Source: Phycisphaeraceae bacterium (GTDB lineage: Bacteria; Planctomycetota; Phycisphaerae; Phycisphaerales; UBA1924). From it: DNA of 64,000 nucleotides. Shown here one piece after another: positions 1-64,000 of the stretch (position 1 is its first letter; each line of letters begins with the position of its first letter). The translations under genes and the position numbers were made by a program. Under the pieces are notes generated by a model that made no database searches, had not been told where the DNA came from, and saw only the letters and a program-made list of their open reading frames with translations. Location: the NCBI GenBank assembly GCA_021297895.1, contig JAJTHN010000024.1, positions 1 through 64,000 of the forward strand, in the 5' to 3' direction.

Positions 1-21
1 GCCGTCGCCCGGCGGGATTGG

Positions 22-27
22 TAGACT
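22..27 (+). promoter_or_regulatory. Possible -10 element upstream of cmk
   Basis: TAGACT resembles the -10 hexamers seen before other genes of this window (secY at 51597, lpdA at 6867). It lies about 20 bases before the GTG chosen for cmk. No convincing -35 is visible, because only 21 bases precede it. Confidence 0.3.
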
Positions 28-46
28 GCCAAGCAGAGGCCGCGAT

Positions 47-973
47 GTGATCGGCACATCGCGGCGAGAACGTGGATGCCCGATCACCCCGAACTCCGGT
101 AGCCCCCCAATGCTGCTGTCCACCATGACCGGCCGACCCGTCTCGCTCGACGCCACGCATGCGACCGGCACCAAAGCCGGTGCGGACCAGCACCGGGAGG
201 TGCCGACGATCATCGTGACGATCGATGGCCCGGCGGGGACGGGCAAGTCCACCACGGCGCGGGCGCTGGCCCGGGCGCTAGGTCTGGAGTTTCTCGATAC
301 CGGCGCGATGTACCGTGCCGCGGCGGCGCTGGTGATCGACGCGGGGATCGACCCGGCCAACGAGGCGGCGGTGGTCGAGTGTGTCGCCAAGGCGGATCTT
401 CACTTTGACTGGACGCGCGACCCGCCGGAGATCTACGCGGCCTGCGCGTTGAACGCGGCGGAGGGCACGCGGTCGCGGATCGAGCTGCGCTGCGGCACGC
501 CGCTGGTGCAGCGGATTCGCGCCAAGGACGTCGAGGCGCTGGTCTCGCCCCTGTCGGCGCTGCCCGAGTTGCGTCGGCACATGGTGCGCAAGCAGCGGCT
601 GATTGCCAAGCAGCATCCGCGGCTGGTGACGGAGGGGCGTGATCAGGGCTCGGTGGTCTTCCCCGATGCGCTGGTGAAGTTCTTTCTGAGCGCCGATGCT
701 TCGATCCGTGCCCGTCGGCGGGCGGAGCAGCTGCGTGAGAAGTTGATCGCCGCGGGTGGCGACCCGAACGCGCAAAACCTTGATGTCCGCGAGATCGAGC
801 GCGACCTGCTGGCTCGCGATGCGCGCGACGCCGGGCGGAGCGAGGGGCCGCTTACCAGGCCGAGCGATGCGCTGGACGTGGACACGACGAGCCTGACTTT
901 CGATCAGGTTGTCGCACATCTCGCCGGCCTGGTGCGCGAGCGAGTCGGGGCCGCGGCCCGCATGCGGCCATGA
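47..973 (+). CDS. cmk: Cytidylate (CMP/dCMP) kinase
   Basis: Phosphorylates CMP and dCMP with ATP in the cytoplasm, for nucleotide supply. A P-loop GPAGTGKST lies at about residues 61-69, followed by DTGAMYRA (84-91) and EGRDQGSVVFPDA near 196, all hallmarks of bacterial CMP kinases. The GTG at 47 has AGAGG seven bases upstream, but about 50 residues then precede the conserved core. In-frame alternatives are ATG at 110 or 125 and GTG at 200, so the start is uncertain. The stop overlaps the plsC start (ATGA at 970-973), implying translational coupling with phospholipid synthesis. Confidence 0.93.
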   Translation: MIGTSRRERGCPITPNSGSPPMLLSTMTGRPVSLDATHATGTKAGADQHREVPTIIVTIDGPAGTGKSTTARALARALGLEFLDTGAMYRAAAALVIDAGIDPANEAAVVECVAKADLHFDWTRDPPEIYAACALNAAEGTRSRIELRCGTPLVQRIRAKDVEALVSPLSALPELRRHMVRKQRLIAKQHPRLVTEGRDQGSVVFPDALVKFFLSADASIRARRRAEQLREKLIAAGGDPNAQNLDVREIERDLLARDARDAGRSEGPLTRPSDALDVDTTSLTFDQVVAHLAGLVRERVGAAARMRP

Positions 974-1689
974 ACATCACCGATCGTGCAAATCCGGGCG
1001 CATCGCTGGGCAACCGGCTGTGGTACCACCTGTGCTGCACGCTGTGCCGGACGTTTCTGACGCTGGTCTACGGCGTGCGGATCTGGGGCGGGCGGAACGT
1101 GCCCGATTCCGGGCCGTTGCTGGTCATCAGCAACCACCAGTCGCACTACGACCCGGTGCTCGTGGGCGCGGCGCTGACGAATCGGCACCTGAACTTCATG
1201 GCGCGTTCGGGCCTGTTCAACGTGCCGGGGTTCGAGAAACTCATCCGATCGCTCAACGCGCACCCCATCCGTCAGGGCGAGCCGGATACTGCGGCGATTC
1301 GGCTGCTGATCGAGCAACTCAAACTCGGTCGAGCGGTGCTGGTGTTTCCAGAGGGTTCGCGCACGCCCGACGGGGCGATGCATCCGTTCAAGCGCGGCGT
1401 GTGGCTGCTGCTGAACCGGTCCAAGGCGACGATTCTGCCCGTAGCGATCGACGGCGTATACGACGCGTTCCCGCGGAAGGCCGCGTTTCCAAAACTCGTT
1501 GGCCAGCGTGTGGGTGTGAACATCGGCGAGCCGATCCCCGCCGCGACGCTGCTGGCCATGGGCGAGGACAAGGGCCTTCGGCTGCTGGAGCGGACCATCG
1601 AAACGCTCCGTGTTGATCTGGCCGACCGGCTCACCAGCGGCGGGGCGACGCTGACGAGCGAGCCGTTCTCGGCGGTTGTTGTGGATTGA
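970..1689 (+). CDS. plsC: 1-acyl-sn-glycerol-3-phosphate acyltransferase
   Basis: Transfers an acyl chain to the sn-2 position of lysophosphatidate at the inner membrane face, giving phosphatidate. The 239-residue protein has the catalytic HX4D motif (H56-QSHY-D61) and the substrate-binding block FPEGSR (126-131), in the order and spacing of the PlsC/LPLAT family. A short hydrophobic stretch precedes the HX4D motif. The ATG overlaps the cmk stop by four bases; cmk-plsC adjacency is common in bacteria. The acyl donor (acyl-ACP or acyl-CoA) cannot be told from sequence. Confidence 0.92.
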   Translation: MNITDRANPGASLGNRLWYHLCCTLCRTFLTLVYGVRIWGGRNVPDSGPLLVISNHQSHYDPVLVGAALTNRHLNFMARSGLFNVPGFEKLIRSLNAHPIRQGEPDTAAIRLLIEQLKLGRAVLVFPEGSRTPDGAMHPFKRGVWLLLNRSKATILPVAIDGVYDAFPRKAAFPKLVGQRVGVNIGEPIPAATLLAMGEDKGLRLLERTIETLRVDLADRLTSGGATLTSEPFSAVVVD

Positions 1690-1693
1690 TCCC

Positions 1694-2362
1694 TCAGGCG
1701 GCGCGAGAGGTGTTGGCGCCCGGACCGTTTGCCGCGGCGCTGGCGCCGATGGTTGAGCGGTCGAGCACGCAGCGAACGTCGGCTTCGTTGCGGGCTTTGC
1801 CGATCGCGCGGCGGAGCAGGGCCACATCGAGCGACGGTGCGATGCGATCGCGCAGGTCGGGGCGCTCGGCGACCTGCCAGACGATCAATGCGGACTCAAC
1901 CGGCGTGGCGATCATGCCCGCGGTGCTGGCGATGGCTCGCTGCTGGCACTCGAAGAGCGCGTACGCCGCGGCCTGCTCGGCGTCGGCCATTTCGCGATCG
2001 AGGGTGGCGTCGAGCGTCTGACCGGCCAGGTCGGCCTGCTCGCGGAGATCCGCCCACGCGGCCAGGGCCAGTGCGAGCGATGCGGGCGAAAGGTCGGGGC
2101 CGACCTTGGTGCTGTTCAGTGCGTCGAGCGTGACGCGGCAGAGGCGGCGGGCGAGCATGAACGAAGCGGGTGTCGCCAGGTAGCTCAGTTCCACCGCGCG
2201 CTGAAGGCCCAGGGCCAGAGCCGAGATGCCCTCGCTGCTGCCGCGGCTGAGGATGAGGCGGGCGCTGAGGGGGAGCGGCCTGCCGTTGGTGATGACCTCA
2301 TCGAGAAGTGCACCGTGACGCTGAGCCTCGGCCAGACGCTGAATCCGCTGCAGTGAGATCAT
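1694..2362 (-). CDS. Hypothetical protein, alpha-helical, unknown function
   Basis: A 222-residue soluble protein with no motif I recognise; Ala/Leu/Arg-rich with long predicted helices and no signal peptide or membrane segment. The start at 2362 is chosen because GGAGG lies ten bases before its ATG on the minus strand; the open frame continues further upstream to 2587 without such support. It is convergent with plsC, separated by only four bases. Coding is supported by the ribosome site and GC-rich third positions; function cannot be inferred from context. Confidence 0.7.
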   Translation of the reverse strand: MISLQRIQRLAEAQRHGALLDEVITNGRPLPLSARLILSRGSSEGISALALGLQRAVELSYLATPASFMLARRLCRVTLDALNSTKVGPDLSPASLALALAAWADLREQADLAGQTLDATLDREMADAEQAAAYALFECQQRAIASTAGMIATPVESALIVWQVAERPDLRDRIAPSLDVALLRRAIGKARNEADVRCVLDRSTIGASAAANGPGANTSRAA

Positions 2363-4774
<2,412 letters not shown>

Positions 4775-4810
4775 ACCCGCACGCGGGCGGCGAACGTGAG
4801 TGTGCCTCCA

Positions 4811-4842
4811 CCGGGCCGGCGAGCGATCGCCGGCCCGGTTTG
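4811..4842 (+). terminator. Rho-independent terminator after dnaK
   Basis: A perfect 12-bp GC-rich stem (4811-4822 with 4827-4838) closed by a GCGA tetraloop and followed by TTTG. The short T-run is weak, but position and stem strength fit dnaK termination. Confidence 0.75.
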
Positions 4843-4888
4843 CATTTCGAGCATGACGCGACGCGTCCTGATTCCGCGGCGGGTTTCG

Positions 4889-5422
4889 TCAGGCCTGCGC
4901 GGACATGCAAAGGCTGATGAGTCGGCCGTTGACGCGGAGCTCGCTGGTGTCGGTGAAGAGCCCGAAGCGTTCGACCTTGCGAATGTTGGTGAAGCCGGCC
5001 TGATGGAGGAACGTGTGCAGGATGGCCTGATCAAAGCCGGCCAGATGGATGTCGTGCTGGTCCATGTGCCCGCCGAGGATCATGCGCATGAGGTGGAACC
5101 GCAGATCGGGATCGTTGCGGGCGATCAGGAAGAGCTCGCAGAGAACGGCCAGGTCCGGCACGGCGATCATGATGGAGCCGCCGGGCGCGAGCACGCGCCG
5201 GGCCTCGCGAAGCGCGGGGAGCAGGTGCGTGCGGTAGGAGAGGTGCTCGTAGACGTGCGAGGCGTAGATCTCGCTGACGCTCGCATCGGCGAAGGCGGGC
5301 AGGTGGTCGATGCCCGAAACAACATCGACATGCGGGCCCGGGAGGATGTTCACAACGGTCCATCGTCTGCCCTGATGGTCGATGGAGACGGTGCCGCCGA
5401 GATGCAGGCGCAGGTCGCTCAT
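4889..5422 (-). CDS. SAM-dependent methyltransferase-like protein, short
   Basis: A 177-residue protein resembling class I methyltransferases of the small 'predicted SAM-dependent methyltransferase' type: the start of a Rossmann fold without a full GxGxG loop, then SVSEIYASHVYEHL and an LREARRVLAPGGSIMIAVPD block typical of post-motif-I regions. The substrate is unknown; the neighbouring glycosyltransferase suggests glycan or cell-surface work, which is inference. The start at 5422 (MSDLR) lacks a Shine-Dalgarno but has TACCGT ending six bases upstream, fitting a leaderless transcript; GTG at 5437 in the same frame is the alternative. Confidence 0.72.
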   Translation of the reverse strand: MSDLRLHLGGTVSIDHQGRRWTVVNILPGPHVDVVSGIDHLPAFADASVSEIYASHVYEHLSYRTHLLPALREARRVLAPGGSIMIAVPDLAVLCELFLIARNDPDLRFHLMRMILGGHMDQHDIHLAGFDQAILHTFLHQAGFTNIRKVERFGLFTDTSELRVNGRLISLCMSAQA

Positions 5423-5504
5423 GACGCGACGGTACACGCGCCGGCGAGCCGCGGGGCGGGTGTGATCGTCAAGGGTGCTCCGCCCGGCGGTCGATACATC
5501 GGGA

Positions 5505-5558
5505 ATGAAGGTGCTGTTCCTGGTTCATCCGGGCACGAACTCGCGGCGGATTTTTTAG
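5505..5558 (+). pseudogene. Detached N-terminus of the glycosyltransferase, ended by in-frame TAG
   Basis: From ATG 5505 the frame reads MKVLFLVHPGTNSRRIF and then TAG at 5556-5558. The same frame continues directly into DMILGFERAGH of the downstream glycosyltransferase. The first residues look like the beta-1 strand of a GT-B Rossmann domain, so this is probably the original start interrupted by one nonsense codon next to a T6 run. A sequencing error is possible. Confidence 0.55.
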
Positions 5559-5561
5559 GAC

Positions 5562-6857
5562 ATGATCCTGGGGTTCGAGCGAGCGGGGCACGCGTGGCTG
5601 GCGCTGGATCTCGACGCGATCTGGAGCGAGCACACGGCCAACCCGACCCGGCGCGATGTGCTGGCCTCCGGCCTGACGATGACGCTGCGGCAGGCGGTGC
5701 AGTCGCAGGGGATCGACGCGACCTGCGCGATGTGGCACAACGCGGTGAGCACGCTCGGGTTCGTGACGATCGAGGGGCGATCGCTCAACCCGTTCGAGGC
5801 CATGGGCGTGCCGCACATGATGTACTGGCTCGATGCGCCGCACTGGGCGCACGGTGGTGAACTCCGAGAGGTCTTCGGGACGGGGTACTTCCGTGAGCGT
5901 TCGATCGTTCACGCGATCAACAATGAGGCGACGGCGAGCGAGATGCGCGAGGTGCTGGGCTTCGGACGGACGGTGAGCGTGCCGTACGGTGTGAATCCGG
6001 AGATCTTCCGGCCGCACGATGTGCCGATCGAGCACGACCTGGTGATCAACGCGGGGCCGGGTGATCCATCGCCGACACCGGAAATGCTCGCCGCGATTGA
6101 GAGCGATGATCCGCCGATGGAGGCGCTGTCGCGGGACGTGGCCGAGCGCATTGCGCGGCCGCAGATCCGGACGATTCTCAAGGACGCGGGAGATGCGGCG
6201 CTCTCGGCGGGCCTCGCGCTGCTGGAGACGCAGTTGACCGACCGGCACACGCCGATGCTGGCGCGGGCGCATCGGCTGGCCGAGCAGGACGCATCGCTCG
6301 GAGAGGGCGTGAGGGCGATACTCGCCAGTCCGCGGCTGTGGGTGGATGTCTCCGGCGCGTGCAGAAGCGTGTGCGCGTGGGAGCGGGCGTTCGTCTCGTG
6401 CTGGCTGTCTCGGCGCGTGCGCACCGCGGTGGTCGGGGAGTTCAGCCAGTCCTGGCCGGTACGCGGCGAGCGGATCGGCGGCAGCGGCGGCGTGGCGTAT
6501 GAGGACCTTTCGCGATGCTACAGCGCGGGGCGCGTGGGGCTGAACGTGATGCGCTGGCAGGACGATCAGGGGACGAACATCAAGCCCCTTGAGATGGCGG
6601 CCAGCGGGATCGCGCCGGTCTGCGGGCGGCGGGCGGGGCTGGAGGCGATCCTGGCCCCGGGGCGCGAGTGCGAGGTCTTTGACACACCCCGGGGTGCGCT
6701 CGAGGCTGTGCGGGGGTTGCTGGCCGATGAGCATCGGCGTCGTGAGATGGCGCAGGCGGCCCGGGCCCGGGTGCTGGGCGAGCACACCTGGGCCCACAGG
6801 GCGCCGAGGTTTGTCGAGGCGCTGACGCGGGCGTCGGCGGAGATGCGGGGCGGCTGA
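5562..6857 (+). CDS. Glycosyltransferase, GT-B fold with CgeB-like C-terminal domain
   Basis: Predicted to transfer a sugar from an activated donor to a cell-surface or secreted acceptor. The C-terminal part has VGLNVMRWQDDQGTNIKPLE followed by AASG, the donor-binding pattern of the CgeB-like group, where a conserved acidic residue contacts the sugar nucleotide. Length from ATG 5562 is 431 residues. That start has AGGA only two bases upstream, too close for a normal ribosome site. In the same frame an N-terminal beta-strand begins at 5505 but is cut off by a TAG (5556-5558), so the present protein may be N-terminally truncated or the gene damaged. Confidence 0.75.
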   Translation: MILGFERAGHAWLALDLDAIWSEHTANPTRRDVLASGLTMTLRQAVQSQGIDATCAMWHNAVSTLGFVTIEGRSLNPFEAMGVPHMMYWLDAPHWAHGGELREVFGTGYFRERSIVHAINNEATASEMREVLGFGRTVSVPYGVNPEIFRPHDVPIEHDLVINAGPGDPSPTPEMLAAIESDDPPMEALSRDVAERIARPQIRTILKDAGDAALSAGLALLETQLTDRHTPMLARAHRLAEQDASLGEGVRAILASPRLWVDVSGACRSVCAWERAFVSCWLSRRVRTAVVGEFSQSWPVRGERIGGSGGVAYEDLSRCYSAGRVGLNVMRWQDDQGTNIKPLEMAASGIAPVCGRRAGLEAILAPGRECEVFDTPRGALEAVRGLLADEHRRREMAQAARARVLGEHTWAHRAPRFVEALTRASAEMRGG

Positions 6858-6866
6858 GCGGGTTCC

Positions 6867-6872
6867 TATACT
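6867..6872 (+). promoter_or_regulatory. Possible -10 element of lpdA
   Basis: TATACT lies 85 bases before the lpdA start, in the short gap after the glycosyltransferase. The same hexamer precedes rpmJ and the Cys-rich lipoprotein gene. No good -35 is seen at 16-18 bases. Confidence 0.35.
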
Positions 6873-6956
6873 CCGCCCCGCGCGGGCCTGACTTGAACCG
6901 ACGACGTACGCACCACCTCACGAACCCGCCCGGCGCGAAGCGAAAGGAACGATTCC

Positions 6957-8516
6957 GTGGCTGATTCCCACTTTGATGTTGTCGTCATCGGCGGCGGCCC
7001 TGCCGGGTATGTCGGGGCTATTCGTGCCGCGCAGCTCGGGTTCAAGACCGCGATCATCGAGCGTGCCAAGCTCGGCGGCGTGTGCCTGAACTGGGGCTGC
7101 ATCCCGTCCAAGGCGCTGCTGGCCAACGCGGAACTGGTCGAGAAGATCAAGAAGCAGGACGACCAGAAGTTCTGGGGTCTGAAGCTGCCCGCGGGCGAGA
7201 TCGGGCTTGATTGGGACCGCATCATCGGTCGCTCGCGCGACGTTGCGGCCAAGCTCAACAAGGGCGTTGAGTTCCTGATGAAGAAGAACAAGATCACCTT
7301 CATCACCGCCAACGCCAAGATCACCAAGGCCGAGAACATCGCCGGCGGCAAGACCCGCGTGACGATCGATGTGCAGGAGTGCGCGGTCAAGGAAGAGCTG
7401 ACCAGCGCGCCCGCCACCCCGGGCAAGACGACGCAGACGATCACCTGCGAGCACGTCGTTGTCGCGACGGGGTCGGTGGCCCGCGACCTGCCGTTCGCCA
7501 AGTTCGACGGCGACCGGATCTGGGGCGCTCGCGAGGCGATGTTCAACAAGGAGAAGCCCAAGAAGCTCGTCGTCGTCGGCGCCGGCGCGATCGGAATGGA
7601 GTTCGCGTACTTCTATCACTCCATGGGCACCGAGGTGACGGTGGTGGAGATGATGGACCGCGTGCTGCCGGTGGAGGACCAGGAAGTCAGCAAGTTCCTC
7701 GAGAAGCTCTACACCAAGCACGGCATGAAGTTCCTGCTCGCCCACACGACCACGAGCGTCGAGAAGACCGGCTCGGGCGTGAAGGTGACGGTCGCGCCGT
7801 TTGTCAACGGCAAGGCCGACGAGAGCAAGAAGCAGACGCTCGAGGCCGATCGCGTGCTGCTGGCGGTGGGTGTCGTTGGCCGGACCGATGGTCTGTGCGA
7901 ACCGAGCCTCGGGCTGAAGATCGATCGCGGGCACATCGTCACGGACTATGTGCCGGGCAAGACGACGAATCAGGCGATCGACTACAAGACGAATCTGCCC
8001 GGCGTGTACGCCGTGGGCGATGTCATCGGGCCGCCGTGGCTGGCGCACGTGGCGGGCGAGGAGGCGACGCTGTGCGTTGAGCGGATCGCCTGGCGACAGG
8101 GCAAGCTGGATCATGAGCCGATCGCGATGGACTACACGGTGATTCCGGGCTGCACCTACTGCCTGCCGCAGGTGGCCAGCGTCGGCTTCACGGAGCAGAA
8201 GCTCATCGCCGACGGACTTGTCAAGGGCAAGGACTACAGCACGGGGGTGTTCAGCTTCCAGGCGCTCGGCAAGGCGATCGCGGCGGCCCATACCGACGGG
8301 TTCGTCAAGATCATCCGCGGCCTGCCGCGGGGCGAGATCCTCGGAGCGCACATCATCGGCGACCAGGCCACGGAGCTGATCGCGGAAATGAGCCTTGCTC
8401 GCCGGCTCGAGGCGACGACGGAAGAGATCATCGCCACGACGCACGCGCACCCGACGATGCACGAGAGCGTGCGCGAGGCGGCGCTGGCCAGCGAAGGCCG
8501 CGTGGTCAACGCCTGA
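6957..8516 (+). CDS. lpdA: Dihydrolipoyl dehydrogenase (E3)
   Basis: FAD-dependent oxidation of dihydrolipoamide to lipoamide with NAD+, serving pyruvate and 2-oxoglutarate dehydrogenases and glycine cleavage. FAD motif GGGPAG (12-17), redox pair C43-LNWG-C48, the NAD-binding VVVGAGAIGMEFA and the C-terminal catalytic HPTMHE (498-503) are all present. At 519 residues it is longer than the usual 460-480 owing to inserts near 110-150 and 275-290. Start is GTG with AAGGAA upstream. No E1/E2 genes are nearby. Confidence 0.95.
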   Translation: MADSHFDVVVIGGGPAGYVGAIRAAQLGFKTAIIERAKLGGVCLNWGCIPSKALLANAELVEKIKKQDDQKFWGLKLPAGEIGLDWDRIIGRSRDVAAKLNKGVEFLMKKNKITFITANAKITKAENIAGGKTRVTIDVQECAVKEELTSAPATPGKTTQTITCEHVVVATGSVARDLPFAKFDGDRIWGAREAMFNKEKPKKLVVVGAGAIGMEFAYFYHSMGTEVTVVEMMDRVLPVEDQEVSKFLEKLYTKHGMKFLLAHTTTSVEKTGSGVKVTVAPFVNGKADESKKQTLEADRVLLAVGVVGRTDGLCEPSLGLKIDRGHIVTDYVPGKTTNQAIDYKTNLPGVYAVGDVIGPPWLAHVAGEEATLCVERIAWRQGKLDHEPIAMDYTVIPGCTYCLPQVASVGFTEQKLIADGLVKGKDYSTGVFSFQALGKAIAAAHTDGFVKIIRGLPRGEILGAHIIGDQATELIAEMSLARRLEATTEEIIATTHAHPTMHESVREAALASEGRVVNA

Positions 8517-8544
8517 GCGGTCAGGTTTGTCGTTCGTACTCACC

Positions 8545-8573
8545 ACCCCCGGGCCGATGACCGGGGGTTTTTG
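8545..8573 (+). terminator. Rho-independent terminator after lpdA
   Basis: Stem ACCCCCGG (8545-8552) pairs with CCGGGGGT (8561-8568) around an 8-base loop, followed directly by a T-run. It lies 28 bases after the lpdA stop. Confidence 0.85.
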
Positions 8574-8736
8574 TTTCCGGTTGAGCCATCGCGATCGTGA
8601 AGATCGCCGCGCTGGAGAGAGATGTTGTCAAGATTCTCGCTCGCGATGTCGATATGAAGGAATCGTGAAGATTGTGCTGCGGTGATGCGGCGCATCCGCG
8701 ATTGGCGGCGAGAGGGATCCCGGAAAGGGGTCCAGC

Positions 8737-9459
8737 ATGACAGCACGCAAGGTCTTGATGGCACGAGGGTTGGTGGCCGCTTGCTTCGCTTGGTTCGCGT
8801 TGTTTGGTGCGATCGGCGATGCCCGCGGCGGCATGGTCACGCTGTGGAACCAGAGCGATCTGGCCCTGACCGATCCGCCGCGCGGGCTACTCAACAGCGA
8901 CTTTGGTGACTTTCCCGACTACAGCGCGTTCATCGTGTCGGACATCTCTGTGCCCGCGGGCGGTTGGCTTGTCGATCGCCTGACGATCTGGGTTTATGCC
9001 CCGGGCGGGGTTCCGACGGTGTCGAACGCAAGGCTGCACGTATTTCGCGGGGCGACGCCGGCGGGCTACGACCCGCTCGCGGCCTCAACGGTTGAGGTCC
9101 ACGCGCGAGCCGCGGCGGAGGGGCCGCCGGGGGTGTATCGAGTTCACGCCGAAGGACTCGGTCTGGAACTGAACCCCGGGACATGGTTCCTCGGGCTTAC
9201 GCCCGAGTGGAACTTCGCCCAGTGGGGACTGACGTTTCAGGTCGCGACTCGTCAGCCGATCGGGGTCAAGAGCCGATGGCGGAACCCGGGAAACGGCTGG
9301 GAGTTTGGTGCCGGGTGGATGGACCCGGGGTACTTCGATGGCAACCTGAGGGACTTTGCGCTGCGCGTCGAGGGCGTCCCGACACCGGGCTCCGCGGCGG
9401 CGGTGGCGATGCTGCTCGGTGTGGCGATGGGGCGGCGGAGACTTCGGCAAAGCACCTGA
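8737..9459 (+). CDS. Exported protein with PEP-CTERM-type sorting tail
   Basis: A 240-residue secreted protein of unknown role. Residues 5-30 form a signal peptide (MARGLVAACFAWFALFG). The mature part is rich in Gly, Pro, Trp and beta-strand patterns. The C-terminus reads VPTPGS, a hydrophobic helix (AAAVAMLLGVAM) and GRRRLRQ, the layout of PEP-CTERM/exosortase sorting signals in the VPTPG/VPAPG variant frequent in planctomycetes. The family is usually surface-bound and processed by exosortase; no exosortase gene is in the window. Start ATG 8737 has AAAGGGG upstream. It may be co-transcribed with the next exported gene. Confidence 0.78.
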   Translation: MTARKVLMARGLVAACFAWFALFGAIGDARGGMVTLWNQSDLALTDPPRGLLNSDFGDFPDYSAFIVSDISVPAGGWLVDRLTIWVYAPGGVPTVSNARLHVFRGATPAGYDPLAASTVEVHARAAAEGPPGVYRVHAEGLGLELNPGTWFLGLTPEWNFAQWGLTFQVATRQPIGVKSRWRNPGNGWEFGAGWMDPGYFDGNLRDFALRVEGVPTPGSAAAVAMLLGVAMGRRRLRQST

Positions 9460-9564
9460 GAGTGCGACTTCTCGTTGTAGACGCTGGATTGAAATCACGT
9501 GCAACCCTTCCGCGCAGAGTCCGCTGTATTGGCCGGGATCTCTGGGGCGAGAAGGAGACTCAAG

Positions 9565-10797
9565 ATGTCGAAGTGTGTGTGCCGTAGCGCGATGGTTCTC
9601 TCCGTGATGGCGATCGCCCCGGCCGCGGCGATGGCTCAGTTCGTGACGTCGATCACTCGGCCGACGTTCAGCCAGGGGCCGACGGAGGTGTATCTGATCA
9701 ATGAGAGCACCCTGGCGACCTCGTTGATTTTCGATCCGCGGGCGGCGACGAACCCGACGATCGGTGCGACCGCGCCCGGGTTCAACGGTCTGGCGGCGGA
9801 TGATCAGGCCCGTCGGCTCTACGCGATCACGACCAACGGGACGTTCAGCGACCTGTGGGTGATCGAGTATCAGCGGCCGGCGCAGTTGACGCATCGGTTG
9901 ATCGCGCGAGCATCGCGGGTGACGTCGCCCCTGACGGGCATCGTGTTCAGTGGCCTTGCCTTCGACAGCACGCGGAACCGCATGTACGCGCTGCGGGATC
10001 TCGGCGGAGCGAGTGGCCAGGAGGGGTTGTGGGAGATCAACATCAACCCGAACAACGGGCCGATCGGGTTCTCAACGCTGCGGCTTGAGTTCGAGCCCAC
10101 GACGACGAGCAACTACTTCAGCGGCGGTCTGGACTATGCACCAGATGCGGACCTGCTGTTTGTCGCGGATGATGATGACACAGTGGTCGGCGCCGAGCCT
10201 GCCGGGAGGATGATCTACTCGATCAATCCGGCGAACATCGCGGCCGGTCTGACGCCGTACCTGCCATACCCATCGACCGCGACGGACTTTGATGGTCTGG
10301 CGGCCGGCGGCGGGCGTGTGCTGTGTCTGAGTGATTCGCTCGACGATCCGAACACCCCGGCCAATGAGGGCAATCTCGGCGAGCATCGCATCATCGAGTA
10401 CACGAGCGCGCCCGGGTTCACGATCACCATCCCGACGACGTACCCGCTGCGTTCGCCGACGAGCGGCGGCGGTCTGCTCCGAATCGACCCGAGCGGTGGC
10501 GGCGCGTACGCCCCCGGTCTGCTCGGCCCCGCGGCGTGCTCTCCCGCCGACATCGCCAACACCGATGGCGAAGCCGGTCCTGATGGCACGGTTGACAACG
10601 GCGACTTCGCGCTTTTCTTCCAGGCGTTCTTTGCCGACGCGAATGATCTGGTGCGGCGTTTTGCCGACATCGCCAACACCGACGGCGAGGTCTCGCGCGT
10701 GTGGCCCAGCGGCACGCCGAACGGCGGGTTCGACCTGACGGTGGACAATGGTGACTTCACCGCGTTCTTCGGTGCGTTCTTCGAGGCCTGCAACTGA
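9565..10797 (+). CDS. Exported propeller-like protein with two dockerin-like repeats
   Basis: A 410-residue exported protein. The signal peptide covers residues 1-24 (ending AAAMAQ). The middle (30-320) has repeating beta motifs such as NGLAADDQARRLYAIT and SGLAFDSTRNRMYALRD, suggesting a beta-propeller or esterase-like scaffold. The C-terminal 85 residues contain two tandem units, each ADIANTDGE then TVDNGDF and FFxAFF, resembling Asp/Asn-rich calcium-binding dockerin loops of planctomycete surface proteins. Start ATG 9565 has GAAGGAG upstream; the frame is open back to 9499. No enzymatic motif is visible. A strong terminator follows. Confidence 0.75.
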   Translation: MSKCVCRSAMVLSVMAIAPAAAMAQFVTSITRPTFSQGPTEVYLINESTLATSLIFDPRAATNPTIGATAPGFNGLAADDQARRLYAITTNGTFSDLWVIEYQRPAQLTHRLIARASRVTSPLTGIVFSGLAFDSTRNRMYALRDLGGASGQEGLWEININPNNGPIGFSTLRLEFEPTTTSNYFSGGLDYAPDADLLFVADDDDTVVGAEPAGRMIYSINPANIAAGLTPYLPYPSTATDFDGLAAGGGRVLCLSDSLDDPNTPANEGNLGEHRIIEYTSAPGFTITIPTTYPLRSPTSGGGLLRIDPSGGGAYAPGLLGPAACSPADIANTDGEAGPDGTVDNGDFALFFQAFFADANDLVRRFADIANTDGEVSRVWPSGTPNGGFDLTVDNGDFTAFFGAFFEACN

Positions 10798-10819
10798 CGC
10801 GTGCGGATTCGGCCTTTCA

Positions 10820-10853
10820 CGCCCGTCGGCACCCGGTGCCGACGGGCGTTTTT
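10820..10853 (+). terminator. Rho-independent terminator
   Basis: A perfect 13-bp stem (10820-10832 with 10836-10848), loop CCG, then TTTTT. It ends the dockerin-like gene before galE. Confidence 0.9.
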
Positions 10854-10889
10854 CGTTGGTGATCGCTGCGGGCAGGCGCGGCGTTCTGG

Positions 10890-10895
10890 TACGAT
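10890..10895 (+). promoter_or_regulatory. Possible -10 element for leaderless galE
   Basis: TACGAT ends six bases before the galE ATG, and no Shine-Dalgarno sequence lies between. Transcription would start at or next to the A of the start codon. Confidence 0.45.
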
Positions 10896-10901
10896 CCCGA
10901 C

Positions 10902-11969
10902 ATGCGCATTCTCGTGACAGGCGGGGCCGGGTACATCGGTTCGCACGCGACGCTGCGGCTGCTGCGCGACGGGCACGAGGTGCTGGTGATCGACAACCTG
11001 TCGCGTGGGCACGCGGGGGCGCTCGGCGCGGTCCGTCGCTCGGTTGCGAACGCCGAGGCGAGGCTGACGTTCGCGAAGATCGACCTACTCGACGAGGCGG
11101 CGCTGGTACCGGCGGTGAGCGCTTTCGATCCTGACGCCGTGCTGCACTTCGCGGCGATGGCGTATGTGGGCGAGAGCGTCGCTTCGCCGCTGGAGTACTG
11201 GCGGGTGAATGTGGCGGGCGGTGTGTCGCTGCTGCGGGCGTGTGCCGCGAGCAGGGGCGGGGCGGGGGTGCCGAGGTTCGTGTTCAGCAGCACGACGGCG
11301 ACCTATGGCCAGCCGGCGCCGCACGAGGTGCCGATCGTCGAGACGATGGCGCAGGCTCCGATCAATCCGTATGGCGCGAGTAAGCTGGCGATGGAGCGTG
11401 TGCTGCGCGATCACGCCGCGGCGTGCTCCGCGGCGGGGCGTGAGTTCTCGTGCGCGTTTCTGCGGTACTTCAATGTCGCCGGGTGCGACCGCGCGGGTGT
11501 GCTGGGCGAGCACCACGCGCCCGAGACGCACCTGATCCCGACGCTGATCCAGGCGGCGCTGGGCATCCGCGAGCACTTCCGCGGCGAGAATGTCGTGACG
11601 CTCTACGGAAGCGACTACCCCACGCCCGACGGCACGGCGATCCGCGACTACATCCATGTGGAGGATCTCGTCGATGCGCACGTGCGCGTGCTCGCGGCGA
11701 TGAGCCCCGGGCGCGTGCTGGCGTACAACCTCGGGCGCGGGCGAGGATCGAGCGTGAAGGAGGTCGTGGCCAGTGTGGAGCGGGTACTCGGACGCTCGGT
11801 GCCGGTGAAGATGGGGCCGAGGCGTGCGGGCGACCCCGCGGAGCTGACCGCCGACGCGTCGCTGATCGCCCGGGAACTGGGCTGGTCGCCACGCGTAGCG
11901 GACCTTGATGACATCGTGTCCTCGGCGTGTTCGTGGTTCGCGGCGCACCGGCGCGGCTATGACGTGTGA
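10902..11969 (+). CDS. galE: UDP-glucose 4-epimerase
   Basis: NAD-dependent interconversion of UDP-glucose and UDP-galactose (or their N-acetyl forms), supplying sugars for surface glycans. It is an extended short-chain dehydrogenase: nucleotide-binding TGGAGYIGSH (6-15), catalytic SSTT (129-132) and Y157-GAS-K161. The 355-residue length and the C-terminal VKMGPRRAGDPAELTAD block match GalE. The start is immediately after a -10-like TACGAT with no ribosome site. Exact substrate range is not determinable by eye. Confidence 0.93.
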   Translation: MRILVTGGAGYIGSHATLRLLRDGHEVLVIDNLSRGHAGALGAVRRSVANAEARLTFAKIDLLDEAALVPAVSAFDPDAVLHFAAMAYVGESVASPLEYWRVNVAGGVSLLRACAASRGGAGVPRFVFSSTTATYGQPAPHEVPIVETMAQAPINPYGASKLAMERVLRDHAAACSAAGREFSCAFLRYFNVAGCDRAGVLGEHHAPETHLIPTLIQAALGIREHFRGENVVTLYGSDYPTPDGTAIRDYIHVEDLVDAHVRVLAAMSPGRVLAYNLGRGRGSSVKEVVASVERVLGRSVPVKMGPRRAGDPAELTADASLIARELGWSPRVADLDDIVSSACSWFAAHRRGYDV

Positions 11970-12321
11970 GGTTCGCGGACCGGATGTTCGATGCGGGGCA
12001 CGGGGACAGGCGACGAAGCCGCGGCGCCGCCGGTTTTATGGGACATCCGGCCTTGAGGGGCCTGTACATTTCGAACCCGTGGCGTGCAAGCAGACACGGC
12101 GGAAGTTTGCGCGGAAGATCGCGGGGCGTGGGGTCTGCGGCCCTTGGCGAGAGATTGTCGGAATCGCGCTCTGGGCGCGGCGGAATTCGGCGCGGGGCGA
12201 TCAAGCGTGTTCATGTTGATCGCGGCGGGGCCGATGAGAGGGGTGCCGATGTGACGTGTGCGGACCGGACGGAGGAGAGTCGGCCCGCATGGAGTGGAGC
12301 ATCGGCGCTGGAGTGTGCCTC
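11970..12321. other. Intergenic region between galE and the MshEN-domain gene
   Basis: About 350 bases without a convincing gene. TACATT at 12065-12070 is a possible -10, but its -35 region is not convincing. A GC-rich palindromic stretch followed by TTTT near 12018-12037 might terminate galE weakly. Confidence 0.25.
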
Positions 12322-12822
12322 ATGGGCAAGCGTCTTGGTGAGATTCTCGTGCAGCGAGGGTACATGACGATGGCGCAGGTCGAGGAGGTGCTTCTCGAAC
12401 AGGCGCGTTCGAAGCGTCCCTTTGGCGAGATCGCCGAGCAGCGCTTCGAGGTGACACCACAGCAGCTCGAGAGCGCGTGGGCGGAGCAGTATGCGAACCT
12501 GACGGCGAGTGTGGACCCGAGGACCGAACGTGTAGAGCCCGACGCTGTGTCGAGCGTTTCCGCGCGTCAGGCCTGGCAGTTTGGTCTGCTCCCGCTGCGT
12601 CGCGATGGTCGCGAACTGCTCATTCTCACGACGCAGCAGCACCTCCCAAGGGCGCTGCGCTTCGCGTACCGGCACTTCGGGCCGGCGTGCTACTTCGTGC
12701 TCTGTTCGCCCGAGCGGCTGACGGAGGCGCTGGAGAAGTACCGGCCGATGCTCGGCGCGTCGGAGTTGTTCTCGAGTATCGAGCGGACGCGTGCCGCGGC
12801 CCTGGGCGACTCGCCGGCGTAG
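12322..12822 (+). CDS. MshEN/GspE N-terminal domain protein
   Basis: A 166-residue protein matching the N-terminal module of type II secretion and type IV pilus ATPases: KRLGEILVQRGYMTMAQVEE is typical of MshEN/T2SSE_N, with FGEIAEQRFEV and AWAEQYANLT after it. In this superfamily the module can bind cyclic di-GMP, but the binding motif is not clearly complete here. No ATPase domain follows, so this is a stand-alone module, possibly regulatory. Start ATG 12322 has GGAG eight bases upstream; an in-frame ATG at 12289 is less likely. Confidence 0.68.
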   Translation: MGKRLGEILVQRGYMTMAQVEEVLLEQARSKRPFGEIAEQRFEVTPQQLESAWAEQYANLTASVDPRTERVEPDAVSSVSARQAWQFGLLPLRRDGRELLILTTQQHLPRALRFAYRHFGPACYFVLCSPERLTEALEKYRPMLGASELFSSIERTRAAALGDSPA

Positions 12823-13062
12823 CCGGCGATCGAGCCAGCGGGGCGAGCACGCGGGGCCGCGAAGCCCGCGAGCGAAGTGTGCCCGAGTCCGGATGAGCGT
12901 CGCTGCGACGCTGGTTCCGGGGCGGGCGCAAGGATCTTGGTCGGCTTGCTCCAGCCGACCGGAAGTGGCCGCTGAAGGTCGTCGCCCGCCGGGGAGCCGG
13001 CACGGCGAAGGATCGACGGCCAGGCCGGGGACGACGTGACGTACGGCCGAAGTTTGACGCGA
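12823..13062 (+). other. GC-rich structured intergenic stretch, possible ncRNA or long 3' UTR
   Basis: Contains nested inverted repeats: GCGTCG/CGACGC at 12897-12911; an 8-bp perfect hairpin at 12939-12946/12953-12960; and an enclosing stem 12921-12928/12983-12990. It runs into a strong terminator at 13063. I compared it by eye with SRP RNA, RNase P RNA, 6S RNA and tmRNA signatures and found no match. Confidence 0.35.
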
Positions 13063-13096
13063 CCGCCCCGCGAACACACGCGCGGGGCGGTTTTTT
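13063..13096 (+). terminator. Rho-independent terminator
   Basis: A perfect 10-bp stem (CCGCCCCGCG at 13063-13072 with 13081-13090), loop AACACACG, then six T. Its direction fits the plus-strand gene or RNA before it. Confidence 0.9.
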
Positions 13097-13115
13097 ATTG
13101 CGCGCCGGAAGCCGA

Positions 13116-14474
13116 TCAGGACTTGCGGAAGATCGGCGCCGGATCGAACTTGGAGCCGAGAATCCGGCGAGCATCGGCGGTTAGCCACTTCTCCAGAACG
13201 CTGGCGTAAACCTGGCGGAAGTCGACGGTGTACTTCAGGTCGCCCTGATCAAGGTCCGAGAGCGACGGGTGCGGGTTGAGCACGCCCGGCGTGACCATCG
13301 GGCCGGTGAGGAACATCGGCGCGGCGGTGCCGTGATCGGTGCCCTGGCTTGCGTTCTGGCCCACGCGGCGACCGAACTCGCTGAAGGTCATCGTCAGAAC
13401 GCGGCCGTCGTTGCCCTGCGCCTTGAGGTCGGCGTAGAAGGCCTTGATGGCCGCGGCGTACTGGCCGAGCAGATTCGCGTGGCGACCCTGTTCGCCGCCC
13501 TGGCCGGAGTGCGTGTCGAAGCCGCCCATGCTGACGTAGTACACGCGCGTGGAGAGCTTGCTCTGGATCATGCTGGCGACCATCTGGAGTTGGCGGGCCA
13601 GTTCGCTGTTGGGATACTGCGTGCGCGGGCGCGTGCCCACGGCTTTGCGGATCATGTCGCTGCTGATCTGGGCGTCCAGCGCTGTGCGGGTGAGGAAGCC
13701 GGTGTTGCTATCGGGGTCCACGCCCGCGGGCAGGCCCGCGCGGGTGATCTGCTCGTAGCCCTGCGCCAGCGTGTCGCCCTCGCCCGCGCCGGTCCAGCGG
13801 AAGAGGTCGGCGCTCTCGAAGCTCACGGCGGAGATCGCGCGGCCCTTCATCGCCAGCGGCGCGCTGGCGCCGATGGCGATGCCGATCTGCGGGTTGTGGC
13901 CCTTGCCGAGCTTGGGGCTGGTGGCGGGTGTGGCGGGTGCACGCCCGCGACCGCCGGACTCAAAGGCGCCGAAGCCGACGCACTCGCTGTCGAAGTACTT
14001 GCCCAGCCAGCCCTCGCCGGTGCCGCTGGTCTCGGCGGTGTGCCAGATGTCCATGCTCTTAAAGTGCGAGCGGTTGGGGTTGGGGTAGCCCACGCCCTGG
14101 ACGATGCCCAGCAGGCCTTCGTTGTAGAGGTCCGCGAGCGGCGCGAGGCTCGGGTGCAGGCCTTCCTCGGCCTTGCTGAGCTTGATCACGCGATCGGCGC
14201 GAACGCCGATCCCTGGGCGGGCGCGGTAGTAGGCCTGATCGCCGAACGGCACAACGGTGTTGAGCCCGTCGTTGCCGCCGGAGAGCTGGATGACGACGAA
14301 GATGTTGTCCTCGTTCACGCCGGGGATGCTCTTTGCGCCGGGCTGGGCGCGTTGAAGGCCCATGGCGCTGGCCTGAATGAAGTGCGGCACCGCGACCGCC
14401 GCGGAGGCCATCACCAGGCCGGTCGAGAGGAACTGACGACGGGTGAACGCGGTCAGGGGCAGGTCGTAAGACAT
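13116..14474 (-). CDS. DUF1501 family exported protein (Tat signal)
   Basis: A 452-residue member of the sulfatase-like DUF1501 family, abundant in planctomycetes, of unproven function. It starts with a twin-arginine signal (TRRQFLSTGLVMASAAVAV, R12-R13). Typical blocks follow: IQLSGGNDGLNTVVPFGD, YYVSMGGFDTHSGQ and FSEFGRRVGQNASQGTDHGT. The start at 14474 has GGAG upstream on the minus strand. It lies 92 bases downstream of a DUF1800 gene, the usual partner; the pair is thought to act together in the periplasm. Confidence 0.9.
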   Translation of the reverse strand: MSYDLPLTAFTRRQFLSTGLVMASAAVAVPHFIQASAMGLQRAQPGAKSIPGVNEDNIFVVIQLSGGNDGLNTVVPFGDQAYYRARPGIGVRADRVIKLSKAEEGLHPSLAPLADLYNEGLLGIVQGVGYPNPNRSHFKSMDIWHTAETSGTGEGWLGKYFDSECVGFGAFESGGRGRAPATPATSPKLGKGHNPQIGIAIGASAPLAMKGRAISAVSFESADLFRWTGAGEGDTLAQGYEQITRAGLPAGVDPDSNTGFLTRTALDAQISSDMIRKAVGTRPRTQYPNSELARQLQMVASMIQSKLSTRVYYVSMGGFDTHSGQGGEQGRHANLLGQYAAAIKAFYADLKAQGNDGRVLTMTFSEFGRRVGQNASQGTDHGTAAPMFLTGPMVTPGVLNPHPSLSDLDQGDLKYTVDFRQVYASVLEKWLTADARRILGSKFDPAPIFRKS

Positions 14475-14566
14475 GGCGGGCTCCGTGAACAGATGGTCGG
14501 TCGGCCGGGGTGCTTCTTGCGGCGAAGTGACAGGAATGCGGACGAGGCGGTGAGCGAGCGGGCGGG

Positions 14567-16144
14567 TCAGCAGAGCTGATACTCGGGCATGGACGTGATG
14601 AGCATGCACAGCTGGGTCATGCCCTCATCGTCGAGCTTGCCGGTGCGGGAGCGCATGAAGTCCTCGAGCGCAGCGCGTCCCGCGGGATTGGTGCGGCCGA
14701 GCATGAATCGGAGCATGGCATCCAGAACGGCGGTTGAATCGCCGCCGTTGACGGCCGGGTACGCATCGGCAAGCTGCGTGAGGAGTTTGCCGGGCTCGAA
14801 TCGCTCCTGATCGGCCAGCGCATCGCGGCCGATGGGGCGACGGCCGGTGAGGAGGAAGACCATGATGTTCTGGCGGACGAACATCGTGGCGGTGTTGATC
14901 CACGCGCGACCGCCATCCCAGCCCTTGACGCTCGGCGGGAAGAAGAGTTCCTGGCCCATTCGTTCGGCGGCGTCGTTGAGCACGCTCAGGTCGCGGACGG
15001 GCGTCTTGAGTTGCCGCACCGCGCCGACGATGAGTTGCACGGGGGACTTGATCTGCTCGCCGCGGACCAGCGGGTCGTAGAAGTGCTGGCTCATGAACAG
15101 TCGCTTGAGGACGGGGCGCAGTTCGTAGCGACCGCCGGAGAGCGTGCGAGCGAGGTCATCGACGACACCTTGGGCGACCTTGTCAAAGGCGGGACGGCCG
15201 GAGGGGAAGTCGTTGACGAAGTGCTTGTAGAGCTTGCCGGCGATAAAGCGCGCGCATTCGCGTTTCTGGAGGATGATCTTGACGAAGTCATCGCCGTTGT
15301 GATTGCCCTTGACGCCGAGGATGGTCTTCCCGCCGGTGTCGTGATTGCGCTGCTGGAAGACGAACTCGTTTCCGTCGAAGGTGTAGCCGGTCAGCGCTCG
15401 TGCGCCCTGCTTGATGTCGTCCTCGGAGTAGTTGCCGACGCCGAGGCTGAAGAGCTCCATCAGTTCGCGTGCAAGGTTCTCGTTGGGGCGGTCCTTGCGG
15501 GAATTGTTGTTGTTGAGGTACGCGAGCATCGCCGGGTCGCGGATGATGCCGCCGAGCAGATCGCCGAAGTTCCCCGCCGCGTTCTTGCGGAGGAAGTTGT
15601 TCTGCATCAGCATGTGATAGCTGTTCTCGATCGTGCGGTAACTGGTGGCGAAGTGCCCGTGCCAGAGGAGGGTGAGTTTCTCCTGAAGGGGCCGGGGCGT
15701 TTCGATCATGCGCGTGAGCCACCAGTTCTGGATCTCGCGCATCTGCTCGCGGTCGACCTGCTGGGCGCGCTGGCGCATGAGGCGCAGACGGGCGAGCGCA
15801 TCCTCGTCGCGGCGGGCCTGCGCCTGGCGGTACTCCTGCCGCTCTTCGACCGTGGGCTCGCGCATGATGTCGCTGCGGACATCGGCATCGCCGGCGTACT
15901 TGATGTCGTCGTAGTCAACGAGATAGTCGACGGACTTCTTCAGCCCCCAGCGCGTCAGGAGTTGGATCTGATCGGGCGAGCCGCCGAAGCCGGCGCGCAT
16001 GAGCAGGTGGCGGGCCTCCTCAAAGCCGAAGAGTTCCGGCTTGAGCGGCTGGAGCGACGAGGTCGGCACACGCGGCGGCTCGGTGCGCTGCGGAGTCGGC
16101 GCGGGCCGGGAGGCGGGGGTCGGCGTGGCGGTGCTGTTCTGCAT
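14567..16144 (-). CDS. DUF1800 family protein
   Basis: A 525-residue protein of the DUF1800 family, function unknown, nearly always paired with DUF1501 as here. Characteristic segments are HLLMRAGFGGSPDQI (46-60), LTLLWHGHFATSY, NENLARELMELFSLGVGNY and ALTGYTFDG, then FFPPSVKGWDGGRAWI near the C-terminus. No obvious signal peptide; residues 1-35 are Pro/Thr-rich. The start at 16144 has GGAG on the minus strand. The pair likely forms one operon read from here. Confidence 0.9.
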   Translation of the reverse strand: MQNSTATPTPASRPAPTPQRTEPPRVPTSSLQPLKPELFGFEEARHLLMRAGFGGSPDQIQLLTRWGLKKSVDYLVDYDDIKYAGDADVRSDIMREPTVEERQEYRQAQARRDEDALARLRLMRQRAQQVDREQMREIQNWWLTRMIETPRPLQEKLTLLWHGHFATSYRTIENSYHMLMQNNFLRKNAAGNFGDLLGGIIRDPAMLAYLNNNNSRKDRPNENLARELMELFSLGVGNYSEDDIKQGARALTGYTFDGNEFVFQQRNHDTGGKTILGVKGNHNGDDFVKIILQKRECARFIAGKLYKHFVNDFPSGRPAFDKVAQGVVDDLARTLSGGRYELRPVLKRLFMSQHFYDPLVRGEQIKSPVQLIVGAVRQLKTPVRDLSVLNDAAERMGQELFFPPSVKGWDGGRAWINTATMFVRQNIMVFLLTGRRPIGRDALADQERFEPGKLLTQLADAYPAVNGGDSTAVLDAMLRFMLGRTNPAGRAALEDFMRSRTGKLDDEGMTQLCMLITSMPEYQLC

Positions 16145-16381
16145 TCGTGTGCTCCGGAAGTGCGAAGCGATGTCGGCCGCGGCTCAACGTCCGGCGAGTC
16201 GGTGCAATTGCATCGCAGCCGAGGATTCGGCGTGCGGCCTTGGGCATTATCGGAATTCGTCGGGCCGAATGCAGCGCGGACCGTCAAATGCCCGAAAGTT
16301 CGCAAAACGATCGGGTGAATTTCGCGCCTCCGGCGAACTCGGCGCGGGGGTTGCCCGCGCTCGACGGCAGGTCGCGATCGA

Positions 16382-17887
16382 TCACGCCGGCTGGCTCTGG
16401 GCCGCGGCGGGCCGATCCGCGGCGGGGGCGGTGGTACGTGCGGCACGCGCGTGCAGCGCGGCCCAGGTCATCGCGATGGTGCAGGTCGCCAGCAGCGCCG
16501 CGCCGTTTGCCTGGTGCAGCGTGCGCACGAGGACCTCCCACGCGGGGACCGAGGCCATGGTCGCGATCTGGTCGGCGGTGGGCGGGGGCGTGTTGGTGTG
16601 CGGGCTGATGAGCACCGCCAGCAGCGCGACCCAGCCCAGCGCGAACTGGATGCCCACGACGCCGTGCAGCGCTGCCCCGAGACGGCGTGTGCCCAGTGAG
16701 GCGGTCTCACGGCCGCGGCGGATGAGCAGCGAGCCGGCGATGACGGCCACGATGAGAACGGCGAGGCTGAAGACCACGTGCGACCAGAGGGCGTGCGGCG
16801 AGCGGAGGTGCCGGTACATCGCGCCGAAGATCAGTTGAATCACCAGCGAGCCGAAGAGGATCTGCGGCAGCATGCGGACCGCGCCGCTCAGCACGGTGGT
16901 GCGCACATGGTCGAGCCGGGGCCAGATGACCACGGTGAACGCCGCGGTGGCGGCCAGAAAGATCTGCCCGAGAACGCCGTGGAAGACCGCGAGCCACTGG
17001 CTGGTCTGCGTCACGCGCAGGCCGCCGAGATAGCCCTGAAGGCACACGCCCACGAGCAGCAGCACGGCGAAAAGGCGAACAAACCCGCGTCGATCAACGA
17101 AGAATGTGAAGGCCATCAGAACGAGCGTCGTCAGACCAACCAGCATGCCGAAGAGCCGGTGGGTGTGCTCGAGGAAGATGTGCGGATCGGCCATGAGGCT
17201 GATGGGGTACAGCAGCATGTTCGCGCCGTAGGACTGCGGCCAGTCGGGCACGGCCAGGCCGGCCTTTGCGCTGGTGACCACGCCGCCCAGGGTCAGCAGC
17301 GGCACGATGGCGATCGTCGCGATGACGGCGTAACGGAAGAGCATGTCGCGTTTCCAGGCGAATACATCGGCCCATGTCGTCGATGGGACGTCCTTGCCAA
17401 AGAGCCGCGCGAGAACGCCGGCGATCGCGCCGGCAATGGCGCAACTGAGAAGGAACCCGGCGATGATCAGAGCGGCACCGGGGCGCACGCTCGCGACGTT
17501 CGCCTCGGCCGATCCCCGCACGACCGCCTCCGCGGCGCTCGAGGTCGGCGTGGTGAGCTTGGAGCCCAGGATCATCAGTGTCACCAGGCCCGCGATCAGC
17601 CCGCCCGTGATGGCGCTCGGAAGGCGCATCGAGCGCGGCAGGCCTCGCGTCAGCAGCACGCCCATGACCACAAGCAGCGCCAGCAGGGCCGGCCCGGCCA
17701 CCATCGGCGGAAAGAAGTCGATGGTGCTGGGCATGTGCATGAGGAACCAGGCGCACCACAGTGCGACCGCTGAGCCCATGCCCGTGACGATCGCGGCGGG
17801 CCAGATCGGCAGCGACGCGCCCGCCGCGGCGGTGGGGGATGGGGATGCAGCGATGGGGGTGGTCAGACGTGAAGAGTGCTGATCCAT
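16382..17887 (-). CDS. ctaA: Heme A synthase (COX15/CtaA) with N-terminal membrane extension
   Basis: Oxidises the C8 methyl of heme O to make heme A for the caa3 oxidase encoded nearby. The last 310 residues hold the CtaA eight-helix core with heme-ligand histidines in LEHTHR (about 239-244), VFHGVLGQ, LHGVVGIQ and LHQANG. It is 501 residues long versus 300-350 usual; residues 30-170 add about four extra transmembrane helices. Start ATG 17887 has no ribosome site but TACTGT ends seven bases upstream; GTG at 17896 is an alternative. It is divergent from actA, fitting a shared respiratory role. Confidence 0.88.
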   Translation of the reverse strand: MDQHSSRLTTPIAASPSPTAAAGASLPIWPAAIVTGMGSAVALWCAWFLMHMPSTIDFFPPMVAGPALLALLVVMGVLLTRGLPRSMRLPSAITGGLIAGLVTLMILGSKLTTPTSSAAEAVVRGSAEANVASVRPGAALIIAGFLLSCAIAGAIAGVLARLFGKDVPSTTWADVFAWKRDMLFRYAVIATIAIVPLLTLGGVVTSAKAGLAVPDWPQSYGANMLLYPISLMADPHIFLEHTHRLFGMLVGLTTLVLMAFTFFVDRRGFVRLFAVLLLVGVCLQGYLGGLRVTQTSQWLAVFHGVLGQIFLAATAAFTVVIWPRLDHVRTTVLSGAVRMLPQILFGSLVIQLIFGAMYRHLRSPHALWSHVVFSLAVLIVAVIAGSLLIRRGRETASLGTRRLGAALHGVVGIQFALGWVALLAVLISPHTNTPPPTADQIATMASVPAWEVLVRTLHQANGAALLATCTIAMTWAALHARAARTTAPAADRPAAAQSQPA

Positions 17888-18214
17888 GAGGAACACAGTA
17901 GAGGAGTGGGGCGGGGAGATCGAGTGATCGGAATAAGTTTGGTTTCGGTGGCAAGATAAGGGTTTTTATGTATAATTTTGTTGAGACCGGGACTTGCTCC
18001 TCTTCCCTGAGTGCAACTATTCTCGCCTGTCAGGAATTGCGAGCAAGTGTGAGGCTTTGACAAGGGAACCCCCCGGCGGTGAGAATTCCGGCCGGACAGG
18101 ATTCATTGCGGCAGGGCGGGAGTGTGTTCGAGCGGTGGATGCTCGTTCAGTGATGGTTGCAAAGTTCGAGCGCTCGCGGCTCGGGTCAGACAGCAGCAAG
18201 GCAGGAGTTCACGC
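17888..18214. other. Divergent intergenic region between heme A synthase and actA
   Basis: About 327 bases separate the divergent genes. It includes the most AT-rich stretch I noticed in the window (17930-17985), with a perfect TATAAT for actA and TACTGT facing heme A synthase. Nothing in it looks coding. Confidence 0.5.
17949..17976 (+). promoter_or_regulatory. Promoter of the respiratory cluster
   Basis: A perfect -10 TATAAT (17971-17976) sits in a locally AT-rich patch of a GC-rich genome. A poor -35 (TGGCAA, 17949-17954) is 16 bases upstream. This would give a leader of about 230 bases before actA. Confidence 0.5.
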
Positions 18215-18913
18215 GTGTCAACGATTTTCCCAAAGTGGACCAACGGGCTGCCGACGATGATCGCTGGCGGGACGGTGGGGACGCTGGCGTTGGTCGTCGG
18301 AGTTGTGTGGTACACGTTCACGCCGGCGTATTGGGCGGTGGGGTACATGCCAAAGCAGCCGGGTGGCGGGTTCAACCACCAGATCCACGCGGGCAAACTG
18401 GGCATGGACTGCCGCTATTGCCACACGCACGTCGAGAGCTCCTCGGAGGCGAACATCCCGAGCGTCAAGACGTGTTTCGGCTGCCACGCTGAGGGCAAGC
18501 TGCAGGTCTACAACGACAGCGATGCGCACAAGGGAAAGACGGCGTTCATCCGCGAGGCGTACGCCGAGGACCAGCCCATCGAGTGGCGTCGCGTGCACAA
18601 GGTTGCCGACTACGTACGAAACTTCCCGCACCACGCGCACGTGGCGGCGGGCGTGTCGTGCCTTTCGTGCCACGGCAACATCGCGCGCATGCCCGAGGTC
18701 TGGCAGGAGGAGAGCCTGAGCATGGGCTGGTGCCTGGATTGCCACCGCAACCCCGAGAAGAACCTCGTTCCCAAGGATCAGGTCACGCGGCTGTTCGATG
18801 TCGAGGACCTGTTCAAGGCCGAGAACGAGGCCAAGCGGATCGACAACGGCAAGAAGTTCTACGAGGAGCGTCGTCTGGCGGCGCCGGAGAACTGCGGCGC
18901 GTGCCACTACTGA
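18215..18913 (+). CDS. actA: Alternative complex III subunit ActA, pentaheme cytochrome c
   Basis: Membrane-anchored periplasmic cytochrome of alternative complex III, which oxidises menaquinol and passes electrons to cytochrome c or the oxidase. One N-terminal helix (14-36) is followed by five CxxCH sites: C66RYCH, C87FGCH, C149LSCH, C173LDCH and C227GACH. Further histidines around 54-58 and 139-142 can be distal ligands. It is 232 residues long from GTG 18215, which has CAGGAG seven bases upstream; the frame is open to 18122 without support. First gene of the act-cox cluster. Confidence 0.93.
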   Translation: MSTIFPKWTNGLPTMIAGGTVGTLALVVGVVWYTFTPAYWAVGYMPKQPGGGFNHQIHAGKLGMDCRYCHTHVESSSEANIPSVKTCFGCHAEGKLQVYNDSDAHKGKTAFIREAYAEDQPIEWRRVHKVADYVRNFPHHAHVAAGVSCLSCHGNIARMPEVWQEESLSMGWCLDCHRNPEKNLVPKDQVTRLFDVEDLFKAENEAKRIDNGKKFYEERRLAAPENCGACHY

Positions 18914-19041
18914 ATTGATGACAACCCGCCCGCGATCGAGTCGGGCGATGATGGCGAATCGGTCGGAACTGACCAGTCACAGACCAGCGATGACTTCCCC
19001 CGGGCCGGCGACCGGTCGGCCCAACAGATACGGACAGCCCC

Positions 19042-22000
19042 ATGCTTGATCAATGCCCGTCGAGCACAAAGCACGACCACCCCGCGACCGACGCTTCGGC
19101 GGCGCGCCCGACGGCCCGCACGCTCGTGAGCAACACCGGCAAGGCTTACTGGCGCGAGCTCGACGAAGTTGCGGATACCAAGGACTTCCGCGACCGCATG
19201 GAGAAGGAGTTCCCCGCCGGCGCGAGCGAGCTGCTGGCCGGTGGGCGTCGGACGTTCATGAAGCTGATGGGCGCCAGCCTCGCGATGGCGGGCGTCGCGG
19301 CGATGCCGGGGTGCCGTCGTCCTGACCACAAGATCCTGCCGTATTCGCGCACGGTGCCCGAGGACATCATTCCCGGCAAGCCGCTGTACTTTGCGACGAG
19401 CATGACGCTTCCCGGCGGCGGTGTTGAGGGTCTGGTCGTCGAGACGCACGAGGGCCGCCCGACGAAGATCGAGGGCAACCCGCTGCACCCGGTCAACCAG
19501 GGCAAGAGCAGCCTTTGGTCGCAGGCGGCGATTCTGGAGTTGTACGACCCGGACCGTCTGAAGGACCCGGCGATCGTGCGCAAGGCCGCGACCGCTACGA
19601 CTCCCGAGGAGTCGAGCGTCGCGACGTGGGACGACTTTGCCGCGTGGAGCGAGAAGCACTTTGCGCGGTTCGCCAGCGACAGCAGCGAGACCAAGCTCCG
19701 CGGCGGCAAGGGCCTGGCGTTCATCGCGCCCCGCAAGAACAGCGTCGCGTTCGAGCACGTGCGATCGCTGGTGATGGCCCGGTTCCCCGGCGCGACGTGG
19801 GTTGCCTACGACGCGCTGGCCAACGAGAACGAACTGGCGGGCCTGACCTCGGCGCTGGGCAAGCCCGCCCGCGAGGTCTGCGACCTGACCAAGGCGGCGG
19901 TCGTTGTGGCCGTCGAGCGAGACTTCCACTCGCCGCAGGAGCCGATGGGCGTTGCGTACTCGCGGCAATGGGCCAATCGCCGGCGCGTGATGCGCGCGGG
20001 CGACGAAATGGGTCGTCTGTACGCGATCGAGAGCAGCTATTCCACGACCGGCGGATCGGCGGACCATCGTCTGCGCGTGCGTCCGAGTCAGGCCGGGGCG
20101 TTCCTTGTGGCCCTTGCCAGCGCTCTGCTCGAGGGGCTGGCCGATCAGCGGGCCGCGGTGATCAGCGCGGCGCTGCGTCGCGTCGCGGCCTCCAACGCGG
20201 CCGATGCGGAAGCGACCAAGTTCGCCAAGGCCGTTGCGGATGACCTGCTCGCCAACTCCAAGGCCGGCAAGCCGACGGTCGTCATGGCCGGCGCCTCGCT
20301 CCCGGCTTGGGCGCACGCGCTGGTCTGCGCGATCAACAGCGTGCTGGGCAACGTCGGCAAGACCGTCTCATACCTTGAGCTCAAGGGCGACCTGGCGACC
20401 TCCGGCACCGCGGCTCTGGCGGCGCTCTGCGCCCAGCTGGATCGCGGCGAGATCGACACGGTCGTGACGCTCAACACGAATCCGTGCTTCAACGCCCCGG
20501 CCGATCTCGGCTTCGCGGCCAAGTTCCTCCGCGCTCCGCACCGCATCACCCTGGCGTACGAGCTCTGCGAGACCGCGCTGGCCAGCACCTGGCGGCTCAA
20601 TTCCACGCACGAGCTGGAGAGCTGGGGCGACACGATCAGCGATGACGGCACCATCGCGCCGATCCAGCCGATGATCGCGCCGCTGTTCTTCGGCAGGAGC
20701 GAGCTTGAGGTGCTCGCGATGATCGCGGGTGTCAAGAACGCGATCGGATACGACCTGACCCGTGAAGCGTGGCGCAAGCGCCTCGGCGAGGTGGGCTTCG
20801 ACAAGGCGTGGAACCGTGCGCTGCACGACGGCGTGCTGGCGACGCCCGGCCCGAGGCCCACGGCGATGAGTGTCGCCATGGACAAGGTCGCCGAGGCCGT
20901 TGCGCAGTCCGCCGGCCTCGGGGCTGGTGACCCGAGCAAGATGGAGATCCGTTTTGCCACGTGGTACGTCGGCGACGGTCGATTCACGAACCACCCGTGG
21001 CTGCACGAGCTGCCCGAGCCGGCGTCGAAGATCGTCTGGGACAACGCGGCGCTCATCAGCCCGGCGACGGCGAAGAAGCTCGGCGCTCAGCAGACCGCCG
21101 ACACGGATCGGTTCCCGCAGGCCCGGATGATCAGCGTGAGCCTCAACGGCGCGACGGTGCAGATCCCCGCGTGGGCCACGCCCGGTGTCGCGGACGACAC
21201 GCTGATCCTGCCGATGGGCTACGGGCGTCGCAGCGTCGGCGTGGTGGGCCAGGGTGTGGGCGTTGACGTCTCCCCGCTGCGAACGACGCGCAACCTCTGG
21301 GCCGCGACCGACGCGAGCGTGAGCCTCGTCGAGAGCGGCGAGCGCTGGTTCCCGATCAGCGTGACGCAGAGCCATTCGTCGATGGAAGGCCGCGCGATCA
21401 TCCGCGAGATCGATCAGCAGGCCTGGGCCAAGCACGGCGACACGCCGATCGACCCCGAGAAGCGCGACACGTACGGTCGCAAGTTCACCAGCGAAGAGAC
21501 GCGCATGGCGTACACGCTGGCCGAGCGGCTCGAGGGCAGCGAGATGGCCAAGATGCCCGCAACGGTGGGCATCTACACGAATCCGTACAACAACCGCGAG
21601 AGCGGGTATTCGTCGGCCAACCCGAGCAAGCCCACGCCGGGCGTGGCGGCGTTCGACCGCCAGCCGCAGTGGGGCATGACGATCGACTTGAGCACCTGCA
21701 CGGGCTGCAACGTCTGCACGATCGCATGCCAGGCGGAGAACAACATTCCCGTCGTCGGCAAGAAGGAAGTGCAAAAGGGCCGCGAGATGCACTGGATCCG
21801 CGTGGATCGGTACTTCCGCAGCGAAGTCGGCCGCGACACCTCCGACCCCGAGGCGATGATCTTCCAGCCCGTCGCGTGCGTGCACTGCGAGAAGGCCCCG
21901 TGCGAAACGGTCTGCCCGGTCAACGCCACCGTGCACGGCCCCGAGGGTCATAACTACATGGTGTACAACCGCTGCATCGGCACGCGGTACTGCGCCAACA

Positions 22001-22731
22001 ACTGCCCGTACAAGGTCCGCCGCTTCAACTTCTTCGACTACGGCGTGACGAAGATCAACGGCAACTACTTCGGCAAGGATGCGCTCGAGGGCGTGCTGCC
22101 CGGCGCGCTGGCCGACAGCGAGAAGACCGCTCATCGCATAAACCCGCATCTGATCCCGCCGCGCCTGCGCCAGAAGCTCGAAGAGATCTCCAAGCTTCAG
22201 AAGAACCCCAACGTCACGGTCCGCTCCCGCGGCGTGATGGAGAAGTGCACCTACTGCATCCAGCGCACCAACGAGGCCAAGATCGACCTGAAGATCCGCT
22301 GGAGCGACAAGAACTGGCGCCCCGAAGACGGCATCCCCGACGGGTTCGTCCAGACCGCCTGCCAGCAGGCCTGCCCGACGAACTCCATCATCTTCGGCGA
22401 CATCTCCGACACCAAGACCGAGTACAACGACGAGAACGGCAAGCGCACCGGCTCGCTGGTTCACAACTGGCGGAACAACAACCGCTCCTACCTCCTGCTG
22501 GGCTATCTCAACACCCGCCCGCGCACGAGCTACCTGCTCCGCGTCAACAACCCCAACCCCGCGCTGCGCACGCCCGAGACCGATCCGTTCGGCTCCGAGG
22601 GCGGACACGGCGCGGCGGCCGCGCACGGCTCATTGAACACCACCGAACACACCTTCGTCGATCCTCAGCGGCGGTCTGAATCCGGCTACCGCCTGAGCCT
22701 CGGCATCCTCAGCGGAGGCGTCCACGCATGA
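19042..22731 (+). CDS. actB: Alternative complex III subunit ActB, molybdopterin-like/Fe-S fusion
   Basis: A 1229-residue periplasmic subunit that carries electrons between the quinol site and the heme subunits. A Tat-like signal [16 protein letters not shown] (69-84) precedes a large domain resembling molybdopterin oxidoreductases; ActB proteins of this type carry no Mo cofactor. From about residue 886 a ferredoxin-like domain has [37 protein letters not shown] and EKCTYC/CQQACPT, enough cysteines for four clusters. The C-terminus is extended and has GHGAAAAHG. The last bases overlap actC (ATGA at 22728). Confidence 0.93.
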
Positions 22732-24368
22732 GTTCGCTCAACCCCGATCAAGCCACCGCCGCGCGTCTGGCGGGCCTCGCTCAGGCCCCCGACGCACCGC
22801 GCGCGTGGGACCCCGCCACCGGTGACGGCTCGCTGGTCGAAGACCCCGCGGTGCGTGCGCCGCTGGTGCTCGGCAACCGCAGCTTCAACTGGGTCACCGA
22901 GACGGTCTGCGGCTACGCGGAGAAGGGCCCGGGCAAGTGGTTCTGGCCGACCTTCTTCCTGACCAGCCAGATCGCGGCGCTCATGCCGCTGATGATCCTG
23001 TACCTGGCCATCACCGGCGTCGGTGTCTGGGGCCTGAACAACCAGGTCGACTGGGCGTGGGACATCACGAACTTCGTGTTCTGGATCGGTATCGGCCACG
23101 CCGGGACGCTCATCAGCGCGATCCTCTGCCTTCTCAAGCAGAAGTGGCGCACGAGCATCAACCGCGCCGCCGAGGCCATGACCATCTTCGCGGTCATCTG
23201 CGCCGCGACGTTCCCCGGCATTCACGTCGGGCGAATCTGGATGGCCTGGATGCTCTTCCCGATCCCCAACGCCAACGCCATCTGGCCGAACTTCAAGAGC
23301 CCGCTGCTTTGGGACGTGTTCGCCGTGTCGACCTACGGCACCGTCTCGGCGCTGTTCTGGTTCATGGGCATGGTCCCCGACTTCGCGACGCTGCGCGACC
23401 GCGCCGCCAAGCGGATCATGACCGGTCGCCAGATCGGCGGCACGCTCCCGCTCATCGGCAAGACCGCCGACGAGGTCCGGGCGTTCGCGTACGGGCTGGC
23501 GAGCCTCGGCTGGCGGTTCTCCAGCCGCCACTGGCTCAACTACGAGAAGGCGTACCTGATGCTCGCGGGCATCAGCACCCCGCTGGTGCTCAGCGTGCAC
23601 TCGATCGTGTCGTTCGACTTTGCGACCTCGATCCTGCCCGGCTGGCACACGACGATCTTCCCGCCGTACTTCGTCGCGGGCGCGATCTTCGGCGGCTTCG
23701 CGATGGTGCTCATGCTGCTGATCCCCAGCCGCGAGCTGTTCCCCGGGATGAAGGACCTCATCACCATGAGGCACCTGGAGAACATGGCCAAGATCATCCT
23801 GGTCACGGGCTACATGGTCGGCTTCGCGTACGCGATGGAGTTCTTCGTCGCCTGGTACAGCGGCAACGCGTACGAGCGAGACGTGTTCCTCTTCAACCGC
23901 GTGCTCCCGCCGTTCCTTGCTGTTGAGGGCCTTGACGGTCAGCTCAAGTATGCGCCCTACTGGTGGGCGTACTGGGCGATGATCTTCTGCAACGTCGTCT
24001 CGCCGCAGGTCTTCTGGTTCAAGGCGTGCCGCCAGAGCATCCCGGTGATCTTCACCGTCGCGTTCCTGGTGACGATCGGCATGTGGTTCGAGCGGTTCGT
24101 GATCATCGTCACGAGCCTCCACCGAGCGTTCCTGCCCGGCGAGTGGCACATGTTCTATCCGTCGCTGGTGGACATTCTCACGTTCGTCGGTTCTTGCGGC
24201 ACGTTCCTGACGCTGTACCTGCTGTTCTGCCGCTTCCTGCCGCAGTTTGCGATGAGCGAAATCAAGAACGTCATGCCGCAGGCCAGTCCGCACTATCGCC
24301 CGCCGGCGAGCACCGGCGGCGCCGGGCCGAGCGGCGTGCATCACGCTCCGAACAAGGAGGGCGTCTGA
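22728..24368 (+). CDS. actC: Alternative complex III subunit ActC (NrfD/PsrC family)
   Basis: A polytopic membrane protein of 546 residues that holds the menaquinol-binding site of complex III. I count about ten hydrophobic segments between residues 80 and 505, including [20 protein letters not shown] and [17 protein letters not shown], the latter typical of the NrfD family. The C-terminal tail is Pro/Gly-rich with GVHHAP. It overlaps the end of actB by four bases and is followed three bases later by actD, so translation is tightly coupled. Confidence 0.93.
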
Positions 24369-24371
24369 GTC

Positions 24372-24971
24372 ATGGCAGCCACCACCAAGATTTACCGAAC
24401 CGAAGAGGGCAAGGACCTCTACGCCGTGATGGCGGAATTCGCCACGCCCGCTGACACCTACCACGCCGCGGAAATGGTCCGCGACGCGGGGTATCAGAAG
24501 TGGGACGTGTACTCGCCGTTCCCGATTCACGGCATCGAGGAGGCGATGGGCCTCAAGCGTCCGATCCTGCCGCTGCTGGTGGGCGTTATGGGCATCACCG
24601 GCGCGTGCCTGGGCTTCGCGTTCCAGTACTGGGTCTCGACCGTCGGGTACAAGACCAACGTGCAGGGCAAGCCGTACGGCGCGTGGGAGGCCTTCGTGCC
24701 CGTGACGTTCGAGATCGGTGTTCTGTTCACGGCGTTCACGGCGCTCTTCGGCATGCTGGTGATCAACGGGTTGCCCCGCTGGAACCACCCGCTGCTTTGC
24801 AAGGAACGGTTCCTGGGCGTGAGCGACGACAAGTTCATCATCGCCATCGAGAGCGCCGACGCGAAGTTCGAGCCCGAGCAGGTCCGCAAGCTGCTCAAGG
24901 ATGCCGGCGCAACGGCGATCGAACTGGTCGAAGACATTCCCGACGCGCCGGCCGCGCCCGCCGCGCACTGA
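24372..24971 (+). CDS. actD: Alternative complex III subunit ActD (DUF3341)
   Basis: A 199-residue membrane subunit with two transmembrane helices (about 66-90 and 110-135) flanked by cytoplasmic domains. The N-terminal VMAEFATPADTYHAAEMVRD and WDVYSPFPIHGIEEAMGL are the hallmark of DUF3341/ActD. The role inside complex III is structural, near ActC. It lies between actC and actE in the standard order. Confidence 0.9.
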   Translation: MAATTKIYRTEEGKDLYAVMAEFATPADTYHAAEMVRDAGYQKWDVYSPFPIHGIEEAMGLKRPILPLLVGVMGITGACLGFAFQYWVSTVGYKTNVQGKPYGAWEAFVPVTFEIGVLFTAFTALFGMLVINGLPRWNHPLLCKERFLGVSDDKFIIAIESADAKFEPEQVRKLLKDAGATAIELVEDIPDAPAAPAAH

Positions 24972-25044
24972 GCCGCGGCAGCGACAACCGTCTTGCCGCA
25001 TTCAAGCCCGCACTTCCGCCAGACCTCAACGCGAGTTTCCAACG

Positions 25045-25878
25045 ATGACACCAACCTTCACCAAGCTGTCCAAAGCGCTGGCCCTTGGCCTGTGCGTCGC
25101 GGGCGTCGGCGTGCTGCCGGCCTGCCGGGGCGATCGCTCCGACAAGCCGCCGCGGCAGTTCTTCCCCGACATGGACGACTCGCCGAAGTTCAAGCCCCAG
25201 ACCGCGACGCAGTTCTTCAGCGACGGCCGTGCCATGCGCCCGGCCGTGCAGGGAACCGTCGCCTTCGGCCGCTCATCGGATCTCGGCGTTGAGGGCCACA
25301 CCGAGTTCGTCAGCGAGGACCGCGCCAACCTGCTCCGCGAGGATTCGGCGTTCTACCGCGGCGTCGACGCTCAGGGCAAGTGGGTCCGCAAGATCCCCGC
25401 GTCCATGCCCGTGACCAACGAGACGCTCAAGCGCGGCGCCGAACGCTTCAACATCTACTGCGCCGCCTGCCACAACTACGACGGCAAGGGCGGCGGCACC
25501 GTCGGCAAGGCATGGTCGTACCCCCTGCCCAACTTCCACGATCCCAAGTACATCGTCGGCGATGCCAACACGGCGATGGATGGTTACATCTTCGACGTGA
25601 TCCGCAACGGCATCCTCAATCCCGGCAACGCGACCGTGCCGTACAAGATGCCGCCCTACGCCCACGCGATCAACGAGCGCGACGCGTGGTCGATCGTCGC
25701 GTACATCCGCGTACTGCAGCAGTCCGAACTGGTCAAGGTCGACGATCCGTCGATCCCCGAGAACGAGCGAGCCCGCCTGCGCGACACGATTCAGGCACTT
25801 CGCCGTCAGGGCGCCGCCAACCCCGCATCGACCCAGCCTTCGCCCGCGGCCACGCCCGGCGCTTCGGAGAAAAAGTGA
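25045..25878 (+). CDS. actE: Alternative complex III subunit ActE, monoheme cytochrome c lipoprotein
   Basis: A 277-residue periplasmic cytochrome. The signal peptide ends at a lipobox-like VLPAC with C27 as the probable lipid site. One heme motif C139-AA-C142-H143 follows the family block RFNIYCAACHNYDGKG; candidate Met ligands are in YKMPPYAHAI. The last 30 residues are Ala/Pro/Ser-rich. The start at 25045 is assigned by signal-peptide position; the ribosome site is weak. The stop overlaps the actF start (TGATG). Confidence 0.92.
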   Translation: MTPTFTKLSKALALGLCVAGVGVLPACRGDRSDKPPRQFFPDMDDSPKFKPQTATQFFSDGRAMRPAVQGTVAFGRSSDLGVEGHTEFVSEDRANLLREDSAFYRGVDAQGKWVRKIPASMPVTNETLKRGAERFNIYCAACHNYDGKGGGTVGKAWSYPLPNFHDPKYIVGDANTAMDGYIFDVIRNGILNPGNATVPYKMPPYAHAINERDAWSIVAYIRVLQQSELVKVDDPSIPENERARLRDTIQALRRQGAANPASTQPSPAATPGASEKK

Positions 25879-27242
25879 TGAGCCAACTCTCCGCCTCCGC
25901 TCACGATCATGACCACGGGCACGCCCACGCGGGCCACGCCCACCACGGTCATCATGGTCACGGCGAGCCGCCGTCGCTCGCCGCGGACAACACCGAGGCG
26001 CCCAAGGGCTGGGGCTCGGCGCTGATGGGCCTGTTCATCGTCGCGGGCATCGCCTGCGCCGGTGCGACGCTCGCCAGCGGGTTCATTCTCGGCGGGGCCG
26101 ATGAGGCCGCGCAGAAGACCGCGATCAAGCACGGGCTGGCCAGCTACCACGTCGGCGCGCTCGTCGCGCTGGGCATGGCGCTCGGCCCGCTGGGGCTGGT
26201 CCTGATCATGAACCTGGTCAAGGCCGGCTGGTTCGTCACCCTCCGCCGTCAGGCCGAGAACGCCGCGAGCCTGGTGTGGCTCGGCGTGATCATGCTCCTG
26301 CCTCCGCTGGTCATCGAGCTGCTCAAGCCCGGCGTGTTCATCAAGTGGCGCACGCCGGGGCTCATCGCCACCGATGAACTGCTGGCCAAGAAGGCCCCGT
26401 ACCTCAACGACCCGTTCTTCTTCTCGCGCCTGGCGGTCTACGCGATCGTGTGGATCATCATCGCGCGGCTGATCGTCGGCTTCTCCCGCAAGCAGGACAT
26501 CACCGGCGACAAGTGGCTCTCCAACAAGGCCAGCTTCCACTCGGCGTGGGCCATTCTGGCCTTCGCACTCACGTGCGCGTTCGCCAGCTTCGACCTGATC
26601 AAGGCGCTGGACTTCCACTGGTTCAGCACGATGTTCGGCGTGTACTTCTTCGCGGGCAACATGCTCGCGGGGCTTTCGATTCTTGTGGTGATCCTCGCCG
26701 CGCTGCGGAGCAGCGGACGGCTCAAGGGGCTGGTCACCGCCGAGCACTTCCACGATACCGGCAAGCTGATGTTCGCGTTCACGGTCTTCTGGGCGTACAT
26801 CTCCTTCAGCCAGTACTTCCTTTACTGGTACGCCAACATTCCCGAGGAGACCGGCTGGTTCATGGCCCGCCAGAGCAACGGCTGGCAGTACCTGTTCTAC
26901 GCGCTGTGCATCGGGCACTTCATCGTGCCGTTCCTGATCCTGATCTGGCGCGATGTGAAGAAGAGCACGATTCTGCTGGCGGCCATGGGTGTGTTCATGC
27001 TCGTCATGCACATCCTGGATGTCTTCTACCAGATCCGTCCGCTGGTCTACATGACCAAGGTGATCGATCAGACCGCCGTCATCCCGGGCAAGGTCGGGCT
27101 GGGCTGGATGGACTTCACCGGGGCGCTCGGTCCCGTGCTGATCTTCATCGGCGTGCTGATCTGGAAGGTGCGCTCGGCGCCGCTGATCCCCATCAAGGAC
27201 CCGCGTCTGCCCGAGGCGCTCGAGCACAAGAACTACGTCTGA
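25878..27242 (+). CDS. actF: Alternative complex III subunit ActF (NrfD-like), His-rich N-terminus
   Basis: A 454-residue polytopic subunit related to ActC and quinol:cytochrome c oxidoreductase membrane subunits, with about ten helices. Conserved segments include FSRLAVYAIVWIIIARLIV, SFHSAWAILAFALTCAFASF and FSQYFLYWYANIPEET. The first 32 residues form a striking His-rich tail (AHDHDHGHAHAGHAHHGHHG), not typical of ActF, that could bind metal. Start at 25878 overlaps the actE stop. Confidence 0.92.
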   Translation: MSQLSASAHDHDHGHAHAGHAHHGHHGHGEPPSLAADNTEAPKGWGSALMGLFIVAGIACAGATLASGFILGGADEAAQKTAIKHGLASYHVGALVALGMALGPLGLVLIMNLVKAGWFVTLRRQAENAASLVWLGVIMLLPPLVIELLKPGVFIKWRTPGLIATDELLAKKAPYLNDPFFFSRLAVYAIVWIIIARLIVGFSRKQDITGDKWLSNKASFHSAWAILAFALTCAFASFDLIKALDFHWFSTMFGVYFFAGNMLAGLSILVVILAALRSSGRLKGLVTAEHFHDTGKLMFAFTVFWAYISFSQYFLYWYANIPEETGWFMARQSNGWQYLFYALCIGHFIVPFLILIWRDVKKSTILLAAMGVFMLVMHILDVFYQIRPLVYMTKVIDQTAVIPGKVGLGWMDFTGALGPVLIFIGVLIWKVRSAPLIPIKDPRLPEALEHKNYV

Positions 27243-27307
27243 TCCCCGCCTCCGAGCCGACCGTCGCCCCGTCCGCTGGACACGCCCGAATCTCGCGAGA
27301 ACCACCC

Positions 27308-27712
27308 ATGTCCCACGGCCATCAGCACCAGACCACCGCGTACGAGCCCGAAGCGCCCGACGCATGGCACACGCACACGATCGATGAGCACCCGCAGCAG
27401 GCGCACGCCGAGAACGTCGACGCAAGGAGCGTCATCATCGTCGGCATCCTCGGGTTCGGCATCGTCATCGCGTCGATCCTCTTTGTTGTGGTCTACTTCA
27501 GTTGGTATGTCAACCGCCTCAAAACTGAGCGCGAGGCGTTCGTTGAGACCACCGGTCAGCCCGCCATCCATACCCCCGCGCTGAGCGCACGGGCGGAGAT
27601 TCTCAACTCCGCCTTCACGACCTTCGGCGTGGTCAATGCCGAGCAGCAGACCGTCCGCGTACCCATCAACGCCGCGAAGGAGCGCGTCATCGAGATGTAC
27701 AAGTCTCGGTGA
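27308..27712 (+). CDS. Single-helix membrane protein of the act-cox cluster
   Basis: A 134-residue protein with a His-containing N-terminus (MSHGHQHQ and WHTHTIDEHPQQAH), one transmembrane helix (about 42-65) and a short soluble C-terminal domain. It sits between actF and the SCO gene in the usual position of a small accessory subunit of the complex III-oxidase cluster. I recognise no catalytic motif. It may be an assembly or supercomplex-linking subunit; this is inference from position. Confidence 0.75.
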   Translation: MSHGHQHQTTAYEPEAPDAWHTHTIDEHPQQAHAENVDARSVIIVGILGFGIVIASILFVVVYFSWYVNRLKTEREAFVETTGQPAIHTPALSARAEILNSAFTTFGVVNAEQQTVRVPINAAKERVIEMYKSR

Positions 27713-27817
27713 ATCAGATCCTTACGACGGAACACCTACCTGAAACCAAGCACACTCGAGGCCAAATCCGAGCAGGAAGCTGGACTTTTCAGAACTGATT
27801 GAAACGATTAGAGTCGT

Positions 27818-28774
27818 ATGGCCATCGCGCACTTCAGCTTGATGCGAGTCAGTCGCTCGATGCTCAGCATCGCGGTGTGGGGTTTTTGCGCGTTGTGCGT
27901 TCTCGGGTTCACCGCCGCGGCACGGTCGCAGGTCATCTCCGATGAAGTGCCCGAGAACATCCGCGGGCTGGACGTGATCGAGAAGTTCGGCGCGCAGGTG
28001 CCGCTGGATCTGGAGTTGGTCAACTCCGACGGCAAGCCGGTCAAGCTCGGCCAGTTCTTCAATCAGGGTCGCCCGGTGATCCTGGTGATGGTGTACTTCC
28101 GCTGCCCGATGCTCTGTCCGGCGACGCTCCAGAGCCTCACGCAGTCGATCAACCAGATCGACTGGAGCGTCGGTGAGAAGTACAACATCGTCGTTGTGAG
28201 CTTCGATCCCACCGAGGGGCCGGAAGCCGCACGCAAGGCGCGGGATGCGCAGTACATCGCCTACGACCGCGGCGTGCCGACCAAGAGCGAGGACAGTTGG
28301 GTGTTCCTCACGGGCCACCCGATGAACACGCGTCGGCTCGCCGACAGTGTCGGGTTCCCGTACCGGTACATCGCCAGCACGGGCGAGTACGCCCATCCAT
28401 CGGTGTTCTTCGTGCTCACCCCAGGCGGGAGCGTCGCGCGGTACCTCTACGGCCTGAACAATCAGGCCGAGACGTTCCGCATGGCGCTGCTGGAGGCGGG
28501 CGAGGGCACGATCGGCACGCCGCTGGAGCGGTTCATTCTCTGGTGTTCGCACTACAACCCAAACTCTGGCGAGTACACGCTCAAGGCCATGTGGGTGATG
28601 AAGGTCGGAGCAACCATGTCGGCCATCGGCGTCGGGTCGATCCTCGTCGCGATGTGGGCGTGGGAGCGGCACCGACGGGCGACGGCGCTGGCGATGGCCG
28701 CGGGCGGCGCCGCGACGACGATCGACGGATCTTCAACGGGCCAAGCGCCCTCTGACGGAAGGACTGTTTCATGA
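27818..28774 (+). CDS. SCO1/SenC family copper chaperone
   Basis: Delivers copper to, and keeps reduced, the CuA site of the oxidase. It is thioredoxin-fold, with copper ligands C96-PML-C100 and H193 (in GEYAHPS) in the correct order. An N-terminal hydrophobic segment (10-35) is a signal or anchor and a second helix lies at about 262-282. At 318 residues it is longer than typical SCO because of this C-terminal helix and tail. No ribosome site is evident at ATG 27818. The stop overlaps coxB (ATGA at 28771). Confidence 0.9.
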   Translation: MAIAHFSLMRVSRSMLSIAVWGFCALCVLGFTAAARSQVISDEVPENIRGLDVIEKFGAQVPLDLELVNSDGKPVKLGQFFNQGRPVILVMVYFRCPMLCPATLQSLTQSINQIDWSVGEKYNIVVVSFDPTEGPEAARKARDAQYIAYDRGVPTKSEDSWVFLTGHPMNTRRLADSVGFPYRYIASTGEYAHPSVFFVLTPGGSVARYLYGLNNQAETFRMALLEAGEGTIGTPLERFILWCSHYNPNSGEYTLKAMWVMKVGATMSAIGVGSILVAMWAWERHRRATALAMAAGGAATTIDGSSTGQAPSDGRTVS

Positions 28775-30045
28775 ACGCTGCATCGCTCATGCTCGGGGCC
28801 AACGACTGGCTCCACTCGTTCTGGATGAAGCCGGGCAACTCCGACCTGTCGGTGAACCCCGATGGCACGTGGCACTGGGCCGGCGTTGACGGGCTGTTCA
28901 TGTACATCCTGTGGGTGTGCATCATCTCGTTCGTGCTGCTCATGGGCGTGATGACGTACTTCGCGATCAAGTACCGTCGGCGTCCCGGCGTGGCCCAGCA
29001 GCGCTCGGCCAATCACAGCACGGCGCTCGAGGTTTCGTGGGTCGTTGTGCCCGCGATCATCGTGTTCATCATCTTCTTCTGGGGCTTCCACGGCTACATG
29101 CGGGCGCAGGTGGCCAAGGTCAACGCCGAGGAGATCCTCGTCGAGGGCTTCATGTGGAGCTGGGACGCGACGTATCCCAACGGCGCCAAGAGCCCCTGGA
29201 CCGTGTACCTCGACGACAACCGAGACAGCGAAGGTGTCGGTGATCGCGGCAACGTCCCCGTCCCGGTGTTTGTCGTTCCCGCCGGTCGCCCCGTCAAGTT
29301 CCGGCTGACCAGCCGCGATGTCGTCCACTCGTTCTACATCCCCGACATGCGTCTGAAGATGGACACGTATCCGAATCGGTACACGTCCATGACCTTCACG
29401 CCCATCAACGCCGATAGCGAAAAGGATCAGGCTGGCACCCTCACGCCGCTGACGGCCAAGGAGTGGGCCGAGCCGCGTCCCGGCCGCGATCACTACATCT
29501 TCTGCGCCGAGTTCTGCGGCAAGAACCACTCGCAGATGGCCGCGATTCTGCGCGTGGTCACGGAGCAGGAGTATCAGAAGATCCTCGCCGCGTGGTCGGA
29601 CATCGTCGGGCGCAACCCGCCCGTTGAAGTCGGCAAGATTGTCTGGAAGGCCAAGGGCTGCGCCCAGTGCCACACGGTCGACGGCGGCAAGGGTTCCGCA
29701 CCATCGTGGCTCGGCTACTACGGCCAGCCGCTGAAGTTCGCCGACGGCAGGTCGCTGGACGCCTCGCTGTATCCCGAACTGCAGGCCGGCGCATCGTTCG
29801 AGGATGTCTGGGACAACTACATCCGCGAGTCGATCCTCAACCCCGGCGCGCACCTGCACGAGGGCTACCCGAACCAGATGCCCAGCTACCAGGGCAAACT
29901 CTCCGCCGGTGAGATCAACGGCGTTATCGCGTACATGCGTCAACTCAACGGCAAGGCGCGGGCGATTGACACCCAGATGCCCGGCGAGGCCGCCCCGGCA
30001 GGAGACGCCCCGGGAACCCCGACCCCGGCGCCCGCCTCCAACTGA
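28771..30045 (+). CDS. coxB: Cytochrome c oxidase subunit II fused to cytochrome c (caa3 type)
   Basis: Accepts electrons at CuA and passes them to heme a. Two N-terminal helices (42-68 and 88-108) precede the cupredoxin domain with CuA ligands H186, C245, C249, H253 and M256 (CAEFCGKNHSQM). A C-terminal cytochrome c domain has C297-AQ-C300-H301, which defines the caa3 architecture. Length is 424 residues. It overlaps the SCO gene by four bases. The tail is Pro/Ala-rich. Confidence 0.95.
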   Translation: MNAASLMLGANDWLHSFWMKPGNSDLSVNPDGTWHWAGVDGLFMYILWVCIISFVLLMGVMTYFAIKYRRRPGVAQQRSANHSTALEVSWVVVPAIIVFIIFFWGFHGYMRAQVAKVNAEEILVEGFMWSWDATYPNGAKSPWTVYLDDNRDSEGVGDRGNVPVPVFVVPAGRPVKFRLTSRDVVHSFYIPDMRLKMDTYPNRYTSMTFTPINADSEKDQAGTLTPLTAKEWAEPRPGRDHYIFCAEFCGKNHSQMAAILRVVTEQEYQKILAAWSDIVGRNPPVEVGKIVWKAKGCAQCHTVDGGKGSAPSWLGYYGQPLKFADGRSLDASLYPELQAGASFEDVWDNYIRESILNPGAHLHEGYPNQMPSYQGKLSAGEINGVIAYMRQLNGKARAIDTQMPGEAAPAGDAPGTPTPAPASN

Positions 30046-30143
30046 TCAGTCCCCCGCAGCGACGAACGATCCCGATTCAACAACCCGCCCGCGATGAGGA
30101 CCACCCACCCAACCTCCTCTCGGGCAGACGAAGGTGAAAAGCC

Positions 30144-31955
30144 ATGGCCAGCATTCCCGGCTCCGCAGGCAAAGCACACGATCATGCGCACGACCACGGT
30201 CACGGGCACGATGACTCGTACCTCACCCCCAAGGCGTCGATCACGGCGACCATCTGGGACTGGATGACCACGGTCGATCACAAGAAGATCGGCGTGATGT
30301 ACCTCTTTGCCGTGCTGTTCATGTTCTTCCTGGGCGGCGTCGCGGCCCTTGCGGTGCGCGTCGAACTCTGGGAGCCGACCAAGACGGCCATTACCGCCAC
30401 GGGCCAGACGGTCATCACCGGCCAGGCCCTGGTGCCCAGCGAGCAGACCACCATCGACGCGGGCAACAACACGTACAACCGCGTGTTCACGCTGCACGGC
30501 CTGATCATGACCTTCCTGGTCATCATCCCCAGCATTCCCGCTTCGCTGGGCAACTTCCTCATCCCGCTCATGCTCGGTGCCAAGGACGTCGCATTCCCGC
30601 GGCTGAACCTGGCCAGTTGGTACATCTATCTCGTCGGCTCGCTCTTTGCGATCACCTCCGCCGTTGTCGGCGGCGTTGACACCGGCTGGACGTTCTACAC
30701 GCCCTACTCCACGATGACCGACGCGGGTCACTGGAAGGTCGTGTTCATGATCCTCGCCGCGTTCATCCTTGGTTTCTCGTCGATCCTCACCGGCCTGAAC
30801 TTCATCGTCACGGTCCACAAGCTCCGCGCTCCGGGCATGGGCTGGTTCGACATGCCGCTGTTCGTCTGGGGCATGTATGGCACCTCGCTGATCCAGGTCC
30901 TCGCCACGCCGGTCATCGGCATCACGCTGCTGCTGATGGTGCTCGAGCGGCTCTTCCACGTGGGCATCTTCGATCCGCGCATGGGCGGCGACCCCGTGCT
31001 CTTCCAGCACTTCTTCTGGTTCTACTCCCACCCCGTGGTGTACGTCATGATCCTCCCCGGCATGGCGATCATGTCGGACATCATCGCGGTTCACTGCCGC
31101 AAGAAGATCTTCGGCTACCGCGCCGTCGCGTTCAGCTCGCTGGCCATCGCAGGCATCGCGTTCATCGTCTGGGGCCACCACATGTTCACCGCTCAGGGTG
31201 AACTGGCCGCGGCGATCTTCTCGTTCCTGACCTTCCTGGTCGCGCTCCCGTCTGCCGTCAAGGTCTTCAACTGGATCAGCACGCTCTACAAGGCCTCCAT
31301 CGGCTACACGACGCCGATGTGGTACGCCCTGGGCTTCCTGTTCCTGTTCTCCATCGGCGGCCTGACCGGCCTGTTCCTCGGCGCCCTCTCGGTTGACCTG
31401 CACCTGCACGACACGTACTTCGTCGTCGCCCACTTCCACTACGTCATGATGGGCTCGACGCTCATCGCGTTCATCGGCGGCATCCATCACTGGTGGTCGA
31501 AGATCTTCGGCAAGATGTACAACGACAACTGGGCCACCATCGCCTTCTTCTTCGTCTTCATCGGCTTCAACCTCACCTTCCTGCCCCAGTTCGTCATGGG
31601 TGTTCACGGCATGCCGCGGCGTTACGCCTCGTACGTCGACGAGTTCACCATCTACCACCAGCTCTCGACCATCGGCTCGTTCGTGATGCTCATCGGCTTC
31701 CTCCTGCACCTGTGCGTGTTCATCCACTCGCTGGTCGCCGGTCGGAAGGCCGCCCCGAACCCCTACGGCGCGCTGAGCATGGAGTGGACCGACACCGCCA
31801 GCCCGCCCATCACCCACAACTTCCATCACGAGCCGATCGCGACGCACGGCCCGTACGACTTCGACGATGTCGTCCCGCCGCAGACCCGCCCGGGCGAGTT
31901 CCCGCTCCCCGCGCCGCTGCCGGTCAAGCAGGTCACGGTCGTCAAGACCAAGTGA
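30144..31955 (+). CDS. coxA: Cytochrome c oxidase subunit I, A2 subfamily
   Basis: Catalytic subunit reducing O2 to water and pumping protons; about twelve or more helices, 603 residues. Heme a ligands are H118 and H432, heme a3 ligand H430 ([12 protein letters not shown]), and CuB ligands H296, H345 and H346, with Y300 as the cross-linked tyrosine. The motif YSHPVVY lacks the glutamate of A1 enzymes and matches the A2 subfamily 'YS' signature. The N-terminus is His-rich ([14 protein letters not shown], 11-24), which is unusual. Confidence 0.97.
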
Positions 31956-32084
31956 TCGGCAATCGCTGAGAACCACCGGCCCGGCTCGGCGAAACCCGAG
32001 CCCGGCCCTTGTCAGAGCCTTCCGCTTCGTTCCCGTCCCCCTGTCCGAATCTCCCGTCCCCGGCACCACCTCCCGGATCAGACC

Positions 32085-32771
32085 ATGAGCAGCCTGAACA
32101 TCGACCAACGCATCGCCGCCGGCCCGCCCGCCTACGCCGACACCTACAAAGCCGCCGAGCACTTCCGCGATAAGGACCACGAGTTCGACAGCGTGAAGTT
32201 CGGCGTGTGGCTGTTCCTGGCCACCGAAGTGCTGCTCTTCTCCGGGCTCTTCTGCTATTACGGCATCATGCGCCTGATGTACCCCGAGGCGTTCATCCAC
32301 GGCTCATCGCTGCTGGACTGGCGCTGGGGCCTGATCAACACCGTCGTGCTGCTGTGCAGCAGCTTCACCGCCGCCGCGGCCGTGCGCGATGCGCAGCTCG
32401 GCCGCCAGTTCTGGCTGAAGGTCAACCTGCTGATCACGCTGCTGGCCGGCGTGGCGTTCCTCATCATCAAGTTCGTCTTCGAGTACTACCCCAAGTGGGC
32501 CGAGGGCAAACTGCCCGGCGAGTTCTACTCGTATCCCAACTGGGTCAGCCCCAACGAGGTCCACTGGTGGGGCGTGTACTGGTCCGCGACGGGCGTGCAC
32601 GCCAGCCACGTGGTCGTCGGCATGGGCCTGTACATCTGGCTGCTCATCCGCGCGTTCAAGGGTCACTTCGGGCCCAAGCACTACAGCGCTTGCGAGGGTG
32701 TCGCTCTGTACTGGCACATCGTCGACATCGTCTGGATCTTCCTCTTCCCGATGCTCTACCTGATCCACTGA
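32085..32771 (+). CDS. coxC: Cytochrome c oxidase subunit III
   Basis: A 228-residue membrane protein with about five helices that stabilises the catalytic core and proton entry. Signatures are FGVWLFLATEVLLFSGLFCYY, the subunit III helix with its conserved glutamate, and GVHASHVVVGMGL plus ALYWHIVDIVWIFLFPMLYL near the end. It lies 129 bases after coxA. Confidence 0.94.
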   Translation: MSSLNIDQRIAAGPPAYADTYKAAEHFRDKDHEFDSVKFGVWLFLATEVLLFSGLFCYYGIMRLMYPEAFIHGSSLLDWRWGLINTVVLLCSSFTAAAAVRDAQLGRQFWLKVNLLITLLAGVAFLIIKFVFEYYPKWAEGKLPGEFYSYPNWVSPNEVHWWGVYWSATGVHASHVVVGMGLYIWLLIRAFKGHFGPKHYSACEGVALYWHIVDIVWIFLFPMLYLIH

Positions 32772-32849
32772 TCCGCCGCTGCGACAGCAGATCCCACTTC
32801 GATCCACCCGCCTCCACCTCACGCAGACCTCCTCCCGCGAGTGATTCCC

Positions 32850-33701
32850 ATGGCCGATGCACACAGCCACGCTCATGCCCACGCAGCGTCCCACGCCGGC
32901 GGCGCTCAGATTGCAGACATCTACCCCGCCGGTGCGAGCTACTCGCACGGGCACCACGGGCACACGATCGTGCCCATGCGGATTCTGCTGCTGATCCTCG
33001 GCACGCTGCTGTTCTTCACGCTGCTGACCGTCGGCGCGGCCCAGCTTGAGATCTGGATCGCCAAGACCTTCGACATCGTCATTCCGCAGTGGGTGAACGT
33101 CGCGGTCGCGCTGTCGATCGCAACGGTCAAGAGCATCCTGGTCGTGATGTACTTCATGCAGCTCCGCTACGACAACCCCATCAACTCCATCGTCGCGATC
33201 TTCACGGTCATGACCGTGCTCTTCTTCCTGATGTTCGTGATGATCGACCTGGGCAGCCGACGCATCATCTACTCGTACAAGGGCGAGCAGATCATCGCCG
33301 GCGGCACGGGCAACATCCCCAACAGCAACTTCACCGTCGCGGGCGTTTCCCCCGCGATGACCGCCCGCGCCATGGCCGAGGCCGAGGTGCAGAAGGCCAT
33401 CGCCGACAACCGCCCGCTGAACAAGGTGCTGGGCCAGTTCGCCGTCGAGCAGCTCGCCCGGGCCGAGGCCGCGCTCAAGCCCGGCGAGAAGCTGCCCGAG
33501 TGGCTCGAGATCTTTAAGAAGGACCAGTCCCGCTTCGCCGCCGCGTACCTCGCGTATGCCGCCAAGAAGGGCGGCGGCCACGGCCACGGCGACCACGCCG
33601 AGGAAACCGGCCCCAACTCCGCCGTCCGCTCCCGCGTCCGCACCGGCATCACGCTGCCGGAACTCGGCGCTCAGACCGACCACTCGCCCGCGGCACACTG
33701 A
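32850..33701 (+). CDS. coxD: Cytochrome c oxidase subunit IV with long C-terminal domain
   Basis: The first ~130 residues match small prokaryotic oxidase subunit IV: three helices, with VNVAVALSIATVKSILVVMY as the conserved stretch. A His-rich start (AHSHAHAHAASH and YSHGHHGH) precedes helix 1. Residues 135-283 form a soluble extension not found in the usual ~95-110 residue protein; it is Ala/Glu-rich, predicted helical, and ends with another His-rich patch (GHGHGDHAEE). Start ATG 32850 is preferred over GTG 32841; neither has a strong ribosome site. Confidence 0.82.
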   Translation: MADAHSHAHAHAASHAGGAQIADIYPAGASYSHGHHGHTIVPMRILLLILGTLLFFTLLTVGAAQLEIWIAKTFDIVIPQWVNVAVALSIATVKSILVVMYFMQLRYDNPINSIVAIFTVMTVLFFLMFVMIDLGSRRIIYSYKGEQIIAGGTGNIPNSNFTVAGVSPAMTARAMAEAEVQKAIADNRPLNKVLGQFAVEQLARAEAALKPGEKLPEWLEIFKKDQSRFAAAYLAYAAKKGGGHGHGDHAEETGPNSAVRSRVRTGITLPELGAQTDHSPAAH

Positions 33702-33825
33702 CCCCCTGCCGAGCACCGATGGCGGAGTGCCCAGCGCGGCGGCGGGCAGAGCGGGCGTGACATCATCAGTGCCGCAGCGCGTGCTCCGGCTCGAAGATTG
33801 ACCCCTCATTGGACCTCCCATCACC

Positions 33826-34662
33826 GTGCCCAGCACCCTCATCACCACCGGCGTCGTTGTTCTGGCCGCGAGCCTGTCGGGCTTCATCTTCAGCGGGTAC
33901 TCGATGGCCCGCCGCGTCGAGGCCTTCAACCAGGCCGAGCCGCCGTCGATGTTCCACTTCGTCCAGAGCGACGTGCGCAAGCAGCGCTTCCTCGGGCGAG
34001 ACATCCACCTCACCGATACGCGCCTGCCCGACGGGCAGAACGGCCTGCTCGTGCAGTACGGCGACGCGTCGATCTCCATCCCGGCGCACAGGCTGGACAT
34101 CGCCGGGTTCGAGAGCCTGGCTGTTTACAACGAGTGGGTCGCCGTGCTGGCGTTCTCGCCGATCGAGCGCGGCGAACTCGCCGCGGATTGGCAGCAGGAC
34201 CCGCGCACGCGCATGCTCGTGGTCTCGCGGCAGGCCGGCGGCTACGACGACGAAACGTGGGGCTCGGTCCGCGTTCGCGACTGGACGTTCCTCTTCACCG
34301 AGTTCAAGCCCGACGGCACATTCTCCCAGCGCGAAATGCAGTTCCGCGACCGCCGCGGCAGGCTCCCCGCCGAGCACACGGCCCGACTGGAACTCGAGAA
34401 GGCCGGCAAGCCCGTGCCCGGCCCGGAGGTTCGCCTGACGAGTATCGAGCCGATCGAGGAGCGCACGTGGGAGTGGCAGGCCGCGCTGCACGCGCTGCCC
34501 AAGGCCCACGTGTCACGCTACCGCTTCAAGACCGACGCGGTGCACGGCTCGGCGGAGTCTCCCGGCATGGGCTGGACCCTCCCGGCCGCGGGCACGAGCG
34601 TGCTCGGTCTGGTGCTCGGCGCCGGCCTGCTCATGGGCGGCAGCGTGCGCCGACGGGTGTGA
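33826..34662 (+). CDS. Hypothetical membrane protein at the end of the oxidase cluster
   Basis: A 278-residue protein starting at GTG 33826. It has an N-terminal helix (4-24), a large beta-rich extracytoplasmic domain and a C-terminal helix (about 252-272) followed by RRRV. No motif is recognised. It resembles SURF1-like layout (two helices around a beta domain) and sits where an assembly factor could be, but I see no SURF1 signature residues, so that remains speculation. Convergent with the next gene. Confidence 0.68.
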   Translation: MPSTLITTGVVVLAASLSGFIFSGYSMARRVEAFNQAEPPSMFHFVQSDVRKQRFLGRDIHLTDTRLPDGQNGLLVQYGDASISIPAHRLDIAGFESLAVYNEWVAVLAFSPIERGELAADWQQDPRTRMLVVSRQAGGYDDETWGSVRVRDWTFLFTEFKPDGTFSQREMQFRDRRGRLPAEHTARLELEKAGKPVPGPEVRLTSIEPIEERTWEWQAALHALPKAHVSRYRFKTDAVHGSAESPGMGWTLPAAGTSVLGLVLGAGLLMGGSVRRRV

Positions 34663-34685
34663 GCGAGAGCGGTCGTTCCGTCAGT

Positions 34686-36308
34686 TCAGCGCATCAGCGG
34701 GAAGAGCACATCGCCCCCGAGATCTGCGCGCATCATGCCGATGCCGCGACCGATCGGGCCCAGGGAAGTGGCGCCGTTGTCCACGCCATCAAGGCCGACG
34801 GAGTACACGACAAATCCGCGCGATCGCAGATCGATGCCATCGATCGTGAGCGCCGCGCGATCGATCGTCTCGGCCGGCTCGTCGAGAACCTTGTAGCGAA
34901 GCAGAGCGCCGTTGTAGGGATCGACAGCCCACGGGACGGCCGCGAACAGCCCGACAAACTCGGCCTGCGTCGGAAGTCGCCCGGTCTCGAGCCGAAACAG
35001 GTCCACCCGGACCGCGACGCGCACGCCGCGGCGGGAAATCTCGGCAAGCGGCGCAGAGACAAACGAGCCGATGCTGATTCCGATCAGCTCACTCCAGAGT
35101 GTCCGGCCTTCATTCTCGAAGCCGCTAAAGTGGCCCTTGGTCCACCTCTCCTGCGCCAGACCCTTGCGGACCCGTCCAACTTCCTCGCCAAGCGCAGCAC
35201 GCGCATCGGCGAAGGACACACGCCTGAACTTCTGAGAATCGCGCGATCCGAGAACGAGCATCGACGCGCCTTGTGCCGCACGGTCGAGTTCATCAGCGCC
35301 GCCCTGTTCCTTCGATCCCCACCCTCGTCGAATATTCGCCGGATTCGAGTAGAACGTGCAGATGTACTCGAGCCACGCCATCTCCGCCCATCGGAGGAAC
35401 TGTTCGGAGTTCCAATTCGGCATGCGCTCGAGCGTCCGATCGATGGACTTGAGCCACGCAGCCTCGGGCCGGGCGCGCGCCGCAAAGTCCATATGCGCGG
35501 TCACGCGCAACGAAAGCTCCTCAAAGATCATCGATCCCAGACCATCTCCGCCCGCGGCAGTGTCCGCCCTTGACTCCAGAATCGCCAGCAGCGCGGCGCT
35601 CGCTCGCTCGAACCGTGGCAGGTCACCGGCCAGCACGCTCGCCCGCAGGACCGCCAGCGCGTAGTCGCCCGCGACATGACCGATGCCGCGACGAGCGGAG
35701 CTGTAGCGGCCCACAAGCGGCGCGTGCTCGAGCACGGCCGGCAGATCCGTGCCGGGCAGATCGGCCATCACCGACTCCGTCTCGCTGCTCGCGAGCGCCG
35801 ACATCATCCGCTCGACCCAACTCGCAAGCACAGGGTCGGGCAGAGCGCCCTCCTTCTCGAGCAACTCCTTGCGCTCGATTGAACGCAGCGGCCGATACGC
35901 CGCGGCATCGATCCATGTAAACGTTGTCTCGAGCTCCGCCTCGGCACGCTTGCGGATCTCCTCGCGCGCGGATGTGAGCGTGTCCTCGAGAAGCCCGATC
36001 GCAACATCCCGCGACTGCCCTGTCCTCGCCGGCCTCGGGGCTCGCCCCTGTGCGATCAATGCCTCGATCTGCTCGACACTCGGCCGCGCTTCGCGGGCCT
36101 CTCGGGCCATCGCTTCGATCTCCGCGTCCGTCCGCGACGCCTTCCCCGCGGCATCCTGCGCGTTATCCGTGTCGGCGAGTCTGGCGACGCAACCGCCCGC
36201 CGCGGCGAGCATGAGCGTCAATACACCCGCGAGAACCGCAGAGCGGCGACGATCGCCGGCGCGAGATTGAACCCGGCTGAGTACGCGAACGGCATCAGAC
36301 TCGCCCAT
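34686..36308 (-). CDS. Putative lipoprotein with C-terminal YSVGLDG motif
   Basis: A 540-residue exported protein. The signal region ends in a lipobox LAAAGGC (C40). The body is helical and Arg/Glu-rich with no catalytic motif seen. The C-terminal 120 residues hold RVDLFRLETGRLPTQAEFVG, DPYNGALLRYKVL and FVVYSVGLDGVDNGA, a pattern resembling the C-terminal end of some pseudopilin-like planctomycete proteins. A related ending occurs in the protein at 59455-61041. Start has AGGAGG six bases upstream on the minus strand. Confidence 0.72.
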   Translation of the reverse strand: MGESDAVRVLSRVQSRAGDRRRSAVLAGVLTLMLAAAGGCVARLADTDNAQDAAGKASRTDAEIEAMAREAREARPSVEQIEALIAQGRAPRPARTGQSRDVAIGLLEDTLTSAREEIRKRAEAELETTFTWIDAAAYRPLRSIERKELLEKEGALPDPVLASWVERMMSALASSETESVMADLPGTDLPAVLEHAPLVGRYSSARRGIGHVAGDYALAVLRASVLAGDLPRFERASAALLAILESRADTAAGGDGLGSMIFEELSLRVTAHMDFAARARPEAAWLKSIDRTLERMPNWNSEQFLRWAEMAWLEYICTFYSNPANIRRGWGSKEQGGADELDRAAQGASMLVLGSRDSQKFRRVSFADARAALGEEVGRVRKGLAQERWTKGHFSGFENEGRTLWSELIGISIGSFVSAPLAEISRRGVRVAVRVDLFRLETGRLPTQAEFVGLFAAVPWAVDPYNGALLRYKVLDEPAETIDRAALTIDGIDLRSRGFVVYSVGLDGVDNGATSLGPIGRGIGMMRADLGGDVLFPLMR

Positions 36309-36463
36309 TCCACCCTCCTTCGCAAGAAGTGCCCCCGAGCATGACGGCCGCCGGACGAACCATAGTCAACGGGCGGACCAGCGACCGGGCCAGTACAGGT
36401 CTAAACAGCCGGCCACAGAAGCAGAGTTGCCCCCGACTCTACAGATCCTACTTGACTCATCAC

Positions 36464-37495
36464 TCAAAACAACCCCTCTTCAACATTCGTCGGCACCGGC
36501 AGTCCCAGGTGCTCCGCCCCGGCGCGGGTCAGCATCCGACCCCGCCGCGTGCGCACGAGATGGCCGATCTGCAGCAGGTACGGCTCGACAACATCCTCAA
36601 GCGTTCGCGCGTCCTCGTTCATGGTCGCGGCGATCGCCTCGACCCCCGCCGGGCCGCCCTTGAATACGCCGCTGAGCGTGCGCTGATACTTGCGATCCAG
36701 TTCATCCAGCCCGAGCTCGTCGACGCCCTCGAGCTCAAGGCTCTTGCGCACCAGATCCATGCTCAGCGATCCGCCGCCCTTGACCTGCGCATAGTCGCGC
36801 ACGCGCCGGAGCAGGCGATTGGCGATCCGCGGCGTGCCGCGGCTGCGACGGGCGATCAGCGCTAGCGCCTCGCCAGACTTGCCCGTCACGCTCATGCCCA
36901 GCAGCCCCGCGCTGCGGGTGAGAATCGCCAGCAGTTCCGCCTCGCTGTAGAACACAAGATGATGCGCCAGCCCGAAGCGCGATCGCAACGGCGAGCTGAT
37001 CAGCCCCGCTCGCGTCGTCGCGCCGATGAGCGTGAACGGCTTGAGCGTGATCTGCACCGTCCGCGCGTGCAGCCCGCTGTCCACCGGCACATCGATCCGG
37101 AAGTCCTCCATCGCCGGGTACATGAACTCCTCCACCGCCGGCGGTAGCCGATGAATCTCATCGATGAACAGCACATCGCCCTGCTCGAGCTGCGTCAACC
37201 GGCTGACAAGGTCCGTCGCCTTGCTCAGCACCGGGCCGCTGGTGATGTACACGCGCGTCCCCATCTCCGCGCCGATGACGTGCGCAAGGGTCGTCTTGCC
37301 CAGCCCGGGCGGGCCGTGGAGCATCACGTGCTCCATGGGCTCGGAGCGTTGCAGCGCTGCGCGGATGGCGATCTCCAGCCTGCCGATCAGGTCGGCCTGG
37401 CCGATGTACTCGCCGATGCGTGTCGGGCGCAGCGCCCAGTTGGCCGACTCTTCGCCGGCCTGTTCGCTCCCCGAAACGACGCGCTCAATGGCCAT
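36464..37495 (-). CDS. ruvB: Holliday junction branch migration helicase RuvB
   Basis: AAA+ ring motor that drives Holliday junction branch migration with RuvA. Walker A HGPPGLGKTT (60-69), Walker B VLFIDEIHRL, sensor/arginine-finger region LIGATTRAGLISSPLRSRFG and the C-terminal winged helix ending in RRGRMLT are all present; 343 residues is normal. ruvA and ruvC are not adjacent. No ribosome site, but TACACT ends six bases before the ATG, suggesting a leaderless transcript. Confidence 0.97.
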   Translation of the reverse strand: MAIERVVSGSEQAGEESANWALRPTRIGEYIGQADLIGRLEIAIRAALQRSEPMEHVMLHGPPGLGKTTLAHVIGAEMGTRVYITSGPVLSKATDLVSRLTQLEQGDVLFIDEIHRLPPAVEEFMYPAMEDFRIDVPVDSGLHARTVQITLKPFTLIGATTRAGLISSPLRSRFGLAHHLVFYSEAELLAILTRSAGLLGMSVTGKSGEALALIARRSRGTPRIANRLLRRVRDYAQVKGGGSLSMDLVRKSLELEGVDELGLDELDRKYQRTLSGVFKGGPAGVEAIAATMNEDARTLEDVVEPYLLQIGHLVRTRRGRMLTRAGAEHLGLPVPTNVEEGLF

Positions 37496-37525
37496 GCTTT
37501 GAGTGTACCCGATCGGCCCGCAGGC

Positions 37526-39166
37526 TCAGCGTTTCGTGCCCGGGCGCGCCCCGCCTCGGTTGCCCCCACCCGGCGACGCGGCGTCGGGCTGCTCCGTGCT
37601 CGTCGGCAGGCCGCGCTGCTTCCACAGTTCGCGCAGCGCCTCGGGTGTGATCGGCACCCGCACCGAGCCCGTCGGCATCTCCATGCGGATCAGATTGCCC
37701 TCCGCGTCGTAGCGACCGTCCTGAGGTTGGAACTCTTCGCGAAGACGCGTGCTGATCCGCCAGACTTTCTCATCCAGCGGGTCCGGGCGAGCATCATCCC
37801 GGCGCAGAGCGATGGTCTCGGTGTCGCTCCGCCACGCGTAGAAGCCAACTTCGGTGCCCAGTCGCAGGCGCGTCAGCAGCCGCGGCAGAACCTGCACCTC
37901 AAACTGATTGATGTACCCCGGCCCCTGGATCATCGGCCGCAGTTCCCGCGGCGGGCGGCCCGGCGCATTGATGCTGATCGACAGCGTGTTGCCCGTGCGC
38001 GCGCCGGTCTCCGTCCACACCCCGGGACGCTCGCTCCCCGGCTCACGCACGATCGTGCGAACGCTCCACGCCTCCTGCGCGCGATCAGCGCTCATGAAAC
38101 TCGTCGAGTCGCTGTCGATGATCCGAAACGCCGACGGGCTCGTTCGCTCGATCAGCCGCAGCGTCACACGGACGAGATATCCCGGCGGGTTGTCCGGCGT
38201 ATCGGGCAGCGGCGTCTCCGCGCGCCCGGCGACCTCGCTCCGCCGCCCGTTCCAGAACTCGACGCGCTGGTAGCCCTGTTCCAGGTCCTCCAGCACGGTC
38301 CCCTCGGCGGTTGTCGCGCCGGGTCGGAAGATCCGGTACCAACGCTCGGCATCGGCGCTCGCACCCATCGCCGCGGCGTAGTCCTCCGGCCTGAGCCCCC
38401 GCAGCATCGCATCGCCAGCAAGCACGGCATCGCGACGCGCGGCGACGATTCGCATCGGGTCCTCGATGCGCAGCGTCGCGGTCATCAACTCAAAGGCCCG
38501 ACGGGCGATCTCGTAGTGGTCCTTGGAGCACGTCAGCGTGAGGACGATGAGCTGCCCTTCCATGGGCATGAACAGCGTGCACCCCTCGATTGTGGGTGAT
38601 GCTGAGCCGCTGGAGGGGAGTTCAACATAGAACCGATGGCCCGGGGTCTCGCTGCCGGCGATCTTGAGTTCCGGGACTCTTCCGAGCAGTTTCGCAGTAG
38701 ATCCGAGCTGTTTCCCCGAAGATGCATCACGAACGGCGGTAGCCAGTGCGTAGCGTTCCAGGATCCGATCGGCCGCCGCGGCGACTGTTGCGTCGACTTT
38801 CTCGCCGGAAACTGAGCCGATCGTGATCAAAAAGGTCTGATCCCGCGGCACGATCCGGGCCTCGATGCTGCCGCCGACTTCGCTCACGGTGGCGGTGGTG
38901 TCGACGACGAGCTGCATGGTCAGGCCGAGGCTCTCGATCCGGACGATCTCGTCGCTGAGCATCAGCGTGCTCGGGTCAAGTCGGGCAGCAGCCGGAGCAG
39001 AAGTAGACTGTCTGTCTGTTTCTGGGTTCGGTGATGCCGGCGGCGTGGGCTCCTGGGCGATGGACAACGGGGCCCCAAGGAGTAGAAGGCACAGGATGAG
39101 TGATCGGAGGGTTCCGCAAGAGGCGGAGCGATGGCCGAGGATGGGGCGTGGCAGCATGGGGTACAT
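37526..39166 (-). CDS. Exported hypothetical protein
   Basis: A 546-residue protein with an N-terminal signal peptide (SLILCLLLLGAPLSIAQ, about 22-38) and no membrane helix later. The mature part has alternating beta-rich segments (IEARIVPRDQTFLITIGSVS) and an Arg/Pro-rich C-terminus ending GGARPGTKR. No motif is recognised. It lies 30 bases upstream of ruvB on the same strand, but the two are probably transcribed separately if ruvB is leaderless. Start may be ATG 39166 or 39157. Confidence 0.68.
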   Translation of the reverse strand: MYPMLPRPILGHRSASCGTLRSLILCLLLLGAPLSIAQEPTPPASPNPETDRQSTSAPAAARLDPSTLMLSDEIVRIESLGLTMQLVVDTTATVSEVGGSIEARIVPRDQTFLITIGSVSGEKVDATVAAAADRILERYALATAVRDASSGKQLGSTAKLLGRVPELKIAGSETPGHRFYVELPSSGSASPTIEGCTLFMPMEGQLIVLTLTCSKDHYEIARRAFELMTATLRIEDPMRIVAARRDAVLAGDAMLRGLRPEDYAAAMGASADAERWYRIFRPGATTAEGTVLEDLEQGYQRVEFWNGRRSEVAGRAETPLPDTPDNPPGYLVRVTLRLIERTSPSAFRIIDSDSTSFMSADRAQEAWSVRTIVREPGSERPGVWTETGARTGNTLSISINAPGRPPRELRPMIQGPGYINQFEVQVLPRLLTRLRLGTEVGFYAWRSDTETIALRRDDARPDPLDEKVWRISTRLREEFQPQDGRYDAEGNLIRMEMPTGSVRVPITPEALRELWKQRGLPTSTEQPDAASPGGGNRGGARPGTKR

Positions 39167-39300
39167 GGTAGTGATCGCAAAGGGTCCGGGTGTGGAGAGA
39201 GCCGCGGCGAAACGAGTAATAATTGGGTGATGTTAGGATTCTGCGAGTAGCTCGGGGGCAGATGGAGAGTGGGGAGGGTGTGGATGTTCCACATGGGACG

Positions 39301-39328
39301 TTGACATTGGCGGGCGGACCTCTATGCT
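39301..39328 (+). promoter_or_regulatory. Promoter of the S10 ribosomal protein operon
   Basis: A perfect -35 TTGACA (39301-39306) and -10 TATGCT (39323-39328) at 16-base spacing; the best sigma-70-like promoter I saw. The expected start near 39335 leaves a leader of about 235 bases before rpsJ, long enough for regulatory structure. The rest of 39167-39569 shows no convincing gene. Confidence 0.68.
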
Positions 39329-39569
39329 TCCCTCCCTGCCGATCGGCGTACGCGCCGGTTGTGTCGATTGGCCCGGCGGTCGCGCGAGCGACGAAAGCTG
39401 GGCCGAGCGGCGAGTTGAGGCGACTTTGTTCTGGCGGATGCCGGGGCGAGTTGAGCAACGGGTGCGACGCGAAGGATCGCGGGCACCGGCGGGGGTCGTA
39501 CCCACTGATGTGTGTACGAAGCAGTGATCGACGAGGACCGGAAGCCGGCTTGTAGACCGAAGGAAGCGC

Positions 39570-39875
<306 letters not shown>

Positions 39876-39880
39876 CTTCC

Positions 39881-39905
39881 GCGACCCGCGCCGTGCGCGG
39901 GTCGC
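39881..39905 (+). other. Intercistronic hairpin rpsJ-rplC
   Basis: A perfect 11-bp stem (39881-39891 with 39895-39905) with CGT loop, six bases after the rpsJ stop, followed by TGTGTTTG. It could be a partial terminator or mRNA stability/processing signal, making S10 more abundant than its downstream neighbours. Confidence 0.55.
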
Positions 39906-40097
39906 TGTGTTTGCGGAACGTGACTTTGCAGGAGGATTCGCGGCGGAATGGGATCGATCGTGCGGCGGGCGGGCAAGGGCCCAGGCCGGCCGCGAAAGGC
40001 GAACGTTGACTCCGACTCAACCTCTGGCCCGATCGATCAGAACCAACGACGCGAAGTGATTGACGCCGTCGCGGACGGCGAGGAAAGGTGACGGAAC

Positions 40098-40790
40098 ATG
40101 AGCCTGATGCTGCTTGGAACCAAACTGGGAATGACTCGCGTGTACCGCGAGGACGGCGTGAATGTGCCGGTGACGGTGATCCAGCTCGGCCCGTGCACCG
40201 TGACGCAGATCCGCACCGCTGAGAAGGACGGCTACTCGGCCGTTCAGATCGCTTTCGGCAGCATCAAGCCCCGCAACAGCACGCAGGCCGTCATCGGCCA
40301 TGACGCGAAGGCCGGCATCGAGGCCAAGCGCTACCACCGCGAGTTCCGCTGCTCGGCCGACGACGCGGCGAAGTTCAGCGTGGGCCAGACGCTCACCGTC
40401 AAGGACCTGGAAGGCCAGATGTTCGTCGACGTGACGGGCACCAGCAAGGGCAAGGGCTTCCAGGGCACCATGAAGCGTCACAACTTCAAGGGCATGTTCG
40501 CCTCGCACGGTACCGAGCGTAAGCACCGCTCGCCGGGCTCCATCGGCTCGCTCTGCTCCAACCGCGGTTTCGGCGGCGGTCTGAAGAAGGGCAAGAAGAT
40601 GTCCGGCCACATGGGTGCCGAGCGCGTGACGATCCGCTCGCTGGACATCGTCCGCATCGACGCTGATCAGAACCTGCTGCTGGTCAAGGGTCCGGTCCCC
40701 GGCGCCAACCGCGGCATGGTGATGGTGCGTCGCGCCACGCGTCTGTACCGCAGCAAGGCCAACAAGGTCGCGGGCAAGAAGCCCGAGTGA
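40098..40790 (+). CDS. rplC: 50S ribosomal protein L3
   Basis: A 230-residue large subunit protein near the peptidyl transferase centre. MLLGTKLGMTRVYREDG, KGKGFQGTMKRHNFKG and RSPGSIGSLCSNRGFGGGLKKG are canonical L3; the GMVMVRRA region near the C-terminus is intact. It lies 222 bases after rpsJ, a very large gap for this operon. Confidence 0.98.
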   Translation: MSLMLLGTKLGMTRVYREDGVNVPVTVIQLGPCTVTQIRTAEKDGYSAVQIAFGSIKPRNSTQAVIGHDAKAGIEAKRYHREFRCSADDAAKFSVGQTLTVKDLEGQMFVDVTGTSKGKGFQGTMKRHNFKGMFASHGTERKHRSPGSIGSLCSNRGFGGGLKKGKKMSGHMGAERVTIRSLDIVRIDADQNLLLVKGPVPGANRGMVMVRRATRLYRSKANKVAGKKPE

Positions 40791-40799
40791 GTGAGTGAT

Positions 40800-40821
40800 C
40801 GCGGTCCCGGCGTCGGGGCCG
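40800..40821 (+). other. Intercistronic hairpin rplC-rplD
   Basis: A 9-bp stem with one T-G wobble (40800-40808 with 40813-40821) and GCGT loop, just after the rplC stop. No T-run follows, so it is unlikely to be a simple terminator. Confidence 0.4.
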
Positions 40822-41115
40822 CTTAAGGAACACAGGAGTTTGGAATCGAGTCTTGTCGGTCGGCCGGGAGTCACATCGGCCGCCGAGTCCGGAAGGGTCA
40901 GACGGGGCGGAAGCTTCGAACGACAACCACCGGACAAAAACAAGCAGATGTGCCCCGATCAGACTCAGAGCGGGGCGAGTATGCCGAGTCGAATCCTTCC
41001 CGATCACACGCCACCGCGAGGTGCCGGATCGGGCGGATAGGCAAGCAAGGGTCCGGAGCGGAATCCGGACAGTTCGCGGCCCGCGTGCCGCAAGGCGTCA
41101 GACGAGAGAAGACTT
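40822..41115 (+). other. Long non-coding spacer before rplD
   Basis: With the hairpin before it, this is a 325-base gap between rplC and rplD, which are normally adjacent. Inside it a 7-bp hairpin (GTCCGGA at 41051-41057 with 41064-41070, loop GCGGAA) lies 45 bases upstream of rplD. It could be an L4-type autoregulatory leader; that is inference. Confidence 0.35.
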
Positions 41116-41802
41116 ATGCAAGTCCCCGTCCACAACATGCAGGGTTCCCAGGTGGGAACGATCACGATCGATGAATCCCTGCTCGGCCCGGATATCAATC
41201 ACGCGCTGATCAAGCAGGCATACGTTCGCTATCACGCGAACACCCGTCAGGGTTCGGCCCGCACGCTCAATCGTCGCGAGGTCGAGGGCTCGAGCAAGAA
41301 GATCTACAAGCAGAAGGGCACGGGCAACGCCCGTCACGGCGACCGTCAGGTCCCGAGCATGAAGGGCGGCGGTCACGCCAAGGCCAAGCGCAAGACGCGC
41401 GAGGACTACCGCCTGGACATGCCCAAGAAGATGCGCCGCAAGGCCAACCGCAACGCCCTTCTGGCGAAGCTGGTCGACAACGAGGTGCGTGTCATCGACA
41501 CCCTCGGGCTGAAGGCTCCCAAGACCAAGGACATCGTCACGTTCCTGTCGGCGATCAAGGTCGACAAGACCGCGCTGCTGGCGGTTCCCTCCAGCGAGGT
41601 GAACATCCGCCGCGCGGCCCGGAACCTCGAGACGATCAAGCTGTGCAAGCCCGACAGCCTGAACTGCTTCGACATGCTCAACAGCAGGTTCCTGGTGATC
41701 TCCAAGGCCGATCTGGAGGCGTGGCTGAAGGGTCCGAGCTCGCAGACGGGCAAGGACGCGAAGGTGAACCCGATGGGCGCAGCGAAGGCGGAGGCGAAGT
41801 AA
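41116..41802 (+). CDS. rplD: 50S ribosomal protein L4
   Basis: A 228-residue protein lining the peptide exit tunnel; in some bacteria it also represses its own operon. SARTLNRREVEGSSKKIYKQ and KGTGNARHG identify L4. The usual FGPxPR loop segment after the tunnel-lining GGG is replaced by GGGHAKAKRKTREDYRL. The C-terminus is extended (GKDAKVNPMGAAKAEAK). Confidence 0.95.
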   Translation: MQVPVHNMQGSQVGTITIDESLLGPDINHALIKQAYVRYHANTRQGSARTLNRREVEGSSKKIYKQKGTGNARHGDRQVPSMKGGGHAKAKRKTREDYRLDMPKKMRRKANRNALLAKLVDNEVRVIDTLGLKAPKTKDIVTFLSAIKVDKTALLAVPSSEVNIRRAARNLETIKLCKPDSLNCFDMLNSRFLVISKADLEAWLKGPSSQTGKDAKVNPMGAAKAEAK

Positions 41803-41805
41803 ATC

Positions 41806-42096
41806 ATGGCTACCAAGATCGACGCGACGTACATCATCAAGAAGCCGCTGCTGACCGAGAAGAGCACGATCGCTTCCAACGAGCTCAACCGCTACACGTT
41901 CCAGGTGGACCTCAAGGCCACCAAGGGCGAGATCAAGAGCGCGGTCGAGAGCCTGTACAAGGTACAGGTTGAAAAGATCAACACGCAGGTCCGCAAGGGC
42001 CGCGATCGTCGGTATCGCTACGGCCTGCTGCGTGCGACGCCGACGAAGGTCGCCCATGTGCGCCTGAAGGAAGGCCAGAAGATCGAGTTGGTCTGA
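41806..42096 (+). CDS. rplW: 50S ribosomal protein L23
   Basis: A 96-residue protein at the tunnel exit, docking site for trigger factor and SRP. IIKKPLLTEKSTIASNELNR, TFQVDLKATKGEIKSAVE and KVEKIN-type segments match L23. Three bases separate it from rplD, so the two are translationally coupled. Confidence 0.96.
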   Translation: MATKIDATYIIKKPLLTEKSTIASNELNRYTFQVDLKATKGEIKSAVESLYKVQVEKINTQVRKGRDRRYRYGLLRATPTKVAHVRLKEGQKIELV

Positions 42097-42200
42097 TCGA
42101 GTTGGTCTGATCGGACGCAGAGCGTGATCAGGTCTGAACGAACCGTGAACTGAACCGTTGCCAGAAGCGACGGACGAACGAAACGAACGAAGAGGCACCC

Positions 42201-43061
42201 ATGCCCATCCGCATCTACGACAAGACCAGCGCCGGCCGCCGCTTCTCGAGCGTGAACCTCAACACCGAGGTCACGAAGTTCGAGCCAGAGAAGTCGCTGA
42301 CCCGTCCGCTGCCCAAGACCGGTGGCCGCAACCACCACGGCAAGATCACCTCTCGCGGCCGCGGCGGCGGCGCCAAGCGGCTCTACCGCGTGATCGACTT
42401 CCGTCGCGCCGACCGCGACGGGATCGAGGGCACGGTGGTCGCCGTCGAGTACGATCCCAACCGCACGGCGCACATCGCGCTGGTCGAGTACGCCGATAAG
42501 GTCAAGCGCTACATCCTGGCCCCCGTCGGCCTGAGCGTCGGCGCGAAGATCATCGCGACGAGCCGGACCGCGGCGGACCCGAAGGTCGGCAACAGCATGC
42601 CGCTGAAGTACATCCCGACGGGTCTGTCGGTGCACTGCGTCGAGCTGCGTCCCAACGGCGGCGGGCAGATGTGCCGCAGCGCGGGGATGTACGCCCGCCT
42701 GACCAACCGCGAGGGCAACTACGCGACGCTGGTTCTGCCTTCTGGCGAAGTTCGCATGGTGCACGTCGAGTGCCGCGCGACGATCGGCGAGGTCGGCAAC
42801 GCCGATCAGCAGAACGTCCGCTGGGGCAAGGCCGGCCGCATGCGTCACCTTGGCCGCCGTCCGATCACGCGTGGCGTGGCCAAGAGCCACAACGCCCACC
42901 CGCTGGGTGGCGGTTCGGGCCGCAGCAAGGGCAATCGTCCGCCGTGCTCGCCGACGGGCGTGCTGGCCAAGGGCGGCGATACGCGGAACAAGAAGAAGCA
43001 CAGCACCAAGATGATCCTGCGTCGTCGCGTGAGCACGCGTTACGGCCAGAAGACCAAGTAA
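42201..43061 (+). CDS. rplB: 50S ribosomal protein L2
   Basis: A 286-residue protein essential for subunit association and peptidyl transfer. GGRNHHGKITSRGRGGGAKR, VEYDPNRTAHIALVEYADKVKRYI and the C-terminal HPLGGGSGRSKGNRPPCSPTG (the catalytic-centre histidine region is kept) are canonical. Confidence 0.98.
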   Translation: MPIRIYDKTSAGRRFSSVNLNTEVTKFEPEKSLTRPLPKTGGRNHHGKITSRGRGGGAKRLYRVIDFRRADRDGIEGTVVAVEYDPNRTAHIALVEYADKVKRYILAPVGLSVGAKIIATSRTAADPKVGNSMPLKYIPTGLSVHCVELRPNGGGQMCRSAGMYARLTNREGNYATLVLPSGEVRMVHVECRATIGEVGNADQQNVRWGKAGRMRHLGRRPITRGVAKSHNAHPLGGGSGRSKGNRPPCSPTGVLAKGGDTRNKKKHSTKMILRRRVSTRYGQKTK

Positions 43062-43140
43062 TTCGGGAACGGAACGTCACGAGACATGAACCGGGGCGCG
43101 GAGAACCGCGGGCCCTGCAAAGAAGACCAAGGAAGCACGC

Positions 43141-43452
43141 ATGAGCCGCAGCACGAAGAAGGGTCCGTACGTTGATGAGCGTCTGTACCGCCGGGTTGAG
43201 AAGCTCAACCAGTCGGGCAAGAAGGAAGCGCTCAAGACGTGGCGTCGGGCCTGCACGATTGTTCCGGAGTTTGTCGGGCACTCGTTCAAGGTTCACAACG
43301 GACGTGCGTTCATCGACGTGTTCGTGACCGAGGACATGGTCGGACACAAGCTGGGCGAGTTCAGCCCGACGCGGACGTTCAAGGGCCACACCAACAAGAA
43401 GGAAGGCCTGGCGGACGGCGCCAAGGCGCCCGCGGCCCCGGCCAAGAAGTAA
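43141..43452 (+). CDS. rpsS: 30S ribosomal protein S19
   Basis: A 103-residue head protein that contacts A-site tRNA with S13. [32 protein letters not shown] and [15 protein letters not shown] are typical. It carries a short Ala/Lys-rich C-terminal tail of about ten residues. Confidence 0.97.
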
Positions 43453-43553
43453 GGTCGGCACCGGCGAACGGTTCGGGCCGGCGGAGATGGTGGCGGGGGA
43501 GTATCGATCGGCAGAGTCAAGGCAGCAGCACTTCAGAAACGACGGAGCATCCA

Positions 43554-44099
43554 GTGCGAATTCACGGAGCCAATTTGAGCCAGGTCGCCCAGAGCAAGGG
43601 CATCAGCGCCGAGCAACTGGCCGAGAGCATTGTGCGGACGGGCCTTCCCAAGTCGCGCTCGCTGTCGGCGGTGAAGAACTGGATGAAGGGCCGCGACCAC
43701 CCGCGTTGCCGGGCTTCGGACATCACCAAGATGGCCGAGGTTCTGGGCGTCGCGCCGGCGGACATCGCCCGCTTCACGTGCATCCTCAAGTACCATCGCG
43801 GCTCGCCCCGCAAGGCGAACCTGCTGGCGCAGCTGATCCGCGGCAAGGACATCATCACGGCCGAGAACCTGCTGACCTTCACGACCAAGCGCGCGGCGCT
43901 GGACGTGAAGAAGGCGCTGGTCAACGCCCGCACCGACGCGGAGCAGGCCAACGCCGACCTGGACAAGCTGTTCGTCAGCGAGTCGCGCGTCGATGAGGGC
44001 CCGATGATGAAGCGCTTCCAGCCCAAGGACCGCGGGCGTGCGCACCGGATTCTCAAGCGTCAGACGCACATCACGGTGAGCGTTGAGCAGCGGGCGTAA
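43554..44099 (+). CDS. rplV: 50S ribosomal protein L22 fused to an N-terminal Cro/C1-type HTH domain
   Basis: A 181-residue protein from GTG 43554, which has GGAG six bases upstream. Residues about 73-181 are L22 (KYHRGSPRKANLLAQLIRGK, ALVNARTDAEQANADLD, DRGRAHRILKRQTHITV) that lines the exit tunnel. Residues 8-72 are not ribosomal: LSQVAQSKGISAEQLAE, SLSAVKNWMKGRDHPR and DITKMAEVLGVAPADIARF follow the five-helix XRE/Cro-C1 pattern, with the recognition helix around S38-W43. Typical L22 is about 110 residues. The extra domain is in the same frame without stop and starts right after the ribosome site. Confidence 0.93.
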   Translation: MRIHGANLSQVAQSKGISAEQLAESIVRTGLPKSRSLSAVKNWMKGRDHPRCRASDITKMAEVLGVAPADIARFTCILKYHRGSPRKANLLAQLIRGKDIITAENLLTFTTKRAALDVKKALVNARTDAEQANADLDKLFVSESRVDEGPMMKRFQPKDRGRAHRILKRQTHITVSVEQRA

Positions 44100-44224
44100 G
44101 GACAGAGCAGAGCAAGGTCGGCACAGCACAAGAACGCCGAACCGGACACGCTGAACACAGACACACGGACGCGCTTGGGCAGAGCCCCCGGCGCACCTGA
44201 GAGAAAGAAGCAAAGGGCAAGTTC

Positions 44225-44929
44225 ATGGGACAGAAGACTCACCCCTATGGCCTCCGCGTCGGCATCACCGAGCCTCACAAGAGCCGGTGGTACGCGCCCA
44301 AGTCGATGTTCGGCGAGTTGCTCGTTGAGGACTACCGCATCCGGCAGTTCATCGACAAGCGGCTGAACCGCAAGCCGCCGTACGCCGCGGTCAGCGATGT
44401 GCAGATCGAGCGCACGCGTGAGGAGCTGAAGGTGATCGTCAAGTCGGCCCGTCCGGGCCTGGTCATCGGCCCCAAGGGCGCCGAGGTCGACCGGATCACG
44501 GAAGAGCTGCAGTACATGACGGGCCGCAAGGTCTCGATCAGCATCATCGAGGTAAAGAACCCCGATATGGATTCGCAGCTGGTCGCCGAGGGCGTGTGCG
44601 AGATGCTCCGCAAGCGTCAGGCCTTCCGCCGCGCGATGAAGATGAAGGCCGAGGCCGTGATGCAGGCTGGGGCCAAGGGTGTCTGGATCGTTCTGGCCGG
44701 CCGTCTCGGCGGCGCCGAAATGTCGCGAACGCTAGATGTTCGCATGGGCGCGCTGCCCCTGAGCACGCTGCAGGCGAACATCGACTACGGCTTCGCCGAG
44801 GCGTTCATGAGCTACGGCGCGATCGGCTGCAAGGTCTGGATCTTCAAGGGCCTGTACGAGAAGGGCCAGAGCGACGAGCAGGAGAGCACCGCGGCGGGTG
44901 GGCGGGTCAAGAGCCGCGGCCGTCGTTGA
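44225..44929 (+). CDS. rpsC: 30S ribosomal protein S3
   Basis: A 234-residue protein at the mRNA entry site. MGQKTHPYGLRVGITEPHKS, the KH-domain signature SARPGLVIGPKGAEVDRI and GRLGGAEMSRT match S3. The C-terminus ends with a short Arg/Gly tail (GRVKSRGRR). Confidence 0.97.
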   Translation: MGQKTHPYGLRVGITEPHKSRWYAPKSMFGELLVEDYRIRQFIDKRLNRKPPYAAVSDVQIERTREELKVIVKSARPGLVIGPKGAEVDRITEELQYMTGRKVSISIIEVKNPDMDSQLVAEGVCEMLRKRQAFRRAMKMKAEAVMQAGAKGVWIVLAGRLGGAEMSRTLDVRMGALPLSTLQANIDYGFAEAFMSYGAIGCKVWIFKGLYEKGQSDEQESTAAGGRVKSRGRR

Positions 44930-45028
44930 GTCGAGCGGACGAGTGATCGATCGAGTGTGTTGAGTCGGACGTGACAGAGTGAAACCAGCGGCGACAAAGC
45001 CGCTTAGCCAACGAGCAGGAGATACGAC

Positions 45029-45448
45029 ATGCCCCTCATGCCCAAGCGCGTCAAGCATCGGAAGGAGTTCCGTCGGGTGCGCGATCGCAAGGCGACCAAG
45101 GCGAACTACGTGGCCTACGGCGATTACGGGCTGCAGTCGATGGAGCGTTGCTGGCTGCCCGGCCGCGTGATCGAGGCCGGCCGTATCGCGGCGCAGCACT
45201 ACCTCAAGCGCGAGGGAAAGCTGTTTATCCGCGTGTTCCCGGACAAGCCGATCAGCAAGAAGCCGCTGGAAACCCGAATGGGTACCGGCAAGGCGGACGT
45301 GGACTACTGGGCGGCACGCATCAAGCCGGGCACGATGATCTTCGAGATCGCCGGCGTGAGCGAGGCGGTTGCGAAGAAGGCGATGATCCGCGTGGCGATG
45401 AAGATGCCCGTGAAGACCCGCCTGGTCAGCCGCCGCGTGGTGGTCTAA
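45029..45448 (+). CDS. rplP: 50S ribosomal protein L16
   Basis: A 139-residue protein near the A-site and elongation factor entry. [32 protein letters not shown] and [20 protein letters not shown] are canonical L16. Confidence 0.97.
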
Positions 45449-45518
45449 GAGAGATTCGCGGAGCAGTCGGGGCGGGAGCGACGGGAAAGTCGGGACAGAG
45501 AAACGGACGAGTCACAAG

Positions 45519-45537
45519 CCGGACCGATCGGGTCCGG
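45519..45537 (+). other. Intercistronic hairpin upstream of rpmC
   Basis: CCGGACC (45519-45525) pairs with GGTCCGG (45531-45537) around GATCG, 17 bases before the rpmC start, so it could influence ribosome access. Confidence 0.35.
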
Positions 45538-45554
45538 AGAGCAAGGAACGAGTC

Positions 45555-45902
45555 ATGACGGGCAGCGAAGTCAAGTCGATGAGCACGGCCGAGATCAACG
45601 CGGCGATCAAGCAGACCCGCGAGAAGCTGTTCTCGATGCGCAACCAGTCGCAGACGGAGAAGATCGAGGACATCTCGCTGTTCTCCAAGTTGCGCAAGGA
45701 TGTCGCCCGGCTGATGACCGAGCGTCAGAAGCGGTACCTGGCCGACAAGGCCGCCAAGGCCCCGGCCAAGGCGCCCGCGGCGGACAAGACCCCGGGTCGC
45801 GCGGCCGGCAAGCCCGCCGCGAAGCGCTCGGGCAAGACCACCACCCGCGAGACGAGCAAGCCCAAGACCAAGTCCCGCTCCACGGCCCGCACGCAGGCCT
45901 GA
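45555..45902 (+). CDS. rpmC: 50S ribosomal protein L29 with long basic tail
   Basis: The first ~65 residues are L29 (MSTAEINAAIKQTREKLFSM and LRKDVARLMTERQKR), a tunnel-exit protein. L29 is normally 60-70 residues; here a tail of about 50 residues, rich in Lys/Ala/Thr (AKAPAKAPAADKTPGRAAGK), extends it to 115. AAGGAA lies upstream of ATG 45555. Confidence 0.92.
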   Translation: MTGSEVKSMSTAEINAAIKQTREKLFSMRNQSQTEKIEDISLFSKLRKDVARLMTERQKRYLADKAAKAPAKAPAADKTPGRAAGKPAAKRSGKTTTRETSKPKTKSRSTARTQA

Positions 45903-45921
45903 GCCAAAGCAGAGCAGAACG

Positions 45922-45946
45922 CGGCCCGGGATTGAAGCCCGGGCCG
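45922..45946 (+). other. Intercistronic hairpin rpmC-rpsQ
   Basis: CGGCCCGGG (45922-45930) pairs perfectly with CCCGGGCCG (45938-45946), loop ATTGAAG. It lies 19 bases after the rpmC stop. Confidence 0.4.
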
Positions 45947-46010
45947 AGCAGACCGCAAGCAAAACGAACACGAACGTCGGCAGATTCAGCGAACCATCCA
46001 CGAGAGCCTT

Positions 46011-46385
46011 ATGACCACCGCCAGCCCCGCCAAGAAGAAGGTCGTCGTGACCCGCACGGGCATCGTCGAGAGCGACAAGCGCGAGAAGTCTCGCAAGGTC
46101 GTCGTCCCGAACGACACGACGCACCCGAAGTACGGCAAGATCGTCCGCAAGCGGACGGTGATCCACATCCACGACGAGAAGAACGAGAGCCGCACGGGCG
46201 ACTTGGTGGAGATCACCCCGTGCCGCCCGATCAGCAAGACCAAGCGGTGGAAGCTGGTGCGCGTGGTCGTTAAGGGCGCGCAGCTGAAGTTCGAGGCGGT
46301 CGAAGCCCCGAAGACCGACGAGAGCGCAACGGCCGCGACGCCGGCGGTCAAGAGCGTGAGCAAGGCCCCGGCCAAGAAGAAGTAA
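46011..46385 (+). CDS. rpsQ: 30S ribosomal protein S17, extended
   Basis: The core (RTGIVESDKREKSRKVVVPN and TGDLVEITPCRPISKTKRWK) is S17, which stabilises 16S rRNA helices. Length is 124 residues versus about 85; the extra residues form an Ala/Lys-rich C-terminal tail (ATAATPAVKSVSKAPAKKK). Confidence 0.93.
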   Translation: MTTASPAKKKVVVTRTGIVESDKREKSRKVVVPNDTTHPKYGKIVRKRTVIHIHDEKNESRTGDLVEITPCRPISKTKRWKLVRVVVKGAQLKFEAVEAPKTDESATAATPAVKSVSKAPAKKK

Positions 46386-46421
46386 ACCCCGCGAGGGTCG
46401 GCCAGCAGCCGGCCCCGTCAG

Positions 46422-46441
46422 AGACGACGCCCCCGTCGTCT
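46422..46441 (+). other. Hairpin next to the rplN ribosome site
   Basis: AGACGAC (46422-46428) pairs with GTCGTCT (46435-46441), loop GCCCCC. It ends one base before the GGAG-type ribosome site of rplN, so it could modulate translation. Confidence 0.35.
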
Positions 46442-46454
46442 GGAGTGATCAGCG

Positions 46455-46841
46455 ATGATTCAACAGGAAACTCGTTGCGAAGTGGCGGACAACAGCGGCG
46501 CGAAGATCGCGTACGTGATCCGCGTGTACGGCGGCTCGACGGCCACGGGCAAGTTCACCCGTCGCATCGCCAACGTCGGCGACCGCGTGTTCGTCTCGAT
46601 CAAGAAGGCGCTGCCCGGCGCGGACGTCAAGCCCGGCGACATGTCCAAGGCCGTGGTCGTCCGCACGACCAAGGCGACGCGTCGCAGCGACGGCTCGTAC
46701 GTGAAGTTCGACGCCAACGCGGTCGTGCTGATCCAGGACGACGGCAACCCCAAGGGAACGCGCATCTTCGGGCCGGTTGCCCGTGAACTGCGCGACAAGA
46801 ACTACATGAAGATTGTTTCGCTTGCTCCGGAGGTGATCTGA
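46455..46841 (+). CDS. rplN: 50S ribosomal protein L14
   Basis: A 128-residue intersubunit-bridge protein; [20 protein letters not shown] and [20 protein letters not shown] match L14. One base separates its stop from the rplX start, and the rplX ribosome site lies inside rplN. Confidence 0.97.
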
Positions 46842-46842
46842 A

Positions 46843-47175
46843 ATGCCACGCCATGTTCGCAAGGGCGATACCGTCATCGTGACCACCGGCAGCGCCAAGG
46901 GGCAGACCGGGACCATCCTTCGTGTTGACACCAAGCACGACCGCGTGTTCATCAAGGGTGTGAACCTTGTGACGCGCCACATGCGGCCGACGCGGATCAA
47001 TCCGCAGGGCGGCATCGTGACCAAGGAAGCACCGATCCACATCTCCAACGTCTCGCCCGTTGTCGACGGCAAGGCATCGCGGGTTCGGTTCACCACCAAG
47101 CCCAGCGGCGAGAAGGTTCGCGTCGCCGTCAAGGGCGGCAAGGAACTCGGGACCATCCGCAAGGCCAGCCGCTGA
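46843..47175 (+). CDS. rplX: 50S ribosomal protein L24
   Basis: A 110-residue assembly-initiator protein with the KOW motif (VRKGDTVIVTTGSAKGQTG) and HISNVSPVV segment. Length is standard. It is coupled to rplN. Confidence 0.96.
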   Translation: MPRHVRKGDTVIVTTGSAKGQTGTILRVDTKHDRVFIKGVNLVTRHMRPTRINPQGGIVTKEAPIHISNVSPVVDGKASRVRFTTKPSGEKVRVAVKGGKELGTIRKASR

Positions 47176-47266
47176 ACGCGGCGGGACCTGAGGACGCACC
47201 GGGCAGAGACCAAGCAGCAGCAACAGCATCAGCAGCACCTATTCAGCCACGATCGCGAGTGAAAGC

Positions 47267-47989
47267 ATGAGCGCCGAGAAGGACAACAAGCAGCAGGGCA
47301 AGCCGGCGGGCAAGGACGCGTCTTCGAAGGAAGGCAAGCGTCAGACCAAGCCGCAGGGACCCAAGCCCCTGGCGACGGACGACGGGACCACGACGCGTGG
47401 GCCGCGTGTGGAGCCCCGTCTTCAGACGCGCTACAAGAGCGACGTGACCAAGAGCCTGGGCGAGAAGTTCGGGCTCAAGAACCCCATGCAGCAGCCGCGA
47501 CTCCAGAAGATCGTGGTGAACGTGAACATGGGCCGTCACCTCGAGGGCACGAAGATCCCGCCGAACGTCCGCGCGACGGTGCTGGACACGATCACGAAGG
47601 TGACGGGCCAGAAGCCGGTGGTCGTCAAGGCCAAGAAGAGCGTGTCGAACTTCAAGGTCCGCGAGGGCCTGGAGACCGCCGCGATGGTGACCCTGCGTCG
47701 CGACCGCATGTGGCACTTCCTGGATCGTCTGATCCACCTGGCCTGCCCTCGTATCAAGGACTTCCGCGGCCTGAAGGCCACGGGGTTCGACAAGCAGGGC
47801 AACTACGCCATGGGTCTGAACGAGCAGGGCGTATTCCCCGAGATCAACATGGCCGAGGTGACCTTCACCCACGGCATGAACATCAACTTCTGCTTCAGCA
47901 ACTCCAGCCCGGAACTGAGCAAGCACGTGCTCGCCGAGCTGGGCTTCCCGTTCGCCAAGCCCGAAGACAAGCCGGCACGCCGCTCCTGA
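47267..47989 (+). CDS. rplE: 50S ribosomal protein L5 with N-terminal extension
   Basis: The L5 domain (5S rRNA binding, contacts P-site tRNA) starts near residue 45: RLQTRYKSDVTKSLGEKFGL and then NPMQQPRLQKIVVNVNMG. It has 240 residues versus about 180; the first 45 are polar (SAEKDNKQQGKPAGKDASS), Lys/Gln-rich and probably disordered. ATG 47267 is the first start; an internal start would still need extra residues. Confidence 0.94.
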   Translation: MSAEKDNKQQGKPAGKDASSKEGKRQTKPQGPKPLATDDGTTTRGPRVEPRLQTRYKSDVTKSLGEKFGLKNPMQQPRLQKIVVNVNMGRHLEGTKIPPNVRATVLDTITKVTGQKPVVVKAKKSVSNFKVREGLETAAMVTLRRDRMWHFLDRLIHLACPRIKDFRGLKATGFDKQGNYAMGLNEQGVFPEINMAEVTFTHGMNINFCFSNSSPELSKHVLAELGFPFAKPEDKPARRS

Positions 47990-48056
47990 TCGGCACGCCT
48001 GAACCTCAAGACCACAACGACCGAACCGCACGAATCGCAGACCGCAAGAGGAACGC

Positions 48057-48242
48057 ATGGCCACCAAAGCCCAAGTCGCCAAGAGCAACCGGACGCCCAA
48101 GTTTTCGACCCGCATTGTTCGGCGGTGCGAACTGACCGGACGCGCCCACGGCGTGTACCGCAAGTTCCGCATCTCGCGCATCATGCTCCGGAAACTGGCG
48201 CTCGAGGGCAAGATCCCCGGGATGCGCAAGGCCTCCTGGTAA
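48057..48242 (+). CDS. rpsN: 30S ribosomal protein S14, short form lacking zinc ligands
   Basis: A 61-residue S14 of the short (type Z) layout: [18 protein letters not shown] through [20 protein letters not shown] and MRKASW. The zinc form needs two CxxC pairs; here only C24 remains, and the other positions are T27, S40 and M43. This looks like a zinc-independent derivative of the short paralog. Gene position between rplE and rpsH is standard. Confidence 0.93.
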
Positions 48243-48379
48243 GGCACGCGTCGCCCGTGTGTTGACCGGGCGAGCACGAACGAACCCCCGTACCGACCGG
48301 AACGACCAGCCCGGAACGGCCAGACAGCAACGAATGGACCGATCGAGCACAACGCTCGAACAGACAGCCGAGAGAACCC

Positions 48380-48778
48380 ATGGCTTTCAACGACCCCGTT
48401 TCCGACATGCTCACGCGCATCCGCAACGCCCTGCGCAACCGCGCCAAGCAGGTTGAGTGCCGCAACTCCGGCGTGTGCCGGGGTATCGCCGGCGTCCTGC
48501 GTGACGAGGGCTTCATCGACTCGTTCTCGGTCATCGAGGACGGTCGCTCCGGCAAGCTTCACCTGAAGCTGCGCTACGGCCCGCGCGGCGAGACGGTGCT
48601 GAGCAACATCAAGCGCCTGAGCAAGCCCGGCTGCCGGGTGTACAAGGGCGTCGAGGAACTGCCCCGCCCGCTGCAGGGCCTGGGCATCGCGATCGTCAGC
48701 ACGTCCAAGGGCGTCATGAGCGACCGCAAGGCCCGCACCGAGCGCGTCGGCGGCGAGCTTCTGTGCACGATCGACTGA
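48380..48778 (+). CDS. rpsH: 30S ribosomal protein S8
   Basis: A 132-residue central-domain protein, a translational regulator of the spc operon in E. coli. DPVSDMLTRIRNALRNRAKQ and the C-terminal ISTSKGVMSDRKARTERVGGE-like segment are canonical. Confidence 0.97.
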   Translation: MAFNDPVSDMLTRIRNALRNRAKQVECRNSGVCRGIAGVLRDEGFIDSFSVIEDGRSGKLHLKLRYGPRGETVLSNIKRLSKPGCRVYKGVEELPRPLQGLGIAIVSTSKGVMSDRKARTERVGGELLCTID

Positions 48779-48892
48779 TTATCGCGGCGGGCCCCGGCCA
48801 CGCCGCTGCTGTTTGAGTGTTGGTTGTCGGATCAGATCACGAGTTCAATCGCCGGAACAGGTTGTTCGCGGCGGAATGATTGAGAGGCACGT

Positions 48893-49450
48893 ATGTCCCG
48901 AATCGGACGCAAGCACATCACGGTTCCCGCGGGCGTGAAGGTCGCGATCAAGGACCGCACGGTTTCGGTCACCGGACCGCTGGGCACGCTGAACTTCACG
49001 CACCGCCCCGAGGTGCAGGTCGCCTACAGCGAGGCCGAGAAGGCCATCGTCTGCACGGTCGACGAGAAGACCCTGGCGAGCAACGCCGACGCGAGCGCCT
49101 TCTGGGGCACGACCCGCGCGACGATCAACGCCAACATCGAGGGCGTTACGAAGGGCTACCGCAAGGAGATGGAGGTCGTGGGCGTCGGCTGGACCGCGGC
49201 GGTTCAGGGCGACAAGCTCAAGCTGACCGTCGGCTTTGCCAACCCGATCCTCATGCCCATCCCCAAGGGCCTGAAGGTCTCGGTCGACAAGCAGTTCGTC
49301 AAGGTCGAGGGCCCGGACAAGAAGATGGTCGGGCAGTTCGCCAGCGACATGCGCGCCAAGCGCAAGCCCGAGCCGTACAACGGCAAGGGTATCAAGTACA
49401 AGGAAGAGGTCATCAAGAAGAAGGCCGGCAAGGCCTTCGGCACCGCCTGA
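48893..49450 (+). CDS. rplF: 50S ribosomal protein L6
   Basis: A 185-residue protein near the factor-binding site. [40 protein letters not shown] and [19 protein letters not shown] match L6. Confidence 0.97.
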
Positions 49451-49519
49451 TCCTGAGCGGACCGTACCGGAACATCAGCAGCGAATCGAGCGTCGGAACC
49501 TTTCGAACCCCACGGGCGC

Positions 49520-49540
49520 GTCCGGACAAGTCGTCCGGAC
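49520..49540 (+). other. Repeated palindrome/hairpin rplF-rplR
   Basis: GTCCGGAC occurs at 49520-49527 and 49533-49540; because each copy is a palindrome they can pair with each other around AAGTC, forming an 8-bp hairpin. Confidence 0.4.
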
Positions 49541-49572
49541 GACCGCACGAGCCAGCCAGACGAGAAGAAGCA

Positions 49573-49935
49573 ATGGACAAGGCCAAGCACAAAGTCCTGC
49601 GTCGCCAGAAGCGCCACATCGGCATCCGCAAGCGCGTCGAGGGCACGCCCGGCTCCCCGCGCGTGAGCATCTACAAGTCGCTCAGCCACATCTACGCCCA
49701 GGTCATCGACGACCTGGCCGGCCACACCCTCTGCTCGGCCAGTTCGCTCGAGAAGGAACTGGCCCTGGGCAAGACCGGCAACGCCGCCGCGGCGGCCGCG
49801 GTCGGCGCGCTGCTGGCCAAGCGGGCCAAGGAGAAGGGCGTGTCGAAGGTCGTCTTCGACCGCGGCGGGTTCAAGTTCCACGGCCGCGTCAAGGCCCTGG
49901 CCGATGCGGCCCGCAAGGAAGGCCTCAAGTTCTGA
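49573..49935 (+). CDS. rplR: 50S ribosomal protein L18
   Basis: A 120-residue 5S rRNA-binding protein; [33 protein letters not shown] and [20 protein letters not shown] are canonical. ATG 49573 follows GAAGAAG. Confidence 0.97.
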
Positions 49936-50052
49936 TCCGTTCGAACGCCCCGCCGTCGCGGAGTGTGATGAGCGAATCAGTGTTCCGGATTCATCGACCA
50001 CGTATCAGCCCTCACGTCCACCAACGAATCGAAGAAAGCAGCGAGCCAAGCC

Positions 50053-50754
50053 ATGCCCGAGATGCTCGACGAAAAGTCAAACATTGAGTCCACGACCATC
50101 GGCGTGTACCGCACCGCCTCGACCGTCAAGGGCGGTCGCCGATTCAGCTTCGGCGGGCTTGTGGTCATCGGCAATCGCCACGGCGAGGTCGGCTTCGGCT
50201 ACGCCAAGGGCAACGAAGTGCCGCAGGCCATCGCCAAGGCCCAGAAGGCCGCGCAGCGCGAGCTGTTCAAGATCACGCGCGTCGGCACCACGATCCACCA
50301 CGAGGTGCAGGGCAAGTTCTCCAGCGCCACGGTGCGTCTGATCCCCGCTTCTCCCGGTACGGGCGTCGTCGCGGGTACGGTCGTTCGCGCTGTGCTCGAC
50401 CTGGCCGGCGTGCAGGACTGCCTGACCAAGTGCTACGGCTCGACCAACCCTCAGAACGTGCTCAAGGCCATGTTCGACGCGATGAGCAAGCTGCGCACGC
50501 CCGACCAGGTCGCGTCGCTCCGCGGCGTCAAGCTCGAGCGCACGCTGATCGAGGACAAGATCGAGAAGGGCAAGCTCTTCGCGCCCACCGTCAAGGCCGA
50601 GAACAAGGCCAAGGGCCCCGTCAACACCATCGGCAGCGAGCGCAAGGGCGGTCGCGGCGGTCGTGGCGGTCCCGGCGGCGGTCGTGGCCGCGGCGGCCCG
50701 CGTGATGCGGCCCCGCCGGCAGACGGCGGTGCGGCACCGGCGCCGCAGGCCTGA
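50053..50754 (+). CDS. rpsE: 30S ribosomal protein S5 with Gly/Arg-rich tail
   Basis: The S5 core (TVKGGRRFSFGGLVVIGNRH, GFGYAKGNEVPQAIAKA, GVQDCLTKCYGSTNPQNV) helps decoding fidelity. It has 233 residues versus about 165, with a tail containing an RGG-like run (GGRGGRGGPGGGRGRGGPRD) that could bind RNA. rpmD (L30), usually next, is absent. Confidence 0.95.
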   Translation: MPEMLDEKSNIESTTIGVYRTASTVKGGRRFSFGGLVVIGNRHGEVGFGYAKGNEVPQAIAKAQKAAQRELFKITRVGTTIHHEVQGKFSSATVRLIPASPGTGVVAGTVVRAVLDLAGVQDCLTKCYGSTNPQNVLKAMFDAMSKLRTPDQVASLRGVKLERTLIEDKIEKGKLFAPTVKAENKAKGPVNTIGSERKGGRGGRGGPGGGRGRGGPRDAAPPADGGAAPAPQA

Positions 50755-50857
50755 TCCGTCGATCCGTCCGCGTGAACGCGGGCGAATCATCAGCCTTTCC
50801 TGACTCCGATTGAGCCTTGTGCAGACCGCTTGTCCGTCCAGTTGAAGGAACTCTCCC

Positions 50858-51472
50858 ATGATGATCCATGAAATCACCGCTCAGGCCGGCCGCTTCAAGA
50901 AGCGCATCCGCGTCGGTCGCGGCGAAGGCGGCGGCCGGGGCAAGACCTCCGGTCGCGGCAACAAGGGCGCTGGTTCGCGCTCCGGTACCGCCCGCAAGCG
51001 GGCGTTCGAGGGTGGCCAGATGCCGCTCTTCCGCCGCATCCGCAAGTACGGCTTCTCGAACGTCGTGTTCAGCACGAAGTTCTGGATCGTCAACCTCGTT
51101 GACATCGTCGCCCACCCGTCGTTCAAGAACGGCGGCGCGGTGAACCCCAAGACCCTGATCGCCGCGGGCCTGATCCGCGACGAGTCGCGCGATCTGAAGA
51201 TCCTCGGCGACATGCCCGCCGGTGGCCTGAAGGTCAAGCTCGACATCACCGCCAGCCGCGTCTCGCGTTCGGCCGTCAAGGCCATTCAGGATGCCGGCGG
51301 CAAGGTCCAGCAGACCGGCACCCGTCGCGACAAGGTTCGCGGCGTCGACCCCAACAGCGAGGACCGCTCGCCCAAGAATCTGACCAAGAAGCTCAAGCGC
51401 GGCAAGAAGTCCGCCAAGCCCGAAGCCAAGACCGAGGCGAAGCCCGAGGCCAAGGCCGACGGCAAGGCCTGA
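50858..51472 (+). CDS. rplO: 50S ribosomal protein L15 with Lys-rich tail
   Basis: Core signatures RGEGGGRGKTSGRGNKGAGS and GGQMPLFRRIRKYGFSN identify L15, a late assembly protein. Length is 204 versus about 145; the last 55 residues are Lys/Ala/Glu-rich (KPEAKTEAKPEAKADGKA). Followed by a terminator-like hairpin before secY. Confidence 0.95.
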   Translation: MMIHEITAQAGRFKKRIRVGRGEGGGRGKTSGRGNKGAGSRSGTARKRAFEGGQMPLFRRIRKYGFSNVVFSTKFWIVNLVDIVAHPSFKNGGAVNPKTLIAAGLIRDESRDLKILGDMPAGGLKVKLDITASRVSRSAVKAIQDAGGKVQQTGTRRDKVRGVDPNSEDRSPKNLTKKLKRGKKSAKPEAKTEAKPEAKADGKA

Positions 51473-51547
51473 TCGGTTCGCCGCGAGCCTCGGCTCGCTC
51501 CGATGGGCGAACGATTCGACCGGCTGACATCACTCCTGTCTCCTCAA

Positions 51548-51584
51548 AGGCCCGTCCGGCTCCGTCGGGCGGGCCTCTTTCTTT
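51548..51584 (+). terminator. Terminator-like hairpin between rplO and secY
   Basis: An 11-bp stem with one T-G wobble (51548-51558 with 51566-51576), 7-base loop, then CTTTCTTT. It may end or attenuate the ribosomal transcript before secY, which has its own possible promoter. Confidence 0.6.
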
Positions 51585-51596
51585 GTGCGGCTCTCC

Positions 51597-51602
51597 TAGA
51601 CT
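51597..51602 (+). promoter_or_regulatory. Possible -10 element of secY
   Basis: TAGACT lies just downstream of the terminator-like hairpin and 80 bases before secY. No convincing -35 is seen. Confidence 0.35.
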
Positions 51603-51681
51603 TTGAGTCCCGTCGCATCTGTCACGAACGCCTCGTCTGCGCCCGGCATGAAGCTCATCCGGGCCTGATCGGAAACGACCC

Positions 51682-53109
51682 ATGTTCCAAGCCTTCCTGA
51701 ACATCTTCAAGATCCCCGAGCTGCGGAACAAGATCCTGTTCACGCTGGGCATGCTCGCCGTCTTCCGGATGGGTCACTGGATCCCGCTCCCCGGCGTCGA
51801 CCAGACCGAAATGACCCGCGTGTTCCGCGAGAGCACCGAAGGTGCGCTCGGCAGCACCTTGGGCACGATCTCGATGCTCTCCGGCAGCGCGTTCAGCCAC
51901 TCGACGATCTTCGGCCTCGGCGTCATGCCGTACATCTCCGCGTCGATCATCTTCCAGCTGCTCACCGCGGTGAATCCGCGGCTGAAGAAGCTCCAGGAAG
52001 AGGGTGCCACCGGTCGTCAGAAGATCCAGGAATGGACGCGTTACGTGACCATCGGCCTGGCGATCATCCAGGGCTATGGCTGGCTGGTGTACTGCAACCA
52101 GCAGCGAATCCTCTACGCCGAGTGGGTCGCTCAGCCGCTGTGGTGGGTCGCCGCGATCGCCGCGTTGACCGCCGGCACGATGTTCCTCATGTGGGTCGGT
52201 GAGCAGATCGACAAGCACGGCATCGGCAACGGCGTCTCGATGATCATCATGGCCGGCATCCTCTCGCAGATGCCCGGCGCACTGCAGTGGGTGGCGTCAA
52301 ACTCGCCGATCGCCGACACGCTCTTCGGCCGCATGCTCCTCGGCCCGCCCCCGCCCGGCTTCGACCCGGCGCTCGGATACCTGGCGATCCTGATGATCGC
52401 TGTCGGCTTCGTCGTGGTCGTCGGCGGCTCGGTGCTGCTGACCGTCGCCCAGCGTCGCATCCCGATCCAGCAGGCCAAGCACACCCGCGGCCGCAAGGTC
52501 TTCGGCGGCCAGCGCGCGTTCCTTCCCCTGCGGATCAATCACTCGGGCGTCATGCCCGTCGTCTTCGCCAGCTCGCTGATGATCTTCCCGGGCCTGGTCC
52601 TGAACATGCTCAGCACCACGGCCCAGGGCAACGGCTGGGCGACGGCATCCGGCTTCCGCTGGCTCAGCGACCAGCTCCAGATGGGTCAGTTCCCGTACAT
52701 CGTCTTCGAGACGATCCTGATCTACTTCTTCTCGTACTTCTGGATCACGGTGCAGTTCAATCCGGAGGAAATGGCCAAGAACCTCCGCGACCAGGGATCG
52801 TTCATCCCGGGCCTCCGCCCCGGTCCGCGCACGGCCGAGTACCTCGAGACCGTCATGGAGCGCATCACGTTCGTCGGTGCTGCGTTCCTGGCGATCATCG
52901 CGGTCATTCCCATGGTCGTCTCGAACGCCATGGGCATCCCGTTCACCGTGGCGCAGTTCCTCGGCGGCACCGGTCTGCTGATCGTTGTGTCGGTCGTTCT
53001 GGACTTCATCCAGCGCGTCGAGGCGAATCTGCTCATGCGGAACTACGCCGGGTTCCTCTCGGGCGAAGACGGCAAGGGGCCGCGGATCCAGTCTTCGCGA
53101 TCGATGTGA
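51682..53109 (+). CDS. secY: Protein translocase subunit SecY
   Basis: The channel subunit of the SecYEG translocon, ten helices, 475 residues. FKIPELRNKILFTLGMLAVF, the helix-2 SAFSHSTIFGLGVMPYISAS, and INHSGVMPVVFASSLM with NPEEMAKNLRDQGSFIPGLRPG are typical. adk and map, often downstream, are not here. Confidence 0.97.
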   Translation: MFQAFLNIFKIPELRNKILFTLGMLAVFRMGHWIPLPGVDQTEMTRVFRESTEGALGSTLGTISMLSGSAFSHSTIFGLGVMPYISASIIFQLLTAVNPRLKKLQEEGATGRQKIQEWTRYVTIGLAIIQGYGWLVYCNQQRILYAEWVAQPLWWVAAIAALTAGTMFLMWVGEQIDKHGIGNGVSMIIMAGILSQMPGALQWVASNSPIADTLFGRMLLGPPPPGFDPALGYLAILMIAVGFVVVVGGSVLLTVAQRRIPIQQAKHTRGRKVFGGQRAFLPLRINHSGVMPVVFASSLMIFPGLVLNMLSTTAQGNGWATASGFRWLSDQLQMGQFPYIVFETILIYFFSYFWITVQFNPEEMAKNLRDQGSFIPGLRPGPRTAEYLETVMERITFVGAAFLAIIAVIPMVVSNAMGIPFTVAQFLGGTGLLIVVSVVLDFIQRVEANLLMRNYAGFLSGEDGKGPRIQSSRSM

Positions 53110-53143
53110 TGTTCAGCGGCGCGGATGCCCGATACGGCGCGCC

Positions 53144-53149
53144 TAGAGT
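53144..53149 (+). promoter_or_regulatory. Possible -10 element of infA
   Basis: TAGAGT, 39 bases before the infA start. It belongs to the same TANNNT set as other promoters in the window; the -35 is not convincing. Confidence 0.3.
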
Positions 53150-53188
53150 CCTGCGTGTCGGAAATGTCGGTTTTCGGTTCGGAGCCCC

Positions 53189-53407
53189 ATGCCCAAGCAA
53201 GATGACAAACTCACGATGGAAGCGGAAGTGATCGAAGCACTTCCCAACGCGATGTTCCGCGTGAAGCTTCCCAACAATCTGACGGTCCTCGGCTACGTCT
53301 CGGGCAAGATGAGGATGAACTACATCCGCATCCTGCCCGGAGATCGCGTCACGGTCGAGATGTCTCCCTACGACCTGACCAAGGCCCGGATCACCTTCCG
53401 GCACTGA
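53189..53407 (+). CDS. infA: Translation initiation factor IF-1
   Basis: A 72-residue OB-fold protein that occupies the A-site during initiation. [20 protein letters not shown] and [20 protein letters not shown] match IF-1 throughout, normal length. GGAG precedes the ATG. Confidence 0.97.
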
Positions 53408-53623
53408 TCACGCGGCGGCCCGCGGCGGAGTCGACGGCCCGGCGGCGAGGTCGGCGGATCGAAGTGGGGGCGACGGGGCGGGGAGAATTCGGCGGCTCGT
53501 GACCGGGCAAAGGATGGCCCGGAAGGTCGCCGATAGGATTTTGTCAGGATGTGAATTGTGATCTTCGAGGGACTCGAGGTCACAAAGAGGCATCTGTCCC
53601 GAGACTTGAGCGGGCGATGCAGG

Positions 53624-53629
53624 TATACT
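53624..53629 (+). promoter_or_regulatory. Possible -10 element of rpmJ
   Basis: TATACT lies 44 bases before rpmJ, in a 266-base gap after infA. A TTGAG match upstream is only 12 bases away, too near for a normal -35. Confidence 0.4.
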
Positions 53630-53673
53630 TCCCCCCCTTGCGCCGGACTGTATTCGGCGCTGCGAGGTGCATG

Positions 53674-53790
53674 ATGAAGGTTCGAGCCAGCGTTCGTCGG
53701 ATCTGTAAGGACTGCCAGGTTGTGCGCCGCAAGGGGAAGGTGCGCGTGATCTGCAAGAGCGAGCCCAAGCACAAGCAGGTGCAGGGCTGA
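53674..53790 (+). CDS. rpmJ: 50S ribosomal protein L36
   Basis: A 38-residue zinc-binding protein ([20 protein letters not shown]) with ligands C11, C14, C27 and H33, so the zinc form is kept, unlike S14. ATG 53674 is preferred over 53671 because GAGGTG lies five bases before it. Confidence 0.96.
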
Positions 53791-53871
53791 GTCGCGCGAG
53801 CGTGGCGCCCCGAGAGTGGCGACACGGTTCGTGCATTGTTCGAGAACTTTGAAGCGAGACAAGGAACCGCT

Positions 53872-54249
53872 ATGCCGCGTATCGCCGGTATCGACGTGCC
53901 CGAGAAGAAGAAGATTCTCTTCGCGCTGCAGTACATCCACGGGATCGGCGCCAAGTTCGCCGGCGAGATTCTCGCCGAGGCGAAGGTGGACCCCGACCAG
54001 CGCGCTGGAGAGGTGGACGAGCAGTCGCTCGCCCGCATCACCGCGATCATCGACGGCGGGTACCTTGTCGAGGGTGCGCTGCGTCGCCAGGTTTCGCAGA
54101 ACATCCAGCGGCTGAAGGACATTCGTTCCTACCGCGGCGACCGCCACAAGCGCGGCCTGCCGGTGCGTGGCCAGCGGACGCGTTCGAACAGCCGCACCCG
54201 CAAGGGCAAGCGCAAGACCGTCGCCGGCAAGAAGGGCGTCAAGGGTTGA
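53872..54249 (+). CDS. rpsM: 30S ribosomal protein S13
   Basis: A 125-residue head protein contacting P-site tRNA and L5. MPRIAGIDVPEKKKILFALQ, YIHGIG and GLPVRGQRTRSNSRTRKG are canonical. AAGGA lies upstream. Confidence 0.97.
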   Translation: MPRIAGIDVPEKKKILFALQYIHGIGAKFAGEILAEAKVDPDQRAGEVDEQSLARITAIIDGGYLVEGALRRQVSQNIQRLKDIRSYRGDRHKRGLPVRGQRTRSNSRTRKGKRKTVAGKKGVKG

Positions 54250-54359
54250 TCCTCGCGTCGCGGTGCTGGTGGCCGCGAACGCTGCGAAGAGTTCACCGAC
54301 CGAGTTTTCCTCCCGTCCGTGCGTCGGATTGATTCACGGACAAGACATCGAGAGCCGCC

Positions 54360-54737
54360 ATGTCCAAGAAGGTCAAGAAGATCCGCAAGAACGTCGTCCG
54401 CGGGATCGCGCACATCCGCGCGAGCCAGAACAACACGCTGGTGACCATCACCGATATGAACGGCGAGACCCTGTGCTGGGACTCGGCCGGCTCGATCGGC
54501 TTCAAGGGCACCCGCAAGAGCACGCCGTTCGCCGCGACCCGCGCGGGCGAGAACTGCGGCTCCAAGGCCCGAAAAATGGGCCTGCAGGAGATCGAGGTCC
54601 GCATCAAGGGTGCGGGCGCCGGCCGCGAGTCCGCGGTCAACGGGCTGGTCTCCACCGGGCTGCGCGTGACGGCTCTTGAGGATCACACGCCGGTGCCGCA
54701 TAACGGCTGCCGTCCGCCCAAGCGCCGCCGCGTCTGA
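54360..54737 (+). CDS. rpsK: 30S ribosomal protein S11
   Basis: A 125-residue platform protein forming the mRNA exit. [33 protein letters not shown] and [12 protein letters not shown] are canonical. The next gene is normally rpsD, but here a hairpin-rich spacer leads to rpoA. Confidence 0.97.
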
Positions 54738-54756
54738 TTCAGCATCGACTTGTTCC

Positions 54757-54786
54757 CGCGGCACACGCCCACAGGCGTGTGCCGCG
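54757..54786 (+). other. Strong hairpin in the rpsK-rpoA spacer
   Basis: A perfect 13-bp stem (54757-54769 with 54774-54786) with CACA loop, 19 bases after rpsK. No T-run follows (ATTCGG), so not a standard terminator. Confidence 0.55.
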
Positions 54787-54793
54787 ATTCGGA

Positions 54794-54831
54794 CGCGGGC
54801 CTTTCGCCCGCGCCTGTGCGAGGAAACTCGC
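54794..54831 (+). other. Two further hairpins in the rpsK-rpoA spacer
   Basis: CGCGGGC (54794-54800) pairs with GCCCGCG (54806-54812). GCGAG (54818-54822) pairs with CTCGC (54827-54831) around a GAAA tetraloop. Together with the hairpin before it they form a compact three-stem array. Confidence 0.45.
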
Positions 54832-55014
54832 GGCCCCCGGATGTGAAGATCGCCCGCCCTGTCGCGTGGTGTGCGATCGATGCCCGGTGCAGGCCGAAAC
54901 TCACTCGGGTCGCCCGCTCGCCGGGCCGGCCACGCGACCGGGAAGTCGGGCGATCAGTCATCGGGCGGAGTCCCCGTGCTGGCGTCCAGCATCGATTCGA
55001 TTCAGGAGCAACAC

Positions 55015-56028
55015 ATGCGTATTCGCTGGCGCGGGCTGGAACTGCCGTCGAAGATCAATGCTGATCCGCGGTTCAAGACCAACACCTACGGCCGCTTCAC
55101 CATCGAGCCGTTCGAGCAGGGCTTCGGCACCACCGTGGGCAACAGCCTCCGGCGCATCCTGCTCTCGGCTCTCGAGGGCGCATCGCTGACGCAGGTGAAG
55201 ATCAAGGGCGCAACGCACGAGTTCACGACGATCCCCGGCGTGATGGAAGATGTCACCGACATCGTCCTGAACGTCAAGTCGCTGATCGTCAAGCTCGAGG
55301 GCGATGAGCCCAAGACCCTCAAGGTCCTGGCCCGCGGGCCGGGCGAGGTGACCGCCGACCTGATCGAGCCCGATCCGTCCGTGACGATCATCAACAAGGA
55401 CCTGGTCCTGTGCACCCTCACGGACAAAGTCGAGTTCGAGATGGAGCTCAAGGTCGAGAAGGGCCGCGGCTACGTTCCCGCCGCCGAGCGCATGAACCCG
55501 GCCGATGATCAGGAAATCGGCGTGATCCTGCTCGATGCCCTCTATTCGCCCGTTCAGCGCGTGCGCTTCGGTGTTGAGGAGACGCGCGTCGGTCAGAAGA
55601 CCAACTACGACAAGCTGATCATGGAAATCTGGACCAACGGCACCATAGCGCCCGACATGGCGCTGGTCGAGGCCGCCAAGATCCTCCGCAAGCACCTCAA
55701 CGCCTTTATCCAGTACTTCGAGATCGGCGAGGAGCGCGTCAGCGACGCCGCGGCCAAGAGCGCGCAGATCGACGATGAGCTCATCCGCAAGCTCAACATG
55801 CCCATCAGCGAGCTGGACCTGTCCGTCCGCGCCAGCAACTGCCTGGAGTCGGCCCAGATCCAGACCGTCGCCGACCTGGTCACCAGGAGCGAGGCCGATC
55901 TGCTCAAGGTCCGCTCCTTCGGCCGCACGAGCCTCCGCGAGGTCAAGCGCAAGCTCGAGGACCTCAACCTCGCGCTGGCCATGAGCCTGCCCGAGGGCGT
56001 CTCGACGACCGCTCCCGCGGCCGAGTAA
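55015..56028 (+). CDS. rpoA: DNA-directed RNA polymerase subunit alpha
   Basis: A 337-residue core polymerase subunit. Dimerising N-terminal domain has [20 protein letters not shown], and the C-terminal domain (about 265-325) has [20 protein letters not shown] and [20 protein letters not shown], which contacts UP elements and activators. CAGGAG precedes ATG 55015. Ends at a good terminator. Confidence 0.98.
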
Positions 56029-56060
56029 GCCGAGTCTTCGAGCCTGTTCGTTGATCCAAC

Positions 56061-56087
56061 ATCCCCGGGCCACACCCGGGGATTTTT
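56061..56087 (+). terminator. Rho-independent terminator after rpoA
   Basis: ATCCCCGGG (56061-56069) pairs with CCCGGGGAT (56075-56083), loop CCACA, then TTTTT. It separates rpoA from the methyltransferase and rplQ. Confidence 0.88.
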
Positions 56088-56121
56088 ATTGGTGCTCGTC
56101 ACGGCGTCCGTATCGGGCAGT

Positions 56122-56127
56122 TATGCT
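56122..56127 (+). promoter_or_regulatory. Possible -10 element of the methyltransferase gene
   Basis: TATGCT, the same hexamer as the S10 promoter, 24 bases before the start and 34 bases after the rpoA terminator. The -35 is poor. Confidence 0.35.
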
Positions 56128-56151
56128 CTGCGCATCACCGCGGAGAGCGCC

Positions 56152-56853
56152 ATGAAGATTCTCAAGAAAATCGCCAGGAGCATTTCCAAACGACTGAGCC
56201 CGAACCGGGACCGGCTCAATTCCCGCGACCGTGCGACCGTCTTCTCCGCGATCTACGCCGACAAGGTCTGGACGGTCGGCACCAGCAACGAGTCGCTCTC
56301 CGGCGACGGCTCGACGATGCAGGCGACCGTCGCGACAAGAGCCACGCTGACGCGGATCATTCAGGCCCACGGCGTCCGCTCATTCCTGGACGCTCCCTGC
56401 GGCGACTTCAACTGGATGCGTCACCTGCCGATGCCCGGCGTGCGGTACACCGGTGCGGACATCGTCCAGAGTGTCGTCGATGAGAACAACCGGCTGTTCG
56501 CGTCCGAACAGCGGCGGTTCGTTCGGCTCGACCTGGTCGAGCAGGTGCCCGAGGCGCACGATCTGGTTCTCTGCAGGGATTGCATCATGCACTTGCCCAA
56601 TGCTGATGTGCAGCGGCTGCTGGCCAACATCTCGGCCAGCGGGAGCAAGTTCATGCTGATCACTGTGCACCCGAGGCTGGACCGTAACGACGAGATCGAC
56701 CGTGTCGGGGGGTATCGGGGTGTGAACCTTCGGCTTCCACCGTTCGGGCTGCCAGAGCCGATCGAGTGCGTGCCGGATGGGTCGTCGGATCGAGCGAAGT
56801 TCGATCGATGGCTCGCGCTCTACAGGCTGCCGCTCAGCGGCGCCAAGAGTTAG
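56152..56853 (+). CDS. Class I SAM-dependent methyltransferase, substrate unknown
   Basis: A 233-residue protein. The SAM-binding loop is SFLDAPCGDFNWMRHLP (about 78-94), followed by YTGADIVQSVVDENN, and DLVLCRDCIMHLPNADVQRL as motif IV-like. A basic N-terminus (KILKKIARSISKRL) could bind nucleic acid or membrane. ATG 56152 has GGAG upstream. It stands between rpoA and rplQ, normally adjacent, behind an rpoA terminator, so it may be an insertion rather than a ribosome-linked gene. Confidence 0.8.
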   Translation: MKILKKIARSISKRLSPNRDRLNSRDRATVFSAIYADKVWTVGTSNESLSGDGSTMQATVATRATLTRIIQAHGVRSFLDAPCGDFNWMRHLPMPGVRYTGADIVQSVVDENNRLFASEQRRFVRLDLVEQVPEAHDLVLCRDCIMHLPNADVQRLLANISASGSKFMLITVHPRLDRNDEIDRVGGYRGVNLRLPPFGLPEPIECVPDGSSDRAKFDRWLALYRLPLSGAKS

Positions 56854-57016
56854 AGTTTTGATCGGATCACGGAAGCCCGCGGATCCTCGGTTCTCCCACG
56901 GTCTGAGGCTTTGAGCAGGCATCTTCTGCTGCCTACCATTCCGACCTGCTCCCGGGGCTGTTCCCGGCGGGCGACATCTCATATCCAGGCACCCCGAGCC
57001 ATATCGGAGAAGACTC

Positions 57017-57670
57017 ATGCGCCACCAGAAGGCTGGTTCCAAACTCGGCCGCACGACGGCCCACCGTACCGCGACGATCCGCAACCTCGCGGCGTCACTC
57101 TTCCAGCACGGCCAGATCACCACGACGATCCCGCGGGCCAAGGCCGTGCAGCCGTTCGTCGAGAAGATCATCACCAAGGCCAAGAAGGGCGGGCTCCATG
57201 CTCGCCGTCAGGTCATCGCCAGCATGGGCTGGGACCTGCCCGGCTTCGAGTGGCTCTGGCAGCCCAAGGCCGCCGCGACGGAAAAGAACCCGGTCCTCAA
57301 GCAGGTCGCCGAGCGTGCCAAGAAGGCCGCGGACCGCGCCAGCCGGTTCTTCGACCTTCCCAAGCCCGAGAGCGTCGAGCTCAACCGCTACGGCGAGGTC
57401 CGCAAGGCCCCCAAGATCGTCAAGCACATCTTTGAGAACGTCGCGCCGCGCTTCCGCGACCGCGCCGGCGGCTACACCCGGATCGTCAAGCTCGGCCGTC
57501 ACCGCATCGGCGACGGCGGCGAGTTGTGCGTGATCCAGTTTGTCGGCGCCGAAGACGGCCCGGAGATCGGCGGCAGCCCCTCCAAGCGTCGCAAGATCGC
57601 CGACAAGCGCACCGCGTTCGCCGCCAAGACCCGCAATGCTCAGCCCGCGTCCGAGAACGCCGCGGGCTGA
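57017..57670 (+). CDS. rplQ: 50S ribosomal protein L17 with internal insertion
   Basis: N-terminal MRHQKAGSKLGRTTAHRTAT, NLAASLFQHGQITTTIPRAK and the later APRFRDRAGGYTRIVKLGRH with RIGDGGELCVIQFV are L17 (tunnel-exit side). Between them, residues about 68-130 form an extra segment (WDLPGFEWLWQPKAAATEKN and onwards), and the C-terminus is extended, giving 217 residues versus about 120-130. GGAGAAG precedes the ATG. Confidence 0.93.
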   Translation: MRHQKAGSKLGRTTAHRTATIRNLAASLFQHGQITTTIPRAKAVQPFVEKIITKAKKGGLHARRQVIASMGWDLPGFEWLWQPKAAATEKNPVLKQVAERAKKAADRASRFFDLPKPESVELNRYGEVRKAPKIVKHIFENVAPRFRDRAGGYTRIVKLGRHRIGDGGELCVIQFVGAEDGPEIGGSPSKRRKIADKRTAFAAKTRNAQPASENAAG

Positions 57671-57766
57671 CCCCGCGACGTTCGATGCATGCGGATGAAT
57701 GCCCGGGTGTTCACCTGACAGGTCCCGACTCTCGTTGGTTTGTGCATCCTCTTGATCGGGCCTGCG

Positions 57767-57772
57767 TATACT
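57767..57772 (+). promoter_or_regulatory. Possible -10 element of the Cys-rich lipoprotein gene
   Basis: TATACT, 43 bases before the start. No good -35 at the right distance. Confidence 0.4.
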
Positions 57773-57815
57773 CAGTACGTTCCACTTCACCCAAACCTTT
57801 TTGAAGGATGATCAC

Positions 57816-58175
57816 ATGAAGAAGTTCCTGTTTGCCGCTGCTGTCGCCTGTACCGCCTTCTGTCTCGGCTGCGCCAGCGGCGAGCGTGTTGAGAGCAAGG
57901 GCGCGACGACGACCACCAAGGCCGGCTGCTCGGGCGAGGCCGCTTGCGCTCAGGGCAAGGTCTGCTCCAAGGGCGAGAAGTGCTGCGCCGCCAAGGGCGA
58001 GGCGGGCGAGGCCAAGGGCGGCTGCTGCTCTTCGCCGGGCGGCTCCAAGGAGACCTGCACCAAGGGTTGCTCCGCCGAGGCCACCAAGGCCGGTTGCGGC
58101 AGCGAGGCGAAGGCCGGCTGCTCCGAGGCCAAGAGCGGCTGCACCGCGACGAAGGCTCCCGCCGGCGTGAACTGA
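57816..58175 (+). CDS. Small Cys-rich putative lipoprotein
   Basis: A 119-residue exported protein. The signal peptide (KKFLFAAAVACTAFCLGC) ends at C19, the probable lipid site, although the -3 residue is Cys rather than Leu. The mature part has twelve more cysteines in short Gly/Ala/Lys-rich units such as AGCSGEAAC, VCSKGEKCC, GGCCSS and AGCGSEAKAGC, suggesting metal binding or disulfides; no known family recognised. GAAGGA precedes ATG 57816. It is monocistronic, bounded by its own promoter-like hexamer and a strong terminator. Confidence 0.78.
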   Translation: MKKFLFAAAVACTAFCLGCASGERVESKGATTTTKAGCSGEAACAQGKVCSKGEKCCAAKGEAGEAKGGCCSSPGGSKETCTKGCSAEATKAGCGSEAKAGCSEAKSGCTATKAPAGVN

Positions 58176-58202
58176 TCACGAGCGGACCAAATTGAAATCT
58201 CT

Positions 58203-58237
58203 CCGCGAGCCTGCAAACGCAGGCTCGCGGTGTTTTT
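58203..58237 (+). terminator. Rho-independent terminator
   Basis: A perfect 12-bp stem (58203-58214 with 58219-58230), AAAC loop, then TGTTTTT. Ends the Cys-rich lipoprotein gene. Confidence 0.9.
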
Positions 58238-58400
58238 GCCCGGCGCGGCCGCCGCGATGGTTGGCCGGCCTCACGCATCAACGCAACGCAAACCCAGCGA
58301 GCACCGGTCGACGAAGCCTCGGCGCGTGCATCGCGCCGCGGCGCTTACGAGCCTCTGCGCTCACGCACGTCGGTGCCCGTGCGGCCCCGCGTCACGCTCG

Positions 58401-59390
58401 TTAGTGCACGTCGTTGGCCGCGAGCCAGCGCTCGGCATCCAGGGCCGCGGTGCAGCCCATGCCCGCGGCGGTGACGGCCTGGCGGTAGTTCGCGTCGGCG
58501 ACATCGCCCGCGGCGAACACGCCGGGGATGTTCGTGTACGAGTCGCGGCGCTTGAGCGCCACGTATCCCGATGCGTCGAGTTCAACGCCCGAATCCTTGA
58601 GGAACCTCGTCGCCGGGGTGTGCCCGATGGCGATGAACAGGCCGCGGACATCCAGCCGTGAGCGCTCGCGCGTCACCGTGTCCTCGAGCATCACGCCCTC
58701 GATGCTGTTCTCGCCCAGGACATCGACGACGACCTTGTTCCACAGCACCTTGGCGTTGGGGCGGGAGAGGAACCGCTCCTGCATGATCTTGCTGGCCCGC
58801 AGCGAGTCCCGCCGGTGGATGATGTAGACCGTCGAGGCGAACTTGGTCAGGTACGAGGCCTCTTCCATCGCCGTGTCGCCGCCGCCGACGACGGCCAGCG
58901 GCTGACTGCGGAACGCCGGCAGCGCGCCATCGCACACGGCGCACGCCGAGACGCCGCCGCCCGAGCGTGCCAGACGCATCTCGTTGGGCAGGCCGATCCA
59001 GTTGGCAACGGCGCCGGTGGCGATGATGACCGCGTGGGCGCGGATCTGCCCCGTCTCGTTCTTGCCGTCGTTGCTGGTCGTGAAGGTGAACGGCCGCTTG
59101 GAAAAGTCGCAGCGGAGGATGTCCTCGCCGATGACCTTGGTCCCGAAGCGCTCGGCCTGTGCCTGAAAGTCGGCCATCATCTGCGGGCCGGTCACGCCGT
59201 GGGGGAAGCCGGGGTAGTTCTCGACCTCGGTGGTCAGCATGAGCTGGCCGCCGGGCAGAACGGGCCCCGGGTCCTGCTTGGGCACGCCGGAGTACACCAC
59301 GGGGCTGAGCTGCGCGCGGGCGGCGTAGATGGCGGCGGTCCAGCCCGCGGGGCCGGAGCCGATGATCAGGAGTTTGTGCGCGTCGGCCAT
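58401..59390 (-). CDS. trxB: Thioredoxin reductase
   Basis: FAD/NADPH enzyme that reduces thioredoxin in the cytoplasm. FAD-binding IGSGPAGWTAAIYAARA (10-26), redox-active C150-AV-C153 in SACAVCDGALP, NADPH-binding VVGGGDTAMEEASYL and the C-terminal GVFAAGDVADANYRQAVTAA are all in place; 329 residues is near normal. The ribosome site is weak. It lies 64 bases downstream of an exported-protein gene on the same strand and may share its transcript. Confidence 0.95.
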   Translation of the reverse strand: MADAHKLLIIGSGPAGWTAAIYAARAQLSPVVYSGVPKQDPGPVLPGGQLMLTTEVENYPGFPHGVTGPQMMADFQAQAERFGTKVIGEDILRCDFSKRPFTFTTSNDGKNETGQIRAHAVIIATGAVANWIGLPNEMRLARSGGGVSACAVCDGALPAFRSQPLAVVGGGDTAMEEASYLTKFASTVYIIHRRDSLRASKIMQERFLSRPNAKVLWNKVVVDVLGENSIEGVMLEDTVTRERSRLDVRGLFIAIGHTPATRFLKDSGVELDASGYVALKRRDSYTNIPGVFAAGDVADANYRQAVTAAGMGCTAALDAERWLAANDVH

Positions 59391-59454
59391 GGTGGAGGGT
59401 CCGGTTCGGAGCGGGTTGGTGGGCGATATCGCGGCCCGGCGGGGGCCGGGCGCA

Positions 59455-61041
59455 TCAGCGGAATCGGCCCTGATCCTCGAGGTTCTTGCGGACCAGCGAG
59501 AGCATCGGGGGCCAGACGACGTAGTCGCCTCGGGGGTCTTCGGTCGTCTGCGTCGCGCGGACAGCGCCGTTGGCGGCGCCATCGGGCCCGACGGAGTAGA
59601 GCACGAACGTGTCGTCGCGCAGCGAGATCTGGAACTGCTGGTAGCGGTTGTCCAGCAGTTCCGGGAACACCTGCATCTCATGCGGACGCGGCTGGGCGTT
59701 GGCGACGGCCCGGGTCATGGGAACGAAGTACGACAGCGTCGCGGCACGCCGGGGGTCGTACACGTCCAGCTCAAGGTTCTGGATGAACGTCGGACGCAGC
59801 GCCGCAAGGCTCGGGGCGCTGCGCCGGTTCTGCAGGCGGTAGCCGTAGAGCGCCAGGGCGTTGCGCGTCCCCTCGGCCTCCACGCGGAGCAGGTGGCGAT
59901 CGCGGAAGAGCTGCGAGATGTCGCGCACGAACACGTCCATCGACGAGTAGCGCGTGCGGTCGGTGCGGGTGTAGTCGAACGGCCGGCGCAGGACCGGGTC
60001 GTGATAGTTGAGCGCCCACCGGCGGGTGTAGTCGTCGTACACGATCCCCAGGCGTGCGGTGGTCTGGTTCGTGTCGGCGTGCAGGGAGCGGAGGGCATCC
60101 CACCGGGCCGTCTCGCTGAACAGACGCAGCGGCCGCCCGCGCGAGGTGATCGCCGCGAGCACCGGCGAGAACGTGTCGGGGTTCGCGCCCGCGTTCGGCA
60201 GCATCGTCTTGCTGATGAGCTGCTCCGCGGCGATCCGGTCGCCCTGCGGCATGAGCAGGCGGTCGATCCCCAGCAGGCCCTGCGGCTCACGCAGGCGGCG
60301 GCCGATGTCGCGGACATTCTCGGCCGTCAACACGGGCGACTCCAGCCGGCTGTCCACGAACGGGATGTCGCGCAGTCGCTGCAGCGCGAGCATCATCTGG
60401 GCGTAGCCGGTCGACGACTCGCGGAACATCACGCGGTCGGCCATCTGCCGGCCCAGCCAGAGGTTGCGGACCATCGCGTCCAGCGCCTCCAGCGGCTTGC
60501 CTTCCTTCTGCAGTCGCGTGGCCTCGATGTGCAGCAGCACTTCGACGGTGCGCCAGCGCGGGAGATACTTGAAGTCCGCCGCGCCGAGCAGGGGCGGGTC
60601 GCCCAGATCCGTGAAGAGCCCCTCGATGACCTGATCGGGATCCGCGGCGTCGGCGCCGTACGGCTGCGCCAGCGCGAAGGCGTCCTTCCACTGCTCGACC
60701 TCGGTGACCTTCTTGACCGCGTCGAGAACATCGCGCTGCGGCTTGGCGTTCGCCCAGGCTTCCGCCGCGGCCCACGCCGAGCCGGTGGGCGGGAGCATCG
60801 CCGCGTCGAGCGGACGCTCCAGACCCCTCGGCGGGGCCTGAAGCTTGCTCATGGCGGGGAAGAGGATCGTCTCGGTCCGTCGCGAGGGCTGAACCTTCGC
60901 GTAATCGGCGTTGACCTTGCGGACAAACTCATCGGCCAGCGCGGGCGCGGCAACGGACAGCACCAGCACCAGCGCCACAGCCACCTTCGCGGCGGGCGCG
61001 ATGCGGGAAACGATGGATCGGAATGCGGGCAGCATGGTCAT
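59455..61041 (-). CDS. Exported hypothetical protein with C-terminal YSVGPDG motif
   Basis: A 528-residue protein with an N-terminal signal peptide (AAKVAVALVLVLSVAAPALA, about 18-37). The mature part is helical with Arg/Leu-rich segments. The C-terminal DDTFVLYSVGPDGAANGA is shared in pattern with the lipoprotein at 34686-36308. No catalytic motif. The start at 61041 has GGAG nine bases upstream; ATGs at 61077, 61062 and 61035 are alternatives. The frame continues far upstream (to 62613) without ribosome support. Confidence 0.7.
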   Translation of the reverse strand: MTMLPAFRSIVSRIAPAAKVAVALVLVLSVAAPALADEFVRKVNADYAKVQPSRRTETILFPAMSKLQAPPRGLERPLDAAMLPPTGSAWAAAEAWANAKPQRDVLDAVKKVTEVEQWKDAFALAQPYGADAADPDQVIEGLFTDLGDPPLLGAADFKYLPRWRTVEVLLHIEATRLQKEGKPLEALDAMVRNLWLGRQMADRVMFRESSTGYAQMMLALQRLRDIPFVDSRLESPVLTAENVRDIGRRLREPQGLLGIDRLLMPQGDRIAAEQLISKTMLPNAGANPDTFSPVLAAITSRGRPLRLFSETARWDALRSLHADTNQTTARLGIVYDDYTRRWALNYHDPVLRRPFDYTRTDRTRYSSMDVFVRDISQLFRDRHLLRVEAEGTRNALALYGYRLQNRRSAPSLAALRPTFIQNLELDVYDPRRAATLSYFVPMTRAVANAQPRPHEMQVFPELLDNRYQQFQISLRDDTFVLYSVGPDGAANGAVRATQTTEDPRGDYVVWPPMLSLVRKNLEDQGRFR

Positions 61042-61210
61042 GAGCAAGGGCTCCGTCTGCATCTGTGAGAATGACATCCCCACTGCGGTCGGCGAGGGGG
61101 AAGGCATGGTAGCCGATCGACGGGCGGACGGACCCGGGCGGGGGCGGGGTCGATGGTTGCGGGGGAGCGATGGGGGAGCACCGAACGCGGGGCTGCGCCA
61201 GCGTGCCGAC

Positions 61211-61254
61211 GTGGGGCCGACCTTGGGCCGAAGTGGGGCCGACCTAAGGCTGAC
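61211..61254 (+). repeat. Two degenerate 22-bp tandem copies
   Basis: GTGGGGCCGACCT begins at 61211 and again at 61233, 22 bases apart, with partial similarity across the rest of the unit. It lies in the gap between two divergent genes. Confidence 0.5.
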
Positions 61255-61329
61255 CGGGGGCTGATCGGAGAATTCAGGCGGGTGCGGCCGCGGTGCAGCA
61301 CGGCGCGATCCCGACACGTACCTTCCCGC

Positions 61330-62397
61330 ATGCTCAGGCAGACCGCGCCGCTGATTCGCCTCGAGCCCGACTGTTCCAAAGCGGGCTCGTGGCGTCGGCT
61401 CGTCCACCGCCATTGGATCGGTGTCGGCGTACTCGGTTTCGCCGGTGTGATGGGCGTGCACGCTGCCGTCAGCGTGTTCGCGCTGCCCGCCGCAACGGGG
61501 GCCGCGGCGGCTGTCGCCGTGCAATGGATGATCCTGCTCGGGGTGCTGATCAGGGCGGGCGTGATGATTCGCCGACGCTCGGCGGTAGAGGTCGCGGCGA
61601 CGGGGGCGGCCGATGGCTCCGTGCCGGCATCGTCGCCTCAGGAGCGGACACGAGCCTTCGCGCAACTGAGCACCTTGGTTCGCGGCCGTCTGCTCGCAGG
61701 CCTGCCCGTCTCGCGGCGACGCATCGGCCGGATCGTCGGTGAGTGCCTTCGCGCTGGCGGGCGGAACTTCTTCATCGGGCTCGATGATGGAGCGATTGAT
61801 CGGCTCGCGGCCAACATCGGAATCGCTCGATCGGGCAGCCGCATCATCGGGCAGGAAGCCCGCGTGGGCAAAGCCCGTCGTGTCGCTGTCATCGGTCTGG
61901 TGCTGCTGCTGTCGGCGCTGCACGTGCACCTCGGCCTGGCGGCCATCGCCATGGGCATCGAGGGCGCGAGCGCGACGATCGACCCGCGGGATGAGCGCAC
62001 GCTCCGGGTGATGTTGATCATGCTGAATGCGGCGTTTCTTGCCGTCCTTTGCATGTTCGCTCCGCTGGAACTCTTCCCCACGGGAGAACTCTCGGCGGAG
62101 GTCACACCGCGCGATGTGCGCGTTCGACGCCTGCTGGGCTGGAGCACCTTTGGGCATGAGAACAGCGTCCGAGTGATCATCGCCGACCCTGCCGGCCTCC
62201 GCGCGATGCGCGGCGATCCTGCCCGCGGTATCTCCGCGACCGGCGTGCTGCTCCTGTCCTCGTCGGGGGACATCGCGACGCTCGCCTTCGCTGGCCCCGC
62301 GGCGATGACGGAGCAGGAGTTTCTGGCGGCAACAACGGTGCAAGACCTGCAGCCGGGTGATCCAGCGCCCGCTCCCGAGTCCCAACGTCCGACCTGA
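61330..62397 (+). CDS. Hypothetical membrane protein
   Basis: A 355-residue protein with about four transmembrane helices (28-50, 55-75, 185-210 and 225-245) and a soluble C-terminal domain with Gly/Ala-rich beta segments (GISATGVLLLSSSGDIATLA). No recognised motif. No ribosome site, but TACCTT ends five bases before ATG 61330, fitting a leaderless transcript. Upstream in-frame start candidates exist but lack support. Confidence 0.66.
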   Translation: MLRQTAPLIRLEPDCSKAGSWRRLVHRHWIGVGVLGFAGVMGVHAAVSVFALPAATGAAAAVAVQWMILLGVLIRAGVMIRRRSAVEVAATGAADGSVPASSPQERTRAFAQLSTLVRGRLLAGLPVSRRRIGRIVGECLRAGGRNFFIGLDDGAIDRLAANIGIARSGSRIIGQEARVGKARRVAVIGLVLLLSALHVHLGLAAIAMGIEGASATIDPRDERTLRVMLIMLNAAFLAVLCMFAPLELFPTGELSAEVTPRDVRVRRLLGWSTFGHENSVRVIIADPAGLRAMRGDPARGISATGVLLLSSSGDIATLAFAGPAAMTEQEFLAATTVQDLQPGDPAPAPESQRPT

Positions 62398-62436
62398 CAC
62401 CACCGCGCACCACCAGCGGTCGATTACACTCGCGCC

Positions 62437-62601
62437 GTGGTGACTGCCCGCCCCGCCAGAGATGGTGTGCTGTCGGTACTCGGCTCGCGCCGCCGGATCG
62501 CCGCGATGGGATTGCTCGCCGTGGCGCTGGCCGCCGGTATTGTGCTGGCCAGCGTGATGATCCTTCTGCAGGTCCGCCCCAGCTCGACGACATGCGGCTG
62601 A
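62437..62601 (+). pseudogene. 5' part of a frameshifted membrane protein gene
   Basis: From GTG 62437 (or 62440) the frame encodes a basic start and a transmembrane helix (MGLLAVALAAGIVLASVMIL), then stops at TGA 62599-62601. Adding one C in the CGCCCC run (62575-62580) would join it in frame to the zinc-ribbon protein downstream as LQVRPQLDDMRL. A natural mutation, a sequencing error or programmed frameshifting are all possible. Confidence 0.55.
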
Positions 62602-63131
62602 TGGTCGGCTCAAGCGTGTTCAAGCGCATGGGCACCAACGGCTACCTCGGCCGGCGGGATGTCTGGTGGGTCGTCGCCGGCACGCGCGGCGAATTGTCGG
62701 AGCAGGAACTCGCGCCGCTGGGCCTGTCGGCCTTCGCCCGCGCCGCGCTGCCGCCGCAGGTGGGCAACGATGAGGCCGGCGTCAGCCATGTCGGCCTGCC
62801 GCTGTGGTGCGCGATCCAGACCGAGTACGTCGATCGCGTCACCGGGCGGCTCGTGCAGAACGGCGAGCGCGAGGTGCCTCTGGCGGGCGTGCGGTGGCTC
62901 GTGCCGACGCTGATCTCCTGGCCCCGGTTCGTGGCCAATGTCGTGCTGGTCACACCGATGACGTTCGCGGGCATCGTGCTGGTCGTGCTCGCCGCGGGTC
63001 GGGCTCGGCGTGCGTGGCGTCTGCGGTTGGGGCGGTGCACAGCGTGCGGATACGACACGCGCGGGCTGGAGCGCTGCCCGGAGTGCGGGGCGGCCCGCGG
63101 CCGCGGGGCGGATGCGGCGAGGTCGGCCTGA
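62592..63131 (+). CDS. Membrane protein with C-terminal zinc ribbon (probably frameshifted start)
   Basis: A 179-residue reading frame with one transmembrane helix (about 112-134) and a C-terminal zinc ribbon CTACGYDTRGLERCPECGA (two CxxC pairs), the tail seen on many planctomycete membrane proteins. It begins inside the overlapping upstream frame 62437-62601; the N-terminal helix of the family appears to lie there. ATG 62592 has no ribosome site. Function unknown. Confidence 0.62.
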   Translation: MRLMVGSSVFKRMGTNGYLGRRDVWWVVAGTRGELSEQELAPLGLSAFARAALPPQVGNDEAGVSHVGLPLWCAIQTEYVDRVTGRLVQNGEREVPLAGVRWLVPTLISWPRFVANVVLVTPMTFAGIVLVVLAAGRARRAWRLRLGRCTACGYDTRGLERCPECGAARGRGADAARSA

Positions 63132-63171
63132 GCCGCGGAGAAGCGATCAACGCCGGGCCCGGTCGCCGCGG

Positions 63172-63177
63172 GTATGC
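63172..63177 (+). promoter_or_regulatory. Possible -10 element of the FkbM gene
   Basis: TATGCT ends seven bases before the ATG at 63185 with no ribosome site in between, as for other presumed leaderless genes here. Confidence 0.4.
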
Positions 63178-63184
63178 TCCGGCC

Positions 63185-64000
63185 ATGTTCTCACTGCTGA
63201 ACAAACTCGGCCCCGCGGCGCCGTTCTTCACGCTCGTCGACATCGGGGCGATGGAGCTCGAGGGCGAGACGGACATCTTCGAGCCCGTGCGCATCCGCGG
63301 CCGGCACCGCATCGTCGGCTTCGAGCCCATCGCCGAGGAGTGCGCCAAGCTCAACGCCAAAGCGCCCAAGGAGCACACGTACCTGCCGTACGCGGTGGGC
63401 GATGGCACCGAGCGCGAGTTCAAGCAGTGCAACTTCCCGATGACCAGTTCGCTCTACGAGCCGAACGCCGAGTTCATCAAGTACTTCCAGCAACTGCCGG
63501 ACCTGAAGAAGGTCGTCAAGCGCACGAAGCTGAAGACCGTGCGGCTGGATGACATCCCCGAGGTCCCGCAGATCGACGCGATCAAGATCGATGTGCAGGG
63601 GGCGGAACTGGACTGCCTCATCGGCGGCCGCCAGAAGCTCTCGCGGGCGACGATGATCATGGCCGAGGTCGAGTGGGTGCCGTTGTACAAGGACCAGCCG
63701 CTGTTCGCGGAGGTGGACCAGGAGCTGCGACGCCAGGGCTTCCTGCTGCACGCGCTCACGCCGAACATGGGCCGGTGCGTCAAGCCGATCCTCATCGACC
63801 GCGACCCGACGCGCTTCGGCAGCCAGGTGCTCTGGTCCAACGCGATCTACATCCGCGACCTGCGGACGTGGGGCCAGATGGATGAGGAGCTGCTGCTCAA
63901 GACCGCGGTGCTGCTGCACGAGTGCACCAAGAGCCTGGACATGGCGGCGCTGGCGCTCTGGCACCACGAGGGCCGGTTCGGCGGCGACCTGTGGCGGTGG
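63185..64000 (+). CDS. FkbM family methyltransferase, cut by the window edge
   Basis: The frame is open from ATG 63185 to the end of the window (272 codons) without stop. FTLVDIGAMELEGETDIFEP is the SAM-binding start, and AIKIDVQGAELDCLIGG is the FkbM hallmark (usual KIDVEGAE, here Q). Families of this type often methylate sugar hydroxyls in surface glycans, but the acceptor is unknown. The 3' end is missing. Confidence 0.85.
   Translation, partial: MFSLLNKLGPAAPFFTLVDIGAMELEGETDIFEPVRIRGRHRIVGFEPIAEECAKLNAKAPKEHTYLPYAVGDGTEREFKQCNFPMTSSLYEPNAEFIKYFQQLPDLKKVVKRTKLKTVRLDDIPEVPQIDAIKIDVQGAELDCLIGGRQKLSRATMIMAEVEWVPLYKDQPLFAEVDQELRRQGFLLHALTPNMGRCVKPILIDRDPTRFGSQVLWSNAIYIRDLRTWGQMDEELLLKTAVLLHECTKSLDMAALALWHHEGRFGGDLWRW

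Follow-up and report, generated by a model that had tools for sequence, protein, structure and literature searches.

A predicted helix-turn-helix domain fused to ribosomal protein uL22 in several lineages of the Phycisphaerae

Our analyses demonstrate that the fusion of a helix-turn-helix (HTH) domain to ribosomal protein L22 (uL22) is real and has been kept by selection in several lineages of the class Phycisphaerae. The starting point was a 64,000-nucleotide stretch (the window) of contig JAJTHN010000024.1 from a Phycisphaeraceae bacterium, in which a single open frame on the forward strand, 43554–44099, starts with GTG and translates into 181 residues followed by a stop. Ordinary bacterial L22 has about 110 residues; here, a predicted HTH domain spanning residue 1 to about 75 precedes a complete uL22 at residues ~76–181. 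Below, we lay out the evidence for the gene and its predicted fold, for its distribution and history, and for the competing ideas on what the added domain might do.

The gene and the predicted fold of the added domain

The fused gene sits in the S10 operon, between frames that were identified by reading as rpsS and rpsC (Table 1), and is single copy in its genome, which gave one match. Two curated family models place the protein in uL22 above their cut-offs, PF00237 (Ribosomal_L22) matching residues 78–177 with 108.7 bits (cut-off 28) and TIGR01044 scoring 90.2 (cut-off 73.65), and Foldseek matches the core to L22 of solved ribosome structures. In family match, operon place, and fold, the protein thus resembles other bacterial uL22, and it differs from them in the globular domain of about 75 residues placed in front. 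The initial annotation had described one GTG-started frame with a ribosome site in which the HTH is joined directly to a complete L22, and translation, the upstream GGAG word, and the Pfam matches confirm this.

Table 1. Features of the fused L22 gene and its surroundings in the window
Feature	Coordinates	Strand	Basis
Putative sigma70-type promoter of the S10 operon, TTGACA-N16-TATGCT, 269 nt 5' of rpsJ	39301..39328	+	sequence pattern
rpsS (S19), S10-operon gene upstream of L22	43141..43452	+	named from reading frame
Shine-Dalgarno-like GGAG, 6 nt 5' of GTG	43544..43547	+	read in sequence
XRE/Cro-C1-type HTH domain, N-terminus of L22, residues 1-75	43554..43778	+	Pfam, AlphaFold2, structure search, conservation
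Predicted recognition helix (residues 33-44) and following loop up to residue 51	43650..43706	+	AlphaFold2
uL22 core (rplV) and stop codon	43779..44099	+	PF00237, TIGR01044, Foldseek

The start is conserved among relatives. Across 72 genes of the type found in the window's own family (f1), translation begins with GTG in 58 and ATG in 14, and a Shine-Dalgarno-like word lies within 20 nt upstream in 69. An internal start yielding plain L22 was considered and rejected: 36 of the 72 have an in-frame start codon no more than 15 codons from the junction, but it is accompanied by a Shine-Dalgarno-like word in just 4, and the core has no conserved start. As the start codon and the ribosome site precede the domain, L22 is probably always translated with the HTH domain attached.

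For the fold, AlphaFold2 run on the full-length protein with a 40-sequence alignment (pLDDT 91.7, pTM 0.81) predicts helices at 5–15, 19–25, 33–44, and 54–64 and then runs straight into the first strand of L22, with almost no linker in between. Modeled alone (41 sequences), the domain takes an XRE-like fold with pLDDT 94.5, so that the structure prediction called for by the initial annotation does return an HTH. The same annotation had read a five-helix Cro/C1 pattern: the XRE-like fold is borne out by the prediction, but only four of the helices are of normal length and the fifth (68–71) is very short. In a structural second look, the best rows were XRE proteins and the XRE-like domains of two enzymes, HepD and HppE, with Z 9.7 at the top and 8.0 at row 50 (C.Csp231I 9.7, rmsd 3.9 over 70; CylR2 9.6, rmsd 2.1 over 65 residues; HepD 9.5; P22 c2 9.0; SinR and HppE 8.8), although by the tool's own warning, values below about 13 may reflect an arrangement common to helical folds. 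Foldseek alone is weak for the domain (best E 0.009).

HTH_31 matches residues 8–73 of the window protein with E 2e-4 and 22.0 bits, under its cut-off of 27; HTH_26 reaches 17.4 bits against a cut-off of 22, HTH_3 is also weaker than HTH_31, and the protein reaches the gathering cut-off of no Pfam HTH family. At E ≤ 0.01, HTH_31 is found in 18 of 40 fused homologues (best 4e-7) and HTH_26 in 11 of the 40 (best 4e-6). Membership in the HTH fold stands, then, while membership of the window protein in a Pfam HTH family does not. Given the modest Z scores and the weak Foldseek match, the XRE assignment rests on fold, Pfam, and motif taken together, and by these the N-terminal domain is predicted to be a lambda-repressor-like HTH of the XRE/Cro-C1 class. 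With the repressors C.Csp231I, CylR2, SinR, and P22 c2, it shares the predicted fold (Z 9.7–8.8), the recognition-helix motif, and weak HTH_31 and HTH_26 matches; unlike them, it is attached to a ribosomal protein, and no operator was found upstream of S10.

Purifying selection acts on the domain, the median dN/dS of the HTH being 0.23 and that of the L22 core 0.16 across 25 of 30 close pairs, which are not independent (the other 5 were excluded for too little or saturated dS) and come from a set partly found by motif, a bias touching a few codons. Since the motif used to find 52 of the 72 f1-type sequences overlaps the recognition region, we counted residue conservation in 35 own-family genomes identified without recourse to a motif: N42 is kept in 34, W43 and P50 in all 35, G46 in 32, D48 in 30, and H49 and R51 in 31 each. 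In 29 class-wide sequences, N42, W43, and P50 are invariant and G46, D48, H49, and R51 are not, D48, H49, and R51 not being retained outside f1. The mean net charge of the domain in the 35 genomes is +4.5 (range 1 to 8). Judged from the XRE pattern, N42 would be an exposed polar residue where the recognition helix faces DNA, and structural roles are possible for W43 and P50; as a set, the residues kept in the recognition helix appear compatible with nucleic-acid binding.

Distribution and history of the fusion

In the samples searched, the L22 fusion is confined to the class Phycisphaerae. Among 61 relatives, fused L22 is present in 35 of 37 own-family genomes, the exceptions (G020, 82% complete, and G032, 86% complete) giving no match at all. 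In a 201-genome sample of the order, the match begins at residue 12 or earlier in all 68 f1 genomes and in 5 of 6 genomes of family f4; outside these two families, none of the matches listed starts before residue 42. Sampled members of f2, f3, f5, and f6 match in the L22 part or little more, and a profile of the extension finds nothing in 18 genomes of these four families. One f4 genome is peculiar: in G051 (L041/L166), the extension and the L22 half lie in different frames owing to a one-base difference inside the recognition helix, which in this two-contig, 92% complete assembly may be a sequencing error or a real break.

Searches beyond the order widen the picture. The extension profile picked out 21 genomes of families f13, f18, f20, f23, and f24, belonging to other orders of the class, and all 19 loci read among them have the extension fused to L22. 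Searching 150 genomes of the class with a profile of the fused protein built class-wide gave matches in 144, which by match start divide into 30 fused and 114 unfused. The fused ones comprise f1 (8/8), f4 (1/1), f13 (1/1), f18 (3/3), f20 (9/9, a tenth genome, G294, being without match), f23 (5/5), and f24 (3/3), and the unfused span seventeen other families. Nine doubtful rows, eight from the class sample and one from the order sample, were read individually; all are unfused, with a gap of 20–102 nt. In a 44-taxon set, the L22 core begins 229–343 nt after the stop codon of S19 in fused genomes and 23–146 nt after it in unfused ones; the gap in the unfused families is too short for a separate HTH gene, which can be dismissed.

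At the level of the phylum, 246 genomes gave 12 matches: 10 belong to the class and the other two, both weak XRE matches, to f42. L22 of eight other planctomycetes lacks the extension. Phyla other than Planctomycetota were covered by a motif scan only, in which WMxG[RSN]DHPR was sought in 84,980 species genomes. The scan returned 56 loci, 54 of which continue into L22; by title, 44 of these come from Phycisphaerales, Phycisphaeraceae, Phycisphaerae, or Phycisphaera, 8 from Planctomycetota, 1 from Planctomycetaceae, and 1 from an uncultured bacterium, and some lie on the same contigs as loci of the genome samples. The two others, from a sphingomonad and a Streptomyces, are unrelated frames. The initial annotation had called for a survey across Planctomycetota, and its outcome, for the samples searched, is a fusion conserved over many species, all of them within the class. 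Chance, a frame error, or a single bad assembly is ruled out by 107 genomes (68 f1 genomes of the order sample, 12 further f1, 6 f4 with G051 counted, and 21 from other orders) together with the evidence of selection.

Stand-alone copies of the domain were sought as well. The 61 relatives hold just two weak matches outside L22 (~22 bits), and elsewhere in the phylum, there are two, the f42 matches, which lie in long frames (E 3e-6 and 8e-5). Viral relatives were rejected, as a search with the full-length model found none at E 0.001; most of the rows listed are phage HTH proteins or unnamed.

How the fusion came to have this distribution can be partly read from trees. In a species tree of 44 taxa (FastTree, 15 ribosomal proteins), f13, f18, f20, f23, and f24 group together with support 1.0; fused f1, however, stands beside unfused f3 (0.996), and fused f4 beside unfused f2, the latter with a weak support of 0.318. 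Trees of the extension only and of the L22 core (29 sequences, arbitrary rooting) each show f1, f4, and the other orders as one group apiece. A profile based on f1 and f4 detects the extensions of the other orders at E 4e-20 to 5e-10, compared with 6e-4 (61 relatives) and 3e-6 (phylum) for the best unrelated HTH proteins, and the extension joins L22 at the same point in the other orders. Separate gains of the domain look unlikely because of this profile match and the shared junction. We read the pattern as pointing either to one fusion event with several losses or to one with transfer of the 5' part of the gene, two histories that the placements of f1 with f3 and f4 with f2 do not tell apart.

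What the domain might bind

We favor, with a probability of just under one-half, a ribosome-borne binding module that would work like the HTH of Mbf1/EDF1 on rRNA. The globular part of uL22 lies on the solvent side of the 50S subunit, beside the tunnel exit, so the HTH would project there. Under this reading, uL22 with its permanently attached XRE-type HTH would be incorporated in every large subunit, and through the face of its recognition helix the module would bind either a nucleic acid (rRNA, nascent mRNA, or DNA) or a protein factor located at the ribosome surface or close to it. The HTH would then act much as the Cro/C1-type HTH of Mbf1/EDF1 does when docking on rRNA. We count in favor of docking the single, in-frame copy in the S10 operon without a conserved core start, the dN/dS ratios, the retention of N42, W43, and P50, the positive charge, the near absence of a linker, and the Mbf1/EDF1 precedent. 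In PMC7486125, the EDF1/Mbf1 HTH is described as sandwiched between helices h16 and h33 of 18S rRNA, and archaeal MBF1 HTH is cited as binding 30S and 70S.

The resemblance to Mbf1/EDF1 has bounds. Both would place a Cro/C1-type HTH on the ribosome, rRNA-bound in Mbf1/EDF1 according to PMC7486125, but Mbf1/EDF1 is a separate small-subunit factor of eukaryotes and archaea, whereas the HTH of the window would be a covalent part of a bacterial large-subunit protein. Foldseek also matches Mbf1 of a yeast disome to the domain, though weakly (E 0.075, at rank 38). The window protein does not belong to the Mbf1/EDF1 family, as it lacks the MBF1/zinc-ribbon N-terminal part; its HTH starts at residue 1 and is fused to L22.

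Against docking, we count that none of the candidate partners compared changes together with the domain. No inter-anchor segment of 23S rRNA separates 10 fused from 9 unfused genomes (the f2f5f6 group includes one f22 genome, and L250, the window's own partial 23S, is excluded), and compensation for lost rRNA was rejected, as segment lengths give no clean difference between fused and unfused. Tails of neighboring S10-operon proteins do not track the domain in the 44-taxon set; trigger factor is present in all 34 class genomes, fused or not, and uL30 (PF00327) is absent from all 34 (16 fused, 18 not), with no link to the domain in either case. Sister families live without the domain, which must therefore be dispensable to the ribosome as such, and any partner surface would differ between lineages, given that D48, H49, and R51 are conserved only within f1.

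Some features of these comparisons stand on their own. The 23S region corresponding to E. coli 1400–1612 is shortened in all 19 Phycisphaerae compared, fused or not, to 125–166 nt versus 213 nt. Two 23S genes carry long inserts, of 453 nt after E. coli position 1175 in L234 (G281, f22) and of 289 nt after position 1869 in L242 (G230, f18); these are perhaps intervening sequences or introns. In the uL30 control search, the protein was found in 13 of 14 known genomes, and the window's genome (G000) is among the 34 without it. The window's L29 (45555–45902) has an Ala/Lys/Thr-rich tail of 55 residues past the first 60, a tail that is 7–9 residues long in five other own-family genomes compared.

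A different role would be that of an autogenous regulator, surplus free L22 binding DNA or leader RNA of the S10 operon through the HTH and repressing the operon. The fold is that of repressors such as C.Csp231I, CylR2, SinR, and P22 c2, the recognition-helix residues are kept, and autogenous control by ribosomal proteins is a known theme (PMC10931766). A search for its target, which covered the S10 upstream region only, gave mixed results. Inverted repeats with 7-nt arms number 69, versus 19–41 in 8 shuffles. Of the palindromes, the most frequent one (two 4-nt arms, ungapped) occurs in 10 of 50 regions, slightly more than the 8 or fewer in six shuffles. Yet gapped word pairs in these 50 dereplicated regions are shared no more widely than in shuffled sequence (13 vs. 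12–16 in six shuffles), and aligned promoters from eight groups of close species show the −35 and −10 blocks but no common operator. The almost linker-free join, as predicted in the full-length model, would moreover leave no obvious dimerization helix.

The promoters themselves do not separate the two kinds of gene. TTGAC-N-TAnnnT occurs upstream of rpsJ in 53 of 56 f1-type loci, a rate given without a shuffle comparison; similar promoter-like sites are found in most other families, and those of fused and unfused families look alike. As the sites lie 94–394 nt before rpsJ, leaders may be long, and leader-RNA control of the S10 operon is possible. In the window, the promoter-like site leaves a long leader (39301–39570), and in the family's regions, inverted repeats are more frequent than in shuffles. 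No known RNA element was found at 36500–46000, the two Rfam rows listed falling far under their cut-offs. The suggestion in the initial annotation that the protein regulates its own operon is thus not supported so far, there being no shared operator upstream of S10 and no difference between fused and unfused promoters, and we regard an autogenous role as unlikely. The negative results for operator, 23S, tails, trigger factor, and uL30, taken together, are compatible with docking as well as with regulation.

The recognition-helix motif is an ordinary XRE consensus, and DNA could equally be the target. A broader proposal has L22 act as a nucleic-acid sensor, in which the added repressor-type domain would keep a working recognition helix and free or ribosome-bound L22 would contact specific DNA or RNA (its own operon, a leader, or the nucleoid) and so link transcription to the supply of ribosomes in the Phycisphaerae; we hold this tentatively, as somewhat unlikely. 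Another is that the ribosomal HTH would contact DNA largely irrespective of its sequence, or a protein of transcription, and so tether ribosomes to the nucleoid or translation to transcription. A basic XRE domain with its recognition-helix residues kept, on a protein of the 50S surface, would suit such a task. By textbook geometry, however, uL22 points to the exit side of the 50S subunit and away from the mRNA entry, where transcription–translation coupling takes place. Ribosomal proteins that bind DNA, bL17 and uL24 among them, are described in PMC10931766, yet we consider a tether decidedly improbable.

Finally, the domain could be an assembly aid or a decoration with no binding role, or be clipped off, similar to lineage-specific tails of ribosomal proteins. 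The XRE-like domains of HepD and HppE are not known to bind DNA, several lineages do without the domain, and some of its loop residues are lineage specific. Extensions of ribosomal proteins are, according to PMC9534751, common in bacteria and mostly of elusive function, those of Mycoplasma pneumoniae S6, L22, and L29 forming secondary structure. A mere decoration would nevertheless hardly keep N42, W43, and P50 nearly fixed class-wide or show a dN/dS far under 1, and we judge this explanation very improbable.

Known systems and significance

A bacterial parallel in kind is the extended L22 of Mycoplasma (NF008917; the M. pneumoniae ribosome), also an L22 with an added structured part, but the NF008917 model matches only the L22 part of the window protein. 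The initial annotation knew of no published description, and this held for the literature covered, which included few subscription papers: among the matches listed, none describes the fusion in its title or the start of its abstract. As far as their texts were available, PMC9534751 counts tails, its main text being without the words helix-turn-helix, HTH, Planctomycetes, or Phycisphaera; PMC10931766, on DNA-binding ribosomal proteins, names uL22 once in its text, as an early assembly protein, and otherwise in the titles of references; PMC3353972 has no word starting with L22; and the portion of PMC7203096 covered contains neither L22 nor uL22.

L22 is part of every ribosome and lines the exit tunnel. 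If such genes are annotated plainly as L22, our results suggest, the two-domain nature of the protein would go unnoticed. A conserved additional globular domain of a DNA-binding class on this protein, which whole families keep and their sister families lack, amounts to a natural experiment. It makes testable the idea of a ribosome with a nucleic-acid-binding or docking module of its own as well as the gain and loss of such a domain.
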